This document shows positions 1 to 48,440 of a stretch of DNA of 48,440 nucleotides, in pieces (position 1 is the first letter of the stretch; every line of letters begins with the position of its first letter). The DNA lies in assembly GCF_016901575.1 (NCBI RefSeq), contig NZ_JACJKQ010000017.1, forward strand, positions 1 to 48,440, in the 5' to 3' direction. The notes under the pieces were generated by a model, which worked only from the letters and a program-made list of their open reading frames with translations, made no database searches and was not told the origin of the DNA. The position numbers and the translations under genes are program-made. Source of the stretch: Enorma phocaeensis. Lineage in GTDB: Bacteria; Actinomycetota; Coriobacteriia; Coriobacteriales; Coriobacteriaceae.

Positions 1-1
1 A

Positions 2-95
2 AGGGCTACTGGGACTGACGCCCGGTACCCGATAGGCGGAAGGGCGGTACCGTCTCCCCGGAGGGTCGGTACCGCCCCCGAGGAACGCCGGTACT
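2..95. repeat. Degenerate 22-nt tandem array with GGTACC core
   Basis: GGTACC occurs at 24-29, 46-51 and 68-73, and GGTACT at 90-95, exactly 22 nt apart each time. The remaining 16 nt of each unit are only loosely alike. Because the core is palindromic, arms 42-51 and 68-77 can also pair as a 10-bp hairpin. A period of 22 is not a multiple of three, so this is not a coding repeat. The array lies at the contig edge and may continue beyond it. Possibilities are a VNTR, an iteron-like array or a cooperative protein-binding site. Confidence 0.6.
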
Positions 96-234
96 AAAAA
101 CGCGTGCTAGACACACGTGATGAACTTGCCACGAAGCGCAGCCTTCTCTGAGCGGCAGCATATCGGGGGACCATCCATAAAGGAGCCGCGCGAGGCGATC
201 TCGTACGGCGCGGCCCGATTGCCCGATCGTCACA

Positions 235-270
235 AAAGGGCGCCGTGCCCGTTAGTTGCGACACGGCGCC
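235..270 (-). terminator. Rho-independent terminator of htpG
   Basis: Read on the minus strand, a perfect 9-bp stem (GGCGCCGTG at 270-262 with CACGGCGCC at 247-239) has a 14-nt loop and is followed by a C and TTTT (238-234). It sits about 60 nt past the htpG stop codon. Positions 95-234 hold nothing else I can recognise. Confidence 0.8.
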
Positions 271-331
271 AACGTTACGGTGGCATATGGTGCGGCCGGC
301 AGCCTGTTCAGCCGCCCCCGCGGCCCTTGGG

Positions 332-2365
332 CTACATGAGCTCGCAGACGTTCTGCGCAAACGCGACCGGATCTTCGGGCAGCATGCCTTCCACAAGCAG
401 CGCCTGGTCATACAGCAAGCCTGCATACAGCTTGAGCTTGTCGGAATCGCCGGCATCTTGGGCTGCGACGAGCTTCTGGAAGACCGGATGCTTCGCATTG
501 AGCTCGAGCACGCGCTGGGCCTGCGGAACCCCGGGCATGCCGCCCTCGGGCCCCTGCTTAAAGACCTTCTCCATCTCGAGCGAAACCGGCCCTTCAGTCG
601 TGATGCATGCAGGCGCCTCGCCTTCGTTCACCAAACGCGAGGAGACCGCGACCTTTTCAACCTTGTCGCCGAGAGCCTCCTTGAGCGCGCCGAACAGGTC
701 CTCGTGCTCCTTCGTCGCCTCCTCGGCATCCTTCTTCTCGTCGTCGGTGGCAAGATCGAGGTCGCCGGTCGCAACGTTTTTAAGCTCAAGGCGGCGGTCC
801 TCAACCTCGGGCTCCGCGCCGTCGGCCTGGGCCTTCTGCGCAGCCTCGCGCGCCGCATCGCCCTCGTAGACCTTCGGCATGTCGCGGGCCACGTACTCGC
901 GCATGGCCTGGAACGTGAACTCGTCAACATCCTGCGTGCAGAGCAGCACGTCATAGCCGCGCGCGAGCACGCCCGTCACCACGGGCATCTTCGCCAGGCG
1001 CTCGCGGTCATCGCCCACCGCGTAGTAGATGGCCTTCTGTCCCTCGGGCATCGCCTTGGCATACTCGGCAAGCGTGACCATCTTCTGTTCCTTAGCGCTC
1101 CAGAACAGAAGTAGGTCGCCGAGTTCCGACGCCTTTGAACCGTAGCTGTTATAGATGCCAAACTTGATGCCGCGGCCAAAGTTCTCGAAGAACTTCTCGT
1201 AGACCTCGCGATTGTTGTCGCGCATGTCTTCGAGCTCCGAGGTGATCTTCTTCTCGACGCGGCGCGCAATGGCGCGCAGCTGGCGGTCATGCTGCAGGGT
1301 TTCGCGGGATATGTTCAACGAGACGTCCGCCGAATCGACCACGCCGCGCACAAAGTTGTAGTAATCGGGCACAAGCTCGGCGCACTTCTCCATAATCATA
1401 ACGTTAGAGCTATACAGCGCCAGGCCCTTCTCGTAATCCTTGCTGTACAGGTCGAACGGGGCACGCCCAGGCACAAAGAGCAGCGCATCGTATTCAAGGG
1501 CGCCTTCCGCGTGGAAAGAAATCGTGCGCGCCGGGTCCTCATAGTCGTGGAAGGTGCTCTTATAGAACTCGTTGTAGTCCTCTTCGCTGACGTCAGAGCT
1601 GTGCTTCTTCCAGATGGGCGTCATGGAGTTGATGGTCTCAAGCTCCTCATAGTCCTCATACTCCGGCTTGTAGTCGTCGCCAGCGTCTTCAGGCTTGGGC
1701 TTCTGGCGGCTCTTGGTGACCATCATCTGGATGGGGTAGCGCACGTAGTTGCTATACCGCTTGATCAGGTCCTTCAAACCCCACTCTGAAAGATAGCGAT
1801 CGTAGCTTTCGCCCTCTTCGCCATCGCGGCCGGGCTCGTTGTCGCGCACGGTCAGAATGACATCGGTGCCATGCGAGGCCCGCTCGCCCGGTTCGATGGT
1901 ATAGCCCTCGAGACCGTCGGACTCCCATACATGGGCCGCATCCTCTCCGTAGGCGCGCGATACCACACGCACCTTGCTTGCGACCATAAACGCGGAGTAA
2001 AAGCCGACGCCGAACTGGCCGATGATGTCGACGGCGTCGCCCTGGCTCTGAGCGTTCGCCTCCTTGAACTCCTCGCTCCCCGAATGGGCGATCGTACCGA
2101 GATTGCGCTCGAGCTCTTCCTCGGTCATGCCGATGCCGTTGTCCGAAATGGTGATGGTGCGCGCATCGCGATCAAACGCAACGCGGATGGCAAGATCGCC
2201 CTCGTCAAGCTTGATGCTCTCATCGTAAAGACTTCTAAAGTTAAGCTTGTCAACAGCGTCGGATGCATTCGAGATCAGCTCGCGGAGGAAAATCTCCTTG
2301 TTGGTGTAAATCGAATTGATCATGAGGTCGAGAAGCTTTTTGCTCTCGGTTTTGAATTGGCGCAT
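332..2365 (-). CDS. htpG: Molecular chaperone HtpG (Hsp90)
   Basis: ATP-dependent cytosolic Hsp90 chaperone that remodels client proteins. The 677-residue product begins MRQFKTESKKLLDLMINSIY. It has the GHKL ATP-binding signatures in order: ELISNASDA with the catalytic Glu and Asn near residue 35, DNGIGM near residue 85, and GQFGVGFYSAF near residue 120. The middle and dimerisation domains follow, with the conserved ISRETLQ near residue 350. Length is slightly above the usual 620-650 because of an acidic insert in the C-terminal part. The gene appears monocistronic, with its own terminator. A strong 13-bp hairpin lies about 20 nt upstream of the start codon and may matter for expression. Identity is secure. 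Confidence 0.97.
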   Translation of the reverse strand: MRQFKTESKKLLDLMINSIYTNKEIFLRELISNASDAVDKLNFRSLYDESIKLDEGDLAIRVAFDRDARTITISDNGIGMTEEELERNLGTIAHSGSEEFKEANAQSQGDAVDIIGQFGVGFYSAFMVASKVRVVSRAYGEDAAHVWESDGLEGYTIEPGERASHGTDVILTVRDNEPGRDGEEGESYDRYLSEWGLKDLIKRYSNYVRYPIQMMVTKSRQKPKPEDAGDDYKPEYEDYEELETINSMTPIWKKHSSDVSEEDYNEFYKSTFHDYEDPARTISFHAEGALEYDALLFVPGRAPFDLYSKDYEKGLALYSSNVMIMEKCAELVPDYYNFVRGVVDSADVSLNISRETLQHDRQLRAIARRVEKKITSELEDMRDNNREVYEKFFENFGRGIKFGIYNSYGSKASELGDLLLFWSAKEQKMVTLAEYAKAMPEGQKAIYYAVGDDRERLAKMPVVTGVLARGYDVLLCTQDVDEFTFQAMREYVARDMPKVYEGDAAREAAQKAQADGAEPEVEDRRLELKNVATGDLDLATDDEKKDAEEATKEHEDLFGALKEALGDKVEKVAVSSRLVNEGEAPACITTEGPVSLEMEKVFKQGPEGGMPGVPQAQRVLELNAKHPVFQKLVAAQDAGDSDKLKLYAGLLYDQALLVEGMLPEDPVAFAQNVCELM

Positions 2366-2384
2366 ACCTGCTGTCCCTTCTACC

Positions 2385-2413
2385 TGCTGCGCGAGGCATT
2401 GCCTCGCGCAGCA
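2385..2413 (-). promoter_or_regulatory. Perfect 13-bp hairpin in htpG 5' leader
   Basis: TGCTGCGCGAGGC (2385-2397) and GCCTCGCGCAGCA (2401-2413) form a perfect stem around a 3-nt loop, ending 19 nt upstream of the htpG start codon. There is no T-run on either side, so it does not look like a terminator. It matches neither CIRCE nor the HAIR box of HspR. It could be an mRNA structure affecting translation or stability of htpG. Confidence 0.6.
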
Positions 2414-2474
2414 CCCCTTTCGGAGCCGTCATGTTGTTCCTACAGCATAGTACCCAACATTGCGCTTATAAAAC

Positions 2475-2493
2475 CTCAGTGTGTAACACTTAG
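2475..2493. promoter_or_regulatory. Imperfect palindrome in the htpG promoter region
   Basis: CTCAGTGT-GTA-ACACTTAG has one mismatched pair. On the minus strand it lies just upstream of a TATAAG hexamer (2470-2465), which could serve as the htpG -10 box. The palindrome would then cover the spacer and -35 region, a repressor-like placement. Assignment is tentative. Confidence 0.35.
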
Positions 2494-2577
2494 ATTATTT
2501 CAATACTACTCATCAGAGCGCTCCACGATTCGCCGCCATATCCAACAGCAAGTGCGCCACAACATAGCAATCGCCTC

Positions 2578-2769
2578 ATGTGGTCAAAAAGTATGACGAT
2601 ATAGCAGTCCGACCTCTCTTTTTTGGATCTGCATAGAGTAAATCAGGGCCTTACAAGCTACTTAAGGACCACGTAGTCCTCCAAACAGTGCTTGACATAT
2701 AGTCTAACCCCCTAGTGAGGCGGGTAGAATGAAGCTGAATTGCTCTACCGTCACCATTTTTGACCACAT
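2578..2769. repeat. MITE-like element or paired operator with inverted termini
   Basis: ATGTGGTCAAAAA (2578-2590) recurs exactly inverted at 2757-2769. The similarity continues inward over about 28 bp with roughly 24 matches (GACG, TA and AGCA blocks on both sides). The 192-bp segment is AT-richer than the surrounding genes and encodes nothing I recognise. I see no flanking target-site duplication. Inside lies a 16-bp near-palindrome, AGGACCACGTAGTCCT (2665-2680, one mismatched pair). The rest of the 2366-2861 gap holds nothing further that I can name. Confidence 0.5.
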
Positions 2770-2861
2770 CCAGCACAAGACATCGTAAGGCACTCTAGTA
2801 CAGTCCCATTTCTATTCATATACTAGGTCTTTTTATTCAGTTCATAGTCGGAGGCAGCCTC

Positions 2862-3818
2862 ATGAGCATCTGCATCTGCGGGCCATCGGCCCTGGAACTA
2901 TTCCGAAGCCATGGCAGGCTGGTCCCAGACCTCCTAAAGCAGCCGCGCACCGCTAGAACCGATGACTTGATCATTGAAACGCCGCCCTGGCTTGAAGACG
3001 AACTTCCCCGACTGGGCGTTACAACCAAACCCTACCACCTCATGGTGGGCAACCCCTCCGCGTGGCATCATTGCGAAGGCGTGGTTTGCCACAAGCGCAG
3101 CACACCGCAACCACCTCGTTCCCTCGTCGCCATCAACGACGACATACGCACGTCGTCACCCGAGCTGTTGCTGTACGACCTGGCAAGCTATACCGACTTC
3201 GACCTTATAGACCTCATCCTTGTGGGATATGAACTCTGCGGAACCTATGTACTCGACCAGTCGTGGGACGGCATGACCAACACCGATGCCCCCATGACAT
3301 CGGCAGCCAAAATAAACAGATGCCTATGCAGACTGGTCGGCATGCCCGGCGTCGCTCGCGCCCGCGCCGCGCTTTCCCTGGTGCATGACGGATCGAACTC
3401 GCCCATGGAAACCATCCTGTGCATGCTGTTCACCTTGCCTCGAAAACTGGGCGGATACGGCCTGGGACCTGTCTCGCTTAACCATAAGATGGCAACCGCG
3501 ACCGGTCCGCGCTGGGTGGACGTGGCGTTTACAGCCGCAGCGTTGGGGCTCGAGTACAAGGGTGCCCAAGCGCATTCGATCGAGCGAACCAAGCGGGACG
3601 ACCGCCGACAAAACAAGCTGGTCGGCTCAGGAATGACCATCATAAACGTCTGGTACGAAGACCTGGTCACACCGCATCTCTTTGAACAGCTCGTAGCCGA
3701 CATATTCCATGCCATGGGCAAGCGCCTGCGCATACGAAGCGCATCGTTTTCCGTGCGCCGAGCGCTGCTCATGCAGAAGCTCATGCCCGCCATCACGCGC
3801 TTTGGAAGCTTGGTGTAG
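2862..3818 (+). CDS. AbiEi/DUF559-like protein with Vsr-type endonuclease fold
   Basis: A 318-residue protein with no close named relative. Its architecture resembles actinobacterial proteins that combine an AbiEi-type antitoxin/regulator N-terminus with a C-terminal DUF559 (PD-(D/E)XK, Vsr-like) domain. Visible marks are TSSPELLLYDLAS near residue 108 (the usual TSP..TLLDLA position), NSPMETIL near residue 182 (SPLES in relatives), and a final domain with WVDVAF, GLEYKG, RDDRRQNKL and a late Trp, giving a D...E-x-K arrangement. The ATG has a good Shine-Dalgarno, GGAGG (2850-2854). The upstream gap is AT-richer with repeats, suggesting transfer. No partner toxin gene is adjacent. Function could be nucleic-acid cleavage or regulation; I infer only the fold. 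Confidence 0.55.
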   Translation: MSICICGPSALELFRSHGRLVPDLLKQPRTARTDDLIIETPPWLEDELPRLGVTTKPYHLMVGNPSAWHHCEGVVCHKRSTPQPPRSLVAINDDIRTSSPELLLYDLASYTDFDLIDLILVGYELCGTYVLDQSWDGMTNTDAPMTSAAKINRCLCRLVGMPGVARARAALSLVHDGSNSPMETILCMLFTLPRKLGGYGLGPVSLNHKMATATGPRWVDVAFTAAALGLEYKGAQAHSIERTKRDDRRQNKLVGSGMTIINVWYEDLVTPHLFEQLVADIFHAMGKRLRIRSASFSVRRALLMQKLMPAITRFGSLV

Positions 3819-3848
3819 CTGGGGCGCCGAAGCCATGCAGCCGAAACC

Positions 3849-4340
3849 CTAGAGCCGCTTCGCCATCCAAAGATGCGGCTGGCCCTCGTCTTCATAGTCA
3901 ACGGGCGCAATGGGCTCATAGCCGAGTTTCCGATACAAGTCCTGCACGTACTCCTGGGCATGAAGCTTCATGACCCGCGCGCCCGCCCGGACGGCAGCCC
4001 TTTCTGCCTCGACGACCAATGTCGCCGCCAGTCCCCTTCTGCGCCACGGAGCCAACACCGCAACGCGGCCCAACAGGTAGACCTCATCGGGCAGAAGGCC
4101 GCCATCATACGAGCATGCAGGGGCATGGGGAGCATCAGGGGCAAAGCTGTGTTCAAGCGGCTCGGGAAACGTGCGGGCGCATCCGACCAGCTCGGAGCCA
4201 ACATATGCCGTCACATGAATGCATGCCGGCACATCGTCAAGCGGCTCGAACTCGTTCTCGTAGCCCTGCTCCTCCATGAACACGGCCCGCCGCACGGCAA
4301 AGGCATCGTCGCGTTTTCCAATCCCGACCGTGATGTCCAC
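3849..4340 (-). CDS. GNAT-family N-acetyltransferase (ElaA-like)
   Basis: A 163-residue single-domain GNAT protein. The acetyl-CoA-binding motif A is seen as LLGRVAVLAPWRRRGLAATL near residues 89-108 (V-x5-RRRGLA), followed by a C-terminal helix and the YRKLGYEP segment common in GNATs. The N-terminal region with VFMEEQGYENEFEPLDD resembles the ElaA/YjdJ branch. The substrate is unknown. The start is GTG at 4340, preceded by AAGGAGGGG. It is convergent with the AbiEi/DUF559-like gene 30 nt away and lies downstream of the transketolase operon, from which a terminator separates it. Confidence 0.8.
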   Translation of the reverse strand: MDITVGIGKRDDAFAVRRAVFMEEQGYENEFEPLDDVPACIHVTAYVGSELVGCARTFPEPLEHSFAPDAPHAPACSYDGGLLPDEVYLLGRVAVLAPWRRRGLAATLVVEAERAAVRAGARVMKLHAQEYVQDLYRKLGYEPIAPVDYEDEGQPHLWMAKRL

Positions 4341-4361
4341 AGACCCCTCCTTTTCGAGACG

Positions 4362-4393
4362 AAAAGGCGCCGCGCCCCAAGGAGCGCGGCGCC
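4362..4393 (-). terminator. Terminator of the fsa-transketolase operon
   Basis: On the minus strand a perfect 10-bp stem, GGCGCCGCGC (4393-4384) with GCGCGGCGCC (4375-4366) and an 8-nt loop, is followed directly by TTTT (4365-4362). It lies 23 nt after the transketolase C-subunit stop. Confidence 0.88.
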
Positions 4394-4415
4394 TCGGCCA
4401 AATCAGATATCGAGC

Positions 4416-5357
4416 CTACGCAAGCAGCTCGCGCACGGCGCGCTCGACGCCGTCCGCGTCGAGGCCATACTTCTTGAGCAGGTCGACCGCGGGCCCGGAC
4501 TCGCCGTACACGTCCTGCACGCCGACCTTCTTCACCGGGACGGGGCACTGCTCGGCGAGCACGTCGCACACGGCGCTGCCGAGGCCGCCGATGACCGAAT
4601 GTTCCTCGGCGGTGACCACCTTGCCGGTCTTGCGCGCGCTGGCGACGATGGCCTCGGCGTCGATCGGCTTCACGGTGTGCATGTCGATGACCTCTGCCTC
4701 GATGCCGTCGGCAGCGAGCTTCTCGGCTGCCTCGAGGGCGGCGGCGACCATGAGGCCGCAGGCGACGATGGTGACGTCGGTGCCCTCGCGCATGCAGATG
4801 GCGCGCCCGACCTCGAAGCTGTAGTCGGGACGGTCGTTGATGACGGGGGTCGCCAGACGGCCGAAGCGCATGTACACCGGCCCGTCGAGCTCGTACGCGG
4901 CGCGCACGGCGGCGCGCGCCTCGACGTCGTCAGCAGGCACGATGACCGTCATGCCCGGGATGGAACGCATGAGCGCGATGTCCTCGTTGCACTGGTGCGT
5001 GGCGCCGTCCTCGCCCACGGAGATGCCGGCGTGCGTGGCGCCGATCTTCACGTTGAGGTGCGGGTAGCCGATGGAGTTGCGGACCTGCTCGAAGGCGCGG
5101 CCGGCGGCGAACATCGCGAAGGTGCTCGCAAACGCGACGCGGCCGGTGGTGGCGACGCCCGCGGCGAGGCCCATCATGTTGGACTCTGCGATACCCGCGT
5201 CAAAGAAGCGGTCGGGGTAGGCCGCCTTGAACTTGCCCGTCTGGGTGGCTGCCGCAAGGTCGGCGTCGAAGACGACGAAGTCGTCGTGCTCCGCGCCCAG
5301 CTCGACCAGGGCCTCGCCATAGCTCTGGCGAGTGGCGATCTTCTTCACGTCTGCCAT
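4416..5357 (-). CDS. Transketolase, C-terminal (pyrimidine-binding) subunit
   Basis: A 313-residue protein carrying the second half of a split transketolase. The pyrimidine-binding and C-terminal domains are recognisable by ATRQSYGEALVELG at the start, DAGIAESNMMGLAAG near residue 53 (with the conserved ThDP-activating Glu), and GATHAGISVGEDGATHQ near residue 106. With its partner it moves two-carbon units between sugar phosphates in the non-oxidative pentose phosphate pathway, using thiamine diphosphate. The ATG lies 2 nt after the stop of the N-subunit gene, and its AAGGAGG ribosome site lies inside the end of that gene, so the two are translationally linked. It is the last gene of the operon. 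Confidence 0.93.
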   Translation of the reverse strand: MADVKKIATRQSYGEALVELGAEHDDFVVFDADLAAATQTGKFKAAYPDRFFDAGIAESNMMGLAAGVATTGRVAFASTFAMFAAGRAFEQVRNSIGYPHLNVKIGATHAGISVGEDGATHQCNEDIALMRSIPGMTVIVPADDVEARAAVRAAYELDGPVYMRFGRLATPVINDRPDYSFEVGRAICMREGTDVTIVACGLMVAAALEAAEKLAADGIEAEVIDMHTVKPIDAEAIVASARKTGKVVTAEEHSVIGGLGSAVCDVLAEQCPVPVKKVGVQDVYGESGPAVDLLKKYGLDADGVERAVRELLA

Positions 5358-5359
5358 CT

Positions 5360-6181
5360 CTAGGCCTCCTTCGAAAGCTCGGCCATGGCCTGCTCGAACT
5401 CGGCGTCGTTGGGCGCCTTGCCGTGCCAGCCGACTTGGTTCTCCATAAACGAGACGCCCTTGCCCTTGACGGTCTCGAGCACGATGCAGGTGGGCGACCC
5501 CTTGGTCTCGCGGGCCTCGGCAAAAGCGGCGCGCAGCTGAGCCATGTCGTTGCCGTCCGCGACCTCGACCACGTGGAACTTGAACGCGCGGAACTTGTCG
5601 GCGATGGGCATCGCGGAGTTGACCTCCTCGATGGTGCCGTCGATCTGCAGGCCGTTGTGGTCGACGATGATGCAGAGATTGTCCAGCTCGTGGTTGCCCG
5701 CAAACATGGCGGCCTCCCAGACCTGGCCCTCCTCGACCTCGCCGTCACCCAGCAGGGCATAGGTGCGATAGGCGTCGCCCCAGTGCTTGGCAGCGAGCGC
5801 CATGCCCACCGCGGCGGAGATGCCCTGGCCGAGCGAGCCGGTGGACATGTCGATTCCGGGGGTGTCGTTCATGTTGGGATGGCCCTGCAGGTGGCTTCCG
5901 ATGTGACGGAGCGTCTCGAGGTCCTCCTTGGGGAAGAAGCCCCGCTCGGCGAGCACGGCGTAGAGGCCCGGCGCGCAATGGCCCTTAGATAGCACAAAGC
6001 GATCGCGGTCGGCCTTATGGGGGTCGGTCGGATCGATGTTCATCTCTTCAAAATATAGATACGTCATGACATCCGCGGCGCTGAGAGAACCGCCCGGATG
6101 GCCGGACTTTGCGGCGTGCGTGCCGATGATGACGCCTTTGCGGACCTCGTTTGCGACCTTCTTGAGCTCGTCGTCGGTCAT
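5360..6181 (-). CDS. Transketolase, N-terminal (ThDP-binding) subunit
   Basis: A 273-residue protein equal to the first half of transketolase. Features are GTHAAKSGHPGGSLSAADV near residue 21, SKGHCAPGLYAVLAERG near residue 65, GSLGQGISAAVGMALAAK near residue 116, and the diphosphate/Mg2+ motif LLGDGEVEEGQVWEAA near residue 144 running to DHNGLQIDG. Together with the C-subunit it makes the active heteromer; the split form is common in actinobacteria, firmicutes and archaea. The ATG has AAGGAGG upstream. A 75-nt gap containing a strong hairpin separates it from the aldolase gene. Confidence 0.93.
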   Translation of the reverse strand: MTDDELKKVANEVRKGVIIGTHAAKSGHPGGSLSAADVMTYLYFEEMNIDPTDPHKADRDRFVLSKGHCAPGLYAVLAERGFFPKEDLETLRHIGSHLQGHPNMNDTPGIDMSTGSLGQGISAAVGMALAAKHWGDAYRTYALLGDGEVEEGQVWEAAMFAGNHELDNLCIIVDHNGLQIDGTIEEVNSAMPIADKFRAFKFHVVEVADGNDMAQLRAAFAEARETKGSPTCIVLETVKGKGVSFMENQVGWHGKAPNDAEFEQAMAELSKEA

Positions 6182-6203
6182 GAGGTGCCTCCTTTCAAGA
6201 CAT

Positions 6204-6237
6204 GCCCGCCGGGGCCCCTCTGGGGGCGCCGGCGGGC
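6204..6237 (-). repeat. Intercistronic hairpin between fsa and transketolase genes
   Basis: GCCCGCCGG and CCGGCGGGC (6204-6212 with 6229-6237), then GCCCC and GGGGC (6214-6218 with 6223-6227), form a 14-bp stem with one G-G mismatch and a TCTG loop. No T-run follows. It could protect or attenuate the downstream part of the operon message. Confidence 0.65.
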
Positions 6238-6256
6238 GACCTAGGTCAGACAGGGC

Positions 6257-6940
6257 TTACTGGGCCTCGACGACCTTCTTCCAGTCGGCCTCGAAGCTGG
6301 CGAGGCCCTGGTCGGTGAGCGGGTGCTTGAGGCACTTCTTGAGCGCGGCGAACGGCACCGTGGCGATGTCGGCGCCGAGCAGCGCCGCCTGGGTCACGTG
6401 GTTCGGGGTGCGCACCGAGGCGGTGATGATCTCGACCTGGCCGTCGACGTTCTTGCCCGCCCAGTCGTAGTTCTTGATGCAGGTCACCACGTTGGCGAGC
6501 TGCTCGATGCCGTCCTCGGCGATGTCGTCGAAGCGGCCCACGAACGGCGAGATGTAGCGCGCGCCGGCGTTGGCGGCGAGCAGTGCCTGCGGGGCGGAGA
6601 ACACGAGCGTCATGTTGACGCGCACGCCCGCGTCGGCGAGCGCGCGGCAGGCGGCGAGGCCGGCCTCGCACACGGGGAGCTTCACGACGATGTTGGGGGC
6701 GAGGGCGGCGAGGCGCTTGCCCTCCTCGATCATGCCCTCGGCCGTGGTGGCGGTGGACTCGGCGGAGACGGGCAGGCCCTTGCAGAGCTCGGCGATCTTG
6801 AGCATGTGCGGCTCGAAGTCGGCGAGCCTGCCGCCCGTGCGGGCGTAGAGCGACGGGTTGGTGGTGACGCCGGCGAGGCAGCCCCAGCTCTTGGCCTCGG
6901 CGATCTCGCCGAGGTCAGCGGTGTCGATGAAGAACTTCAT
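6257..6940 (-). CDS. fsa: Fructose-6-phosphate aldolase / TalC-type transaldolase
   Basis: A 227-residue TIM-barrel protein of the short transaldolase family (FSA/TalC, usually 214-222 residues). It opens MKFFIDTADLGEI, with GCLAGVTTNPSL near residue 22 and the Schiff-base lysine in NIVVKLPV near residue 85. ARYISPFVGRFDD near residue 130 and the C-terminal ASVRTPNHV segment are typical. Members either transfer dihydroxyacetone (transaldolase) or cleave fructose 6-phosphate; the sequence alone does not decide. I chose the ATG at 6940, with AAAGG upstream, over a longer frame beginning at 7018, because family proteins start at MKFFID. It heads an operon with split transketolase, fitting a pentose-phosphate role. 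Confidence 0.9.
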   Translation of the reverse strand: MKFFIDTADLGEIAEAKSWGCLAGVTTNPSLYARTGGRLADFEPHMLKIAELCKGLPVSAESTATTAEGMIEEGKRLAALAPNIVVKLPVCEAGLAACRALADAGVRVNMTLVFSAPQALLAANAGARYISPFVGRFDDIAEDGIEQLANVVTCIKNYDWAGKNVDGQVEIITASVRTPNHVTQAALLGADIATVPFAALKKCLKHPLTDQGLASFEADWKKVVEAQ

Positions 6941-6976
6941 GATGAACGACCTTTCACTTGTATACCGATAGGGAAC

Positions 6977-7020
6977 ACGTGGGAAAAGACCGTACCTAGG
7001 CAGAGATAGGGCTCCCACGT
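6977..7020. promoter_or_regulatory. Inverted repeat ACGTGGGA upstream of fsa
   Basis: ACGTGGGA (6977-6984) and TCCCACGT (7013-7020) form a perfect 8-bp inverted repeat with a 28-nt spacer holding CCTAGG. It begins 37 nt upstream of the fsa start. Either a leader hairpin or two operator half-sites is possible. Confidence 0.4.
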
Positions 7021-7081
7021 ACAGCTTAGCAGACGCGCCCGAAAAAAGCGGGGGCGCTATCTGCGTTTGGAGGTTTTCTGA

Positions 7082-7399
7082 GTCCCGACGCGACTCGCGC
7101 GCACCCTAGCGCGCAAGACGCTCGTCTTTGTTCAGAATCAATGGGCGCTCGGTCGCGTATACCAGGCGCTTCTGCCCATGGCGCACCTCATGCCGCAGCA
7201 GATTGGACTTCTGGGCATCAACAACTCCGATTGGACATGTCTGACGACGCCTTCCATCTCTACCGTCGTGGAGCCGGTGCGCGAGGTCGGCCAGCGCGCA
7301 TGCGAAATGCTGCTCGACCTTCTGGATGGCAAGGCAGGCACCACCCACCAGGAAATTCTGGGCTGCGAAACCAACTGGTTGGACTCGACGCTCTAGAAC
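7082..7399 (+). pseudogene. C-terminal remnant of a LacI-family regulator
   Basis: An open stretch of about 105 codons, bounded by TGA at 7079-7081 and TAG at 7397-7399. From about 7190 it translates to QQIGLLGINNSDWTCLTTPS and then ISTVVEPVREVGQRACEMLL, ending GCETNWLDSTL. This is the typical end of LacI/PurR-type repressors (G[FIL]DN...LTTPSIT.V.QP...G..A...LL). The DNA-binding domain and most of the sugar-binding core are missing, with no room for them before fsa, which is divergent. I infer a decayed regulator of the neighbouring sugar-phosphate operon. The rest of the 6941-7412 gap shows nothing else. Confidence 0.65.
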
Positions 7400-7412
7400 A
7401 GGCAAGCAGCGG

Positions 7413-8882
7413 CTACGCCGTCGTGGCGTCTAGGACGACGGGAGAAGCGCCTTCGCCCATATCGGGCCAGACCTGTACGGGGAAGGTCACGGTGATGCAC
7501 GTCCCCTGCCCCAGCTCGCTCGCGAGGTCGATGTTTGCGCCGTGGAATGAAGCCGCGTGCTTCACGATGGCGAGACCAAGGCCGGTGCCGCCACGAGCTT
7601 TCGAACGACTTTTGTCCACGCGGTAGAAGCGCTCGAATACCTTGTCCTGCTCCTCGGGCGCGATACCGATGCCCGTATCGATGACCTGGATATAGGGGCG
7701 CTTCGCCTCATCCATGCCGCAGGCAAGCGTCACCTTGCCTCCTGGCAGGTTGTATCGGATGGCATTGCTCGCAAGGTTGTAGGCAAGCTCGTCAAGCAGC
7801 CTCGGAACGCCCACGACCATCGAGGGATGCGGGTCACACACAATGGTGACCTCGCCCTTTTTGGCGACCTGCTCCAGGCGCTGCATCACCGAATCAAGCA
7901 TCCGCGGCAGATCGACCGGCTCCATGGAGCCCAAGATGCTCGTCGAATCCGCATGGTCGGAACGCTCCGCCTCGTCGAGATTCGAAAGCGTGAGGATGTC
8001 GTTGACCAACGCGGTCAGCCTGCCCGCCTCACGGTAGATGCGGCTGCCGAAATCGCGCAGATCGGCATCGTCGGCGACCATTCCGCCCGCAATAAGCTCG
8101 GCATAGCCCGAGATGGTCGTAAGCGGGGTCTTAAGCTCATGGGTGATGTTGGCCGTAAACTCGCGGCGCATGCGATCGTTGTCCGCAAGCACGCGCATCT
8201 GTCGCTTCAGCTCCTTGCGCTGGCTTTCGATGCGCTCCAGCATGGGCACCATCTCTGAATAGGCGTTGTCCATGTTGCGTTTGGGATGGTCCAGATCGAC
8301 GTCAAGCAGCGGAGCGATGATGATACGCGACTCGCGGCGCGCGGCAAAAAATGACACCACGAGCACGATGACCGCAATCAAAATGAGCGGCGCCACAAAC
8401 GACGCCAATATGGCGATGAGGCCCTCTTGCGCCTCGGCCAGGCGCACCACCTGCCCGTTATCAAGCGCCACGGCTTCATAGAGCATGACCTCGCCAAGCG
8501 TCGATGACGATCGCTCGGCCGAGCCATGGCCCTCCGCCCTGGCCTCTTCGATCTCGGGACGATTCTCATGGTTTTCCATGAGCGACTCGGATTCCTCGCT
8601 ATCGTAGATGACGTCGCCGCCCACATCGATGAGCGTCACGCGCTTGGAATCGAACTTCATGTTCTTGAGCATGGCGACATCGTCCTCGGCGCTGTTGAGC
8701 GCCGTGGCAACGATCTCGACCTCGTCATAGAGCTCGTTTTTGGTAGAACGCGCCAGGTTGGCGTGCAAAAAGACCGTGCCGGCGATGGCAAATACCGCGA
8801 TGCCGATAAATGCGACCGAAAACACCGTGCCGAAAACACGGCGCGAAAGCGTGTGCTTGGCTGCGAGCGCGCTCACAGGCAT
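7413..8882 (-). CDS. Sensor histidine kinase (PhoR-like)
   Basis: A 489-residue membrane kinase. The first transmembrane helix is about residues 17-40. An extracytoplasmic sensor segment of about 115 residues follows, and the second helix is about 156-180. HisKA has the phospho-acceptor His248 in FTANITHELKTPL. The HATPase domain contains ELAYNLASNAIRYN (N box), VIDTGIGI (G1), FERFYRVDKS (F box) and GGTGLGLAIVK (G2). It autophosphorylates and passes phosphate to the regulator encoded just upstream. The ATG at 8882 overlaps the regulator's stop (TGATG); a GTG three bases earlier is possible. Two helices, this H-box and the nearby pstB suggest a PhoR role, but the ligand is not provable. Confidence 0.88.
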   Translation of the reverse strand: MPVSALAAKHTLSRRVFGTVFSVAFIGIAVFAIAGTVFLHANLARSTKNELYDEVEIVATALNSAEDDVAMLKNMKFDSKRVTLIDVGGDVIYDSEESESLMENHENRPEIEEARAEGHGSAERSSSTLGEVMLYEAVALDNGQVVRLAEAQEGLIAILASFVAPLILIAVIVLVVSFFAARRESRIIIAPLLDVDLDHPKRNMDNAYSEMVPMLERIESQRKELKRQMRVLADNDRMRREFTANITHELKTPLTTISGYAELIAGGMVADDADLRDFGSRIYREAGRLTALVNDILTLSNLDEAERSDHADSTSILGSMEPVDLPRMLDSVMQRLEQVAKKGEVTIVCDPHPSMVVGVPRLLDELAYNLASNAIRYNLPGGKVTLACGMDEAKRPYIQVIDTGIGIAPEEQDKVFERFYRVDKSRSKARGGTGLGLAIVKHAASFHGANIDLASELGQGTCITVTFPVQVWPDMGEGASPVVLDATTA

Positions 8883-9562
8883 CACGCCGAGCGATCAGCG
8901 AAGCGATATCCCACGCCACGCACCGTTTCGATGCAGGTAGAGCGGTCGCCGAGCTTTTGGCGGAGCGTCTGCACATGGACGTCGACGGTGCGCGAGCCGC
9001 CGTCGAAGTCCCAGCCCCACACGCTTTGCAGCAGCGCCTCGCGCGTGAAGACAACGCCGGGCTTGCGCATGAGGAACTCCAGCAGGTCGAACTCTCGAAG
9101 GGTGAGCTTGACCTCATGGCCGTCGACCGAGACCTCTCGGTGGCTCGGCGACAGCACGATGCCGGAGTTTGCCAGGACGTCGGTCGGCTTCTTGGTCATG
9201 CCGCCGCGCCTCAGCAGCGCGCGGCACCGGCTGGTGAGCTCCATGAGCGAGAACGGCTTTGCGAGGTAGTCGTCGGCGCCGCCATCGAGCGCAACGACCT
9301 TGTCGAGCTCGGTGTCTTTTGCCGTCAGCATCATGATGGGCACGGTCGCCGTCTCCTGGTCCGCACGAAGACGACGTAGGATCTCGAGGCCGTCGGTGTC
9401 GGGCAGCATGATGTCCAGCAGTACCGCGTCGGGCACCCTTCGGGCAACGGCAGCCTTGAACTCGCTATCGCACGAGAAGCCCTCGGCCTCGATGCCCTGC
9501 TGGTGCAGCGCATACAGGGTGAGCCCGCGAATGTTGTCGTCATCCTCGACGTAGTAGATCAT
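8882..9562 (-). CDS. OmpR-family response regulator (PhoB-like)
   Basis: A DNA-binding response regulator of 226 residues. The receiver domain has the acidic pocket EDDD near residues 6-9, the phospho-acceptor Asp50 in VLLDIMLPD, Thr in MLTAKD near residue 83, and the conserved Lys in YLAKPFSL near residue 105. The winged-helix output domain has LTLREFDLLEFLM and the recognition-helix region RTVDVHVQTLRQKLG, ending VRGVGYRF. I favour ATG 9562; a GTG at 9574 would add four residues. It is translationally coupled to the histidine kinase gene and lies 229 nt downstream of pstB, consistent with, but not proof of, phosphate control. Confidence 0.88.
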   Translation of the reverse strand: MIYYVEDDDNIRGLTLYALHQQGIEAEGFSCDSEFKAAVARRVPDAVLLDIMLPDTDGLEILRRLRADQETATVPIMMLTAKDTELDKVVALDGGADDYLAKPFSLMELTSRCRALLRRGGMTKKPTDVLANSGIVLSPSHREVSVDGHEVKLTLREFDLLEFLMRKPGVVFTREALLQSVWGWDFDGGSRTVDVHVQTLRQKLGDRSTCIETVRGVGYRFADRSA

Positions 9563-9625
9563 CGAACCTGTCACTCCAAACCACAGAAGTCTCTATGGGG
9601 GCATGCTATAGCTCATCTTACACCG

Positions 9626-9656
9626 CATGCCCGGACGCCTTCGCGACCCGGGCATG
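9626..9656. repeat. Hairpin upstream of the PhoB-like gene
   Basis: CATGCCCGG (9626-9634) and CCGGGCATG (9648-9656) form a perfect 9-bp inverted repeat with a 13-nt loop. It lies in the 240-nt gap between pstB and the response regulator. No T-run follows on either strand. Confidence 0.45.
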
Positions 9657-9803
9657 TCGATACCATATGTTTTACGTCGCCCGCCGGGCAAGCCCGGGGA
9701 CTGCGACCACACCAGACCCATTGCGGCACGGGACAAGACGAGGCCCGCCGATCCGCGCCACCCGAGATAGGGTGCGCCTGGTGAACCCGGCGCGCCCCCG
9801 CGA

Positions 9804-10655
9804 TCAGCCGAAGCGGCCGGTGAGGTAGTCCGAGGTGCGCTTATCCTTCGGGGCGCTGAAGAGCTCCTTGGTGGGCGCATGCTCGACGAGCTCGCCCAGC
9901 AGGAAGAACGCCACGGAATCCGAGATGCGCGACGCCTGCTGCATGTTGTGCGTCACCACAACCAAGGTGTAGTTCTCCTTGAGCTCGACCGCGAGCTGCT
10001 CGACCATAAGGGTGGAGACCGGGTCGAGCGCCGAGGTGGGCTCGTCCATAAGAAGCACCCTCGGCTTCACCGCGATGGCGCGCGCGATGCACATGCGCTG
10101 CTGCTGGCCGCCCGAAAGGCCCAGGCCGGACTGCTTGAGCTTGTCCTTGACCTCGTCCCACAGCGCCGCGCGCTTGAGCGACTCCTCGACGATGCCGTCG
10201 AGCTCGGAGCGGCTCTTGATGCCAAGGCCGCGCGGGCCGTAGGCGACGTTGTCGTAGATGCTCATGGGGAAGGGGTTGGGGCGCTGGAAGACCATGCCCA
10301 CCTGCTGGCGCAGGCGGGTGACGTTGTAGTCCTGGTAGATATCGTCGCCGTCGAGGGTGATCTTTCCCTCGATGCGGCAATCCTTCACCATGTCGTTCAT
10401 GCGGTCAAAGCAACGCAGCAGCGTGGACTTGCCGCATCCGGACGGGCCGATGAACGAGGTGATCTCACGTTCGCGGATGTCGATCGAGACGTCCTTGAGC
10501 GCGTGGTGGTCACCGTAGAACAGGTCGAGGTGCTCAACCGAAAGGCACACCGGATGCTCGTCGCGTGGAGAGGACTCCGGTACGACCTGGCCCATCTCTG
10601 CCGCATGCGCCGCGTTCACCGCGTCCATCCATTCCTTAGAATCAGCTGTAGACAA
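9804..10655 (-). CDS. pstB: Phosphate ABC transporter ATP-binding protein PstB
   Basis: Cytoplasmic ATPase that powers high-affinity phosphate import with PstS, PstC and PstA. It shows Walker [10 protein letters not shown], a Q-loop in [19 protein letters not shown] (the PstB hallmark), the ABC signature LSGGQQQR, Walker [13 protein letters not shown] and the H-loop [10 protein letters not shown] chose TTG at 10655, because GAGGAGG lies 8 nt upstream and it gives 283 residues. The first ATG (10733) would add 26 residues and run through an inverted repeat. No pstS, pstC, pstA or phoU lies in the window, so the transporter partners must be elsewhere. It sits alone between two two-component systems. 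Confidence 0.93.
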
Positions 10656-10670
10656 TCTGAGTGCCTCCTC

Positions 10671-10730
10671 GCATGAAACGTCATATAGCCTTGTTGATGG
10701 TACGTTGCACGTTTCATGCGGCTGAAAACG
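10671..10730. promoter_or_regulatory. Three TGAAACGT-type half-sites upstream of pstB
   Basis: GCATGAAACGT (10671-10681) is perfectly inverted at 10709-10719 (ACGTTTCATGC). A third, slightly altered half-site, TGAAAACG, follows at 10723-10730, facing the second. The block lies directly upstream of the pstB ribosome site. It could be a multi-half-site operator or a leader hairpin. It is not an E. coli-type Pho box. Confidence 0.5.
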
Positions 10731-10814
10731 CATTGTCAGGAGCGTGTAAGGTCACAGGCGGGCATGCCGCGCCACAAAGGCGGAGCAAATTCTGTGGCGG
10801 GGGCATCCCTCGCC

Positions 10815-12494
10815 CTACATGGGCAGCACGATGGTGAAGACAGTCGCCTCGGGCGTGGAGGTGCATTCGATGGTGCCGTTGTGCGCGGTCACGATCTCCT
10901 TTGCGATGGCAAGGCCCAGGCCCGCCCCGCCTCGGTTGGTGGCACGCGCCGCATCCAGCCGGTAGAACTTCTCGAAAATCACCTTGAGCTTTGGAGCCGG
11001 AATGGGATCGCCTTGGTTCTGGAACTTGATGCACACCGTTTCGCCCTCCTGGCGCGCCGATACCATGATCGTCGACCCCTCGTAGCTGTAGGCGATGGCG
11101 TTTTTCATGACGTTGTTGAACACGCGCGCCATCTTGTCACCGTCCACGAGCACCGTGAGCCCCGCCGGAACGTCGATGTGCGCCTCTTTGTGCTGCTCGG
11201 CAAGGGTGGGATAAAACTCCTCGGCAACCTGGGAGAGCATGAGGTTCAAGTCCACATACCCGCGCGTGAGCACGATGTCGTGGAAATCGAATCGCGTGAT
11301 ATCGAAAAACTCCTCGATGAGGATGTCCAGACGGTGCGCCTTCTCGAGCGCGATGCCCGTGAAGTGCGCACGCTGCTTGACGGGGAGGTCCGGGGCCTCT
11401 TCGAGAAGCGACAGATAGCCCACCACCGAGGCAAGCGGGGTCTTTAGATCATGGGCAAGGTAGGTGACCAGGTCGTCCTTGCGACGAGCCTCGTCGCGCA
11501 ATGCCTGCTGCGCCATGCGCTCGCGCTCGCGCACGCGGTTGAGCGTAGACTCGACCTCCAAATAGTCGCCGTCGAGCCCGCTCCAATCGCCCGGGCGCTC
11601 GATGAGGCGGTCCACCATATGCTGGGCGATGTCGCGATCCGCCTGCGCCTTGCCGGTATCGACCCCGCGATAGTACATGTATCGGCCAGCGAAGAACGCG
11701 GCGCAGACCGCGAGCGCCAGCAAGAACCCGCAGAACATAAAGAGGTAGTCGATCCCGAATACGATGGGCCCCTGGGCGCTTTCCGCGATCATGCGGCCGA
11801 CAAAGATCACAAACAGCCAGGAAAGGCCGCCCATGACGATGCATCGACGCACGTTGACGAAGCGGTCGATGAGGATGTAGCCGACCAGCATGAACGCCAA
11901 GAACATCAGGATGTTCTCGACGCCGACAAGGACCACCAACAGGATGAACAGCATCACGATCGACACGATGCGGTTGTCCACCACGCGACGCACGCGCTCG
12001 AGAAGCTCCGCGTTCGAGTCCGCGGCACCCTGTCCGATCATATCCTGCAGCTGCTGGGCATCCGCCGATATGGTGCTCTCGGCAAACTGCCCGGTTCCGG
12101 CACTCGCCTCGGCGGCGGCGATGACCGACGAGGCGTCTCCGCCCGAGACCGCGGAGACGTCGCCGTGCCCTGCACGCGACGTCGTGCCCCCTTGGTCAGA
12201 CGCGGACGTGTCTGAGACCGTGCGATGCGCAGACGAGACCGAGTCAGATGCGGCGGCCTCTGCCGCCCGGCGAGAACCCGCGGTCGCCGAGCCGGGCTGG
12301 CCGTCCGCCATGCCGGCGGAAACGCTCGACGCCGTGCCGCCTTCTGCTTCGCAAACACCCGCCGACGGGTGCTGCCCCGTCTTCGTGCCCGGTGTCGCGA
12401 CCCCGCCGCTCGATGCTGCGCCGTTGGGCCGTCCGGTCACAGGGTTGACCGGTGCATGTGCCTGCCTTGATTGGGAGCTGTTCTTAAGCTTCAC
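10815..12494 (-). CDS. VanS-like sensor histidine kinase with long disordered N-terminus
   Basis: A 559-residue histidine kinase. Residues 1 to about 165 are low-complexity, rich in Ser, Ala, Gly and Asp, with no signal peptide. Four hydrophobic segments follow (about 175-192, 194-212, 218-236, 248-272). HisKA has His348 in YLAHDLKTPLASVVGYLSLL. The ATPase domain has FNNVMKNAIAYS, the unusual FQNQGDPI at the G1 position, FEKFYRLD and GGAGLGLAIAKEI. H-box and ATPase details resemble VanS and related envelope sensors. The start is GTG at 12494 with AGGG upstream. The regulator gene lies upstream on the same strand across 522 nt. No vanHAX genes are present, so glycopeptide resistance should not be assumed. 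Confidence 0.85.
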   Translation of the reverse strand: MKLKNSSQSRQAHAPVNPVTGRPNGAASSGGVATPGTKTGQHPSAGVCEAEGGTASSVSAGMADGQPGSATAGSRRAAEAAASDSVSSAHRTVSDTSASDQGGTTSRAGHGDVSAVSGGDASSVIAAAEASAGTGQFAESTISADAQQLQDMIGQGAADSNAELLERVRRVVDNRIVSIVMLFILLVVLVGVENILMFLAFMLVGYILIDRFVNVRRCIVMGGLSWLFVIFVGRMIAESAQGPIVFGIDYLFMFCGFLLALAVCAAFFAGRYMYYRGVDTGKAQADRDIAQHMVDRLIERPGDWSGLDGDYLEVESTLNRVRERERMAQQALRDEARRKDDLVTYLAHDLKTPLASVVGYLSLLEEAPDLPVKQRAHFTGIALEKAHRLDILIEEFFDITRFDFHDIVLTRGYVDLNLMLSQVAEEFYPTLAEQHKEAHIDVPAGLTVLVDGDKMARVFNNVMKNAIAYSYEGSTIMVSARQEGETVCIKFQNQGDPIPAPKLKVIFEKFYRLDAARATNRGGAGLGLAIAKEIVTAHNGTIECTSTPEATVFTIVLPM

Positions 12495-12696
12495 GCGTAT
12501 CCCTACTTATCGCTTCGGCCGCTCCTCGCACGTGAGCCGCGCGGGCGCCGAATCATATGCCGACGGTATTTCTGAACCAAAGTATAGAAAGCCGACGAGA
12601 CGCGGCCTACGAAAGACTTGCTTAATACTTGGTGGCAAGCAGGGCTGTTCTATATACCGCCCGTTTTGCGGCGCATTCGGCATGCCGAGACAGCAG

Positions 12697-12732
12697 TCGG
12701 CCGGCCTTCCCGCCAAAAGGAAGGCCGGCCGA
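12697..12732. repeat. Perfect 14-bp hairpin between VanR- and VanS-like genes
   Basis: TCGGCCGGCCTTCC (12697-12710) pairs perfectly with GGAAGGCCGGCCGA (12719-12732) around an 8-nt loop. No T-run follows on either strand. It may attenuate transcription between the regulator and kinase genes. The remainder of 12495-12835 shows no gene. Confidence 0.6.
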
Positions 12733-12835
12733 ACGTTGAGCCTCGCCTCTGCCACCCAGCAGAGCCATGCATACGGCAGCGCGAGGGAACGGGCCGTGAC
12801 GTCGCCGTCCCCCAGATGACGCATGGCCGAACGAC

Positions 12836-12976
12836 TTACTTTTCTTCGTAGAGCTCGATGATGGCGTCGTCCTTCACCACGAACGCCAGACGCACCCCCT
12901 CGCCGAGCGCCTCGGGGCCGAAGATGACGCGATCGGCATCGTCGGCATATCGGTCAAGATCGTCGACCTTATCGCC
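12836..12976 (-). pseudogene. Short unidentified coding remnant
   Basis: An open stretch of 46 codons on the minus strand with protein-like composition. It contains DDLDRYADDADRVIFGPEAL and then GEGVRLAFVVKDDAIIELYE, ending EEK-TAA. A TGA sits directly upstream and there is no ATG, GTG or TTG at a sensible place, so it looks like the tail of a lost gene left between the VanR- and VanS-like genes. I do not recognise the family. Confidence 0.35.
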
Positions 12977-13016
12977 TCACGACGAGCGGCAGATAGCGTC
13001 TGGGAGCGTATTTCGC

Positions 13017-13712
13017 CTACTCGATGGTGTAGCCTACGCCCCAGATATTCTTGATGTAGCGAGGGTTCTGGGCGTCGTCGCCGATCTTCTCGCGAAGATG
13101 GCGAATGTGGACCATCACGGTGTTGTTCGAGGTCGACATGAACTCTTCGCCCCAGACCGCACGGAAGAGCTCCTCGACCGGCACCACCTTGCCGCGGTGC
13201 TCCACAAGGTAGAGCAGGATCGAATATTCGAGCGGCGTGGTCCGCACGGGCTTCTCGTCAACGGTCACCGAGCGCGCGTCACGATTGATGGTGAGCCCGT
13301 TTACCGAGAGCAGCTGCGAGTCTTCTGCCTGCACGCGGCTGCCATAGCTGGTGTAGCGCCTCAGCTGAGCCTTCACGCGCGCCACGAGCTCGAGAGGACG
13401 AAACGGCTTGACCACGTAGTCGTCGGCGCCCAGCGTGAGCCCCTCGATCTTATCGGTCTGCGAATCGCGCGCGGTGAGCATGATCACGGGATAGGTGTGC
13501 TCGGCACGAATGGTGCGCAGGAGCTCGTAGCCGTCGATATCCGGAAGCATGATGTCGAGGATCGCCAGATCGAACTCTTGCGAGAGGATGGCGCGCGCCG
13601 CGTCGGCGCCGTTGTAGGCCAACGTGACCTCGTAGCCCTCGTTGCGCAGATAGATGCCAACAAGGTCGGTGATGGTCTTCTCGTCATCAACAACAAGGAT
13701 TCTCGTATTCAC
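13017..13712 (-). CDS. VanR-like OmpR-family response regulator
   Basis: A 231-residue response regulator starting at a GTG (13712) with AGGGGG 7-8 nt upstream. An in-frame ATG at 13766 would add a tail not seen in the family. The receiver has the pocket VVDDEK, phospho-acceptor Asp53 in LAILDIMLPDIDG, MLTARD and DDYVVKPFRPLEL. The winged-helix domain has RTTPLEYSILLYLVEHRGKV and NTVMVHIRHLREKIG, ending IKNIWGVGYTIE. Overall it closely resembles VanR-type regulators. It faces dacA across 201 nt that holds an 11-bp-period direct repeat, a typical site for this family, so control of itself and of dacA is a reasonable inference. Confidence 0.88.
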   Translation of the reverse strand: MNTRILVVDDEKTITDLVGIYLRNEGYEVTLAYNGADAARAILSQEFDLAILDIMLPDIDGYELLRTIRAEHTYPVIMLTARDSQTDKIEGLTLGADDYVVKPFRPLELVARVKAQLRRYTSYGSRVQAEDSQLLSVNGLTINRDARSVTVDEKPVRTTPLEYSILLYLVEHRGKVVPVEELFRAVWGEEFMSTSNNTVMVHIRHLREKIGDDAQNPRYIKNIWGVGYTIE

Positions 13713-13776
13713 AGCGTGCCCCCTTCTCGCCCCATTATGCCCGACGCATCGCATCGGACATGCCAAGGCCGGAAGA

Positions 13777-13795
13777 CTTTAAGCTTACTTTAAGC
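13777..13795. promoter_or_regulatory. 11-bp-period direct repeat CTTTAAGC between vanR-like gene and dacA
   Basis: CTTTAAGC occurs at 13777-13784 and 13788-13795, exactly 11 bp apart, that is on the same helix face. OmpR-family regulators usually bind two head-to-tail half-sites with this period. It lies in the divergent region, 65 nt from the regulator start and 118 nt from the dacA start. Confidence 0.5.
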
Positions 13796-13832
13796 CCGGT
13801 CTTGAGACCTCGCAAAGCATCCATAACCTCGG

Positions 13833-13838
13833 TATACT
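13833..13838 (+). promoter_or_regulatory. Candidate -10 box of dacA
   Basis: TATACT is a good -10 hexamer 75 nt upstream of the dacA ATG. No convincing -35 box lies 16-18 bp upstream, which would fit an activator-dependent promoter. Confidence 0.35.
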
Positions 13839-13913
13839 TTTCGCAGCCACGCAGCCGAGGCGTCCAAGCCCGGCGCCCGCACATGGCCGCACCCGTGAGA
13901 AAGACCGACATCC

Positions 13914-15299
13914 ATGACCGAACTCAGCAACGCACCACACCGTCGCAACAGCTCACTCCCACGCACAGGCAGCCGCATTGCGGCAGCCGCCTTTGTCGCC
14001 ATGCTCGTTGCCGGCTCCCCGGCCTCCGCATGGGCACAAATCCAACGTGCCGACCTCGTCTGCGGAGAAGCGGCATCAGACCGTGGCATCCAGGATGCCG
14101 ACCTCCCCAACATCAGCGCCCCCAGCGCGCTGGTCGCCACCGATGACGGCCAGGTCCTCTACGCCCGGAGCGCCAGCGAGCAGCGCGAGATCGCCTCGAT
14201 CACCAAGATCATGACCGCCATCGTGGCGCTTGAGAATGCGCCGCTCGACACCGTCGTCACGGTCGATGAGGCCGCGGCGACGGTCGGCGAGTCCTCCGCG
14301 GGACTCCGCGAGGGGGAGACCCTCACGCTTGAAGATGCCTTGCGCGGCCTGATGGTCCCGTCGGGCAACGACGCCGCCATGGCCATCGCCTCCACGCTCG
14401 GCCCGCTTCTCGATCCGTCGACGGCGGATCCACTCGCCACGTTCGTGGACGCCATGAACGCCAAGGCCGCCGAGCTCGGCATGGCAGACACGCTCTTCAC
14501 CAATCCCCACGGCCTCGACTTCGACGACTGGGAGGGCGACCTGCACTCAACCGCCTCGGACGTCGCGCTCATGGTCGCCTACGCCATGCGCAACGACACG
14601 TTCCGCTCAATCGTGGGGTCCGGAGCCACGAGCATCCAGGTGACCTCGGCGGACGGGACTCCCCGCACGGTCGAGCTTCGTGAAGCGAACCTGCTGCTAG
14701 GCGTCGAAGGCAACATAGGCGTGAAGACGGGAACCACCGAAGACGCGGGCGCCTGCTTCGCGGGGGCCTTCGACCGCGATGGAAACGAGATCTATACCGT
14801 GGTTCTTGGAGACCCCATGACCTCGGGGGCCGAGTCGTGGGCCGACGACACGCGATTCGTCGACACCATGACCCTGGCGGACTGGTACTACGATCACACG
14901 GAAAACGTGCCGGCCGTCACATCCAGCAGAACCACCTTGGCCGGCGAGCAGCTTGTCGCACGCGCCACCCACACCGACTGGTCTGACAAGTCGGTCGATG
15001 TAATTGCCGCCGACCCCGCCGCCACCGCTTCGCTGTTCACCTTGGGCGACGAAGCCCAGATGACATGCGATCTGGCATCCTTTTCGGGAGATGTCCATGT
15101 CGGAGATCCTGCCGGCACCCTGACCATCACCCAAGACGGGCAGTCCGTCGCCGAAGTTGAGCTCGTCTCCGCCGAGGACGTGGCGGCGCCCAACCCCGTG
15201 GAATGGGTGCTGGTCCAACTCGATCGGCTGGTGCGCACCCTCACCGGCGAGCCTACCGCCGCGCCTGAAGAGGTCTTCGCAACCGCACCCGAGGTGTAG
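13914..15299 (+). CDS. dacA: Serine-type D-Ala-D-Ala carboxypeptidase (DacA/PBP5 family)
   Basis: Penicillin-binding protein of 461 residues that trims the terminal D-Ala from peptidoglycan stem peptides outside the cell. An N-terminal signal peptide (hydrophobic stretch about 22-38, cut near ASA-WAQ) is followed by the catalytic S95-I-T-K98 (family S11), S150-G-N and K271-T-G motifs, in the standard order and spacing. A C-terminal domain of about 110 residues lacks an obvious membrane helix at the very end. It is transcribed away from the VanR-like regulator. VanR/VanS-type systems often govern wall-modifying carboxypeptidases, though VanY is a metalloenzyme, so this is a functional analogy only. 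Confidence 0.9.
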   Translation: MTELSNAPHRRNSSLPRTGSRIAAAAFVAMLVAGSPASAWAQIQRADLVCGEAASDRGIQDADLPNISAPSALVATDDGQVLYARSASEQREIASITKIMTAIVALENAPLDTVVTVDEAAATVGESSAGLREGETLTLEDALRGLMVPSGNDAAMAIASTLGPLLDPSTADPLATFVDAMNAKAAELGMADTLFTNPHGLDFDDWEGDLHSTASDVALMVAYAMRNDTFRSIVGSGATSIQVTSADGTPRTVELREANLLLGVEGNIGVKTGTTEDAGACFAGAFDRDGNEIYTVVLGDPMTSGAESWADDTRFVDTMTLADWYYDHTENVPAVTSSRTTLAGEQLVARATHTDWSDKSVDVIAADPAATASLFTLGDEAQMTCDLASFSGDVHVGDPAGTLTITQDGQSVAEVELVSAEDVAAPNPVEWVLVQLDRLVRTLTGEPTAAPEEVFATAPEV

Positions 15300-15433
15300 C
15301 GGCACCGGAAGAGCCGCGACGGCTCCTCCGCGACGCCCGCGTTGCCCCAACCAGCGAGGCCCCATCGGCAGGGGCCCAATCAGCAGAATCCCCATCAACG
15401 AGACCCATCGGCAGACACCCACCGGCATCTTCC

Positions 15434-15528
15434 TATGCAAAACGGACGCTTTCACAAACTTGTATAGCAAAATGGACGCTAACAGCCAAAAATCCAAGGC
15501 TTAGCGTCCATTCTGCATCACAAGTTGA
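15434..15528. repeat. Three-copy repeat cluster, unit TATRGCAAAAYGGACGCT
   Basis: Copy 1 (TATGCAAAACGGACGCT, 15434-15450) and copy 2 (TATAGCAAAATGGACGCT, 15463-15480) are direct repeats. Copy 3 is inverted at about 15501-15528. AATGGACGCTAA (15471-15482) pairs perfectly with TTAGCGTCCATT (15501-15512), and the similarity extends outward through ACTTGT/ACAAGT, giving imperfect arms of about 30 nt. It resembles a small palindromic intergenic element. The rest of 15300-15675 has only a GAGCCG-CGA-CGGCTC hairpin just after dacA and a twice-repeated CCCATCGGCAG. Confidence 0.6.
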
Positions 15529-15675
15529 AACGCCGCGGGAACGCCGCAGGAAACAATGCGTCCGAGGCGCTACGGGGACCGATGTGCCATCGAGCTTGCA
15601 TGCAGCAAGGGCTGAAGGGCGTGAGAGTCATGCCGCCGTGTGTGGAAGGCAGCGCCTCTCGAGCGGCATGGGACC

Positions 15676-16617
15676 TCAGCCGAGCTCTGCCTCACGTTCA
15701 AAGAGCTCCGCCACGGCACCTCCCGCCTCGTCCGGGGCGATGCAACGCACACCGACGCCGGAAGGGGCGCCGTTGCGGCCGTGATAGTCGCTGCCTCCGG
15801 TCATGAAAAGACCGTACTCACTTGCCAGCCCGCGCGAGCGCTCCTCGTCGTCGGGGCCGTGGTCTGGGTGATACACCTCGATGCCCAAAAGGCCCGCATC
15901 GACCAACTCTGGCACCAATGACCATGAATCCATCTGGGCGGGGTGCGCCAGCACGGGAACGCCGCCCTGCTCACGAATGGCTCGCACGGCGTCTGTCGCC
16001 TCGGGATATCCGATGTCGCGCACTGCAATGCCCGACCCTTTGAAGATGCTGCGATAGATGCGCTGATACGAGGGGTCGGTATAGGGAAGATGGGTGAGGG
16101 CCTCCATGATGTGCTGCTTATAGGGAGCGGTCCCGTCTGAGCAGACGCGCTCAAGGGCATCGAGCGAGAAGGACGGGTCGCACAGCTCGGCGTCGGCCAC
16201 GCAGGCCAAGGCGAGCGCCTCGCGCGGGTCCTCGCCGCCGCGCAGCGTCCTCACAATGGTCCACGCCTGCCAAAGCGTGTTCGCTGCCCGGGCGTTGAGG
16301 GTGGGCGCGACCAGGCGCTCAAGCGGGCCGGACCCATCTCGGGTCGCCTCAAGCCCGAAGCCCAGGATATGCACCTTTCGCCCCGTGGCAGAACATGCCG
16401 CCGACACCTCGACGCCAGCCAGCACGGGAAACCCTGCCGCGCGCGCTTGGGAGCGCACGGCGGAGAGCTGCGTCAGGCTGTCGTGGTCTGTCACCGCCAT
16501 GCCGGCGAGCCCCACGGCGCGGGCCCGGTCGATCAGCTCCCCCACCGAGCAGGAGCCGTCAGAAAAAACCGAATGGTTGTGCAGGTCATACGAACCGGCA
16601 GCCTCGTGTCCACACAT
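15676..16617 (-). CDS. PHP-domain phosphoesterase (possible cyclic ribose phosphate dihydrolase)
   Basis: A 313-residue PHP-superfamily metal hydrolase. Metal ligands appear as H13-N-H15 in DLHNHSVFSDG, TDHDSL at 43-48, Glu70 in AGVEVSA, VLAHPAQ near residue 220 and GGSDYHG near residue 280. The start is ATG 16617, with AGGAGGG upstream. By motif alone it could be a TrpH/YciV-like 3',5'-nucleotide phosphatase. Its position 38 nt after a phnO-like gene, in the tail of a phn cluster, suggests the PHP enzyme described from Eggerthella lenta, which replaces PhnP and opens ribose 1,2-cyclic phosphate 5-phosphate. I infer this from context; substrate specificity is unproven. Confidence 0.75.
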   Translation of the reverse strand: MCGHEAAGSYDLHNHSVFSDGSCSVGELIDRARAVGLAGMAVTDHDSLTQLSAVRSQARAAGFPVLAGVEVSAACSATGRKVHILGFGLEATRDGSGPLERLVAPTLNARAANTLWQAWTIVRTLRGGEDPREALALACVADAELCDPSFSLDALERVCSDGTAPYKQHIMEALTHLPYTDPSYQRIYRSIFKGSGIAVRDIGYPEATDAVRAIREQGGVPVLAHPAQMDSWSLVPELVDAGLLGIEVYHPDHGPDDEERSRGLASEYGLFMTGGSDYHGRNGAPSGVGVRCIAPDEAGGAVAELFEREAELG

Positions 16618-16655
16618 CGAAGATCCCTCCTGTCTTTCGATGAATCCGACCGGTA

Positions 16656-17138
16656 CTAGAGCGGCATCGTTAAGTGGAGGTGGGTCCTGGCCATCCCCTC
16701 TCGCTCGTAGAAGCGATGGGCGTCCGTACGAGCGAGATTCGAGGTGACCTCGATGAGCTCGCAGCCCGCCTCGCAGGCGATCTCGCGGGCACGTCGAAGC
16801 AGCCGTGCTCCGATTCGCCGACCGCGTGCCTTGCCACCGACCACGCATTCGAGCACCTCGGCGACGGGGCGCTCGTGATGCAGCCTTGAGGAGATCTGCA
16901 GATTGAGCATGCCTTCGACCTCGTCTTCATGCTCGAAGACGAGGCATGTATGGCTCGCGTCGGCGAGCTGGCTCTCGAAGCGTCGGCAGAATGAGTCGTA
17001 GTCGAACTCAGTGCGCTCGAGATCGCAGATGAGCCGATGGAGCGCACGAGCATCGGAAGCCGTCGCCACGCGAATCGTCCCCTCCTCCACAGGAGGACGA
17101 TGCCCCGCGAAGGCGCCGTCCGCATCACTTCTCACCAT
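16656..17138 (-). CDS. phnO: PhnO-like aminoalkylphosphonate N-acetyltransferase
   Basis: A 160-residue GNAT protein. The match to enterobacterial PhnO, as I know it, runs through the whole domain: ALHRLICDLERTEFDYDSF near residue 32 (ALICEL..EFD in PhnO), SSRLHHERPVAEVLECVV near residue 83 (LHH...EI.ELVV), acetyl-CoA loop ARGRRIGARLL near residue 104, and the end HRFYEREGMARTHLHLTMPL. PhnO acetylates aminoalkylphosphonates before or around C-P lyase action. It begins 12 nt after the phnL remnant and is followed by the PHP gene on the same strand. It looks intact, with no frameshift, although its partner genes are broken. Confidence 0.8.
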   Translation of the reverse strand: MVRSDADGAFAGHRPPVEEGTIRVATASDARALHRLICDLERTEFDYDSFCRRFESQLADASHTCLVFEHEDEVEGMLNLQISSRLHHERPVAEVLECVVGGKARGRRIGARLLRRAREIACEAGCELIEVTSNLARTDAHRFYEREGMARTHLHLTMPL

Positions 17139-17150
17139 GAACCACCCGCT

Positions 17151-17516
17151 TCACTCGGTCACGAAACCCCCTGCCTGCATATTGTATTCGCGATCGCAGA
17201 CGCCTTCCATGAACTCGAGGTCGTGGAAGATGCCGAGCATCGTGGTTCCCCCGGCCTTGAGCTGCTCGATCAGGTCGCGCACGCGCACCTTGCTCGCGTT
17301 GTCGAGGCTCGCCGTGGGTTCGTCGAGCAGCAGCAGGCGCGGTCGGCACACCATGGCGCGGGCGATGTTGAGGCGCAGCTTCTCACCGCCCGAAAAGGTG
17401 TTGGGATAGAGGTCCCACAGCTCACGGGGGAACGCGAAATGCTCGAGCATGCGCGTGGTCTCCGCCTCAACGGCCTCGGGGTCGCTGAACGCCTCGGCAG
17501 CGCCGGATACCACATG
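17151..17516 (-). pseudogene. phnL: Truncated phnL (C-P lyase ABC-type protein)
   Basis: About 120 codons equal to the C-terminal half of PhnL. They include the ABC signature FSGGEKLRLNIARAM, Walker B RLLLLDEPTASLDNAS and the H-loop LGIFHDLEF, ending at a TGA. The N-terminal half, including Walker A, is absent. The sequence immediately upstream belongs to phnM in another reading frame, so the break is a deletion junction. A product could only start weakly at a GTG near 17513 and could not bind ATP normally. In intact systems PhnL belongs to the PhnGHIJ-associated core that makes ribose 1-phosphonate triphosphate. Confidence 0.85.
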
Positions 17517-18136
17517 CGCGAAACGACGCGGCCGTCCACGAGCGTCGCCGTGATCACCGGATAGGAGCGCTGTCCCTCTTCGACCTCGCGGACAACGAGG
17601 ATGTCTGCCTTCTTGCCCTCTTCCAAGCTCCCCAGGTCGGCGTCGATCTTCACCGCGCGCGCCGGATTGATGGTGAGCATGGCAAACGCCTGCTCAAGCG
17701 GGAGCTTGAAGTCGTGGTGCAGCACAAAGGCGCTTTGCAGCATGGCCGTTGGGTAGTAGTCCGAGCACAGCGCGCGGGCCACGCCCGAGCGCACGGCGTC
17801 ACGGGCGGAGAGGTTTCCCGAATGGCTCTTGCCCAGAAGGATGTTCGGCGTTCCCATGACGGTATACATGCCGCGCTCGCAGGCGGCGGCAGCAACCTCT
17901 TGAGAGATGGGGAACTCTGAAATGGTGCACCCGAGCTCGCGCATGAGGTCGAGCTTCTCGACAGAGTCGTCATCGTGGCTCGCAAGCGCGATTCCCTGCC
18001 TCGAGGCGAGCTCTGCGAGATAGGAGAGCTGCTCGAAGGACAGCTTGGGGGCGTCCTGCTGCGCCCGGGCGATCTGCGCCATCCACCCCGAGGCCACCGA
18101 GCAGGACATGCGCGGCACCATACGGCGCCTGGACAC
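17513..18136 (-). pseudogene. phnM: Truncated phnM (ribose 1-methylphosphonate triphosphate diphosphatase)
   Basis: About 208 codons corresponding to the C-terminal half of PhnM, an amidohydrolase-fold enzyme. Recognisable parts are ASRQGIALASHDDDSVEKL, MGTPNILLGKSHSGNLSARD, CSDYYPTAMLQSAF and LTINPARAVKIDADLGSLEEGKKADILVV. The N-terminal metal-binding HxH part is missing. The frame reaches VDGRVVSRM at 17513-17515, then runs out of register over the phnL fragment. PhnM normally releases pyrophosphate in phosphonate breakdown; this copy cannot. The 5' break lies close to the tatD end (18186). Confidence 0.85.
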
Positions 18137-18185
18137 GCGCTGCCACGAGGCGCTTGACGAACTTGATTGGTAAAGGGCAGACGAG

Positions 18186-19232
18186 CTAGCCGAACAGGCG
18201 GAGGCTGTTCTCCCACGCCGAGCGCGCTATCGCGACGGGATCCTCGCCGGTGCGCTCGGCACGGTCCCGGCAAAGCGCCTCCTGCGTGAGGGCGATCATG
18301 GCGGGCTCGCACTCCAGCCCACGGATGGGCTCGGGCGCCATATAGGGGCAGTCCGTCTCGAAGACAATGCGGTCGAGGGGTGCGGCGGCAAAGGCCTCGC
18401 GAACCTCTTCGTTGCCCTTAAACGTCGCCGCCCCGCCAAAGGCGATGGAGCAGCCCAGCTCGACGAAGCGCTCCATGGTGGCGCGGTCTTCGCCAAAACA
18501 GTGGAGCACGCAGCCCGCCTTGGGCACGCCGACCTCTTGAAGCACCCTGTAGGCGTCCGCATGGGCGGCGCGCGCCTCGTCTGCAGGATCGTTTCTTAGA
18601 TGAAGCTCCACGGGAAGCTCGCGCTCCACGGCAACCGCCAGCTGACGCGCCATGCAGGCCATCTGCACATCATGTGGAGCCGCCTCGATGTCGTCCTCGG
18701 CATCGAAATGGTAGTCGAGGCCGATCTCCCCCACACCGAGGCAGAGCGGGTCTTCGAGCGCCTCGAGCACCTGCCCATGCACCTCATCGGTATAGCGGGG
18801 CGCGCCATAGGGGTGGACGCCCGCGAGATAGCCCACATGGCCGAAGAGCTCGCGCTCACCCCGAGACGGCCCCGGCAGGCCCCCTTCGTCAGAGGGTCGC
18901 AGCGCGTCGTCCGCCGCTGCCAGCCAGCCCTCCAGCAGCGCGTGAAAGTCGGCGGCGGTAGGGGCCGTGCGTGCATCCGCCAGAGGATCCCAGATGCTCA
19001 CCAGCCTCCTCACGCCCGCCCTGGCGGCGCGCGCGAGGGCAAAGACGGGGTCGACGCGCCAGAAGCTCATGAGGTGGGCGTGGGTGTCGGAGATGGGGGC
19101 GAGCGGGGTGGGAAGGTGGACGGCGCGGGCCTTTTTGAGATAGGCGAGCTCAAGATGCCGCTCGAGAGCGGGGTCGCCTCCCGCGGCTTGCTCCACCAAG
19201 GCGACCTGGCCCGATGTTCCCTTCTTGGCCAT
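18186..19232 (-). CDS. TatD-family metal-dependent hydrolase
   Basis: A 348-residue TIM-barrel hydrolase, longer than usual for TatD (about 260). Metal ligands are SDTHAHL near residue 49, the conserved Glu in LGVGEIGLDYHF near residue 168, VELHLRN (His) near residue 207, CVLHCFGED (His) near residue 240 and FETDCPYMAPEP (Asp) near residue 289. An N-terminal extension of about 45 residues and an insert near 100-130 account for the extra length. TatD proteins act as metal-dependent deoxyribonucleases or tRNA-quality enzymes. The ATG at 19232 overlaps the rsmA stop (TGATG). tatD-rsmA-metG clustering is common in Gram-positive bacteria. Confidence 0.9.
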   Translation of the reverse strand: MAKKGTSGQVALVEQAAGGDPALERHLELAYLKKARAVHLPTPLAPISDTHAHLMSFWRVDPVFALARAARAGVRRLVSIWDPLADARTAPTAADFHALLEGWLAAADDALRPSDEGGLPGPSRGERELFGHVGYLAGVHPYGAPRYTDEVHGQVLEALEDPLCLGVGEIGLDYHFDAEDDIEAAPHDVQMACMARQLAVAVERELPVELHLRNDPADEARAAHADAYRVLQEVGVPKAGCVLHCFGEDRATMERFVELGCSIAFGGAATFKGNEEVREAFAAAPLDRIVFETDCPYMAPEPIRGLECEPAMIALTQEALCRDRAERTGEDPVAIARSAWENSLRLFG

Positions 19233-20128
19233 CAAGCATCAACCTCCCTGCCAGCCAGGCTCTCGAGAGCGCGTGCGAGCCGGATAAAGTCTTCAACGGA
19301 GAGCGTCTCGGCGCGCGCGGTCGGAGCGATGCCGGCGGACTCGAAGGCGGCATCGAGCGCCCGCTTATCAAATCCGTTCGCACCCATAGAGTTCCGGATG
19401 GTCTTGCGACGTTGGGCGAAGGCGGCATCGACCACGCGCCCGACCGCGCGGGGGTCGAGCGATGCCCCCGAAGAACCGTCGCCGCCCTCGGCGGGGCGGC
19501 ATCGGTCGATGCGCACCACGGCAGAGTCCACATGCGGAGCCGGCATGAAGCAGCGCGGCGGCACCTCGAAGCGCCCCGTCACCGTGCCATACAGCGAAAG
19601 CTTCACGGTATAGGCGCCGAATGCCTTCGTGCCCGGACAGGCGGCGATGCGGTCGGCCACCTCCTTTTGCACCATGACCACGGCGCGCCTGAGCGACGGC
19701 ATGGTCTCGAAATACTGAAGGATGATCGTTGCCGCCACGTTATAAGGCAGGTTCGCCACGAAGACCTCGGGCTCGCCGCCCGCAGCACCCGCTATCAAGG
19801 CGGGAGAGACCTTCAACGCGTCGCCCATGATGTAGCGGAAGTTGTCGTGGTCGGCGGCGTGCGCGTCGAGCACCGGCTCGAGCGTCGCGTCCATCTCGAT
19901 CGAGACCACGCGCGCGGCCTCCTGCACCAGCGCCAACGTAAGCGTGCCGATGCCGGGGCCGACCTCGAGCACCCGCTCCGTCCCGTCGAGCTCGGCAAGC
20001 TGGCAGATGTGCTCGATCACATGGTTGTCGATCAAGAAGTTCTGCCCCAGCCGATGCTTCGTGGCAAGGCCGAACTCATCAAGCAGCTCTCGCGTAGCGG
20101 AAAGGTTCGCAAGGGGCGAGGTGGTCAT
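19232..20128 (-). CDS. rsmA: 16S rRNA dimethyladenosine transferase RsmA (KsgA)
   Basis: Dimethylates A1518 and A1519 of 16S rRNA late in 30S assembly, using SAM. The 298-residue protein has LGQNFLIDNHVIEHI near residue 27, SAM motif I VLEVGPGIGTLTLALVQEA near residue 55, motif II VVSIEMDATLEPVL near residue 75 and the catalytic NLPYNVAATII near residue 125. FGAYTVKLSLYG and the FMPAPHVDSAVVRI segment follow, then a helical C-terminal domain. The ATG has AGGAG upstream. It is coupled to tatD by overlap. A 273-nt spacer without a recognisable gene separates it from metG. Confidence 0.95.
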   Translation of the reverse strand: MTTSPLANLSATRELLDEFGLATKHRLGQNFLIDNHVIEHICQLAELDGTERVLEVGPGIGTLTLALVQEAARVVSIEMDATLEPVLDAHAADHDNFRYIMGDALKVSPALIAGAAGGEPEVFVANLPYNVAATIILQYFETMPSLRRAVVMVQKEVADRIAACPGTKAFGAYTVKLSLYGTVTGRFEVPPRCFMPAPHVDSAVVRIDRCRPAEGGDGSSGASLDPRAVGRVVDAAFAQRRKTIRNSMGANGFDKRALDAAFESAGIAPTARAETLSVEDFIRLARALESLAGREVDA

Positions 20129-20401
20129 GGCGGTCTCCTATCTCATGCATAGCGCGAACATCATATCCGACAGGCACGGCGACGTCGCGGCCATCCTCGA
20201 AAGCGCATGGATTGTCGACGCGCACTCCGCATGGGACGCTGGCAGCACGCCGGCAAGGGTGATGCCCGCCCCCATGCGCAAGCACCTCCGGACTCGGGCT
20301 TTACCGGCGCAGCCGCCTGCACCTTGCCCTCATCCGGAGGCGCTCCTCTTCATCTAGCTCGAAACAGTCCGGACCGGCCCGCGCTCCTCGAACGTCTGCC
20401 G

Positions 20402-22024
20402 CTAGTCGACAAGACGCGGGAAGAGGGGATCGCCCTTCTCCACCGGCGCGCCTCCGGCGAGCCCGCCCCACGCGCAGGCGGAGGCAAGGTCTGCCGTAGG
20501 CTCGGTCGCGAGCGACAGGCGGCGGCGCACCTCGGCGGAAATGCTCGGCATGAAGGGGTCGTAGAGCTCCGAGGCGATTCGTATGACCTCGAGCAGATTC
20601 CAGATGACAAGCGCGAGCTCGTCGGCCTTCTCGGGATCTTTCGCAAGCGCCCAGGGCGCCATGTCCTCAATGTAGTGATTTGCAGCCGATACGATCGAAA
20701 GCACCTCGGAGGCGGCCCCGCCGTAGTCCATGGCCTTCATGCGCTCGGCATAACGCTCAAAGATGCCCCGGCAGGCATCGCGCAGCGGGGAGGGCTCATC
20801 GAACGACGCGGGGCGCGCCGGTGCGCAGCCGTCAAAGTACTTTGCGCTCATGTTGAGCGTGCGCGAGACGAGGTTTCCCCAGCTGTTGGCTAGATCGGCG
20901 TTGTAGACCTGGCGCATACGCCCCCAGCTGATGGGCGCATCTGTGCCGTGCACCACGTCGCTCATGAAGTAGTAGCGGTAGGCGTCGACCCCTAGAAGGT
21001 CGATGACCTCCTCGGGAGCGATGGCGTTGCCGCGGCTCTTGGACATCTTCTCGATCTTGCCGGTCTCCTCGTTGCGCACCGTCAAGAATCCGTGCACGAA
21101 CACGCGCTCGGGAAGCGGCAGCCCGGCAGCCATGAGCAGGGCGGGCCAGATCACGCAGTGGAAGCGGATGATGTCCTTGCCCACCACATGCACCTGCGCA
21201 GGCCAGCGATAGGCGAGCTCGTCCGCCGCGTCCTCGCCCTCTGCGCCGTAGCCCACGGCGGAGAGATAGTTGATGAGCGCGTCGACCCACACGTAGGCGA
21301 CGTGCTTCTCATCGAAGGGGAACGGCACGCCCCAGTCAAAGGTGGAACGGCTGATAGAGAGGTCCTTGAGGCCGCCCTTCACAAACGAGAGCACCTCGTT
21401 GCGGCGCGTCTCGGGCTGGATGAAGTCGGGGTGGGCCTCATAGAAGTCAAGCAGCGGCTGCTGGAACTCGGATAGCTTGAAGAACCAGCTCTCCTCCTGG
21501 ATGCGCTCGAGCGGGCGGTCGCAGTCGGGGCACAGGGGATGCTCGGGGTCCGCCGGCGCCTCGCCGGCGGCCAAGCGCTCCTCCTCATGATGGTGCACCT
21601 GGGTCTCGGTGAAGTAGGTCTCGTCGGGACGGCAATACCAGCCGTCGTAGGCATCCTTATAGATGTAGCCGCGATCGAGCAGCGTCTTCAGAAACTTCTG
21701 GACGCCGGCGACGTGGCGCGGCTGGGTGGTGCGAATGAAGTCGTCGTTGGAGATGTTGAGCGTCTTCCACAGATCGCGAAACGCAGGCTCCATGGAGTCG
21801 CACCATGCCTGCGGCGAGTCGAAGCCGTTCTTCTCCGCCGCCTCGGCGACCTTCTCGCCATGTTCGTCCATACCCGTGAGGAACTTCACGTCGCAGCCGC
21901 AGGCACGCTGGAAGCGAGCCTGGACGTCGGCCATCACGGTGCAGTACGCCGTACCCAGATGGGGCTTGGCATTCACATAGTAGATAGGCGTGGTGATGTA
22001 ATAGGAAGGCTTGGTGTGCTCCAT
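20402..22024 (-). CDS. metG: Methionyl-tRNA synthetase
   Basis: Charges tRNA-Met with methionine. The 540-residue class I synthetase has the HIGH equivalent PHLGT at 21-25, GMDEHGEK near residue 50, zinc-site cysteines Cys130, Cys164 and Cys167, WVDALINYLSAVGY near residue 245, VVGKDIIRFH near residue 279 and KMSKS at 325-329. The C-terminal anticodon-binding helical domain ends without the tRNA-binding appendix seen in longer forms. An alternative methionine tRNA-specific T-box was looked for upstream (22025-22280) but not seen. It lies upstream of rsmA and tatD on the same strand. Confidence 0.96.
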   Translation of the reverse strand: MEHTKPSYYITTPIYYVNAKPHLGTAYCTVMADVQARFQRACGCDVKFLTGMDEHGEKVAEAAEKNGFDSPQAWCDSMEPAFRDLWKTLNISNDDFIRTTQPRHVAGVQKFLKTLLDRGYIYKDAYDGWYCRPDETYFTETQVHHHEEERLAAGEAPADPEHPLCPDCDRPLERIQEESWFFKLSEFQQPLLDFYEAHPDFIQPETRRNEVLSFVKGGLKDLSISRSTFDWGVPFPFDEKHVAYVWVDALINYLSAVGYGAEGEDAADELAYRWPAQVHVVGKDIIRFHCVIWPALLMAAGLPLPERVFVHGFLTVRNEETGKIEKMSKSRGNAIAPEEVIDLLGVDAYRYYFMSDVVHGTDAPISWGRMRQVYNADLANSWGNLVSRTLNMSAKYFDGCAPARPASFDEPSPLRDACRGIFERYAERMKAMDYGGAASEVLSIVSAANHYIEDMAPWALAKDPEKADELALVIWNLLEVIRIASELYDPFMPSISAEVRRRLSLATEPTADLASACAWGGLAGGAPVEKGDPLFPRLVD

Positions 22025-22228
22025 GTCGTGCGATCCTCTCCCTCATGACGGGCCCTGTTCGCGGCAGCCGAATCGCCTGGCTGCCCGACACATACAGTGG
22101 AATATGATACCGCAGGCAAGCAGCGTGAGCGAGTCCGCGCGTCCGCTCCAAACGACTTGGAACCCACCGGGTTCTTTTCTGAGCACGGCGCGCTCATCGC
22201 TCCCCGCAAAAAAGTTTTCAAATTTCGC

Positions 22229-22256
22229 TTGACCCCTTGGAGAGGTTTGGTAAACT
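22229..22256 (+). promoter_or_regulatory. Promoter of tRNA-Phe
   Basis: A -35 box TTGACC (22229-22234), 16-bp spacer and -10 box TAAACT (22251-22256) lie 31 bp upstream of the mature tRNA 5' end. Spacing and position fit a sigma-70-type promoter. Confidence 0.7.
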
Positions 22257-22286
22257 AACCTAGCTGCCGTTCGACGGCTGCCTATT

Positions 22287-22362
<76 letters not shown>

Positions 22363-22371
22363 TAGATTGTT

Positions 22372-22407
22372 AAGAGCGCCCGCCGTCAATAGCAGGCGCT
22401 CTTTTTG
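22372..22407 (+). terminator. Terminator after tRNA-Phe
   Basis: AAGAGCGCC (22372-22380) pairs with GGCGCTCTT (22395-22403) with a 14-nt loop, and a T-run overlaps and follows the 3' arm. Confidence 0.88.
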
Positions 22408-22439
22408 TTTCGCGATGATTCGCTCAGGAAGGAGACGAC

Positions 22440-23504
22440 ATGGCGGAAAGGATTCGCGGCGTCAACCTGTCTGGATGGTTCATCCCCGAACCGTGGGTCA
22501 CCCCGTCGCTGTTCGCGGCAACCGGCGCCTCCAACGAGACCGAGCTTCAGGCCGCCTTGGGTGCCACCACCTACAACGAACATGTTCGCCAGCATTATGA
22601 GACCTTTATCTCCGAGGACGACTTTCGCCGCATGTCGGCGATCGGTCTCAATGCGGTGCGCCTGCAGATTCCTTGGTATGCCTTTGGCTCCCAGGGAGAG
22701 TCCGAGATCTACATCCCCGTGGTGGACTACATCGACCGCGCCTTCGAATGGTCGGAGAAATACGGCATGAGCGTGCTGCTCGACCTGGCAACCGTGCCGG
22801 GCGGGCAGGGCGACTCCAACGACACCGCCTCCACCCCGCGCTCCACGGCGGATTGGCACTCCTCTGCCAACGGCCGCCACATCGCGCTCAGCGTGCTCGA
22901 GCGCCTCGCGACGCGCTACGGATCCCGCCCCAACCTTCTGGGCATCGAGCTTCTGGACTCGCCCATCATGAGCGTTCGAAAGAACATCTTTACGATGACC
23001 GAGGGCATTCCCAGCCACTATCTGCGCAACTTCTATCGTGACGCGTACGAACTCGTCCGCATGCATATGGACGAGGACAAGATGGTGGTCTTCTCGGCAT
23101 CGGGACACCCCGGCGCCTGGAAGCATTTCATGCGTGGCTCGCAATATGCCAACGTGTGCATGGATGTGCACCTTTACCACTATCGCGACGAGACCGCCCA
23201 GGACATCACCGGCCCGCGCGGCCTCTCCTCGGCGATCGCCCGCAACCGCCGCCTCATCCATGAGGCGCGCCAAGCCGGCTTCCCGGCAATCGTGGGCGAG
23301 TGGTCGGGAGCAGCGGTCTTTGCCAACGCATCGGTCACTCCCGAGGGCCGCGCCGCCTACGAGCGCGTGTTCATCTCAAACCAGCTCGCCTCCTTTGGTG
23401 ACGCACGCGGGTGGTTCTTCCAGACATGGAAGACCGAGCGCCGCATCGCCGCGTGGGATGCCCGCGTCGCCTTGGGCTCGCTCGAACGCGCCATGCTCGA
23501 CTGA
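22440..23504 (+). CDS. GH5-like (exo-beta-1,3-glucanase-related) protein, degenerate active site
   Basis: A 354-residue TIM-barrel protein with the family opening RGVNLSGWFIPEPWVTPSLF (residues 6-25), as in GH5 exo-1,3-glucanases. Also present are the TFISEDDF segment (55-62), LNAVRLQIPWYAF (70-82), CMDVHLYHY (240-248) and the nucleophile-bearing IVGEWSGA with Glu287. The position normally occupied by the acid/base glutamate (LNEP) reads L172-D-S-P, so Glu is replaced by Ser174. The usual DLHGAPG segment reads DLATVPGG, losing the His. There is no signal peptide, so the protein is cytoplasmic. It could be a non-hydrolytic or altered-mechanism homologue. ATG with AAGGAG upstream; 11 nt before rsmI. 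Confidence 0.75.
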   Translation: MAERIRGVNLSGWFIPEPWVTPSLFAATGASNETELQAALGATTYNEHVRQHYETFISEDDFRRMSAIGLNAVRLQIPWYAFGSQGESEIYIPVVDYIDRAFEWSEKYGMSVLLDLATVPGGQGDSNDTASTPRSTADWHSSANGRHIALSVLERLATRYGSRPNLLGIELLDSPIMSVRKNIFTMTEGIPSHYLRNFYRDAYELVRMHMDEDKMVVFSASGHPGAWKHFMRGSQYANVCMDVHLYHYRDETAQDITGPRGLSSAIARNRRLIHEARQAGFPAIVGEWSGAAVFANASVTPEGRAAYERVFISNQLASFGDARGWFFQTWKTERRIAAWDARVALGSLERAMLD

Positions 23505-23515
23505 CGGGAGCGCCC

Positions 23516-24481
23516 ATGACCTGTGATCGCAGCGGCCAGGCCCTGGCGGCCTCCAGCGGGGCCGCCTCAGAAACCAGCCACATGCGAGGCGCCCGCGGCG
23601 GCCTCGTCGTGGTCGGCACGCCCATAGGCAACCTCGGCGACCTCTCCCCGAGAGCCATTCGCGCCTTCGAAGAGGCGGACGCCGTCTGCTGCGAGGATAC
23701 GCGCGTGACCGGCAAGCTCCTCGCCCACATCGGAGCATCCCGCCCGCTGATCCGCTGCGATGAGAACGTGATCGCATCCCGCGCCCCCGGGCTCATAGAG
23801 CGCATGCTCGCCGGCGAGCGCCTCGCCTATGCCTCGGATGCGGGCATGCCCGCCATCTCCGACCCCGGACAGGCCCTCGTCGACGCCGCCCGCGATGCCG
23901 GCGTGCCCGTCGAGGTGGTACCCGGCCCCTCCGCCTGCGTAACCGCGCTCGTCGCCTCAGGCATCGCATGCGACCACTTCTTCTTCGAGGGGTTCCTCCC
24001 CCGCAAGGAGGGGGAACGGCTGCGGCGCCTCACCGCCCTCGCCCCCATACCGGGAGCGCTCATCTTCTATGAGTCCCCCCATCGCATCGGCGACACGCTC
24101 GATGCCCTCGCGCAGGTCTTCCCCACGCGCATCGTCGCGCTCTGCCGCGAGCTCACCAAGCTCCACGAGGAGGTCCTGCGCGCCCCCGCACCGGAGCTCG
24201 CCCAGCAGGTGCGCGAGCGCGCCGACGTGCGGGGCGAGATGGTCATCGTGGTCTCCGCCCCCAAGCAAGGCGAGGACATGCCCGCCCTCGCCGCCGCGTC
24301 GGTCCCCGAAGACCCCGAGGCGGCGCTCCGACGCGACATCCAAGAGGCGCTTGAGGCTGGCGAGCCGGCATCCGGCATCGCGAAACGGCTCTCGCAGCGC
24401 TATTCACGTCGCCGCCGAGACGTGTATGCCCTCGTGCTCGGCATGCAGGAGCATCGAGGCGCCTCGGAAGATTCCCGATAG
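23516..24481 (+). CDS. rsmI: 16S rRNA 2'-O-methyltransferase RsmI
   Basis: Methylates the 2'-OH of C1402 in 16S rRNA with SAM. The 321-residue protein has VVGTPIGNLGDLSPRA near residue 33, CEDTRVTGKLL near residue 59, SDAGMPAISDPG near residue 104, EVVPGPSACVTALVASG near residue 127, FFEGFLPRK near residue 150 and FYESPHRI near residue 179, all standard for the tetrapyrrole-methylase-like RsmI fold. I chose ATG 23516, 11 nt after the GH5-like stop with GGGAG upstream; a frame extends further 5' but only over the GH5 gene. Its last 82 nt overlap the convergent DUF192 gene. Confidence 0.94.
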   Translation: MTCDRSGQALAASSGAASETSHMRGARGGLVVVGTPIGNLGDLSPRAIRAFEEADAVCCEDTRVTGKLLAHIGASRPLIRCDENVIASRAPGLIERMLAGERLAYASDAGMPAISDPGQALVDAARDAGVPVEVVPGPSACVTALVASGIACDHFFFEGFLPRKEGERLRRLTALAPIPGALIFYESPHRIGDTLDALAQVFPTRIVALCRELTKLHEEVLRAPAPELAQQVRERADVRGEMVIVVSAPKQGEDMPALAAASVPEDPEAALRRDIQEALEAGEPASGIAKRLSQRYSRRRRDVYALVLGMQEHRGASEDSR

Positions 24482-24936
24482 CCGCCTGCTCTCCCTGGCA
24501 TCGGGCTCCAGCGCTCGATCACCGAGGTCGCTTCCGAGCACGCAAGCATTCTTCCGGGCATCACCCCTTCATGGACCTCGACGATGGTGCCCGACGCATC
24601 GATGAACGCGACGTCGATGCGCCTTCTCACATGCAGGGTGTGCACGGCGCGGCAGCGCGGAAACCCCACCACAAAGGCTCCCCGCATATGCCAAAGAGCC
24701 GGAGAGGCGATGCCCAGCAGCCGCGAGATGAAGCCGGATGCCACCACGAGCCGGGCGGGCATCCAGCCCAGAGCCTCCAATGCACGGCGAAATCCCCAAG
24801 GGTCATCGGGCGGGCACCCATGCCCCGGGCGCTCCCGCGGCCCGCCCGCCAAAGACAGACCGTCCCGGGAGAACGCCTTCTCCCTCGCATTGCGAAGAAC
24901 GGAGGCCGCCCCTCCAAAGGTCGCGTCCCGCCTCAC
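24400..24936 (-). CDS. DUF192-like protein at the end of the tad operon
   Basis: A 178-residue protein. From about residue 55 it resembles DUF192: a W-H-M-R-G segment (WHMRGAFVVGF) and RRRIDVAFIDASGTIVEVHE, matching the usual W.M..T..PLD..F.D..G.VV pattern, then SEATSVIE. The function of DUF192 is unknown. Its GTG start (24936) overlaps the tadE stop (GTGTGA), so it is translated with the pilus operon, and a small DUF192 gene in a Flp pilus locus is a recurring arrangement. The N-terminal 50 and C-terminal 30 residues look unstructured, and the 3' end overlaps rsmI on the other strand. Confidence 0.6.
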   Translation of the reverse strand: MRRDATFGGAASVLRNAREKAFSRDGLSLAGGPRERPGHGCPPDDPWGFRRALEALGWMPARLVVASGFISRLLGIASPALWHMRGAFVVGFPRCRAVHTLHVRRRIDVAFIDASGTIVEVHEGVMPGRMLACSEATSVIERWSPMPGRAGGYRESSEAPRCSCMPSTRAYTSRRRRE

Positions 24937-25421
24937 ACGATCACCCCCGGTCGCCAGGGGTCTATCGTCACGGGGCGTTCATGCGTCAAAAATGCAGGCG
25001 CTCCCAGGGACACCCCCGCGATAGACACACCCGTCGGCCATGGGCGCATGCGCATGACGCAGCGATAGGTGTGAAGCGACCCGACCATAGAGAGCAGAGA
25101 CGTCCCGCCTCCTCCAGAGGCGCTCTCGCAGGACACCTCGATCTCGACGTCGTATCCGACCATGGCGTCTTCCAGCTGGCTCGCGACCTCCCCCGCAGCA
25201 ACCGAGCCGGCGTCAGCGCCCTCCGAACCGACAGGCGACACCGCCTGCGCGAGCACGATGTCGGGGGCCACGCGGTCGAACCTCGCCACCGCCGAAGAAA
25301 AGAGCATGACATTGTAGACGATGAGCGCAAGCACCATGAGAACGGGGGTCACCACCGCCATCTCGACCGTCGCCTGTGCCCGCGACTCTCCGAGCAGCCG
25401 CGCCGCACCGCGCCATTTCAT
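24933..25421 (-). CDS. TadE-like pseudopilin
   Basis: A 162-residue protein with a short basic N-terminus and the pilin-like segment ESRAQATVEMAVVTPVLMVL (residues 12-31), which starts a single transmembrane helix (about 20-45). The rest is a predicted extracytoplasmic domain with two cysteines. TadE-type minor pilins are processed and support Flp fibre assembly. The ATG lies 6 nt after the tadG stop, and its AGGAGG ribosome site lies at the tadG end. DUF192 follows with overlap. Confidence 0.78.
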   Translation of the reverse strand: MKWRGAARLLGESRAQATVEMAVVTPVLMVLALIVYNVMLFSSAVARFDRVAPDIVLAQAVSPVGSEGADAGSVAAGEVASQLEDAMVGYDVEIEVSCESASGGGGTSLLSMVGSLHTYRCVMRMRPWPTGVSIAGVSLGAPAFLTHERPVTIDPWRPGVIV

Positions 25422-25427
25422 AGGGCA

Positions 25428-27467
25428 TCATCCTCCTGCAACCGGAGCGATCACGTCGCGCAGGCTCACCGTGAGCGGCAGCGACCCTCCGCCCGGCAGC
25501 GGAATCTCCGCCAGGGTAAACGTCGCCGACGACAGGTATTCTCCCAGCTCATAGCCGACCGCCTGGGCGATTGCCGCAGGATCGGTGGAGCCCGGCGTGA
25601 GGGAGCGCAGCATGCCCTGCACGTCCGACGCCCCCGGTATCCCCGAGCGAGCGACCACGTTTCCGGAATCGGTAAGCACGGGCTTCATGACGCTCAAGTC
25701 TACGGGCTCGAACCCAAGGGCGCGCACCGCACCCTCCACACGCTCCCCCATCCACGACGCAATGGGACCAAGGCCAAAAGAGGACAGACCTCCTATCAGG
25801 TCGTCCATAAGGGACGCGAGGCCTTCGCCCATATCGCCGTACGCAAGAAGCAGCTCGCCCCATAGCCCCATGACGTCATCGATGAGCCCGGCAGCGCCGC
25901 CGCCGGACCGCGAGCTCAGGCTCGAAAAGAATTGGGAGAGAACGTTGTTTTCTGCCGTCGCGGGATCCGGAGCCAGCACCGCCGCAGAAACCGCCCCGCG
26001 ACGCCCGAGCTCCGTCCCGTCGGCGAACGTGTTCTCCAACTCGTCGGGAGAGGAGACGTCGCCGGAGACCACAAGCGCCAGGGTTCCCTCACGTCCCGGC
26101 GGGGCGATCCGCGGGCGCTTTCCCGAAAGCACCGAGAGCGCCTCCTCGAAGCTGTCGCCAGCCTGCTCAGCATGGGTGCGCGCAGCACGCTCCAGCTCGA
26201 GCTCGCGGGTACGGCAGGCGGCATATTCATCGAGCGCAAGGGTGAATTCGCGCAGGTGGTATTCAAAGCCGTTGTCTATAGAAGTCGATGCCGCAGGCGT
26301 CTTTCCCAAGTCTCCCACGCTAAACCGGCACACTTCGCACTCTCGCGCTCCCCCGGAGTCGATGGCGGCAAGCGCAAGAGACGGTCCCGCCGCCCCCCGC
26401 GCCCCGGGACAGGAGGCGCCATAGTGGAGCGTCAGGCTCCCTCCCTCCATGGTCGAAGGCCATGCGGCATCGGTGTACAGCCTGGTGGCGCGCACTTCGG
26501 CAGTGTTTCGGGGAAGGAGGGGCACCGTCGAGACCATGGAGCCGCCGACCTCCTCGCAACGGGCCGTCTCGAGCTCTTCGAGCGCATAGGCATAGAAGGA
26601 ACGGCGGGCGGCCGAGTCGGCCTGGGCCTCAGCGCCCTGCCCCTCTGGCGCCTCGTGCGCGAGCCTCCAGCGATAATATGCGCGGGCGCGCTCGATGCCC
26701 ACCATGGGCTCCCAGGTAATGCTTGAGGCGAAGTCGGGATTCTCGGCATCCGAGAGCCCCGATAGCTGCGCCGCGCGCTCCTGCATGTTCCTGCCGTCTC
26801 GACCGCAGTCGGCGAGCCATGCCGCCTCCTTGGCGCGCGCCGTCTCCTGCGACGCCTCCGAAAGCTCCTGCGCCGCCTCATCGAGCTCCCACGCCTCCTG
26901 CTCCAACCGATCGGTGGGAACCTGGTCGCCCTCAAGTGCCGGGAACTCCGATGCGGAGTCGCGGGGAACCGCCAGCGCCGTGCCCGCAAACGAGACGTTG
27001 TCAGTTGTCTGCGCGGCACAGGTCCTCGTTCCGTTTGCCGCGACCAGGTACGGCAGCGAGCCCTCCAGCGTTTTGAGGCCCCGAGACGCCGACGTCGCAA
27101 ATGAGTTGCGCGTCTCGATGAGGCGAATCCCCGCCTCGACGGTCTCATGGGCAAGCGCGTTCGCCCCAGGTATGAGCAAGCCCACCAAGCCGGCACCCGT
27201 CACGCACAGGCCGGCGAGTCCCAGGCTCAGTATGCTCGCATCCACGACGGTGGCAGCAGTATGGTACGACGACACCACGTTTGCCCCGGCAAGGGCGCTG
27301 GCATCCGCCGCAACCTGCGTATCGCCCGCACGCGACATGCTCCACGTTGCCGTCACCGCCGAGAACAGCAGCGCCAACACCACCAAGATGGACACGGCGG
27401 CCGCCAGCGTGGTATAGGCGCCGTCTTCTATAAATAGGTCAATCCCATGCTTGAACCCACGTCTCAT
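25428..27467 (-). CDS. Large TadG-like pilus-associated protein
   Basis: A 679-residue protein with an N-terminal signal anchor. Basic MRRGFKHGIDLFIEDGAYTT is followed by a hydrophobic helix at about residues 21-45 (LAAAVSILVVLALLFSAVTA) and the DTQVAADASALAGANVVSSY segment. This TQxAADAAALAGA pattern is the hallmark of TadG/Flp-associated (TadE-N) proteins. A second hydrophobic stretch lies near 78-101. The long remainder is extracytoplasmic with a coiled-coil-rich centre (about 190-250) and several cysteines. I chose ATG 27467, which has GGAGGGGAGCT directly upstream, not the longer frame to 27563. It overlaps the preceding tadE-like gene by 29 nt. Role in fibre anchoring is inferred from family and location. 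Confidence 0.75.
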   Translation of the reverse strand: MRRGFKHGIDLFIEDGAYTTLAAAVSILVVLALLFSAVTATWSMSRAGDTQVAADASALAGANVVSSYHTAATVVDASILSLGLAGLCVTGAGLVGLLIPGANALAHETVEAGIRLIETRNSFATSASRGLKTLEGSLPYLVAANGTRTCAAQTTDNVSFAGTALAVPRDSASEFPALEGDQVPTDRLEQEAWELDEAAQELSEASQETARAKEAAWLADCGRDGRNMQERAAQLSGLSDAENPDFASSITWEPMVGIERARAYYRWRLAHEAPEGQGAEAQADSAARRSFYAYALEELETARCEEVGGSMVSTVPLLPRNTAEVRATRLYTDAAWPSTMEGGSLTLHYGASCPGARGAAGPSLALAAIDSGGARECEVCRFSVGDLGKTPAASTSIDNGFEYHLREFTLALDEYAACRTRELELERAARTHAEQAGDSFEEALSVLSGKRPRIAPPGREGTLALVVSGDVSSPDELENTFADGTELGRRGAVSAAVLAPDPATAENNVLSQFFSSLSSRSGGGAAGLIDDVMGLWGELLLAYGDMGEGLASLMDDLIGGLSSFGLGPIASWMGERVEGAVRALGFEPVDLSVMKPVLTDSGNVVARSGIPGASDVQGMLRSLTPGSTDPAAIAQAVGYELGEYLSSATFTLAEIPLPGGGSLPLTVSLRDVIAPVAGG

Positions 27468-27957
27468 AGCTCCCCTCCAGCCATTCCGGCCTCCCCGCAT
27501 AGGTGACCTCGACCTTGAGCTCGACATCACCCTGCGCATTTCTCGTTCCGAATGCGCCCACAAATGCTCCGAGCACCGGCAGCGGACTCACATGCCCCGT
27601 AATCGAAACAGCGACCTCGCCTCCCGTATCCACCGCCGGCGTAAGCTCGATGTCCCACGAGAGCGGACCGCCCGCATGAAAGATCGAGATGTCAGGCACC
27701 GCCTCGAGACGGCGAAGCGCAAACGCCTCGCATGCCTCCATCCCCTCTTCCGAGGTGATCATGAGCCGAGCCGTTTGCGATGCCGCCGACTCCATGACGC
27801 CCCGGGTGTAGAGCAGACATACCGGCTGCAACGCCAACAGGAGCAGCGTGAGAAAGCACGGCAGCAGCATCGCCGCCTCGACGGTCGCCTGCGCGCACGA
27901 TTCACGCAGCAGGCTAGAAGAGCGCGATATCCAGCGGCCCGGTGCCCCCAAGCGCAT
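27439..27957 (-). CDS. TadE-like pseudopilin (second)
   Basis: About 172 residues. The core has ESCAQATVEAAMLLPCFLTL near residue 24, entering a transmembrane helix of about 25 residues, then an extracytoplasmic domain (VMESAASQTARLMITSEE, later GDVELKVEVTYAGRPEW). The start is uncertain: the only ATG in frame near the coding core is 27957, inside the preceding gene (44-nt overlap) with a weak GAGG upstream. It resembles the first TadE-like protein in having the AQATVE motif. It presumably functions as a minor pilin. Confidence 0.7.
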   Translation of the reverse strand: MRLGAPGRWISRSSSLLRESCAQATVEAAMLLPCFLTLLLLALQPVCLLYTRGVMESAASQTARLMITSEEGMEACEAFALRRLEAVPDISIFHAGGPLSWDIELTPAVDTGGEVAVSITGHVSPLPVLGAFVGAFGTRNAQGDVELKVEVTYAGRPEWLEGSYETWVQAWD

Positions 27958-28159
27958 GGGAGGCGGCGTCCTCGACGAGGCGTGCGAGCACTCCGTCCTC
28001 CCCGGCATGCCACAGCAGCGCCAAGGTCGTGATGATGGCCATGAGAGCGAACAGCGTGAGCGCATACTCGACGGTGCCCTGGGCGAGCTCCTCAAATGCC
28101 GCGCACGACGAGACCCCGCCGGCATGTTCGACCGTCTTCCCAGAACTTGCCTTGGACAT
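27914..28159 (-). CDS. Small pilin-like protein (DUF4244-like)
   Basis: An 81-residue protein with one hydrophobic segment, beginning in the pilin-like FEELAQGTVEYALTLFALMA (about residues 22-41) and ending near position 50. It ends in a short amphipathic tail (LARLVEDAASHALG). Size and order resemble the small DUF4244-type Flp pilins found between tad assembly and tadE genes in actinobacteria. ATG 28159 has AGGAGGGAG upstream. It may be a second, minor pilin subunit beside the Flp gene at 28935-29189. Confidence 0.6.
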   Translation of the reverse strand: MSKASSGKTVEHAGGVSSCAAFEELAQGTVEYALTLFALMAIITTLALLWHAGEDGVLARLVEDAASHALGGTGPLDIALF

Positions 28160-28211
28160 GGCATGCTCTCCCTCCTCACCGTCTGGAGCCGTCTCGCCAC
28201 CCACGGCACGG

Positions 28212-28922
28212 CTAATACCCCTCATCCATAGCGCCGGGGCGCAGGCGCACGACCTGGGCAGTCGACGATGCGTCCTCGGCATCGGCCCGCACAAGGACCA
28301 CGTCGACCCAACGGATGTCACGCACTATCGCTCCCCAGACGTTGCCCTTAAGGTCCAGGTATCCGCTGGTGGCCACACGCGCGTCCGTATGGTCGCGGTA
28401 CGCCTCGAGGATGCCCGTCGCCTGCGACACCAACCCCTCGTCGTCGCTCCACGCGACCGAGACGTCAGCAGAGGCCTCCCCGCCGGCGGCATCGTCCGCG
28501 GCGCCGCTGATGCCAGAACCCGTCGATCCCTCCTCTTCACCCGCCTTGCCCTCAGGCGCACCATCCGGCGAATTCACGTCGGCATCTTCCTCGCTGCGGT
28601 CGACCTCCGAGGACCCGCTCCCGGCGGCCGAGTCATCCGCCGGGAGCGCTTCGGCATCTGCCGCCCCACCAGAATCAAAGGAGGCGCCCAAGTCGTCGAG
28701 AAACGTCTTTGCAGACGAAGCCCGAGCGGATTCGGCAGCATCCTCGACGCGACGGCGGGCAGCATCAAGGCCATCCATGTCATCGGAGACCTCTGCCTCA
28801 CGATGAGCGGCGCCGCCTGGCCCCGCTAAAGACCCCGCAACCTGCCACGCGAAAAGCGCGGCCACGACACACGCGGCAGGAGGCAGCGCCCAAAGCAGGC
28901 GCGACGCGACACGGCGCCCCAT
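28212..28922 (-). CDS. Membrane-anchored protein of the tad cluster, unknown function
   Basis: A 236-residue protein. Residues 9-29 form a signal-anchor helix (LLWALPPAACVVAALFAWQV), followed by a long acidic, Ser/Gly/Ala-rich linker to about residue 150. A compact C-terminal part of about 80 residues contains DVSVAWSDDEGLVSQATGIL and SGYLDLKGNVWGAIVRDIRW. The family is not recognised. It sits between flp and the small pilin gene with short spacers and is clearly part of the operon. A role in pilus anchoring or assembly is only an inference. Confidence 0.7.
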   Translation of the reverse strand: MGRRVASRLLWALPPAACVVAALFAWQVAGSLAGPGGAAHREAEVSDDMDGLDAARRRVEDAAESARASSAKTFLDDLGASFDSGGAADAEALPADDSAAGSGSSEVDRSEEDADVNSPDGAPEGKAGEEEGSTGSGISGAADDAAGGEASADVSVAWSDDEGLVSQATGILEAYRDHTDARVATSGYLDLKGNVWGAIVRDIRWVDVVLVRADAEDASSTAQVVRLRPGAMDEGY

Positions 28923-28934
28923 TCGCGCCCTCGC

Positions 28935-29189
28935 CTAGAGGCTGTTGATGCCCGAGGCGATGGCATCCCAGAGTTCGCTCACGCGATCGCGAAACGCGAT
29001 GATCGCCAGGATGGCAATGACGACTAAAACTCCCACAAGGATCGCGTACTCCGTCGTGCCCTGTGCGCGTTCCTCACCCACCGCATCGCGAGCCGACCGG
29101 ACCGTGTCCCTTGCCGCAGCGGCCGCACGGCGGGACATCGCCTTCCCTTCTTGAACGGCTACGGGCAGAAGCGACGTCTTACGTGTCAT
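28935..29189 (-). CDS. flp: Flp-type IVb pilin
   Basis: Major subunit candidate of the Tad pilus, 84 residues. A basic, Ala-rich leader (to about residue 43) precedes RAQGTTEYAILVGVLVVIAI, where Gly44 and Glu47 mark the pilin leader/hydrophobic boundary, and a single transmembrane helix spans 49-66. A short C-terminal tail follows. The Gly-to-Glu distance (three) differs from the usual five in Flp pilins. The ATG at 29189 has GGAGG; a second ATG at codon 18 would give a 67-residue precursor, nearer the usual size. No prepilin peptidase lies in the window. Confidence 0.85.
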   Translation of the reverse strand: MTRKTSLLPVAVQEGKAMSRRAAAAARDTVRSARDAVGEERAQGTTEYAILVGVLVVIAILAIIAFRDRVSELWDAIASGINSL

Positions 29190-29200
29190 GACAACCTCCC

Positions 29201-29884
29201 TTATACCATCCCGCTTGCAGCGAGCAGCGGGCCGATTATGGACAGAAGAAGCGCCGGCAGGATGAGCGTGCCCGTTGGGATGAGCAGCTTGACCGGCACG
29301 CGCTCGATCTCGCGTTCGACTGCCGCGCGATGTGCGGAGCGCATCTCCGCACTTTGGCCGGCAAGCGTCTGGGCCAGCGGCGCCCCCAGCTCGATGGCCT
29401 GCGCCGAAACCGTCGCAAACGACTCCAGAGCACGCAGCCCCATCTCCGAGGCGACGCCGAGCAGGGCCTCTTCACGGGTGGCGAGCCCGATCCTCCACGA
29501 GAGCATGGCGCGCGACATGCAGGAGGCGAGCGGGGTCTCGCGACCTGAGCAGTACAGCTCAAGCGAGGCGTCAAACGAAAGGCCGGCAGAAAGGCCCAGG
29601 CGAACGATATCGATCATCTCGGACGCCTCGCCGAGCGACGCATGAGCGGAGCTTCCGCGCAACCTACCTCCGAGGGCGCCGGCCCTCGCTGCGACGCACT
29701 CGAGGGGCGCGCGGAACGCCCGAGCCGCAACGGCCGCGAGCCGCGTTGCCACACCCAGCAACCAGCGCAGCTCATCGGCTGTCCAGACCGGGGCGGCGAG
29801 CGCCCCCATGGCAACGAGCGCCCCGATGCCAATCCAGAACACAGAGGGGTCCTGAAACAGCCGCATGGCAAATGTGTCGGCCAT
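29201..29884 (-). CDS. tadC: TadC-like inner-membrane assembly protein
   Basis: A 227-residue T2SSF-type membrane protein, the second of the TadB/TadC pair that couples the TadA ATPase to pilin extrusion. A transmembrane helix lies near residues 15-38. A cytoplasmic part has SEMIDIVRLGLSAGLSFDAS and the helical LEYCSG-type region. Two C-terminal helices near 195-225 contain PVKLLIPTGTLILPALLLSI. The ATG at 29884 shares the last base of the tadB stop (TGATG), so the two are translationally coupled. Confidence 0.85.
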   Translation of the reverse strand: MADTFAMRLFQDPSVFWIGIGALVAMGALAAPVWTADELRWLLGVATRLAAVAARAFRAPLECVAARAGALGGRLRGSSAHASLGEASEMIDIVRLGLSAGLSFDASLELYCSGRETPLASCMSRAMLSWRIGLATREEALLGVASEMGLRALESFATVSAQAIELGAPLAQTLAGQSAEMRSAHRAAVEREIERVPVKLLIPTGTLILPALLLSIIGPLLAASGMV

Positions 29885-30831
29885 CAGATCTTCACCTCCA
29901 TAATCTTGCGAATGATGAGCCAGGCACACAGGTTGAGAGCAGCCGCCACCGCCACAGAAACCATGCCGGCGACCGTGCCGAGCCCCTGCCGAAAATCGCT
30001 TGAGAACAGCGTGAGCAGCGCGATCATCGCCACCGGCATGAGGGCGACGAGCCGGGCGGACATGCGCGCCTGCGACGTCTTTACATCCAGCCGGCGAGAG
30101 AGCTCCATACGCTCTCCCACGGTGGCGGCAGCGTCTTCCAGGAGCCCCTTGAGCGGCGCTCCGGTGCGCTGCGACACCTTCAAGGCAAGCGAGACCAGCT
30201 CAAGCCCGGGTGCAGGAAGGCGACGCAGCATCTCGTCGAGGGCCTCGGCGGCAGGGATGCCGCACACCATGGAGCTCGAGACGCGAAGAAATTCAGTGCG
30301 AACGGGCTCATCGGCATGGGTTCCCACGAAGCGCATGGCCTGGCCGAGCGAATGGCCAGAGCCCAGAGAGATGGCGAGCGCTCCAAACGCCTCGGGCATG
30401 GCGGCTTCGACCCGCCTGGCGTCTTCAGCTCTTCTACGCGCGGCGGCGCCGAAGCAAACGGCGAGCGGCAGCACCGCCCCAGCCACCGCTCCCCAGGCAG
30501 AAGGTGCAAGCGCCATGCCCGCGGCAAGCCCTGCGCCCGACATGAGCAGCAACATCCCCGCGCCCGTCCGCGCGCGATCGGGCACCGGGGGCGCCCCCGC
30601 CTTGTCGGCGCCGAAGATGCGCAGCGCCTCATCGGCGCAGCGAATGAGCCCGGGGTGCACGAGGGCGCCCTCCGGCACAACCGAACCCGCCGACCGCGCC
30701 CACGCAAGAAGAACCGAGGCGTTGCTCGACGGGCGCGCGGCCACAAGCGGAGACCGTCTCTCGGCGGGAAGTAGAAGACCTGCGGCCAAGCTTGTCAGGA
30801 CGCCGACCGCCAAGGGCATGATGACCTCCAT
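29884..30831 (-). CDS. tadB: TadB-like inner-membrane assembly protein
   Basis: A 315-residue T2SSF-domain protein. Helices occur near the N-terminus (5-20), at about 92-130 (two), and at about 260-310 (two). The cytoplasmic domain shows MPEAFGALAISLGSGHSLGQ and RTGAPLKGLLEDAAATVGER, characteristic of type II secretion system F-domain proteins. It partners with TadC and docks on TadA. The start may be ATG 30831 or ATG 30819, both with plausible ribosome sites. Either overlaps the tadA 3' end (37 or 25 nt). Confidence 0.87.
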   Translation of the reverse strand: MEVIMPLAVGVLTSLAAGLLLPAERRSPLVAARPSSNASVLLAWARSAGSVVPEGALVHPGLIRCADEALRIFGADKAGAPPVPDRARTGAGMLLLMSGAGLAAGMALAPSAWGAVAGAVLPLAVCFGAAARRRAEDARRVEAAMPEAFGALAISLGSGHSLGQAMRFVGTHADEPVRTEFLRVSSSMVCGIPAAEALDEMLRRLPAPGLELVSLALKVSQRTGAPLKGLLEDAAATVGERMELSRRLDVKTSQARMSARLVALMPVAMIALLTLFSSDFRQGLGTVAGMVSVAVAAALNLCAWLIIRKIMEVKI

Positions 30832-32144
30832 CGCTCCACCTCCTGCCTATCAAGCCTGCCCGAATGCAGCGCCTCTTCAATAAAGGCAGGCTCCCGCCTC
30901 ATGGCCCAGCGCCCTCGAGCGCTGTCAAAGGTCACGTAGCGCTCCAGGCGAACGCCACCCGTCTCGGCGCGAGACACGCCGGAGTACGACGACACGAAGC
31001 GGCGCCCATCGGCACGCCGCTCCGACATGACGATTCCGTCCAGCGCCATGGCAATCTGCTCTTCGATAAGCTCGGAAGGCAGGTTGATTCCGTACCGGGC
31101 CAACAGCGTCAGGCGCACGACCGCCTCCTCTTCGGTGCCGGCGTGAAGCGTGGTCAGCGAACCGTCATGGCCCGTGTTCATGGCCTGCAGCATGTCGATG
31201 CATTCTGCGCCGCGTACCTCTCCCACCACGATGCGGTCGGGCCTCATGCGCAAAGCATTGGTCACCAGGTCACGAATGGTCACGGCCCCCTCGCCCTCGA
31301 TCGATGCCTCGCGCGCCTCCAGGCGCACGACGTGGGGGTGACGGGCAAATTTGAGCTCGGCGGAGTCCTCTATGGTCACGATGCGCTCGCTCGTGGGAAT
31401 CTCGCATGACAGCGCATTGAGCAGCGTGGTCTTTCCGGAGCCGGTGCCCCCTGCGACCGCCAGGTCCTGCCGCAGCTGGACCGCCCAGGAGAGCAGGCGC
31501 GCATACCAACCCGGCAACGATCCGAGCGCCACCAGTTCGTCCAGGGAGCTGATGCGGTCGGAGAACTTCCTGATCGTCAGCACCGGCCCATCGATTGCCA
31601 CCGGCGGGATGACCGCGTTTACCCGGTAGCCGCTGGGCAGGCGGGCGTTCACAATGGGGCTGCGCTCGTCCACGCGCCGCCCGAGCGGCGAGATGATGCG
31701 ATCGATGAGGATGCGTATCTGCTCCTCGCCGTCAAACACCTCTCCCAGCGGATACAGCACGCCCCCGCGCTCAAAGAAGGTGGCGTGGCAGCCGTTCACC
31801 ATGATCTCGCTGACCGAGTCGTCTTCAAGCAGCGGCTGAAGGGGGCCGAGCCCCGCGACGTCATCCAGCACTTCGGAGATGACCTCCTCGCGCTCCGACG
31901 ACGCAAGCATGGCTGCCATCTCGCCCGCCGCCCCGGCGTTGAGCACCGCCTCGACCGCCGGCCTCAACTCCTCGCGCGAGCGCACGATGTCCGTCGAGGA
32001 TACGATTCTCGCAGCCTCCGTGTATCCGATCCGGTCGAGCATGCCGCGCTTTGCCGCCCTCACGACCTCGCGGCGCTCCGCGACGCGCCCCTGCCCGGCC
32101 GTGGCCACGCGGCGCGCCCGCTCAACACGTTCCCGAACGCTCAT
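30795..32144 (-). CDS. tadA: TadA/CpaF-type ATPase of the Flp pilus
   Basis: The 449-residue secretion ATPase that powers fibre assembly. Visible are [21 protein letters not shown] (98-118), the N-domain, LTIRKFSD near residue 189, Walker [10 protein letters not shown] (232-240), ASP box [22 protein letters not shown], Walker [21 protein letters not shown] with its His-box [13 protein letters not shown], and a C-terminal part. All catalytic residues are present. ATG 32144 overlaps the tadZ stop by 4 nt (ATGA type). Cytosolic hexamer on the inner side of the membrane. Confidence 0.95.
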
Positions 32145-33838
32145 CGTGCATCACCTGCCACTTTATGCCAGGGCAGCTGAAGGCGCTGACGCTTTTCGGG
32201 CGCAGGGGGAGCAGCTGGCGCCCCTTTGACGGCGCAGCCCAGCTCTCGCAGGACATCGCGGGTGAGCGCCTGGATGCTGTCCGCGAACGCCCCGGGCTTA
32301 GCCACCACCTCGTCGATGCGGCCGAATGATGCCAGCTCGCGCACCTCGACACCGCCGTCTGCGACACGAGCCCGCGAACTCAACGCTACCGACACCTCGA
32401 AGCGCATCGCTGCATCCTCCCCGCAGCCGGCGGACCCGAATCGACAAAAGACGCTCGTCATGCGCGTGCGGGGAACCCCCACGCGCCCTGCCAGCTCGAT
32501 GACGCGCGACAGGGAGTCGGCCGTGGCAACCGAGGCGTCGCCCACCATAAGGCAACGGTCTGCAACAGAGACGGCAGCGGCGACGGGATCGCTCCAATGG
32601 GTCGACGTGTCGACAAAAATGACGTCGGCCTCCCGTCGCAGCACATCGATGAGCTCTTCTACGGCGGGCCCCATGGCCTCCGCCTGCTCGGGCACCGCGA
32701 CTGGACCCCACAGCGTCAAGTTGGGCCCGATGCGCATCGATGCGCGCACGACCTCATCCTCCGTAAGGCGGCCGCGATCCGTCTGGGACAGCAGGGCAAG
32801 GTCATGGCGCGCCTCGGCGCCGAGCATGACATAGACGTCGCCAAACATGAGGTCCAGATCGAGCACCGCGGTACGCAGCCCCAATTGGGATGCCGTGTAT
32901 GCCATGGCGGCTATGAGGGTGGTCAGCCCGCACCCTCCGCGACCCGAAAGGCCGACGATGACCGGGGCGACGCCCGCAGGTCCCCCGCCGCCAGAAGGAT
33001 GATGGTCCCCGCTCTCCTTAAGCGAAGCGGCACCGTCAGCCGTTCCGCGGCGAGCGTCCTTGTCAGACGCACGGGCATCGCCCGGGCAATCGATGGCTTT
33101 TGCGCCGTCAAGCCTGCCCGTCTGTTCTGGAGAGCAGATGGCATCGTCCTGTGCCATTCCGCCCCGCCGCACGTCCTCCCGTGCGTCCCCCTCTGGTCGA
33201 TCGGAAAACTCGAGCCGCCCCGCCCCCGGAAAGGCATCGTCACGCCGCTCCCGGGCGTCCAGCACCTCGACGTATTCGTCCCATGGAGGCTCGTCCAGAT
33301 CATCGAACTCGTCTGCCCCCTCATCGATGGATGCCTGCGCGCGGCCCCCATCGCTCCCGCCGACGCGCCGGTCTTCCCCAGATTCCTTCTGACGATCTTG
33401 CCCCCGTGACGACACGGAGGCCTCCCCATCGTCGGGGCCGGACGAACCGAAGCGGGTCACAGGCCGTCTCCCATCCAAACAAGCCCAAACATCGCGTCCG
33501 GCTCCCACCTCAGCGTCGTCCATCGCGACCACTTCGGTTGCCCCCGCCTCAAGACAGCGGAGGATTGTCACGGGATCGAGCGCCTCGACCCCGACGATGA
33601 TCCGGCGTTCGCATCCGCTCGACAGCGCCTGGATTGCAGCCGAGAGCAGGTCTGTCGATACGCCGCGAAGCCACAAGACCGCGCCGCCCCTTGCACAGGG
33701 AAGCGCCTCCGCGACGGAGAGCAGCTCTTCGAGACGCCCCACGCGCAGCAGGCGCGCCGCCGAGTCCCTGCGCTCGACCTCGCGCCTTACCAGCTCGTAG
33801 TCGTCCAGGTTGCAGCAAGCAAGCCATACCGCACTCAT
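32141..33838 (-). CDS. TadZ/CpaE-like localisation protein with acidic linker
   Basis: A 565-residue protein. Residues 1-130 form a receiver-like domain without the phosphorylation pocket. Residues 130-290 are a hydrophilic, acidic, repeat-poor linker. Residues 292-545 are a MinD/ParA-type ATPase domain, with a deviant Walker A GRGGCGLTT at 299-307 (Leu where Lys is expected), VLDLDLMFGDVYVML, and VIFVDTSTHWSDPV. TadZ/CpaE proteins place the pilus machine at a cell pole. ATG 33838 overlaps the cpaB stop (ATGA). The linker is longer than in the relatives I know. Confidence 0.85.
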   Translation of the reverse strand: MSAVWLACCNLDDYELVRREVERRDSAARLLRVGRLEELLSVAEALPCARGGAVLWLRGVSTDLLSAAIQALSSGCERRIIVGVEALDPVTILRCLEAGATEVVAMDDAEVGAGRDVWACLDGRRPVTRFGSSGPDDGEASVSSRGQDRQKESGEDRRVGGSDGGRAQASIDEGADEFDDLDEPPWDEYVEVLDARERRDDAFPGAGRLEFSDRPEGDAREDVRRGGMAQDDAICSPEQTGRLDGAKAIDCPGDARASDKDARRGTADGAASLKESGDHHPSGGGGPAGVAPVIVGLSGRGGCGLTTLIAAMAYTASQLGLRTAVLDLDLMFGDVYVMLGAEARHDLALLSQTDRGRLTEDEVVRASMRIGPNLTLWGPVAVPEQAEAMGPAVEELIDVLRREADVIFVDTSTHWSDPVAAAVSVADRCLMVGDASVATADSLSRVIELAGRVGVPRTRMTSVFCRFGSAGCGEDAAMRFEVSVALSSRARVADGGVEVRELASFGRIDEVVAKPGAFADSIQALTRDVLRELGCAVKGAPAAPPAPEKRQRLQLPWHKVAGDAR

Positions 33839-34497
33839 TGCGCGACACCCCCGTCCCGGGCCTCCAGGCTTGCGCCCGGAAGCGTCAGACTTACCGATCC
33901 GACAGCAGTTGCAGCGAGGACCTCGGAGACGCGGTCGGGTGAAACGGCAAGCGTCACCCATGTGACGGCGGCACCTTCCGCCTCCGCAACGCGGGCGCTC
34001 GTGTCAATCACCTGCGCGTTGCACAACCTGTCAGCCACGCCTCCCTGCGAGACATAGACATCGACCCGATCGCCCGGCATGACCGCGCCGCCCACAGCGT
34101 GCTCCTCATCGGCGGGCACAGACACCGCCACCATTCCGGCGGGCACCTCAAGCGCATCGTCGTGCCGCTCAAAATACGCCGAACAAAGCACGGCCCCCTC
34201 AGGCACCCTCGACGTCACCTGTCTGCCCGCGACGTCGCGCACGGAGGTTTCAGCGTCTGTTGGCAATAAGCTTGGAACCCAATCCTCGAGGCTCACATCG
34301 CTCTCCACCAAGGTCTCTCCCGGCTCGATCTCACGAGTAGCAACGCAGACCGCCACCGTGTCTCCCCCATATTGGGCGAGCAGCTCCTCGCGGACGCCCT
34401 CCGCCTCCGCACGCACGTCGGCAGCGTAGAGATAGGCGCATGCGGCAGCGAGCACGCCGCATGCCAGGCTGATGAGAATCCTTGTGCCACGCTTCAT
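33835..34497 (-). CDS. CpaB/RcpC-like SAF-domain protein
   Basis: A 220-residue membrane-anchored protein with an N-terminal helix (about residues 6-24) and an SAF domain around CVATREIEPGETLVESDVSL (51-70), then a second part with VPAGMVAVSVPADEEHAVGG and VMPGDRVDVYVS. CpaB/RcpC proteins help pilus assembly at the envelope. ATG 34497 has GAGGGAGGGG upstream, chosen over a longer frame to 34533. It is the first gene of the tad transcription unit. Confidence 0.85.
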   Translation of the reverse strand: MKRGTRILISLACGVLAAACAYLYAADVRAEAEGVREELLAQYGGDTVAVCVATREIEPGETLVESDVSLEDWVPSLLPTDAETSVRDVAGRQVTSRVPEGAVLCSAYFERHDDALEVPAGMVAVSVPADEEHAVGGAVMPGDRVDVYVSQGGVADRLCNAQVIDTSARVAEAEGAAVTWVTLAVSPDRVSEVLAATAVGSVSLTLPGASLEARDGGVAQ

Positions 34498-34759
34498 CGC
34501 CCTGCCCCTCCCTCGCCTCGTCGACGCCGCCACAGGGCAACGTCGTCGGCTTCATTCTCAGAGGACGTGGGGCGCTTCCCGTCGGCAATGCGGCAGCCTT
34601 TTTCGCGACCTGACAGGAATCTCTCCCAAATCTTTCACGTCCGCCATGCCAAAAGGCGGCACGGCCCCGCCGTAGCGGGAGAGAATGCATGTCGACTTGC
34701 CGTTTCGCGAGGTAGCTGCCCTAAAGAGCGCCGCTGCCGCTCAAAAGCGGGTTGCAATT

Positions 34760-34860
34760 ACGTGTTTGAGACCCTAGAAATGTACCTAGTCAGAAGTCAT
34801 TTTGAGGGTAGATTCGTCCGTCGCCGCAGCAAGAGCCGGCAACATGCCAGCGCATGTTGC
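34760..34860. other. Structured intergenic block between rsgA and cpaB
   Basis: The gap 34498-34881 holds no gene. It contains GACCCTAG (34770-34777) and CTAGTC (34786-34791) in inverted arrangement, two TTTGAG copies (34765-34770, 34801-34806), and a perfect 9-bp inverted repeat, GCAACATGC and GCATGTTGC (34839-34847 with 34852-34860, loop CAGC). It lies 22 nt after the rsgA stop. The last could end rsgA transcription, though no T-run follows; the first could be an operator for the tad operon. CCGCT and AGCGG at 34737-34750 form a further small hairpin. Confidence 0.35.
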
Positions 34861-34881
34861 GGCGATGCCTAGGGCAATGTC

Positions 34882-36054
34882 TCAGAGGTGGATGTCGGGA
34901 TCCAAGCTTTGAGCGCTCACGCGCATCTCGTCGGCAAGCGCCAGGAACGCATCGAGCCTCACCTGATCGATCTCGCCTGCATCGACCGCCTCACGCACCG
35001 CGCAGCCTGGTTCGTGCGTATGGGTGCAATCCGAAAAGCGGCAGCCATGCGATGCCCGAACCACCTCGGGAAAGGAGAGGGCCAAGCCACGCTCGTGCCC
35101 CACCAGCGGCAGGCTGCGCAGGCCCGGCGCGTCGGCAATGACCCCTGCATCGCCGGGGAGGGCGACCATGACACGTGCGACGGTGGTGTGCCGGCCGGCG
35201 TCGTCGCGCTCCCGGACCGCACCCGTCGCCAGAGCATCATGTCCCAAGAGCGCGTTGAGCAGCGTCGATTTTCCCGCGCCAGACTCACCGAGAATCATCG
35301 CGCATGTCCCGGCGGGGACCTGCGCGCGCACCCCGTCGAGCCCCGTTGCGAGTGCGGAGGAAGTCACGATGATGGGTACATCTGCGCCAACCAGGCGACG
35401 CACGCGGCCGCGCTCTCTTGCAAGCTCGTCAGGGGTGCAGCGATCGGCTTTGGTCAGCACCACCGCGGGAGCCGCCCCGCAGTCGCGAGCGAGCACGAGG
35501 GAGCGCGCCACGCGCCCCAGCAGCACCTCGCCTGCGCCAAGCGCCTGCACGATGAGCACCGTGTCGACGTTTGCGCACAGCACCTGCCGCTCGCCACGGT
35601 TCTTGCCCCGCCAGCGCTCAAACACCGTGCGCCGCGGAAGCACCCGCTCGATCACACCCATGTCATGCCCGGGCGCAAGGCGGACCGCGACGCGGTCGCC
35701 CACTGCGGGCAGCATCCCGTCGCCCTTCTCTTTATTCTGCTTGGCGAATCCCACGGCATGCTCTGCGCGAAAAAGCGCCTCGGCGGTTACCACGAGCGGG
35801 AATCCTCGATCGAGACGCACCACGCAGCCAAGCTTGAGCTCGTCGGGCGTCTCGGAGGAGGCCGTCACGCGCTCGAAAGCGTCGAGCTGCGCATCGTTTA
35901 CCTGAAAGTCCGTAAACGCCGGAATGTCTTCGAGCGCCTCGATAGCGGGAAGCGCGCCCACGTCAAGCGTTGCGTCGGCGGCATGTTGGGCCGAACGACG
36001 CCCGCGGCGCCCCGCACCCTTCGTTTTGCCTTGCACGCGCGCTCGCTTTCCCAT
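34882..36054 (-). CDS. rsgA: Ribosome small subunit-dependent GTPase RsgA
   Basis: Circularly permuted GTPase that helps mature the 30S subunit, about 390 residues from ATG 36054. After an OB-fold region with a basic N-terminal tail, it shows G4 VVLTKADRC near residue 212, G5 VTSSALATGLDG near residue 247, G1 GESGAGKSTLLNALLG near residue 270, the switch TTVAR and G3 DAPGLRSLPL, in the permuted order. The C-terminal zinc domain has CRFSDCTHTHEPGCAV (Cys-x4-Cys-x-His-x5-Cys). ATG 36054 has AAAGG at a good distance; ATG 36078 would add eight residues but lacks a spaced ribosome site. Confidence 0.93.
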   Translation of the reverse strand: MGKRARVQGKTKGAGRRGRRSAQHAADATLDVGALPAIEALEDIPAFTDFQVNDAQLDAFERVTASSETPDELKLGCVVRLDRGFPLVVTAEALFRAEHAVGFAKQNKEKGDGMLPAVGDRVAVRLAPGHDMGVIERVLPRRTVFERWRGKNRGERQVLCANVDTVLIVQALGAGEVLLGRVARSLVLARDCGAAPAVVLTKADRCTPDELARERGRVRRLVGADVPIIVTSSALATGLDGVRAQVPAGTCAMILGESGAGKSTLLNALLGHDALATGAVRERDDAGRHTTVARVMVALPGDAGVIADAPGLRSLPLVGHERGLALSFPEVVRASHGCRFSDCTHTHEPGCAVREAVDAGEIDQVRLDAFLALADEMRVSAQSLDPDIHL

Positions 36055-36204
36055 CCGCCCGCCTTTCCGCTCGGTCATCCCTCGCCATGGTACCGCAACA
36101 TGCGAGCTATGCGACGCGGGCGCGCGGCGCGATCCGGCGGATGCCACCCAGACGCGCCGGGATGCACGACGGCGACGGCTGCCCGCCGCACCGCAGAAAG
36201 GGCG

Positions 36205-36281
36205 AAAAGGCCCCCGCGGTTCGGAGGGAGCCTCCACGGCCGCGAAGCGGCGAGGACGGCGCCTGAAGAACCACGGGGGCC
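36205..36281 (-). terminator. Long-loop terminator after the P-type ATPase
   Basis: On the minus strand GGCCCCCGTGGTTC (36281-36268) pairs with GAACCGCGGGGGCC (36222-36209), one mismatch in 14 bp, then TTTT (36208-36205). The 45-nt loop itself contains two small hairpins (GGAGG/CCTCC and GCCGC/GCGGC), so the structure is branched. It lies 31 nt beyond the ATPase stop. Confidence 0.6.
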
Positions 36282-36311
36282 TCTGCTTGTCAGGCGATTA
36301 TGAGAGCCGAG

Positions 36312-38996
36312 CTACTCCTTCTCGATCGACCTCATGATGGCCTTGTAGACCTCCATGAGCGGGATGATCAGGAAGGCAAGGCCGAGCGCGGTGAGCAGCG
36401 CCTCAGGAGGCAGGACCATGAAGCCGAAGGCATCGGCCAGCGGGTCGAACTCGACGACGACCACCGTGAGCACGAGCGCGAGGGCGGCGGCGCCCCACAG
36501 CCACTTGTTCTGCTTCTTCATGGTAAAGAGCGACTGACGACGGCTGCGCATGTTGAAGCAGTGGAAGATCTCGACCATGGACAGCGTGATGAACGCCATG
36601 GTGACGCCCTCTTCGTCGGCGGTGCCGGCGATCATGTCGGCGATATCGATGTAGCCCATGTCGAAGTACACGCCCGCAAAGAAGCTCGCCAGCACGAGCG
36701 CGGTGATGATCACGCCCTGGACCACGATGTCGAGGCCCATGCCGCCGGCGAACACGCCGTCAGAGGCCTTGCGGGGCTTGCGCTTCATGATGTCGCCCTC
36801 GGCACCCTCCATGCCAAGCGCCAGCGCCGGGAAGCAGTCCGTCACGAGGTTGATCCACAGCAGCTGCACGGGCTGGAAGATGGTGAAGCCCACGAGCGTC
36901 GCCACGAACACCGAGAGCACCTCGGCGATGTTGGCGGAAAGCAGGAACTGGATGACCTTGCGGATGTTGTCGTAGATACGACGGCCTTCCTCCACGGCGT
37001 TGATGATCGTGGCGAAGTTGTCGTCGGCAAGCACCATGTCGGCCACGTTCTTGGTGACGTCGGTGCCGGTGATGCCCATGCCGACGCCGATGTCGGCGCG
37101 CTTGATGGACGGGGCGTCGTTCACGCCGTCGCCGGTCATGGCCACGATGTTGCCGCGGCTCTTCCAGGCGTCGACGATGCGGGCCTTGTGCTCGGGCTGG
37201 ACGCGGGCGTACACGCTGTACTCGGCGACCTTCTCATGGAAGTCCTCGTCGGAAATCTTGTCGAGCTGGGCGCCGGTGATGGCCTGAGAGGCGTCGGTGG
37301 CGATGCCGAGGTTCTTGGCGATGGCCACGGCGGTGTCGATGTGGTCGCCCGTGATCATGACGGGGCGGATGCCGGCCTCCTTGGCCTCGGCGATCGCCGG
37401 GGCGACCTCGGGACGCTCGGGGTCGATCATGCCGGACAGGCCGATGAACACGAGGTCGTGCTCGAGCGCCTCGGGAGCGCAGTCCTCCGGCATGGTCTCA
37501 TAGGAACGCATCGCGCTCGCGAGCACGCGCAGGGCCTCGTTGGCCATGGCCTTGTTCTCGGCGAGGATGGATGCGCGGCGCTCGTCGGTCATGTCCTCGA
37601 CGGTGCCGTCGGCGTTCATGACCTTGGTGCACAGGTCCAGCACCACGTCGGGAGCACCCTTCGTGTACTGCTCGAAGCCGCCCTCGGGCATCTCCACCAC
37701 GACGGACATCATCTTGCGGCCTGAGTCGAACGGGGCCTCGCCCACGCGCGGATAGCGGGCGTCGTTGTCGTTCGCGTAGAAGCCGGCCTTGGCAGCGTCG
37801 TTCACGAGGGCGCACTCGGTGGGCTCGCCCTCCGCCTCGCCCTTCTCGTCGTCAAACTTGGCATCGGAGCACAGGGCCATGGCGCGCAGGTGCAGCTCCT
37901 CGGGACCCTGCAGCTCGTGCTTCACGACGGTCATCTTGTTCTGGGTGAGCGTGCCGGTCTTGTCCGAGCAGATCACGGTGGTGCAGCCGAGCGTCTCGAC
38001 CGCGGTCATCTTGCGGATGATCGCCTGACGCTTGGCCATCTTGGTGACGCCCATGGAAAGCACGATCGTGACGACGGCCACGAGACCCTCGGGGATGGCG
38101 GCGACGGCGAGCGACACGGCGACCATGAAGGTGTCGAGAAGCATGGTGGGATTCGAGCCCAGCTCGCCGAAGTGGCGGATGATGTCGACGGCGAAGATGA
38201 CCACACAGATGCCGAGCACGAGCTTGGTCAGGATGACGGAGAGCTCGTTCAGCTTCATCTGGAGCGGCGTGAGCTCCTTCTTGGCGGTGGTGAGGGCGTC
38301 GGCGATCTTGCCCATCTCGGTCTTCATGCCGGTGGCGACCACCACGGCGCGGCCGCGGCCGTACACCACGGTGGAGCCCATGTAGCACATGTTCTTGCGG
38401 TCGCCGAGCGGCACGTCGTCCATGCCCTCGGCGAGCGTGATGGCATCGGTGTGCTTCTCGACCGGCACGGACTCGCCGGTGAGCGCGGCCTCCTCGATCT
38501 TCATGGAAGCGCTCTCGAGCACGCGGCAGTCCGCCGGGACGGAGTCGCCCGCCTCGAGCAAGATCACGTCGCCCGGAACGAGCTCGGAGCTCGGCAGGTG
38601 CACCATCTTGCCGTCGCGGATGACCTTCGACTGGGCGGCGCTCATCTGCTGCAGCGCCTCGAGCGCCTGCTCGGACTTCGCCTCCTGGACGACGCCGAGC
38701 ACCGAGTTGATGATGACGACCGCCAAGATGATGATGACGTCCGCCCACTCAGGCTCGCCCTGGATCGTGCCGGTGATGGCAGAGATCGCCGCCGCGACGA
38801 TGAGCATGATGACCATCGGGTCGGCCATCTGCTCGAAGAAACGCTTCCACAGCGGCGTCTTCTCTTCCTCGTCCAGCTTGTTGGGACCAACGCTCGCGAA
38901 ACGCGAAGACGCCTCCGCGGCCGCTAGGCCCCCTTCGGCATTCGAGGACTGCTCCTCGAGCACCTCCTCAGCCGAAGCCAAGTATTCCTTTGACAT
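36312..38996 (-). CDS. Cation-transporting P-type ATPase, Ca2+ (PMCA/SERCA) type
   Basis: An 894-residue P2-type ATPase that most likely exports Ca2+. It has an N-terminal cation-ATPase motif, TGES (173-176) in the actuator domain, helix M4 with VAAIPEGL (299-305), phosphorylation site D345-KTGTLT, KGAPDVVL in the nucleotide domain, MITGDHIDTA and the hinge MTGDGVNDAPSIKRADIGVGMG. The C-terminal helices M5-M10 end with NKWLWG and PEALL. The M4 PEGL and M6 NLVTDCFPALALG fit Ca2+ pumps, but Mg2+ or Mn2+ cannot be excluded. ATG 38996 has AGGAGGGG. Single gene; terminator at 36205-36281. Confidence 0.92.
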   Translation of the reverse strand: MSKEYLASAEEVLEEQSSNAEGGLAAAEASSRFASVGPNKLDEEEKTPLWKRFFEQMADPMVIMLIVAAAISAITGTIQGEPEWADVIIILAVVIINSVLGVVQEAKSEQALEALQQMSAAQSKVIRDGKMVHLPSSELVPGDVILLEAGDSVPADCRVLESASMKIEEAALTGESVPVEKHTDAITLAEGMDDVPLGDRKNMCYMGSTVVYGRGRAVVVATGMKTEMGKIADALTTAKKELTPLQMKLNELSVILTKLVLGICVVIFAVDIIRHFGELGSNPTMLLDTFMVAVSLAVAAIPEGLVAVVTIVLSMGVTKMAKRQAIIRKMTAVETLGCTTVICSDKTGTLTQNKMTVVKHELQGPEELHLRAMALCSDAKFDDEKGEAEGEPTECALVNDAAKAGFYANDNDARYPRVGEAPFDSGRKMMSVVVEMPEGGFEQYTKGAPDVVLDLCTKVMNADGTVEDMTDERRASILAENKAMANEALRVLASAMRSYETMPEDCAPEALEHDLVFIGLSGMIDPERPEVAPAIAEAKEAGIRPVMITGDHIDTAVAIAKNLGIATDASQAITGAQLDKISDEDFHEKVAEYSVYARVQPEHKARIVDAWKSRGNIVAMTGDGVNDAPSIKRADIGVGMGITGTDVTKNVADMVLADDNFATIINAVEEGRRIYDNIRKVIQFLLSANIAEVLSVFVATLVGFTIFQPVQLLWINLVTDCFPALALGMEGAEGDIMKRKPRKASDGVFAGGMGLDIVVQGVIITALVLASFFAGVYFDMGYIDIADMIAGTADEEGVTMAFITLSMVEIFHCFNMRSRRQSLFTMKKQNKWLWGAAALALVLTVVVVEFDPLADAFGFMVLPPEALLTALGLAFLIIPLMEVYKAIMRSIEKE

Positions 38997-39294
38997 AGAT
39001 ATGACCCCTCCTGGGTTGCATCAAGCCGCTCGGCAGATTGACGCCCGATCATAATTCCCCAGAGGGCCGGGGCAAGGGCTCGTCAAGGCTGCCTGCCGAG
39101 AGGCAGCTGACAATAGCTAAGCATGATACCCCATCTCGCCCTGCCCATACAGGGCATATGTGCTCACGTCCCCTTTGAAATCCCCGACATGGGAGGCGAC
39201 GTAAGGCCAAGCCTCCCCCGCTCACGGACGCCCAGCCGAAGCCCCTCGACATACTTGAGACCTTCTTCGTCATTGAGCCTAACGAATTATCAGG

Positions 39295-39388
39295 CGGTGT
39301 TAGTAACCGTTTGGTTTCTGTAAATGAATCAGAATTCGGTGTACGGTTGATTTTAATCGCCTTACGGTGTAATCGGTTCACCTATAAT
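39295..39388 (+). promoter_or_regulatory. Promoter region of pyk with three CGGTGT motifs
   Basis: A consensus -10 TATAAT lies at 39383-39388, 51 nt before the ATG. CTTACG (39361-39366, 16-bp spacer) is a weak -35. CGGTGT occurs at 39295-39300, 39337-39342 and 39365-39370 (42 and 28 bp apart), the last next to the -35, which may mark a regulator site. The remaining gap 38997-39294 has a GCTGCCT/AGGCAGC hairpin (39088-39107) and no gene. Confidence 0.5.
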
Positions 39389-39439
39389 GCCCCGTGACGA
39401 TTTTGAAGCAACGTGCCCCAACGTCCAGTGGAGGTTTGA

Positions 39440-40900
39440 ATGTACAAACGCACGAAGATTGTATGCACGATGGGTCCCGCCTGCGACAACGACGAGACGC
39501 TTCGCGAGATGATGAAGGCGGGCATGAACATCGCTCGCTTCAATTTCTCCCATGGCTCGTACGAGGAGCATCACGGCCGCATCGAGCGCGTCCGCCGCAT
39601 CGCCGACGAGCTCGACATGCCCATCGGCATCCTGCTCGACACCAAGGGCCCCGAGATCCGCACCGGCTTGCTTGAGGGCCACCAGAAGATCACCGTCAAC
39701 GCCGGCGACAAGATCGTGGTCACCGCCGAGCCCACGCAGGAGGATCACCTGGGCAACGCGTCCCACATCTCGCTCGACTACGTCGACCTGCCGCGCGAGG
39801 TCGAGGCCGGCTCCAAGATTCTGATCGACGACGGCCTGATCGGCCTTGTGGTCGACTCCGTCGACGGCCAGGACATGTACTGCACCGTCGAGAACGGCGG
39901 CGAGATCGGCGAGCACAAGGGCGTCAACGTCCCGAACGTCGAGATCGGCCTGCCCGCCATCACCGAGCGCGACCGCGAGGACATCCTGTTCGGCCTGAAG
40001 GAGGGCATCGACTACATCGCCGCCTCCTTCATCCGCGACGGCGCCGCCGTGCGCGAGATCCGCAAGCTCTGCGACGAGAACGGCGGCGAGCACGTCGGCA
40101 TCTTCCCGAAGATCGAGTGCGCTCTCGGCGTCAAGAACTTCGACGACATCCTGAAGGCCTCCAACGGCGTCATGGTCGCCCGCGGCGACCTGGGCATCGA
40201 GATTCCGCCGCAGCTGGTGCCGCACGTCCAGAAGACCATCATCTCCAAGTGCAACGCCGCCTACAAGCCGGTGATTACTGCCACGCAGATGCTCGACTCC
40301 ATGATCCGCAACCCGCGCCCCACGCGCGCCGAGGTCGCCGACGTCGCGAACGCCATCTACGACGGCACTGACGCCGTGATGCTCTCCGGCGAGACCGCTG
40401 CCGGCGAGTACCCGGTCGAGGCCGTGAAGATGCAGGCCTCCATCGCGCACGAGACCGAGAAGCACATTGCCGCCCACGGCCCGCTCGAGGTCCCGGCAAA
40501 CAGCCACGGCACCCGCGTCATCAACAACATGGTCGGCCTCTCTGCCGTGAACATGGCCACCACCATCGGCGCCAAGGCCATCGTGGTGCCCACCACCACC
40601 GGTCGCACCGCCCGCCTCATCTCGCACTTCCACCCGCACACCCCCATCGTGGCGTTCTCCCGCCATCAGTGGGCCGTGCAGAAGATGCTCATGTACTGGG
40701 GCGTCGAGCCGCACCTCGCGGCCATCACGCAGGGCACCGTCGACGACACGGTGACCGTCGCCATCGACGCCGCCAAGGAGCGCGGCTATGTCAAGAAGGG
40801 CGACGTCGCGGTCGTGACCGTCGGCGACCCCAAGACCTCTGTTACCCTCGCCGACAAGATCACCTCCACGAACGTCGTCTACGTCGCCCAGGTGCGCTAA
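39440..40900 (+). CDS. pyk: Pyruvate kinase
   Basis: Last step of glycolysis: converts phosphoenolpyruvate and ADP into pyruvate and ATP. The 486-residue protein has YKRTKIVCTMGPACDND at the start, MNIARFNFSHGSYEEH near residue 30, LLDTKGPEIRTG near residue 67, ISLDYVDLPREV, the active-site KIECALGVKNFDDIL near residue 227, VARGDLGIEIP (Asp) near 248, and MLDSMIRNPRPTRAEVADVANAIYDGTDAVMLSGETAAGEYPVEAV compressed over about 290-335. The allosteric domain is complete, without the extra PEP-utiliser domain. ATG 39440 has GGAGG. Monocistronic with its own terminator. Confidence 0.96.
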   Translation: MYKRTKIVCTMGPACDNDETLREMMKAGMNIARFNFSHGSYEEHHGRIERVRRIADELDMPIGILLDTKGPEIRTGLLEGHQKITVNAGDKIVVTAEPTQEDHLGNASHISLDYVDLPREVEAGSKILIDDGLIGLVVDSVDGQDMYCTVENGGEIGEHKGVNVPNVEIGLPAITERDREDILFGLKEGIDYIAASFIRDGAAVREIRKLCDENGGEHVGIFPKIECALGVKNFDDILKASNGVMVARGDLGIEIPPQLVPHVQKTIISKCNAAYKPVITATQMLDSMIRNPRPTRAEVADVANAIYDGTDAVMLSGETAAGEYPVEAVKMQASIAHETEKHIAAHGPLEVPANSHGTRVINNMVGLSAVNMATTIGAKAIVVPTTTGRTARLISHFHPHTPIVAFSRHQWAVQKMLMYWGVEPHLAAITQGTVDDTVTVAIDAAKERGYVKKGDVAVVTVGDPKTSVTLADKITSTNVVYVAQVR

Positions 40901-40977
40901 GACGCTGCCAAGGGGCGCTAGCGCGTCATCAAGGTGCGCTTGGACCCATTTCGACCAGGCCCCTGTAGCACCTGTTC

Positions 40978-41012
40978 AAAGGCCGGCTCGCTTTTGCGGG
41001 CCGGCCTTTTTG
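40978..41012 (+). terminator. Terminator of pyk
   Basis: AAAGGCCGGC (40978-40987) pairs with GCCGGCCTTT (41000-41009) around a 12-nt loop, and a T-run overlaps the 3' arm. Confidence 0.9.
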
Positions 41013-41132
41013 CTTTGGCGCTCCAGCGCTCCCATCAACGAGACCAACGGGCGCGCCCGCGTGTGTGCCCCTCCTTCTTTCCTGCCGCTGCGTGCATTCC
41101 GGAGGCGTGCAAGCCGATCAAACGGAGCCCCG

Positions 41133-41966
41133 CTAGCCCAGACGCTCCTCGAGGAGACGGTCGGTCGTCGCCACGACCTCGGCAAACACGGTGTCGAAAA
41201 ACTCCTCGGTCAGCAGGCGGTAGGGCGGATGGGTCAGTGATCCCTGGTTCTCGCGCACGATCTCGTGCGTCACGCCGATGGTCACGACCGTTGCGTACCG
41301 ATCGATGGGATACTGCGGAAACGCCTCGGCGGCACGCAGCAATCGCTCGGTTGCGCGCGGCAGCGACACGATTGGCAGCGTCTTGCCAAAGCAGTCAAAG
41401 TCACCCTGCTTTTTGATGCGAAACTGCTCGCTCGGCTTGCCGCCATGCGCATCGAGGTACTCGTTTACTCGCGTGTTCCACAGGTTGTCGGCAACAAGGT
41501 GCGCCCATACTCCCAACGTGAGGTCGAAGACAGAGCGGGACACGTCATTCCCTTCCGGCACGTCATCAAGCGGGCTCGTCTGGCATGGCGGGGTGCCCGC
41601 GCCCTCGTAGCGCGAGGGGTAATGGATGCGATTCATGGTCTCGCGCTCGATATCGATTGAAGACGCCGGAATGGGCTCCCCCGCCGGACGCACGCAGCAT
41701 GCCACCCCCAGGCGAGCGGCCGCGGGAGCCACATAGCTATCCCAAAACTCATGCTCGCGCGGCTTGGGGATAGGTTCGGGCGTGGCGAAATGCGTGATGC
41801 GGTAGGGGATCGGCCGCTTGATGCCCGGCACCATATAGCCGACGTAGATGTCGGGAACGAGGTTGCCAAACAGGAAGGCGTTGCGGTCGAAGACGGTACG
41901 CGCGACGGCTCCGTCGCCGTCGAATAGACGCTCCGTCTGCGCGATGTGGATATTCCAGCTTGGCAA
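41133..41966 (-). CDS. Zinc-dependent phospholipase C-like protein
   Basis: A 277-residue protein that fits the zinc-dependent PLC/S1-P1 nuclease-like pattern: NIHIAQTERLF at the start (His7), FLFGNLVPDIYVGY near residue 31 (Asp), ITHFAT near residue 58 (His), then LGVWAHLVADNLWN near residue 150 (His-x3-Asp). No signal peptide is seen, unlike secreted PLC toxins, so a cytoplasmic phosphoesterase is more likely. The substrate is unknown. The ATG has GAGGGGGAGG upstream, and a 10-bp hairpin (41985-41994 with 42003-42012) precedes that site. Confidence 0.6.
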   Translation of the reverse strand: MPSWNIHIAQTERLFDGDGAVARTVFDRNAFLFGNLVPDIYVGYMVPGIKRPIPYRITHFATPEPIPKPREHEFWDSYVAPAAARLGVACCVRPAGEPIPASSIDIERETMNRIHYPSRYEGAGTPPCQTSPLDDVPEGNDVSRSVFDLTLGVWAHLVADNLWNTRVNEYLDAHGGKPSEQFRIKKQGDFDCFGKTLPIVSLPRATERLLRAAEAFPQYPIDRYATVVTIGVTHEIVRENQGSLTHPPYRLLTEEFFDTVFAEVVATTDRLLEERLG

Positions 41967-41984
41967 CGTTTCCTCCCCCTCGCC

Positions 41985-42063
41985 ACGGGGCGGGTCCGTA
42001 CACCCGCCCCGTCAACTCATATGGAGCATCTATCGGTCTACCCCGGCAAGGCCCTTGCCGGGG
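41985..42063 (-). repeat. Two hairpins between pheT and the PLC-like gene
   Basis: ACGGGGCGGG (41985-41994) pairs with CCCGCCCCGT (42003-42012), and CCCCGGCAA (42041-42049) with TTGCCGGGG (42055-42063). The second follows the pheT stop by 12 nt and could end or pause transcription, though no T-run follows. The first lies directly upstream of the next ribosome site. Confidence 0.5.
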
Positions 42064-42075
42064 CGCTCGGCAGCG

Positions 42076-44529
42076 CTACGCGCGCACCTCGCCGCCGGTG
42101 GCCTTGCACACCTTGGTCACGAGGCGCTGGTGCACCTTCTCGACCTCGTCGGAGGTCAGGGTGTGGTCGTCGGCGCGGTAGGTGAGGGCAAACGCCATAG
42201 ACTTCTTGCCCTTGCCCACGCGCTCGTCGTCGCGATACACGTCGAACAGGCGAACGCCCACGAGCAGCTTGCCGCCGGCAGAGCGCAGGCGACGATCGAG
42301 GTCCTCGCAGCTCACGTCCTCATTCACCACGATGGCGAGGTCCATGTCGACCGACGGGTAGGTCGAGAACTCACGATACGCCTCCTGGTCGCGAGCCAGG
42401 CGCATGAGCGCCTCGAGATTGAGCTCGAAGGCGACGACGGGCAGGTTGATGTCGAAGCGCTCGCGAACCTGCGGATGGATCTCGCCCACCCAGCCGAGCA
42501 CCGTGCCGCCCGAAAGAACCTCGGCGCCGCGGCCCGGCTGCAGGAAGCGATAGAGCTCGCCATCGGCAGGACGGAACCGGACCTTCTCGACACGAAGCTG
42601 CTCGAGCAGCTCCTCGACAACGCCCTTGCCGTCGAAGAAGCGCAGCGGGCGCTGCCTCTGGATCCAGGTCACGTCGCCCCATGCGCCCGAAAGGACGCCT
42701 GCGACGCTCGGGCGCTCCTTGGGCAGGCTCGCGTTTTCACGGCCGCAGAAGAGCGTGCCCGTCTCGTATAGATGCACGTTTGCGGTGCCGTGAGCCTCGT
42801 TGTAGGCGACCGACTCAAGCAGGCCCGGCAGCAGCGAGCGACGCATCTCGGACTGCTCGGCGACAAGCGGACGCATGAGGACCACGGGCACGCCGCGCCC
42901 CTCCTCGCTCATGTCGCACTTCTCGAGGTCGCCAGGAGCCGCGAACGAATAGGTCGTCGTCTCGTTGAGTCCGCACGAACGAAGGATCGAGCCGATGCGA
43001 CGATGCAGGTGCTGGTCGTGCGTCAGGCCGCCGATATGGTTTTTCGCGGCGGGAATCGTGGCCTGGACACGGTCCATGCCCCAAAGGCGCAGAACCTCCT
43101 CGATGAGGTCGACCTCGCGCACGAGGTCGGGGCGGAAGCTGGGCGGCACGACCGTGAAGTCATCGCCGTCGGCCGTGACGGTGCAGCCGAGACGGCTCAG
43201 GGAGCCCTCGATGAAGGAAGGCTCGATAGGGGCGCCGCACAGCATGCGCACGCGCTCGAGACGCAGCTTCAGCGCAGGAATCTCTTTCGGGGACGGATAC
43301 AGGTCGACATAGCCGGGCGCCACCTCGCCGCCGGCGAGCTCCTCGATGAGCGCGCAGGTAACGTTTGCGATGTCGACGCAGCCGGTCTCGTCCACCTGGC
43401 GCTCGAAGCGAATCGAGGCGTCGGAGATGAGCGCGAGGTCGCGGCTCGTATGCGAGGTGCGCCCCGCATCGAAGCAGGCGCTCTCGACGAGCACGTCGAC
43501 GGTGTCGTCCTCGATCTCGGAATCCATGCCGCCCATGACGCCCGCGAGCGCGACCGGGCGCTCGCCGTCGGTGATAAGGCCCATGCCCGCAGCGAGGGTG
43601 CGCTCCTGACCGTCCAGGGTCTGGAACACCTCGCCCTCGCGCGCGGCACGCACCACCACGCGGCGCTTGCCGTCGCGCTCGGCAAAGGTGGAGAGGTCGA
43701 AGGCGTGCAGCGGCTGCCCGGTGAGCATCATCACGTAGTTGGTGATGTCCACGATGTTGTTGTGGGGACGGATGCCGAGCGCGCCCAGGCGCTGAACCAT
43801 CCAATCCGGCGAGGGCCCCACCTTCACGTTGCGCACGATGCGAGCAACATAGCGGCTGCACAGGCCGGAATCGGCGATCTCGAGGGAGAGCTCGTCGGCC
43901 ACGGGACGTCCGACCTCAGACTTGATCTGGGGATAGTCCACGTGGTAGTCGCGGTCGTAGATGGCGCCCACCTCGCGCGCGATGCCGACCATCGACAGGC
44001 AGTCCGGGCGGTTCGGGGTGATCTCGCAGTCGAGCACGGTGTCGGCGGTGCCCCAATAGCGCGAGAACGGCACGCCCACGGGGGCATCCTCGGGCAGAAC
44101 GAGGATGCCCGAATGGTCCCCTCCCAGCCCGAGCTCGCGCAGCGAGCAGTTCATGCCGCGCGACTCCACGCCGCGCAGCTTGCTCTTCTTGATCTTGATG
44201 CCGCCGGGCAGCTCCGCACCGATGAGCGCCGTGACGATGTGGTCGCCCTCGTTGAAATTCTGAGCTCCGCAGACGATCTGCAGCGGGGCGGGATTGCCGC
44301 TCTCGTCGAGGTTGTAGGAGCCCACATCGACCATGGTCACCCACATGTGGTCCGAATCCGGGTGCGGCTGCTTCGAGGTCACCTGGGCGGTGACGATGTT
44401 GTCGAACGCCTCGCCCAGGGTGTCGATGGACTCGACCTCGGTGCCCGTGCGGATGAACTCACGGCTGAGCTCTTCCGGCGACTCCGGCAGATCGACGAGC
44501 TCCTGCAGCCACTTATATGAAACTTTCAT
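42076..44529 (-). CDS. pheT: Phenylalanyl-tRNA synthetase beta subunit
   Basis: 817 residues, the large subunit of the alpha2-beta2 class II PheRS. It starts MKVSYKWLQELVDLPESPEE, with the tRNA-binding EMAP-like domain (HPDSDHMWVTMVDVG; IVCGAQNFNEGD; KSKLRGVESRGMNCS), the B3/B4 editing module (VGIAREVGAIYDRDY; GIRPHNNIVDITNYVMM; HAFD), B5, the catalytic-like fold and the C-terminal FDX-ACB domain (YPSVDMDLAIVVNEDV). I chose ATG 44529 with GAGGAG upstream; an upstream in-frame extension has no such site. It follows pheS across 184 nt without a gene. Confidence 0.96.
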   Translation of the reverse strand: MKVSYKWLQELVDLPESPEELSREFIRTGTEVESIDTLGEAFDNIVTAQVTSKQPHPDSDHMWVTMVDVGSYNLDESGNPAPLQIVCGAQNFNEGDHIVTALIGAELPGGIKIKKSKLRGVESRGMNCSLRELGLGGDHSGILVLPEDAPVGVPFSRYWGTADTVLDCEITPNRPDCLSMVGIAREVGAIYDRDYHVDYPQIKSEVGRPVADELSLEIADSGLCSRYVARIVRNVKVGPSPDWMVQRLGALGIRPHNNIVDITNYVMMLTGQPLHAFDLSTFAERDGKRRVVVRAAREGEVFQTLDGQERTLAAGMGLITDGERPVALAGVMGGMDSEIEDDTVDVLVESACFDAGRTSHTSRDLALISDASIRFERQVDETGCVDIANVTCALIEELAGGEVAPGYVDLYPSPKEIPALKLRLERVRMLCGAPIEPSFIEGSLSRLGCTVTADGDDFTVVPPSFRPDLVREVDLIEEVLRLWGMDRVQATIPAAKNHIGGLTHDQHLHRRIGSILRSCGLNETTTYSFAAPGDLEKCDMSEEGRGVPVVLMRPLVAEQSEMRRSLLPGLLESVAYNEAHGTANVHLYETGTLFCGRENASLPKERPSVAGVLSGAWGDVTWIQRQRPLRFFDGKGVVEELLEQLRVEKVRFRPADGELYRFLQPGRGAEVLSGGTVLGWVGEIHPQVRERFDINLPVVAFELNLEALMRLARDQEAYREFSTYPSVDMDLAIVVNEDVSCEDLDRRLRSAGGKLLVGVRLFDVYRDDERVGKGKKSMAFALTYRADDHTLTSDEVEKVHQRLVTKVCKATGGEVRA

Positions 44530-44713
44530 CTGAATCTCCTCAATACAACGCGCAATAACCGACGTAGGGGCCGCTTGGGGACGTGTCCGGCATGTCCGTC
44601 TCGCCCGCGGGGACCGCACGCGGCGATCCCGGGCGCCGCTTGTCGACGCGGCCCAGGGACATGCCCCGCGCGACGGCATGCGGGCGCAACCGCCGCAAGA
44701 CCGCCCCCATGCC

Positions 44714-45790
44714 TTAGAACTGCTCCAAGAAACGCATGTCGCCCGTCATCAGCGCGCGCAGGTCGGGCAGGTCGTAGCGAAGCGCCGCGACGCGCTCGAC
44801 GCCGATGCCGAAGGCGAAGCCGGTGTAGCGCTCGGGGTCGACGCCGCAGTTGATGAGCACGTTGGGGTCGATCATGCCGCAGCCCAAGATCTCGATCCAG
44901 CCGCTGTGCTTGCAGAAGCTGCAGCCCTTGCCGCCGCACACGTGGCACGACACATCGAGCTCGCAGCTGGGCTCCGTGAAGGGGAAGAAGTGCGGGCGAT
45001 AGCGGGTCTTGCGATCGGCGCCGAACATGCACTTCGCGAAGTAGTCGAGCGTGCCCTTAAGGTCGCCGAAGGTGATGCCCTCGTCCACCACGATGCCTTC
45101 GACCTGGTTGAACTGCGGGAGATGGCAGGCGTCGGCGGTGTCGGGACGATACACGGTGCCGGGCACGATAGCGTAGATGGGCGGCTGCTGGTGCTCCATG
45201 ATGTGAATCTGCGTGCCCGACGTCTGGGTGCGCAGCAGCACGTCGGACTCGCCATGGGCGTGGTCCTCGGGGTGCGCGACAGACCCGGGCGCGTTGTCGA
45301 CCACATAGAAGGTGTCGCGCGCCGAGCGGCTCGGATGGTCCATCGGGGCGTTCAGCGCGGTGAAGTTATACCAGCTCGTCTCCACCTCGGGACCCGCCTC
45401 CACGGTATAGCCGATCCCGCAGAACACGTCCTCCATCTCTTCCTTGATCTGGTTGATGAGGTGCTGATGGCCGATGGTCGGACGCGCGCCGGGCAGCGTC
45501 ACGTCCACGGCCTCGGTCGCCATGAGGTTGCTCATAGCCTGGCGCTTGAGGTCGCCCGATGCGTGGTCGATCAAAGACTCGACCATGCGGCGCAGCTCGT
45601 TGGCACGCTTGCCCACGACGGGCCGCTCCTCCGGGCTCACCTTGCCCATCATGTGCATGATCTGGGTGATCTCGCCTTTGCGCCCCAAGAGCGCCACGCG
45701 AGCCTCCTCCAGCTTCTTTGCGTCTCCGGCGGCGGAGATCATCTCCTTTGCGCGCTCTTGCAGAGCATCCAGATCGTCGATGAGACCCAT
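44714..45790 (-). CDS. pheS: Phenylalanyl-tRNA synthetase alpha subunit
   Basis: 358 residues, the catalytic subunit. An N-terminal coiled-coil region is followed by motif 1 (HPINQIKEEMEDVFCGIGYT-type region, here HQHLINQIKEEMEDVF), RDTFYVV, LLRTQTSGTQIHIM, motif 2 with GTVYRPDTADACHLPQFNQVEGI, and motif 3 FAFGIGVERVAALRYDLPDLR near the end. An insertion with Cys-x-Cys pairs (CHVCGGKGCSFCKHSGW) is typical of actinobacterial and some other PheS. ATG 45790 has GGGGAGG upstream. It is controlled by the T-box leader at 45900-46170 and co-transcribed with pheT. Confidence 0.96.
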   Translation of the reverse strand: MGLIDDLDALQERAKEMISAAGDAKKLEEARVALLGRKGEITQIMHMMGKVSPEERPVVGKRANELRRMVESLIDHASGDLKRQAMSNLMATEAVDVTLPGARPTIGHQHLINQIKEEMEDVFCGIGYTVEAGPEVETSWYNFTALNAPMDHPSRSARDTFYVVDNAPGSVAHPEDHAHGESDVLLRTQTSGTQIHIMEHQQPPIYAIVPGTVYRPDTADACHLPQFNQVEGIVVDEGITFGDLKGTLDYFAKCMFGADRKTRYRPHFFPFTEPSCELDVSCHVCGGKGCSFCKHSGWIEILGCGMIDPNVLINCGVDPERYTGFAFGIGVERVAALRYDLPDLRALMTGDMRFLEQF

Positions 45791-45899
45791 GTAGTTCCTC
45801 CCCTTCGTTGTGCGGGGCGGCATGTCTGCCGGCCCCGTTCCCGAGGCGCGTCCTTGTGCCGCCCGTCCGGAACCCTGCCCGGCGGCGGGGCCCCATGGC

Positions 45900-46170
45900 G
45901 GCAAACAAAAACCGTCCTCGGGCGTCTTGTCTGCCCAAGGACGGTTGAATCCGCGGTACCACCTTGCTTGACCGGCGGGTTGTCTGCCCCGCCAGGCCCT
46001 CTTTGACCCGATGTCGCCCGGGCGCGCGGCTTCCCTACTGAACCGGCCGCCGCGGGCACCCTAGCGCCGCACCGTCGACTCGATCGTTCAGGTCGCTGCT
46101 CGGGAGTGAACTCGGAACCTCGTCGCAGCGGGCGGGCTTTCAGCCGGTGACCCTCCCTCTCTCAAGCCGC
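45900..46170 (-). promoter_or_regulatory. T-box leader (Phe specifier) of pheST
   Basis: On the minus strand the T-box core AAGGTGGTACCGCGG (45965-45951) precedes a terminator hairpin, AACCGTCCT and AGGACGGTT (45946-45938 with 45918-45910), then a T-run (45911-45907). A 5' stem I region contains GAGTTCACTCC, with specifier codon TTC (46110-46108), matching the Phe genes downstream. The T-box/terminator overlap supports regulation by uncharged tRNA-Phe. The 5' end near 46170 is approximate. Gap 46171-46326 shows no gene; a tentative TAGAAT at about 46230 may be the promoter -10. Confidence 0.9.
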
Positions 46171-46326
46171 GACATGCGAGGCGCCGACCTCTCCGTCAAC
46201 GCGTTGGTCGGAAGGATAGCACATTCTACAAGCAGGTATGCACTTCAAGGCAAGCCCACATGCAAAACGTGGGCACGCGGCGACGGCGAAGCCGGACGCC
46301 GGCGCCGCGCCCCAGAGCGCGCCGCG

Positions 46327-47451
46327 CTACTCGGCAAGGCTCACCTCAAAGGCAGGCTCGTCGTACTTGCCACCCATGATGATCGACGCGGTGAGGTCGT
46401 CCAGGTTGTAGACGCACGACCACTGGGTCTGGAACACGCTGCCGTCGTCGCGCACCTGCACCTCGCGCGACACGCTCTGCAGCATGTCCATGGCGCCCTC
46501 CTCGCTCACCGCGCCGTTCGAGGCCTCGAGCGCGCCCATGAGCACCTCGTAGCGGTCCTGGCCGCCGCCAAAGTCATAGTCGCCCGGCGTGAGCAGGAAG
46601 TTCGTCGCCGCCTGATAGGCGGTGCCCTCCGACGTCCCCATGGTCGTCTCGTCGCCGGGGCGCAGCACCGACAGCTCGTCGCCGATATACTCGACGATGG
46701 CCGAATCGCCCGAGGCGTCGGCGATCTGGAAGTGATAGCAGCTGTTCGCGCTCGAGTGCATGTCGTATTCCCCGAGCATCGCCACCGCCTCGTCCACCGT
46801 CGCGCAGCCGTCGAGCATCATGCGAATCGCCGTGGTCGTCGTGATGTCGACCTTGTCCGTCTGCTGGTCGGTCGGGTCGGTGTCGATCAGCAGCACACCG
46901 ACGGCGAGCCCCGCCTCGTTCACGCCGTCGAGCGGCGCATAGGGGGCAGCGAGCGTCGTCAGGCTGGAGACCAAATCCTCGGGCAGCTTCTGCTCGCCAT
47001 AGCCCAAAAAGCCCAGGTTGACCATAGAAACGCTCGCGTAGCCGTCCGTGGGATTGGTGCGGACGAGCATGCCGGGAGAGTACTCCAGGTCGAAGTTGCG
47101 CCCAAAGATCGCATCGCCCTCGGGCGTGGTAGCATTGAAGGTCGAGCACGCAAGGTCGGGGAGCTCGATGGTGATCGGAAGCCCCTTCATGATGCGCCCC
47201 ACGACAAAGTCGATGAGCTCGGCGTCGTTCGAGGCACCTCCCTGCGCCAAGAACTCGTCGATGCCGTAGTCGCCATCGTAGGTCATGGTGTAGAGCGGAT
47301 AGTCGTCGACCTTCTGAATCGATGTGAGCGTCTTGAACTCATGTCCGAAGAGCATGAAGAACGCCGCCGTGGCCACAACCACCAGCGCCACCAGGGTGGC
47401 CGCCACCCCCAATGCGATCCGCTTCGCCAAGCTTGCCCGCGTCTTTGCCAT
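46327..47451 (-). CDS. Membrane-anchored Ntn hydrolase (choloylglycine hydrolase/linear amide C-N hydrolase-like)
   Basis: A 374-residue protein. Residues 10-36 form a signal-anchor helix. A segment of about 65 residues precedes the candidate nucleophile Cys102 in LACSTFNATTPEGDAIFGRN, where the family needs an N-terminal Cys after processing. R118-N119-x-D121, NPTDGYASVSMVNLGFLGYG, and PLDGVNEAGLAVGVL follow, as in bile salt/penicillin acylase-type amidases. Unlike cytosolic bile salt hydrolases, whose Cys is residue 2, this copy has a membrane anchor and long propeptide, so it likely acts outside. The substrate is unknown; C45-type acyltransferase is an alternative. ATG 47451 is favoured over the longer frame. 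Confidence 0.75.
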   Translation of the reverse strand: MAKTRASLAKRIALGVAATLVALVVVATAAFFMLFGHEFKTLTSIQKVDDYPLYTMTYDGDYGIDEFLAQGGASNDAELIDFVVGRIMKGLPITIELPDLACSTFNATTPEGDAIFGRNFDLEYSPGMLVRTNPTDGYASVSMVNLGFLGYGEQKLPEDLVSSLTTLAAPYAPLDGVNEAGLAVGVLLIDTDPTDQQTDKVDITTTTAIRMMLDGCATVDEAVAMLGEYDMHSSANSCYHFQIADASGDSAIVEYIGDELSVLRPGDETTMGTSEGTAYQAATNFLLTPGDYDFGGGQDRYEVLMGALEASNGAVSEEGAMDMLQSVSREVQVRDDGSVFQTQWSCVYNLDDLTASIIMGGKYDEPAFEVSLAE

Positions 47452-47539
47452 TGCCTCCCCCTTGTGATTCTGCCTTGCATTTCGCGCGATTGCCCCTGCC
47501 CCCGCGCGAGCGACGCACCATGCTAACAAAACCGGGCAC

Positions 47540-47568
47540 ATATTTGACGATTTTTATAAACTCGTCAA
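47540..47568. promoter_or_regulatory. Palindromic promoter upstream of the Ntn hydrolase gene
   Basis: TTGACGA (47544-47550) and TCGTCAA (47562-47568) form a 7-bp inverted repeat with an 11-bp AT-rich spacer. On the minus strand TTGACG (47568-47563), 17 bp, AAATAT (47545-47540) is a plausible promoter. The repeat thus overlaps the promoter and could be an operator shared with the divergent carboxypeptidase gene. The rest of 47569-47804 shows no recognisable gene. Confidence 0.5.
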
Positions 47569-47804
47569 TTTGCTCTCCACAGCTCGCGCCGTGTGTGGCA
47601 CACGGAGGAGCTGTGCAGGGCGATGGGTATACATGTCCCTGTGGGGCAGCTTGACAAGGCCGCAACCCGGCCGATCGCACATCGATTGGCCAAGCTTGGG
47701 CCCGAGGACCCGGGCTTGTGCAACACTGTGTTGTGCGGACGCCCTCAGGCGCCCTTCCAAGTAGCTATGGACGCACCAAGCCAACCACCCTGAAAGGAGC
47801 CGGC

Positions 47805-48421
47805 ATGAGCACCGACACCATCACGCAGTTCAAACGTCTCCAACGCGACCTGTGGTGCCGCGAATACCTGACGAGCGTGCTCGACTACGACGGCGAGACC
47901 TCTGCCCCCGAGCGCGGCGCGGCGGCGCGCGCCGAGGCAATGGGCGCGCTTTCCGAAGAGCACCACCGCCTCCTCACCAGCCAGACGGCGCGCGACCTCG
48001 TGGCCGAGCTCTCCCGCGAGGCGGAGGCGGGCGCGCTCGATGACGCCACCGCGACCGAGCTCAAGGTGTTTGCCCGCGACCAGCGCGAGGCCCTCGCCAT
48101 CCCCACCGACGAGGTCGCCGCATGGACGCGCCTCACCAGCGAGGCGAACGCCGTGTGGCACAAGGCGAAGCTTGCGAACGACTGGGAGTCCTTCGAGCCC
48201 TACATCGACCGCATCGTCGAGGTCCTGAAGCGCCACGCGTCATATCTCGACGATTCGCGCGACCCCTACGACGTCTGGCTCGACCAGTACGAGCGCGGCA
48301 TGGACGCCGCGCGCTACGACGCCTTCTTCGCGCAGGTGCGCGCGACCGTCGTCCCGCTCGTGCACGAGATCTCGTCGATGGAGACGCCTCGCCCCTCCTT
48401 CCTGAGCGCCCACGTCCCCAC
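47805..48421 (+). CDS. M32-family metallocarboxypeptidase, 5' part only
   Basis: The first 205 codons of a thermostable carboxypeptidase-type (Taq) protein. Visible parts are LQRDLWCREYLTSVLDYDGE near residue 11 (the W.YD..T..P segment of M32), SEEHHRLLTSQ near residue 50, and the conserved W..A....DW..FEPY around 118-130, then DPYDVWLDQYERGMD near residue 152. The zinc-binding HExxH lies beyond the end. The frame runs to the contig edge, where the last 19 bases are sequencing adapter. ATG 47805 has AAGGAG upstream. M32 enzymes trim C-terminal residues from cytosolic peptides. Confidence 0.88.
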
Positions 48422-48440
48422 CTGTCTCTTATACACATCT
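48422..48440. other. Nextera/Tn5 mosaic-end adapter remnant (artefact)
   Basis: CTGTCTCTTATACACATCT is identical to the complement of the Tn5 mosaic end used in Nextera libraries. It marks an untrimmed read end and is not part of the genome. Read backwards, it yields a false protein start MCIRDR. Confidence 0.97.

Follow-up and report, generated by a model that had tools for sequence, protein, structure and literature searches.

Is a short run of phn genes in the gut bacterium Enorma phocaeensis what is left of a C–P lyase operon and, if so, have the genes that stayed intact taken up a new role? Phosphonates are compounds with a carbon–phosphorus bond. The window, that is the whole stretch of DNA analysed (48,440 nucleotides of contig NZ_JACJKQ010000017.1, assembly GCF_016901575.1), carries on its minus strand, in the interval between tatD and a dacA-like gene, a partial phnM and a partial phnL, along with phnO and PHP genes that are both intact (table 1). 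An earlier note, made from the letters of the sequence, had read this run as an operon cut down by deletion, whose accessory genes might have a new role or might be in early decay. We conclude that the window is very probably the recent deletion scar of a complete C–P lyase operon that formerly lay between tatD and dacA.

Table 1. Features of the tatD–dacA interval and its flanks, in window coordinates.
Feature	Position	Strand	Remarks
dacA-like D-Ala-D-Ala carboxypeptidase	13914..15299	+	downstream flank; named from sequence, conserved by BLAST in relatives
PHP phosphoesterase, intact, 313 aa	15676..16617	-	PhnPP-like; orthologous to the PHP with which phn operons of Coriobacteriia end on the 3' side
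phnO-like aminoalkylphosphonate N-acetyltransferase (GNAT), intact, at most 160 aa	16656..17138	-	homology from residue 21 on
phnL C-terminal half	17160..17506	-	Walker A gone; signature and Walker B retained
Junction 2, phnM 3' end / mid-phnL	17493..17506	-	overlap with imperfect 11-base microhomology GCGC(T/C)GCCGAG
phnM internal-to-C-terminal fragment	17493..18073	-	begins at about residue 209; final residues missing too
Junction 1, decarboxylase C-terminus / mid-phnM	18062..18075	none	about 12 kb absent relative to G028 (C. tanakaei An791)
PLP-dependent decarboxylase C-terminal stump	18073..18173	+	in C. tanakaei relatives, gene between tatD and the phn operon
tatD	18186..19235	-	upstream flank of the operon site

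How much of phnM and phnL survives? In HMM scans the minus-strand ORF 17270–18136 matched two PhnM models, NF011990 (232 bits, model positions 201–387 of 390) and TIGR02318 (206.6 bits, positions 196–375 of 376). The homology runs from about 18073 to 17493, and the N-terminal half, which in a full-length PhnM holds the metal-binding part, is missing. The stump ends in ...VVSRMWYPALP, its last residues gone, and the remainder of the ORF is phnL read out of frame. The minus-strand ORF 17151–17513 matched PhnL (TIGR02324, 110 bits, positions 121–223 of 224); it keeps the signature motif FSGGEKLRLN and the Walker B sequence LLLLDEP, and the half that would carry Walker A is absent. At 82–88%, the DNA identity of the stumps to the phnM (about 570 bases) and phnL (about 345 bases) of relatives excludes chance from both assignments. 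The earlier note had described phnM and phnL fragments without N-terminal parts, followed on the same strand by an intact PhnO-like gene and an intact PHP hydrolase. The scans saw the same arrangement, with PhnM covered from about 196 to 387. The earlier note's count of truncated genes was right for these two and overlooked a third: between junction 1 and tatD the plus strand reads AIHPEATEQDMRGTIRRLDTRCHEALDELDW-stop, the C-terminus of a PLP decarboxylase. This stump is 62–65% identical to the intact gene of C. tanakaei An791 (G028) and An368 (G048), which lies there beside the phn locus, convergent to tatD. In both strains an insertion made up of the decarboxylase and a divergent LysR regulator separates tatD from the phn operon (G048 L109:5655–8560; G028 L024:16723–19210), and the decarboxylase weakly resembles diaminobutyrate/aspartate decarboxylases.

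How were these pieces brought together? Two deletions account for them. The first removed most of the decarboxylase gene through to the first half of phnM, a loss of about 12 kb if C. tanakaei An791 is taken as the stand-in for the ancestor. In the second, the phnM end was fused to mid-phnL across the imperfect 11-base microhomology. The phnM and phnL alignments overlap there by at most 14 bases, and both parental sequences contain GCGC(T/C)GCCGAG, a shared motif that marks junction 2 as a microhomology deletion. Relative to G056, G052, G045, G028 and G022 the loss is about 443–484 nt (about 0.45 kb), a size that, like that at junction 1, is measured against relatives standing in for the ancestor.

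Does the rest of the C–P lyase lie elsewhere in the genome, as the earlier note had proposed to check? Model searches found no match to PhnI in this genome, which is 99.76% complete and 0.03% contaminated, and none to PhnJ either here or in two other genomes of the genus (G001 and G002). For the remaining phn core, the intact 10.8 kb operon of a relative (G056) served as DNA query against the genome; its gene-level matches were the phnM and phnL stumps only, at 82% identity each, and the other matches were a 93-base phnO stretch at the same locus and short ABC-type matches. Thus neither the radical-SAM C–P lyase PhnJ nor its partners PhnGHIK were found in this genome. With PhnI and PhnJ absent and PhnM and PhnL truncated, the C–P lyase cannot work. 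Might the strain nevertheless have a complete operon, the truncations being an artefact of assembly or contamination? The assembly is a short-read draft of 108 contigs. However, the genome lacking PhnI and PhnJ is nearly complete and nearly free of contamination, and both junctions lie deep inside one 48 kb contig. A second genome, that of C. tanakaei An368, bears an independent scar. The two other genomes of the genus also lack PhnJ, and one of them (G001) reads tatD–PHP–dacA with no phn genes and no phnO beside PHP. We regard an artefact as most improbable.

What does the same site look like where the operon is complete? Among 67 genomes assigned to the Coriobacteriaceae by record titles, PhnJ occurs in nine, and a C–P lyase operon is present in all nine. 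Its order is phnC, phnE, phnE, phnG, phnH, phnI, phnJ, phnK, phnM, phnL, then phnO and/or PHP, with the binding-protein gene phnD preceding phnC. In most of these genomes the operon stands between metG–ksgA–tatD and the dacA-like gene; where flanks are readable, it lies between tatD and dacA or adjoins one of them, G022 and G051 having neither gene within the stretch examined (19.5 kb for G022). The window has the flanks of the intact operons: it is their site, from which the greater part of the operon has been deleted. The operons of C. tanakaei An791, Candidatus Collinsella stercoripullorum (G045) and C. aerofaciens MCC370 (G011) occupy this site where flanks are readable, and the first two share the order phnM–phnL–phnO–PHP with the window. 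By comparison, the window has lost everything upstream of mid-phnM, its phnL is truncated and the core complex is absent. The alignment with complete operons, which located both junctions, and the lack of PhnI and PhnJ bear out the claim that an operon was cut down by deletion. Deletion of a catabolic operon is ordinary gene loss. Two further observations concern the operons themselves. One genome (G022, L027) has a complete phn core and no PHP gene, its phnO being truncated in the match. PhnJ is 91% identical between families (G045 and G113) and 85% within one genus (G045 and G011); these core-protein identities suggest that the operon has been transferred horizontally among gut Coriobacteriales.

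If the operon was lost here, how long ago did this happen? Among columns that are otherwise invariant, the phnM stump (191 codons) has a single private amino-acid change, where intact relatives have 0–10. Dividing the changes at codon positions 1+2 by those at position 3 gives 0.046 on its branch, against 0.013–0.070 for intact genes; in a dead gene this ratio would drift toward about one. The phnL stump has two private changes at otherwise invariant columns, one of them at the junction. The lack of any excess of amino-acid change in the stumps dates the deletion as recent on the scale of species divergence. The intactness of phnO and PHP is thus no proof of a new role, since the stumps are equally unmutated and too little time has passed for selection to become visible. 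The scar in this strain, the only one representing the species, is too young to distinguish retention from early decay. Of the two fates that the earlier note had offered, a new role for phnO and PHP is unsupported at the locus, and early decay fits the window better.

Is this scar the only one of its kind? C. tanakaei An368 (L109/L032) carries an independent deletion at the same tatD–dacA site, in which phnL starts near residue 95 and is followed by phnO and by a PHP gene with an in-frame TAG near codon 60. Here too a truncated phnL, phnO and PHP were left between tatD and dacA; the differences from the window are that neither the decarboxylase nor the LysR gene is damaged, that phnL is broken at about residue 95 and that PHP contains a stop. 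The in-frame TAG shows that such scars do decay. A genome of family f2, on the Eggerthellaceae side (G221, L153), has phnC and phnE pieces, an N-terminally truncated PHP and no PhnJ, and is possibly a third phn remnant.

What kind of protein is the surviving PhnO? Its best NCBIfam match is aminoalkylphosphonate N-acetyltransferase NF007530, at 112.2 bits short of the cut-off of 142; five PhnO orthologs that stand beside phn genes score lower still (74–107). Identity to relatives is 45–55%. Two near-invariant sites are changed, R81Q and Gly108 of motif A to Arg, so that the GNAT motif R-x-x-G-x-G reads R-G-R-R-I-G, with Arg in place of its first Gly. Taken as an inactivating change, Gly108 to Arg is not decisive: three solitary PhnOs of sister species carry Arg there. 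In E. coli, PhnO detoxifies (S)-1-aminoethylphosphonate, and a detoxifying role has been proposed for the PhnO that Salmonella enterica retains in the absence of C–P lyase (PMC3463581). The PhnO of the window likewise stands without a C–P lyase; it differs from the PhnOs of NF007530, that of Salmonella included, in its score below the cut-off and in the Gly-to-Arg change in the acetyl-CoA motif. It may still acetylate aminophosphonates, which would amount to detoxification.

Do phnO and PHP of this strain, then, already serve a new role, for which selection maintains the two genes as one unit? Both are open frames, the An368 scar retains the phnO–PHP end as well, other lineages keep PHP under selection without C–P lyase (see below), and the Salmonella PhnO offers a precedent. 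But the equally preserved stumps let recency explain the intactness, the PHP of the second scar has its in-frame TAG, and the sister genome G001 has PHP with no adjoining phnO. The substitutions R81Q and Gly108 to Arg also count against recruitment, although the Arg is shared with the three solitary PhnOs. We judge recruitment of the pair to be quite unlikely, and hold to the reading of a recent scar.

What is the PHP protein? It most likely starts with the ATG at 16617 and not at 16848: the frame from 16848 would run into phnO, and in alignments with relatives the match begins at residue 1 of the 313-residue form. The best NCBIfam match is NF041661 (PhnPP, phosphoribosyl 1,2-cyclic phosphate diesterase), at 229.6 bits against a curated cut-off of 500. 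The operon-linked family (f1) orthologs tested score 220–245 and an operon-linked ortholog of f2 scores 431, so that all tested orthologs also fall below 500. Judged by orthology, the protein is the local form of PhnPP, outside the curated cut-off. Its metal-ligand set (HxH, D, H, E, H, H, DxH) is present as H13, H15, D20, H45, E70, H83, H225, D277 and H279, and is invariant across the family, solitary PHPs included, except for E70 to Asp in G133. The AlphaFold model (pLDDT 96) comes closest, among solved structures, to RNase AM, to BAD_1165 and to a PHP enzyme from Chromobacterium that contains Mn, AMP and phosphate. Elen0235 of Eggerthella lenta is described as an enzyme that cleaves a cyclic phosphodiester at both of its ester bonds (PMC11656708). 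With this PhnPP-type cyclic phosphodiesterase the PHP of the window shares its metal ligands, and it is orthologous to the operon-linked PHPs; unlike PhnPP, it has no C–P lyase to supply the known substrate, and PhnPP activity is here a prediction. The genome contains six PF02811 (PHP) matches, this one included; on reading their sequences, the others resemble DnaE, a histidinol-phosphatase-like protein and a further metallohydrolase.

Does PHP persist without C–P lyase in other lineages? PHP occurs in 19 of the 67 family genomes and stands without PhnJ in 11 of these; elsewhere in the order it does so in 6 of 37, giving 17 Coriobacteriia genomes in all. No PhnJ-less genome has phnM, except for the stump in the window. 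In the PHP tree the PhnJ-less proteins require at least 5–6 separate state changes, and a single clade of the family's 11 is rejected (AU p 5e-64). The earlier note had proposed comparing dN/dS of the phnO and PHP genes across strains. Codon models gave an omega of 0.053 for the solitary PHP of Enorma group g6 (five genomes) and 0.024 for that of an Eggerthellaceae-side genus, g53 (three genomes), hence 0.02–0.05 where PHP has long been alone, against 0.083 for operon-linked PHP both in the family and in f2. The constraint on long-solitary PHP is no weaker than that on operon-linked PHP. The occurrence of solitary PHP on several branches, with strong purifying selection where it has long been alone, is good evidence that the protein has a C–P-lyase-independent use in those lineages. 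For PHP only, retention after loss of the operon is thus borne out by other genomes, not by the window. A candidate sign of recruitment, the Lys-rich N-terminal extension of solitary PHPs, was rejected: the operon-linked PHPs of G052 and G054 carry one too. Such Lys/Arg-rich extensions, about 40–200 residues long, are seen in Enorma-group PHPs and in those of genus g4, with and without C–P lyase (L104:9508–9948, L105, L107, L108, L110, L111, L025, L026). A NUDIX neighbour of the solitary PHP in g53 was likewise set aside, its match being weak, below the Pfam cut-off and absent from NCBIfam.

Could PHP instead be an old resident of the tatD–dacA site and the C–P lyase core the mobile part, solitary PHP being the default and not a remnant? 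The PHPs of the operon-bearing G052 and G054 are nested among PhnJ-less ones, and, in the identities given above, G045 is closer to G113 of another family than to G011 of its own genus. The core and PHP trees also disagree: the core tree (phnI, J, K, M, L) unites G056 with G052 and G054 (100/99), and the PHP tree does not, a conflict that is not significant among operon-linked rows alone (AU p 0.08). On the other side, the phn operons of families f2 and f5 have PHP at their 3' end, and linkage to the operon is thus the probable ancestral condition; the core tree follows genus membership; and the phnM and phnL stumps prove that in the window the core was present and then lost. We think it unlikely that PHP is the resident. 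In view of the tree conflict, at least one recombination event has probably parted the core from PHP. In some PhnJ-less lineages recombination, and not simple loss, may thus account for the present state, and their PHPs may not be strict remnants.

How, if the window is a recent scar, might its two intact genes be used? They now lie directly downstream of metG–ksgA–tatD on the same strand. A promoter and terminator scan between the tatD side and phnO–PHP, covering the sigma-70 consensus only, found nothing above chance; phnO and PHP, if expressed, would be read through from this housekeeping operon. In the gap between dacA and PHP, at 15457–15526, there is an imperfect 26-nt inverted repeat (AACTTGTATAGCAAAATGGACGCTAA / TTAGCGTCCATTCTGCATCACAAGTT), with another partial copy of the AAAACGGACGC core just upstream; it is possibly a repeat element or a regulator site. 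The PHP protein may still hydrolyse small cyclic or mono phosphoesters at its metal centre. PRPP may break down to a 1,2-cyclic ribose phosphate, and our leading guess is that PHP would clean up such a product. More broadly, we put forward tentatively that in Coriobacteriia PHP does a further job outside this pathway and would for that reason have been kept repeatedly after deletion of the operon, beside ksgA–tatD and under selection; 1,2-cyclic ribose phosphate from PRPP, or another small cyclic phosphate, would be examples of its substrate.

Among the genes of the operon it is PHP, and to a lesser extent phnO, that outlives the C–P lyase, on several separate branches. A lone PhnPP or PhnO gene in gut metagenomes therefore calls for caution before phosphonate catabolism is inferred. 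With PHP surviving in this way, one can ask in concrete and testable terms which substrate a PhnPP-type enzyme acts on independently of C–P lyase.

Follow-up and report, generated by a model that had tools for sequence, protein, structure and literature searches.

A GH5_9-like protein with an incomplete catalytic site, encoded next to rsmI in Coriobacteriaceae and Atopobiaceae

The GH5-like gene and its neighbours in the window

The window, by which we mean the whole stretch of 48,440 nucleotides of Enorma phocaeensis DNA analysed in this study, carries on its forward strand an uninterrupted open reading frame (22440-23504) for a protein of 354 amino acids, preceded by an AAGGAG ribosome-binding site (22429-22434, forward strand, as read from the sequence) located 5 bases upstream of the ATG. 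Pfam, PDB and fold searches identified the product as a GH5_9-like protein with an incomplete GH5 catalytic site. It matched PF00150 with 29.0 bits (cut-off, 23.5), and the same model matched all 43 members of set A1 at E up to 0.01; the Pfam search of the 354-residue protein gave no second domain, indicating a single-domain protein, and no model matched in the NCBIfam search. The closest solved structure by sequence was 6zb9, an exo-beta-1,3-glucanase from moose rumen (E 1.5e-39), followed by the fungal Exg enzymes. The tentative placement in GH5_9, which as defined in 2012 held fungal sequences only (available part of PMC3526467), was made from these closest PDB relatives, all exo-beta-1,3-glucanases with Candida Exg (GH5_9) among them, and not from a CAZy subfamily model. 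The N-terminus reads MAERIRGVNLSGW and an in-frame stop codon lies 8 codons 5' of the start, in good agreement with the claim of the earlier note on this DNA that a signal peptide is absent.

The gene adjoins rsmI, as the same note had pointed out. The rsmI gene (23516-24481, forward strand; named by homology, Pfam TP_methylase), a member of the 16S rRNA 2'-O-methyltransferase family, starts after a gap of 11 bp from the stop codon of the GH5-like gene. RsmI acts in methylation of C1402 of 16S rRNA. On the upstream side, tatD, rsmA and metG lie on the opposite strand (18186-22024, reverse), followed by a tRNA-Phe gene with the anticodon GAA (22287-22362, forward). The interval between this tRNA gene and the GH5-like gene contains a terminator-like hairpin with a T-run (22372-22407, forward; z -2.65 for the 75-nt stretch), so that the GH5-like gene and rsmI should be transcribed either by read-through or from a promoter located in a space of about 30 bases. 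The minus-strand genes downstream of rsmI (24933-28209) resemble those for TadE/TadG-type pilus proteins by eye, and similar genes were noticed, again by eye, upstream of the GH5-like gene in three other loci (L020, L048 and L066).

Active-site residues and predicted fold

As the reference for the active site we used the eight residues described as conserved among Exg enzymes in the available part of PMC10304600: R92, H135, N191, E192, H253, Y255, E292 and W363. The numbering of the Candida chain was checked on the alignment, where the first seven of these fall on the expected letters, and the correspondence of W363 was taken from a second aligned stretch of the PDB sequence match. The equivalent residues of the window protein are R74, A117, D173, S174, H244, Y246, E287 and Q328, four of the eight being retained. 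GH5 enzymes carry two catalytic Glu residues, the acid/base after beta4 and the nucleophile on beta7, and at these sites the window protein has S174 and E287.

The three substitutions and retentions claimed in the earlier note were indeed found on the alignment. The acid/base Glu is replaced by Ser, since residues D173-S174-P175 (22956-22964, forward; S174 codon, 22959-22961) occupy the place of N-E-P and align gap-free with GIELLNEP of Candida Exg (E192), GIEPINEP of 6zb9 and AIEAINEP of 8z2w; with no gap at the motif, the register of position 174 is beyond doubt. The nucleophile E287 (23298-23300, forward), corresponding to Exg E292, is kept within VGEWS, and the His of DLHGAPG is replaced by A117 (22788-22790, forward) within DLATVPG. 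Two further losses were identified, namely, the Trp of the pocket floor (W363 of Exg), which is Q328 (23421-23423, forward), and the aromatic clamp, for which F144 and F258 together with N146 are replaced by S126, R249 and D128, respectively. Retained are R74 (22659-22661, forward), E17 (22488-22490, forward; Exg E27), and H244 and Y246 (23169-23177, forward). The possibility of a register error, or of another Glu placed at the acid/base site, was ruled out by the gap-free alignment of the motif. As candidate substitutes, E170 within GIELL is a separate invariant Glu that is present in the canonical enzymes too, while E302, conserved in 138 of 138 family members, is probably structural because it sits at a T-P-E helix start and has a matching Glu in 8z2w.

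The AlphaFold2 model of the window protein, made with 43 aligned relatives (mean pLDDT 81.8, pTM 0.86), is a predicted GH5_9-like barrel. Its top structural matches, as ranked by Foldseek only, were 6zb8 (Z 37.3, rmsd 2.6, 327 residues) and 6zb9 (Z 37.0, rmsd 2.4, 323 residues), followed by 8z2y and then Candida Exg; loop 120-135, which would carry part of the clamp, was predicted with pLDDT below 50. Comparison with Exg-type GH5 structures, proposed beforehand as a check, supports a predicted TIM barrel alike in fold to the GH5_9 exo-beta-1,3-glucanases (6zb9; Candida Exg, 1cz1; Aspergillus oryzae, 8z2w), with Z of 34 to 37 over 320-329 residues at 27-29% identity. The PF00150 score and the Z of 37.3 to 6zb8 place the protein in GH5 by descent, and the Pfam match, the PDB sequence relatives and the predicted barrel agree on the GH5-like identity that had been assigned to it. 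The same barrel was predicted for a relative (L068) with Asp at position 174 and Lys at 287 (pTM 0.81, Z 34.0 to 6zb8).

Distribution, rsmI linkage and catalytic-site turnover

A scan of 84,980 species genomes yielded 79 distinct loci, all from Coriobacteriia by title. In the order-level search of 272 genomes, 159 were matched, including 58/58 of Coriobacteriaceae, 101/104 of Atopobiaceae (98 of the 104 clearly, at E below 1e-70) and 0/110 of the others, with no stop codon inside any match listed; a class-wide profile search of 296 genomes gave only two matches that belong to neither family (E near 1e-4). The GH5-like gene behaves as a core gene of Coriobacteriaceae and Atopobiaceae. True absences were found in three Atopobiaceae genomes of one genus (G060-G062), which carry rsmI and hence indicate that rsmI can do without the GH5-like gene. 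Three other candidate losses were set aside, two of them (G063 and G064) being cut by contig ends and the third (G099) having an assembly that misses rsmI as well.

As for the selection on the gene, we determined the median pairwise dN/dS (Nei-Gojobori, 0.15<dS<1), a rough measure in GC-rich genomes, which was 0.215 for the GH5-like gene (361 pairs) versus 0.238 for rsmI (358 pairs) in Coriobacteriaceae, and 0.456 (1269 pairs) versus 0.343 (958 pairs) in Atopobiaceae, with 479 of the 1269 Atopobiaceae pairs above 0.5 for the GH5-like gene.

In 186 of 190 loci, rsmI is the next gene downstream, in the same orientation and no more than 300 bp away; one of the four exceptions is a canonical paralogue (L004). 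Among the distinct family members the adjacency holds in 138 of 138 if the distance limit is widened for L136, L145 and L147, of which the odd distances are presumed to be a first-domain artefact. In most relatives metG, rsmA and tatD follow rsmI, all on one strand. The location of metG upstream on the opposite strand, seen in the window and in two other loci (L002 and L005), reflects a local inversion in the genus of the window. A tie to tRNA-Phe was rejected, because this gene lies within 700 bp upstream in just 39 of 139 distinct loci, some of which have shorter flanks. Upstream of the GH5-like gene, 41/71 Atopobiaceae loci carry a PSP1-family (RicT-like) gene, for which the Pfam score is slightly under the cut-off, the protein tested being cut by the locus end, and 33/71 carry a PTPS-family (QueD-like) gene. 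Neither is upstream in any of 47 Coriobacteriaceae loci, and with QueD at 33/71 against 0/47 a tie to queuosine synthesis is an idea only. In many Atopobiaceae loci (L118-L121, L125-L127, L130 and L133) the QueD-like gene directly precedes the GH5-like gene and rsmI, leaving the GH5-like gene flanked by two RNA-modification genes. Clustering of the upstream open frames yielded antisense noise for the most part and was set aside.

For analysis of the catalytic positions we used the whole set of 145 distinct proteins from the fetched loci, which covers all but about 18 of the 98 clearly matching Atopobiaceae genomes; the two groups were separated by score to the window protein, and the names Coriobacteriaceae and Atopobiaceae were given to them after the named loci. 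One genome labelled Coriobacteriaceae carries on a 3765-base contig a second, Atopobiaceae-like orthologue (L169, G109:C124:522-1544), either a contamination or a transferred copy, which was counted with Atopobiaceae since the grouping follows the score. Another member (L164, G086:C1:1514616-1515638) lies in a stop-to-stop frame of 842 codons, probably a GC-rich open frame and possibly a fusion.

The eight Exg residues are conserved to very different levels among the 145 proteins: R92 in 145, H253 in 139, Y255 in 106, E292 in 76, E192 in 42, N191 in 7, and H135 and W363 in none. E17 is retained in 138 of 145, and the best-preserved member keeps six of the eight residues that mark a GH5_9 exo-beta-1,3-glucanase. 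Position 174 is occupied by E (42), S (37), D (32), T (22), A (7), N (2) and R, G or Q (1 each); position 287 by E (76), K (50), A (14), S (3) and T (2); position 328 by Q (128), N (14) and R, S or E (1 each); and Asp replaces Asn at 173 in 123 of 145. Glu is thus present at both catalytic sites in 18 members, at 287 only in 58, at 174 only in 24, and at neither in 45. The earlier note had named homologues with NEP as grounds against the loss. Such homologues do exist, as one member (L073) has NEP and 18/145 have both Glu, but the His and the Trp are missing from every one of the 18. Conservation of DSP, for which the note had asked, holds in part: the DSP/DTP state is typical of Coriobacteriaceae, whereas the full machinery is lost throughout the family.

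Separate analysis of the two groups gave S 35, T 20 and A 2 at position 174 and E 56 and A 1 at position 287 for the 57 distinct Coriobacteriaceae sequences. With Ser, Thr or Ala at 174 in 57/57, the substitution in the window protein is neither chance nor a sequencing error. Among the 88 distinct Atopobiaceae sequences, position 287 is Glu in 20 and Lys, Ala, Ser or Thr in 68. One Coriobacteriaceae orthologue (L179, 73% identity) has Ala at both catalytic positions.

Canonical paralogues of GH5_9 with the catalytic set (L004 and L238-L242) were found in some Coriobacteriaceae and Atopobiaceae genomes, L004 being without a nearby rsmI. Together with the three PDB proteins these form a canonical set of nine, in the alignment of which Candida Exg is partial and 6zb9 is unaligned at W363. 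The seven pocket residues other than W363 are kept in 9/9, and W363 is Trp in seven, Phe in one (L004) and unaligned in one. Since paralogues from the same families keep the residues, except for the Phe of L004, the loss is specific to the rsmI-linked family. A total of 44 columns are invariant in the canonical set, of which 12 are invariant in the rsmI-linked family, and position 174 ranks fifth, 287 ninth and 117 eleventh in variability among these 44. Invariant in 145/145 are R74, E170, D242, W288, R196, R200, T300 and W330, and the constant residues that are family-specific include W79, R146, R196, R200, T300, A306, R342 and E349.

On a quick tree of 112 rows (109 of the family plus a long-branched outgroup of 3; 95% identity cut), made with columns 117, 173, 174 and 287 excluded, the minimum number of changes was 26 at 174, 24 at 117 and 7 at 287, and 0 at E170 and D242. 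Scoring Glu against not-Glu gave 13 changes at 174 and 2 at 287, the latter indicating that the nucleophile was probably lost at least two times, one loss falling in a large clade of Atopobiaceae and the other in L179.

Interpretation and comparison with known systems

Constant features of the family are the fold, some of the -1 pocket (E17, R74 and H244) and the family-specific residues; the machinery is incomplete while the gene and fold are conserved, as expected of a pseudoenzyme. The relatives at the same locus without nucleophile, acid/base or both indicate that GH5 chemistry is not what selection keeps constant family-wide. We therefore favour, with a probability of roughly two in three, the reading that the GH5-like protein descends from a GH5_9-type exo-beta-glucanase and is cytoplasmic and non-catalytic, with a putative binding or scaffolding role, linked to rsmI. 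The protein retains the predicted TIM barrel and, from the -1 sugar pocket, E17, R74, H244 and Y246; it has lost the catalytic His together with the acid/base Glu, and also the Trp of the pocket floor and the substrate clamp, with repeated replacement of the catalytic positions in relatives. Glycoside hydrolysis by the GH5 double-displacement mechanism would be absent. The remodelled pocket might accept a small glycoside or a nucleoside-like ligand; alternatively, the conserved surface might bind a partner protein or RNA. Co-expression with rsmI would then reflect a role of this binding in translation or its regulation, a link to translation that we infer from gene order alone. Among the roles offered in the earlier note, binding without cleaving is the putative one that best fits the data, as gene, fold and linkage to rsmI all outlast the catalytic losses, whereas transglycosylation or action on activated substrates is disfavoured as the conserved role by the loss of the nucleophile in 68/88 Atopobiaceae sequences and by L179 without both residues.

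Several observations stand against the pseudoenzyme reading. The order at the two sites in Coriobacteriaceae (E287 in 56/57, Ser or Thr at 174 in 55/57) exceeds that of free drift, the near-invariance of E17, R74 and H244 suggests that some pocket chemistry may be possible, 18/145 members have both Glu, the Atopobiaceae dN/dS is above that of rsmI (0.456 vs 0.343), and G060-G062 have rsmI without the GH5-like gene.

The first of these observations leads to the strongest remaining argument for chemistry, namely, that E287 persists in 56/57 Coriobacteriaceae sequences despite loss of the acid/base in 57/57. The Coriobacteriaceae protein might be a nucleophile-only enzyme, in which E287 moves a glycosyl group from a donor with a good leaving group to an acceptor, or in which an outside base is used as in the plant myrosinases (GH1). 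The retention of E17, R74, H244 and Y246 agrees with this proposal, but H135, N191, W363 and the clamp of F144, N146 and F258 are lost as well, K, A, S or T takes position 287 in 68/88 Atopobiaceae orthologues within the same rsmI setting, and L179 at 73% identity has Ala at both sites, so that we consider it unlikely.

Also improbable in our estimation is neofunctionalisation, by which an enzyme would perform a different reaction with other residues of the remodelled pocket; the substrate could, for instance, be a nucleoside or a nucleotide sugar connected with RNA modification. The charged residues E170, D242, R74, H244, R180 and E302 are invariant or nearly so, Asp replaces Asn at 173 in 123/145, and QueD-like and RicT-like genes lie upstream in 33/71 and 41/71 Atopobiaceae loci, respectively. 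However, E170 and D242 are equally invariant in canonical GH5_9, T300 and E302 resemble a helix capping pair of which E302 has its counterpart in 8z2w, and neither upstream gene occurs in the 47 Coriobacteriaceae loci.

That the protein is an ordinary active GH5 enzyme with a substituted acid/base, as the fold, the Pfam match and the kept E287 might suggest, is very hard to reconcile with four of the eight conserved pocket residues missing from the window protein and nine residue types (E, S, D, T, A, N, R, G and Q) at position 174 family-wide. A decaying pseudogene, which would account for the lost catalytic residues, is the least credible of all, being refuted by conservation across two families, by the matches listed being free of internal stop codons, and by a dN/dS that is well under 1 and rsmI-like in Coriobacteriaceae.

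On the pseudoenzyme reading, a more specific and tentative proposal, which we regard as possible rather than probable, is that of a pseudo-glycosidase, lineage-defining for Coriobacteriaceae and Atopobiaceae, that passed from glucan breakdown to the translation apparatus: made together with RsmI, it might, by binding rRNA, RsmI or a nucleoside-like ligand, tune the methylation of 16S C1402 or couple it to sugar status. The linkage to rsmI gives a concrete hypothesis for the present job of the re-used fold. Pfam-style annotation would label the family as cellulases, and thereby as carbohydrate-degrading capacity of Collinsella and its relatives, which is probably wrong. The natural series with both Glu, one or none, on one fold and at one genomic place, makes the step from enzyme to binder directly testable.

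With the GH5_9 exo-beta-1,3-glucanases the window protein has in common R92, H253, Y255 and E292, but it differs from them in the loss of H135, N191, E192, W363 and the Phe clamp, in the lack of a signal peptide and in the fixed linkage to rsmI. Non-catalytic GH5 proteins are already known (GH5_30 and Rsi24C-GH5). The available part of PMC3526467 describes, as GH5 proteins without essential residues, the fungal GH5_30, a Xanthomonas group and a group near GH5_8; those other than GH5_30 have extra modules or are lipoproteins, unlike the single-domain window protein. The same part describes Rsi24C-GH5 of Clostridium thermocellum, a GH5 module without the acid/base that serves as a carbohydrate (cellulose) sensor. 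Compared by description only, Rsi24C-GH5 is a module that lies outside the cell and is linked to an anti-sigma factor inside it, whereas the window protein is cytoplasmic, and its single domain and missing signal peptide do not fit an extracellular GH5 fused to an anti-sigma factor. A precedent, though only that, is offered by MKIP1, described in the available part of PMC13172542 as an inactive homologue of starch-branching enzyme in plastid RNA splicing: it likewise has the fold of a carbohydrate enzyme, has lost activity and works with RNA machinery, but it derives from a different enzyme, has its own insertion of 150 residues and binds MatK. In the literature searched, in which papers on Collinsella, GH5 and CAZymes were covered in part, none was recognised as describing an rsmI-linked GH5-like family. 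What is new in comparison with these systems is a lineage, spanning two families, of single-domain cytoplasmic GH5 pseudoenzymes with repeated turnover of the catalytic site and a fixed linkage to rsmI.
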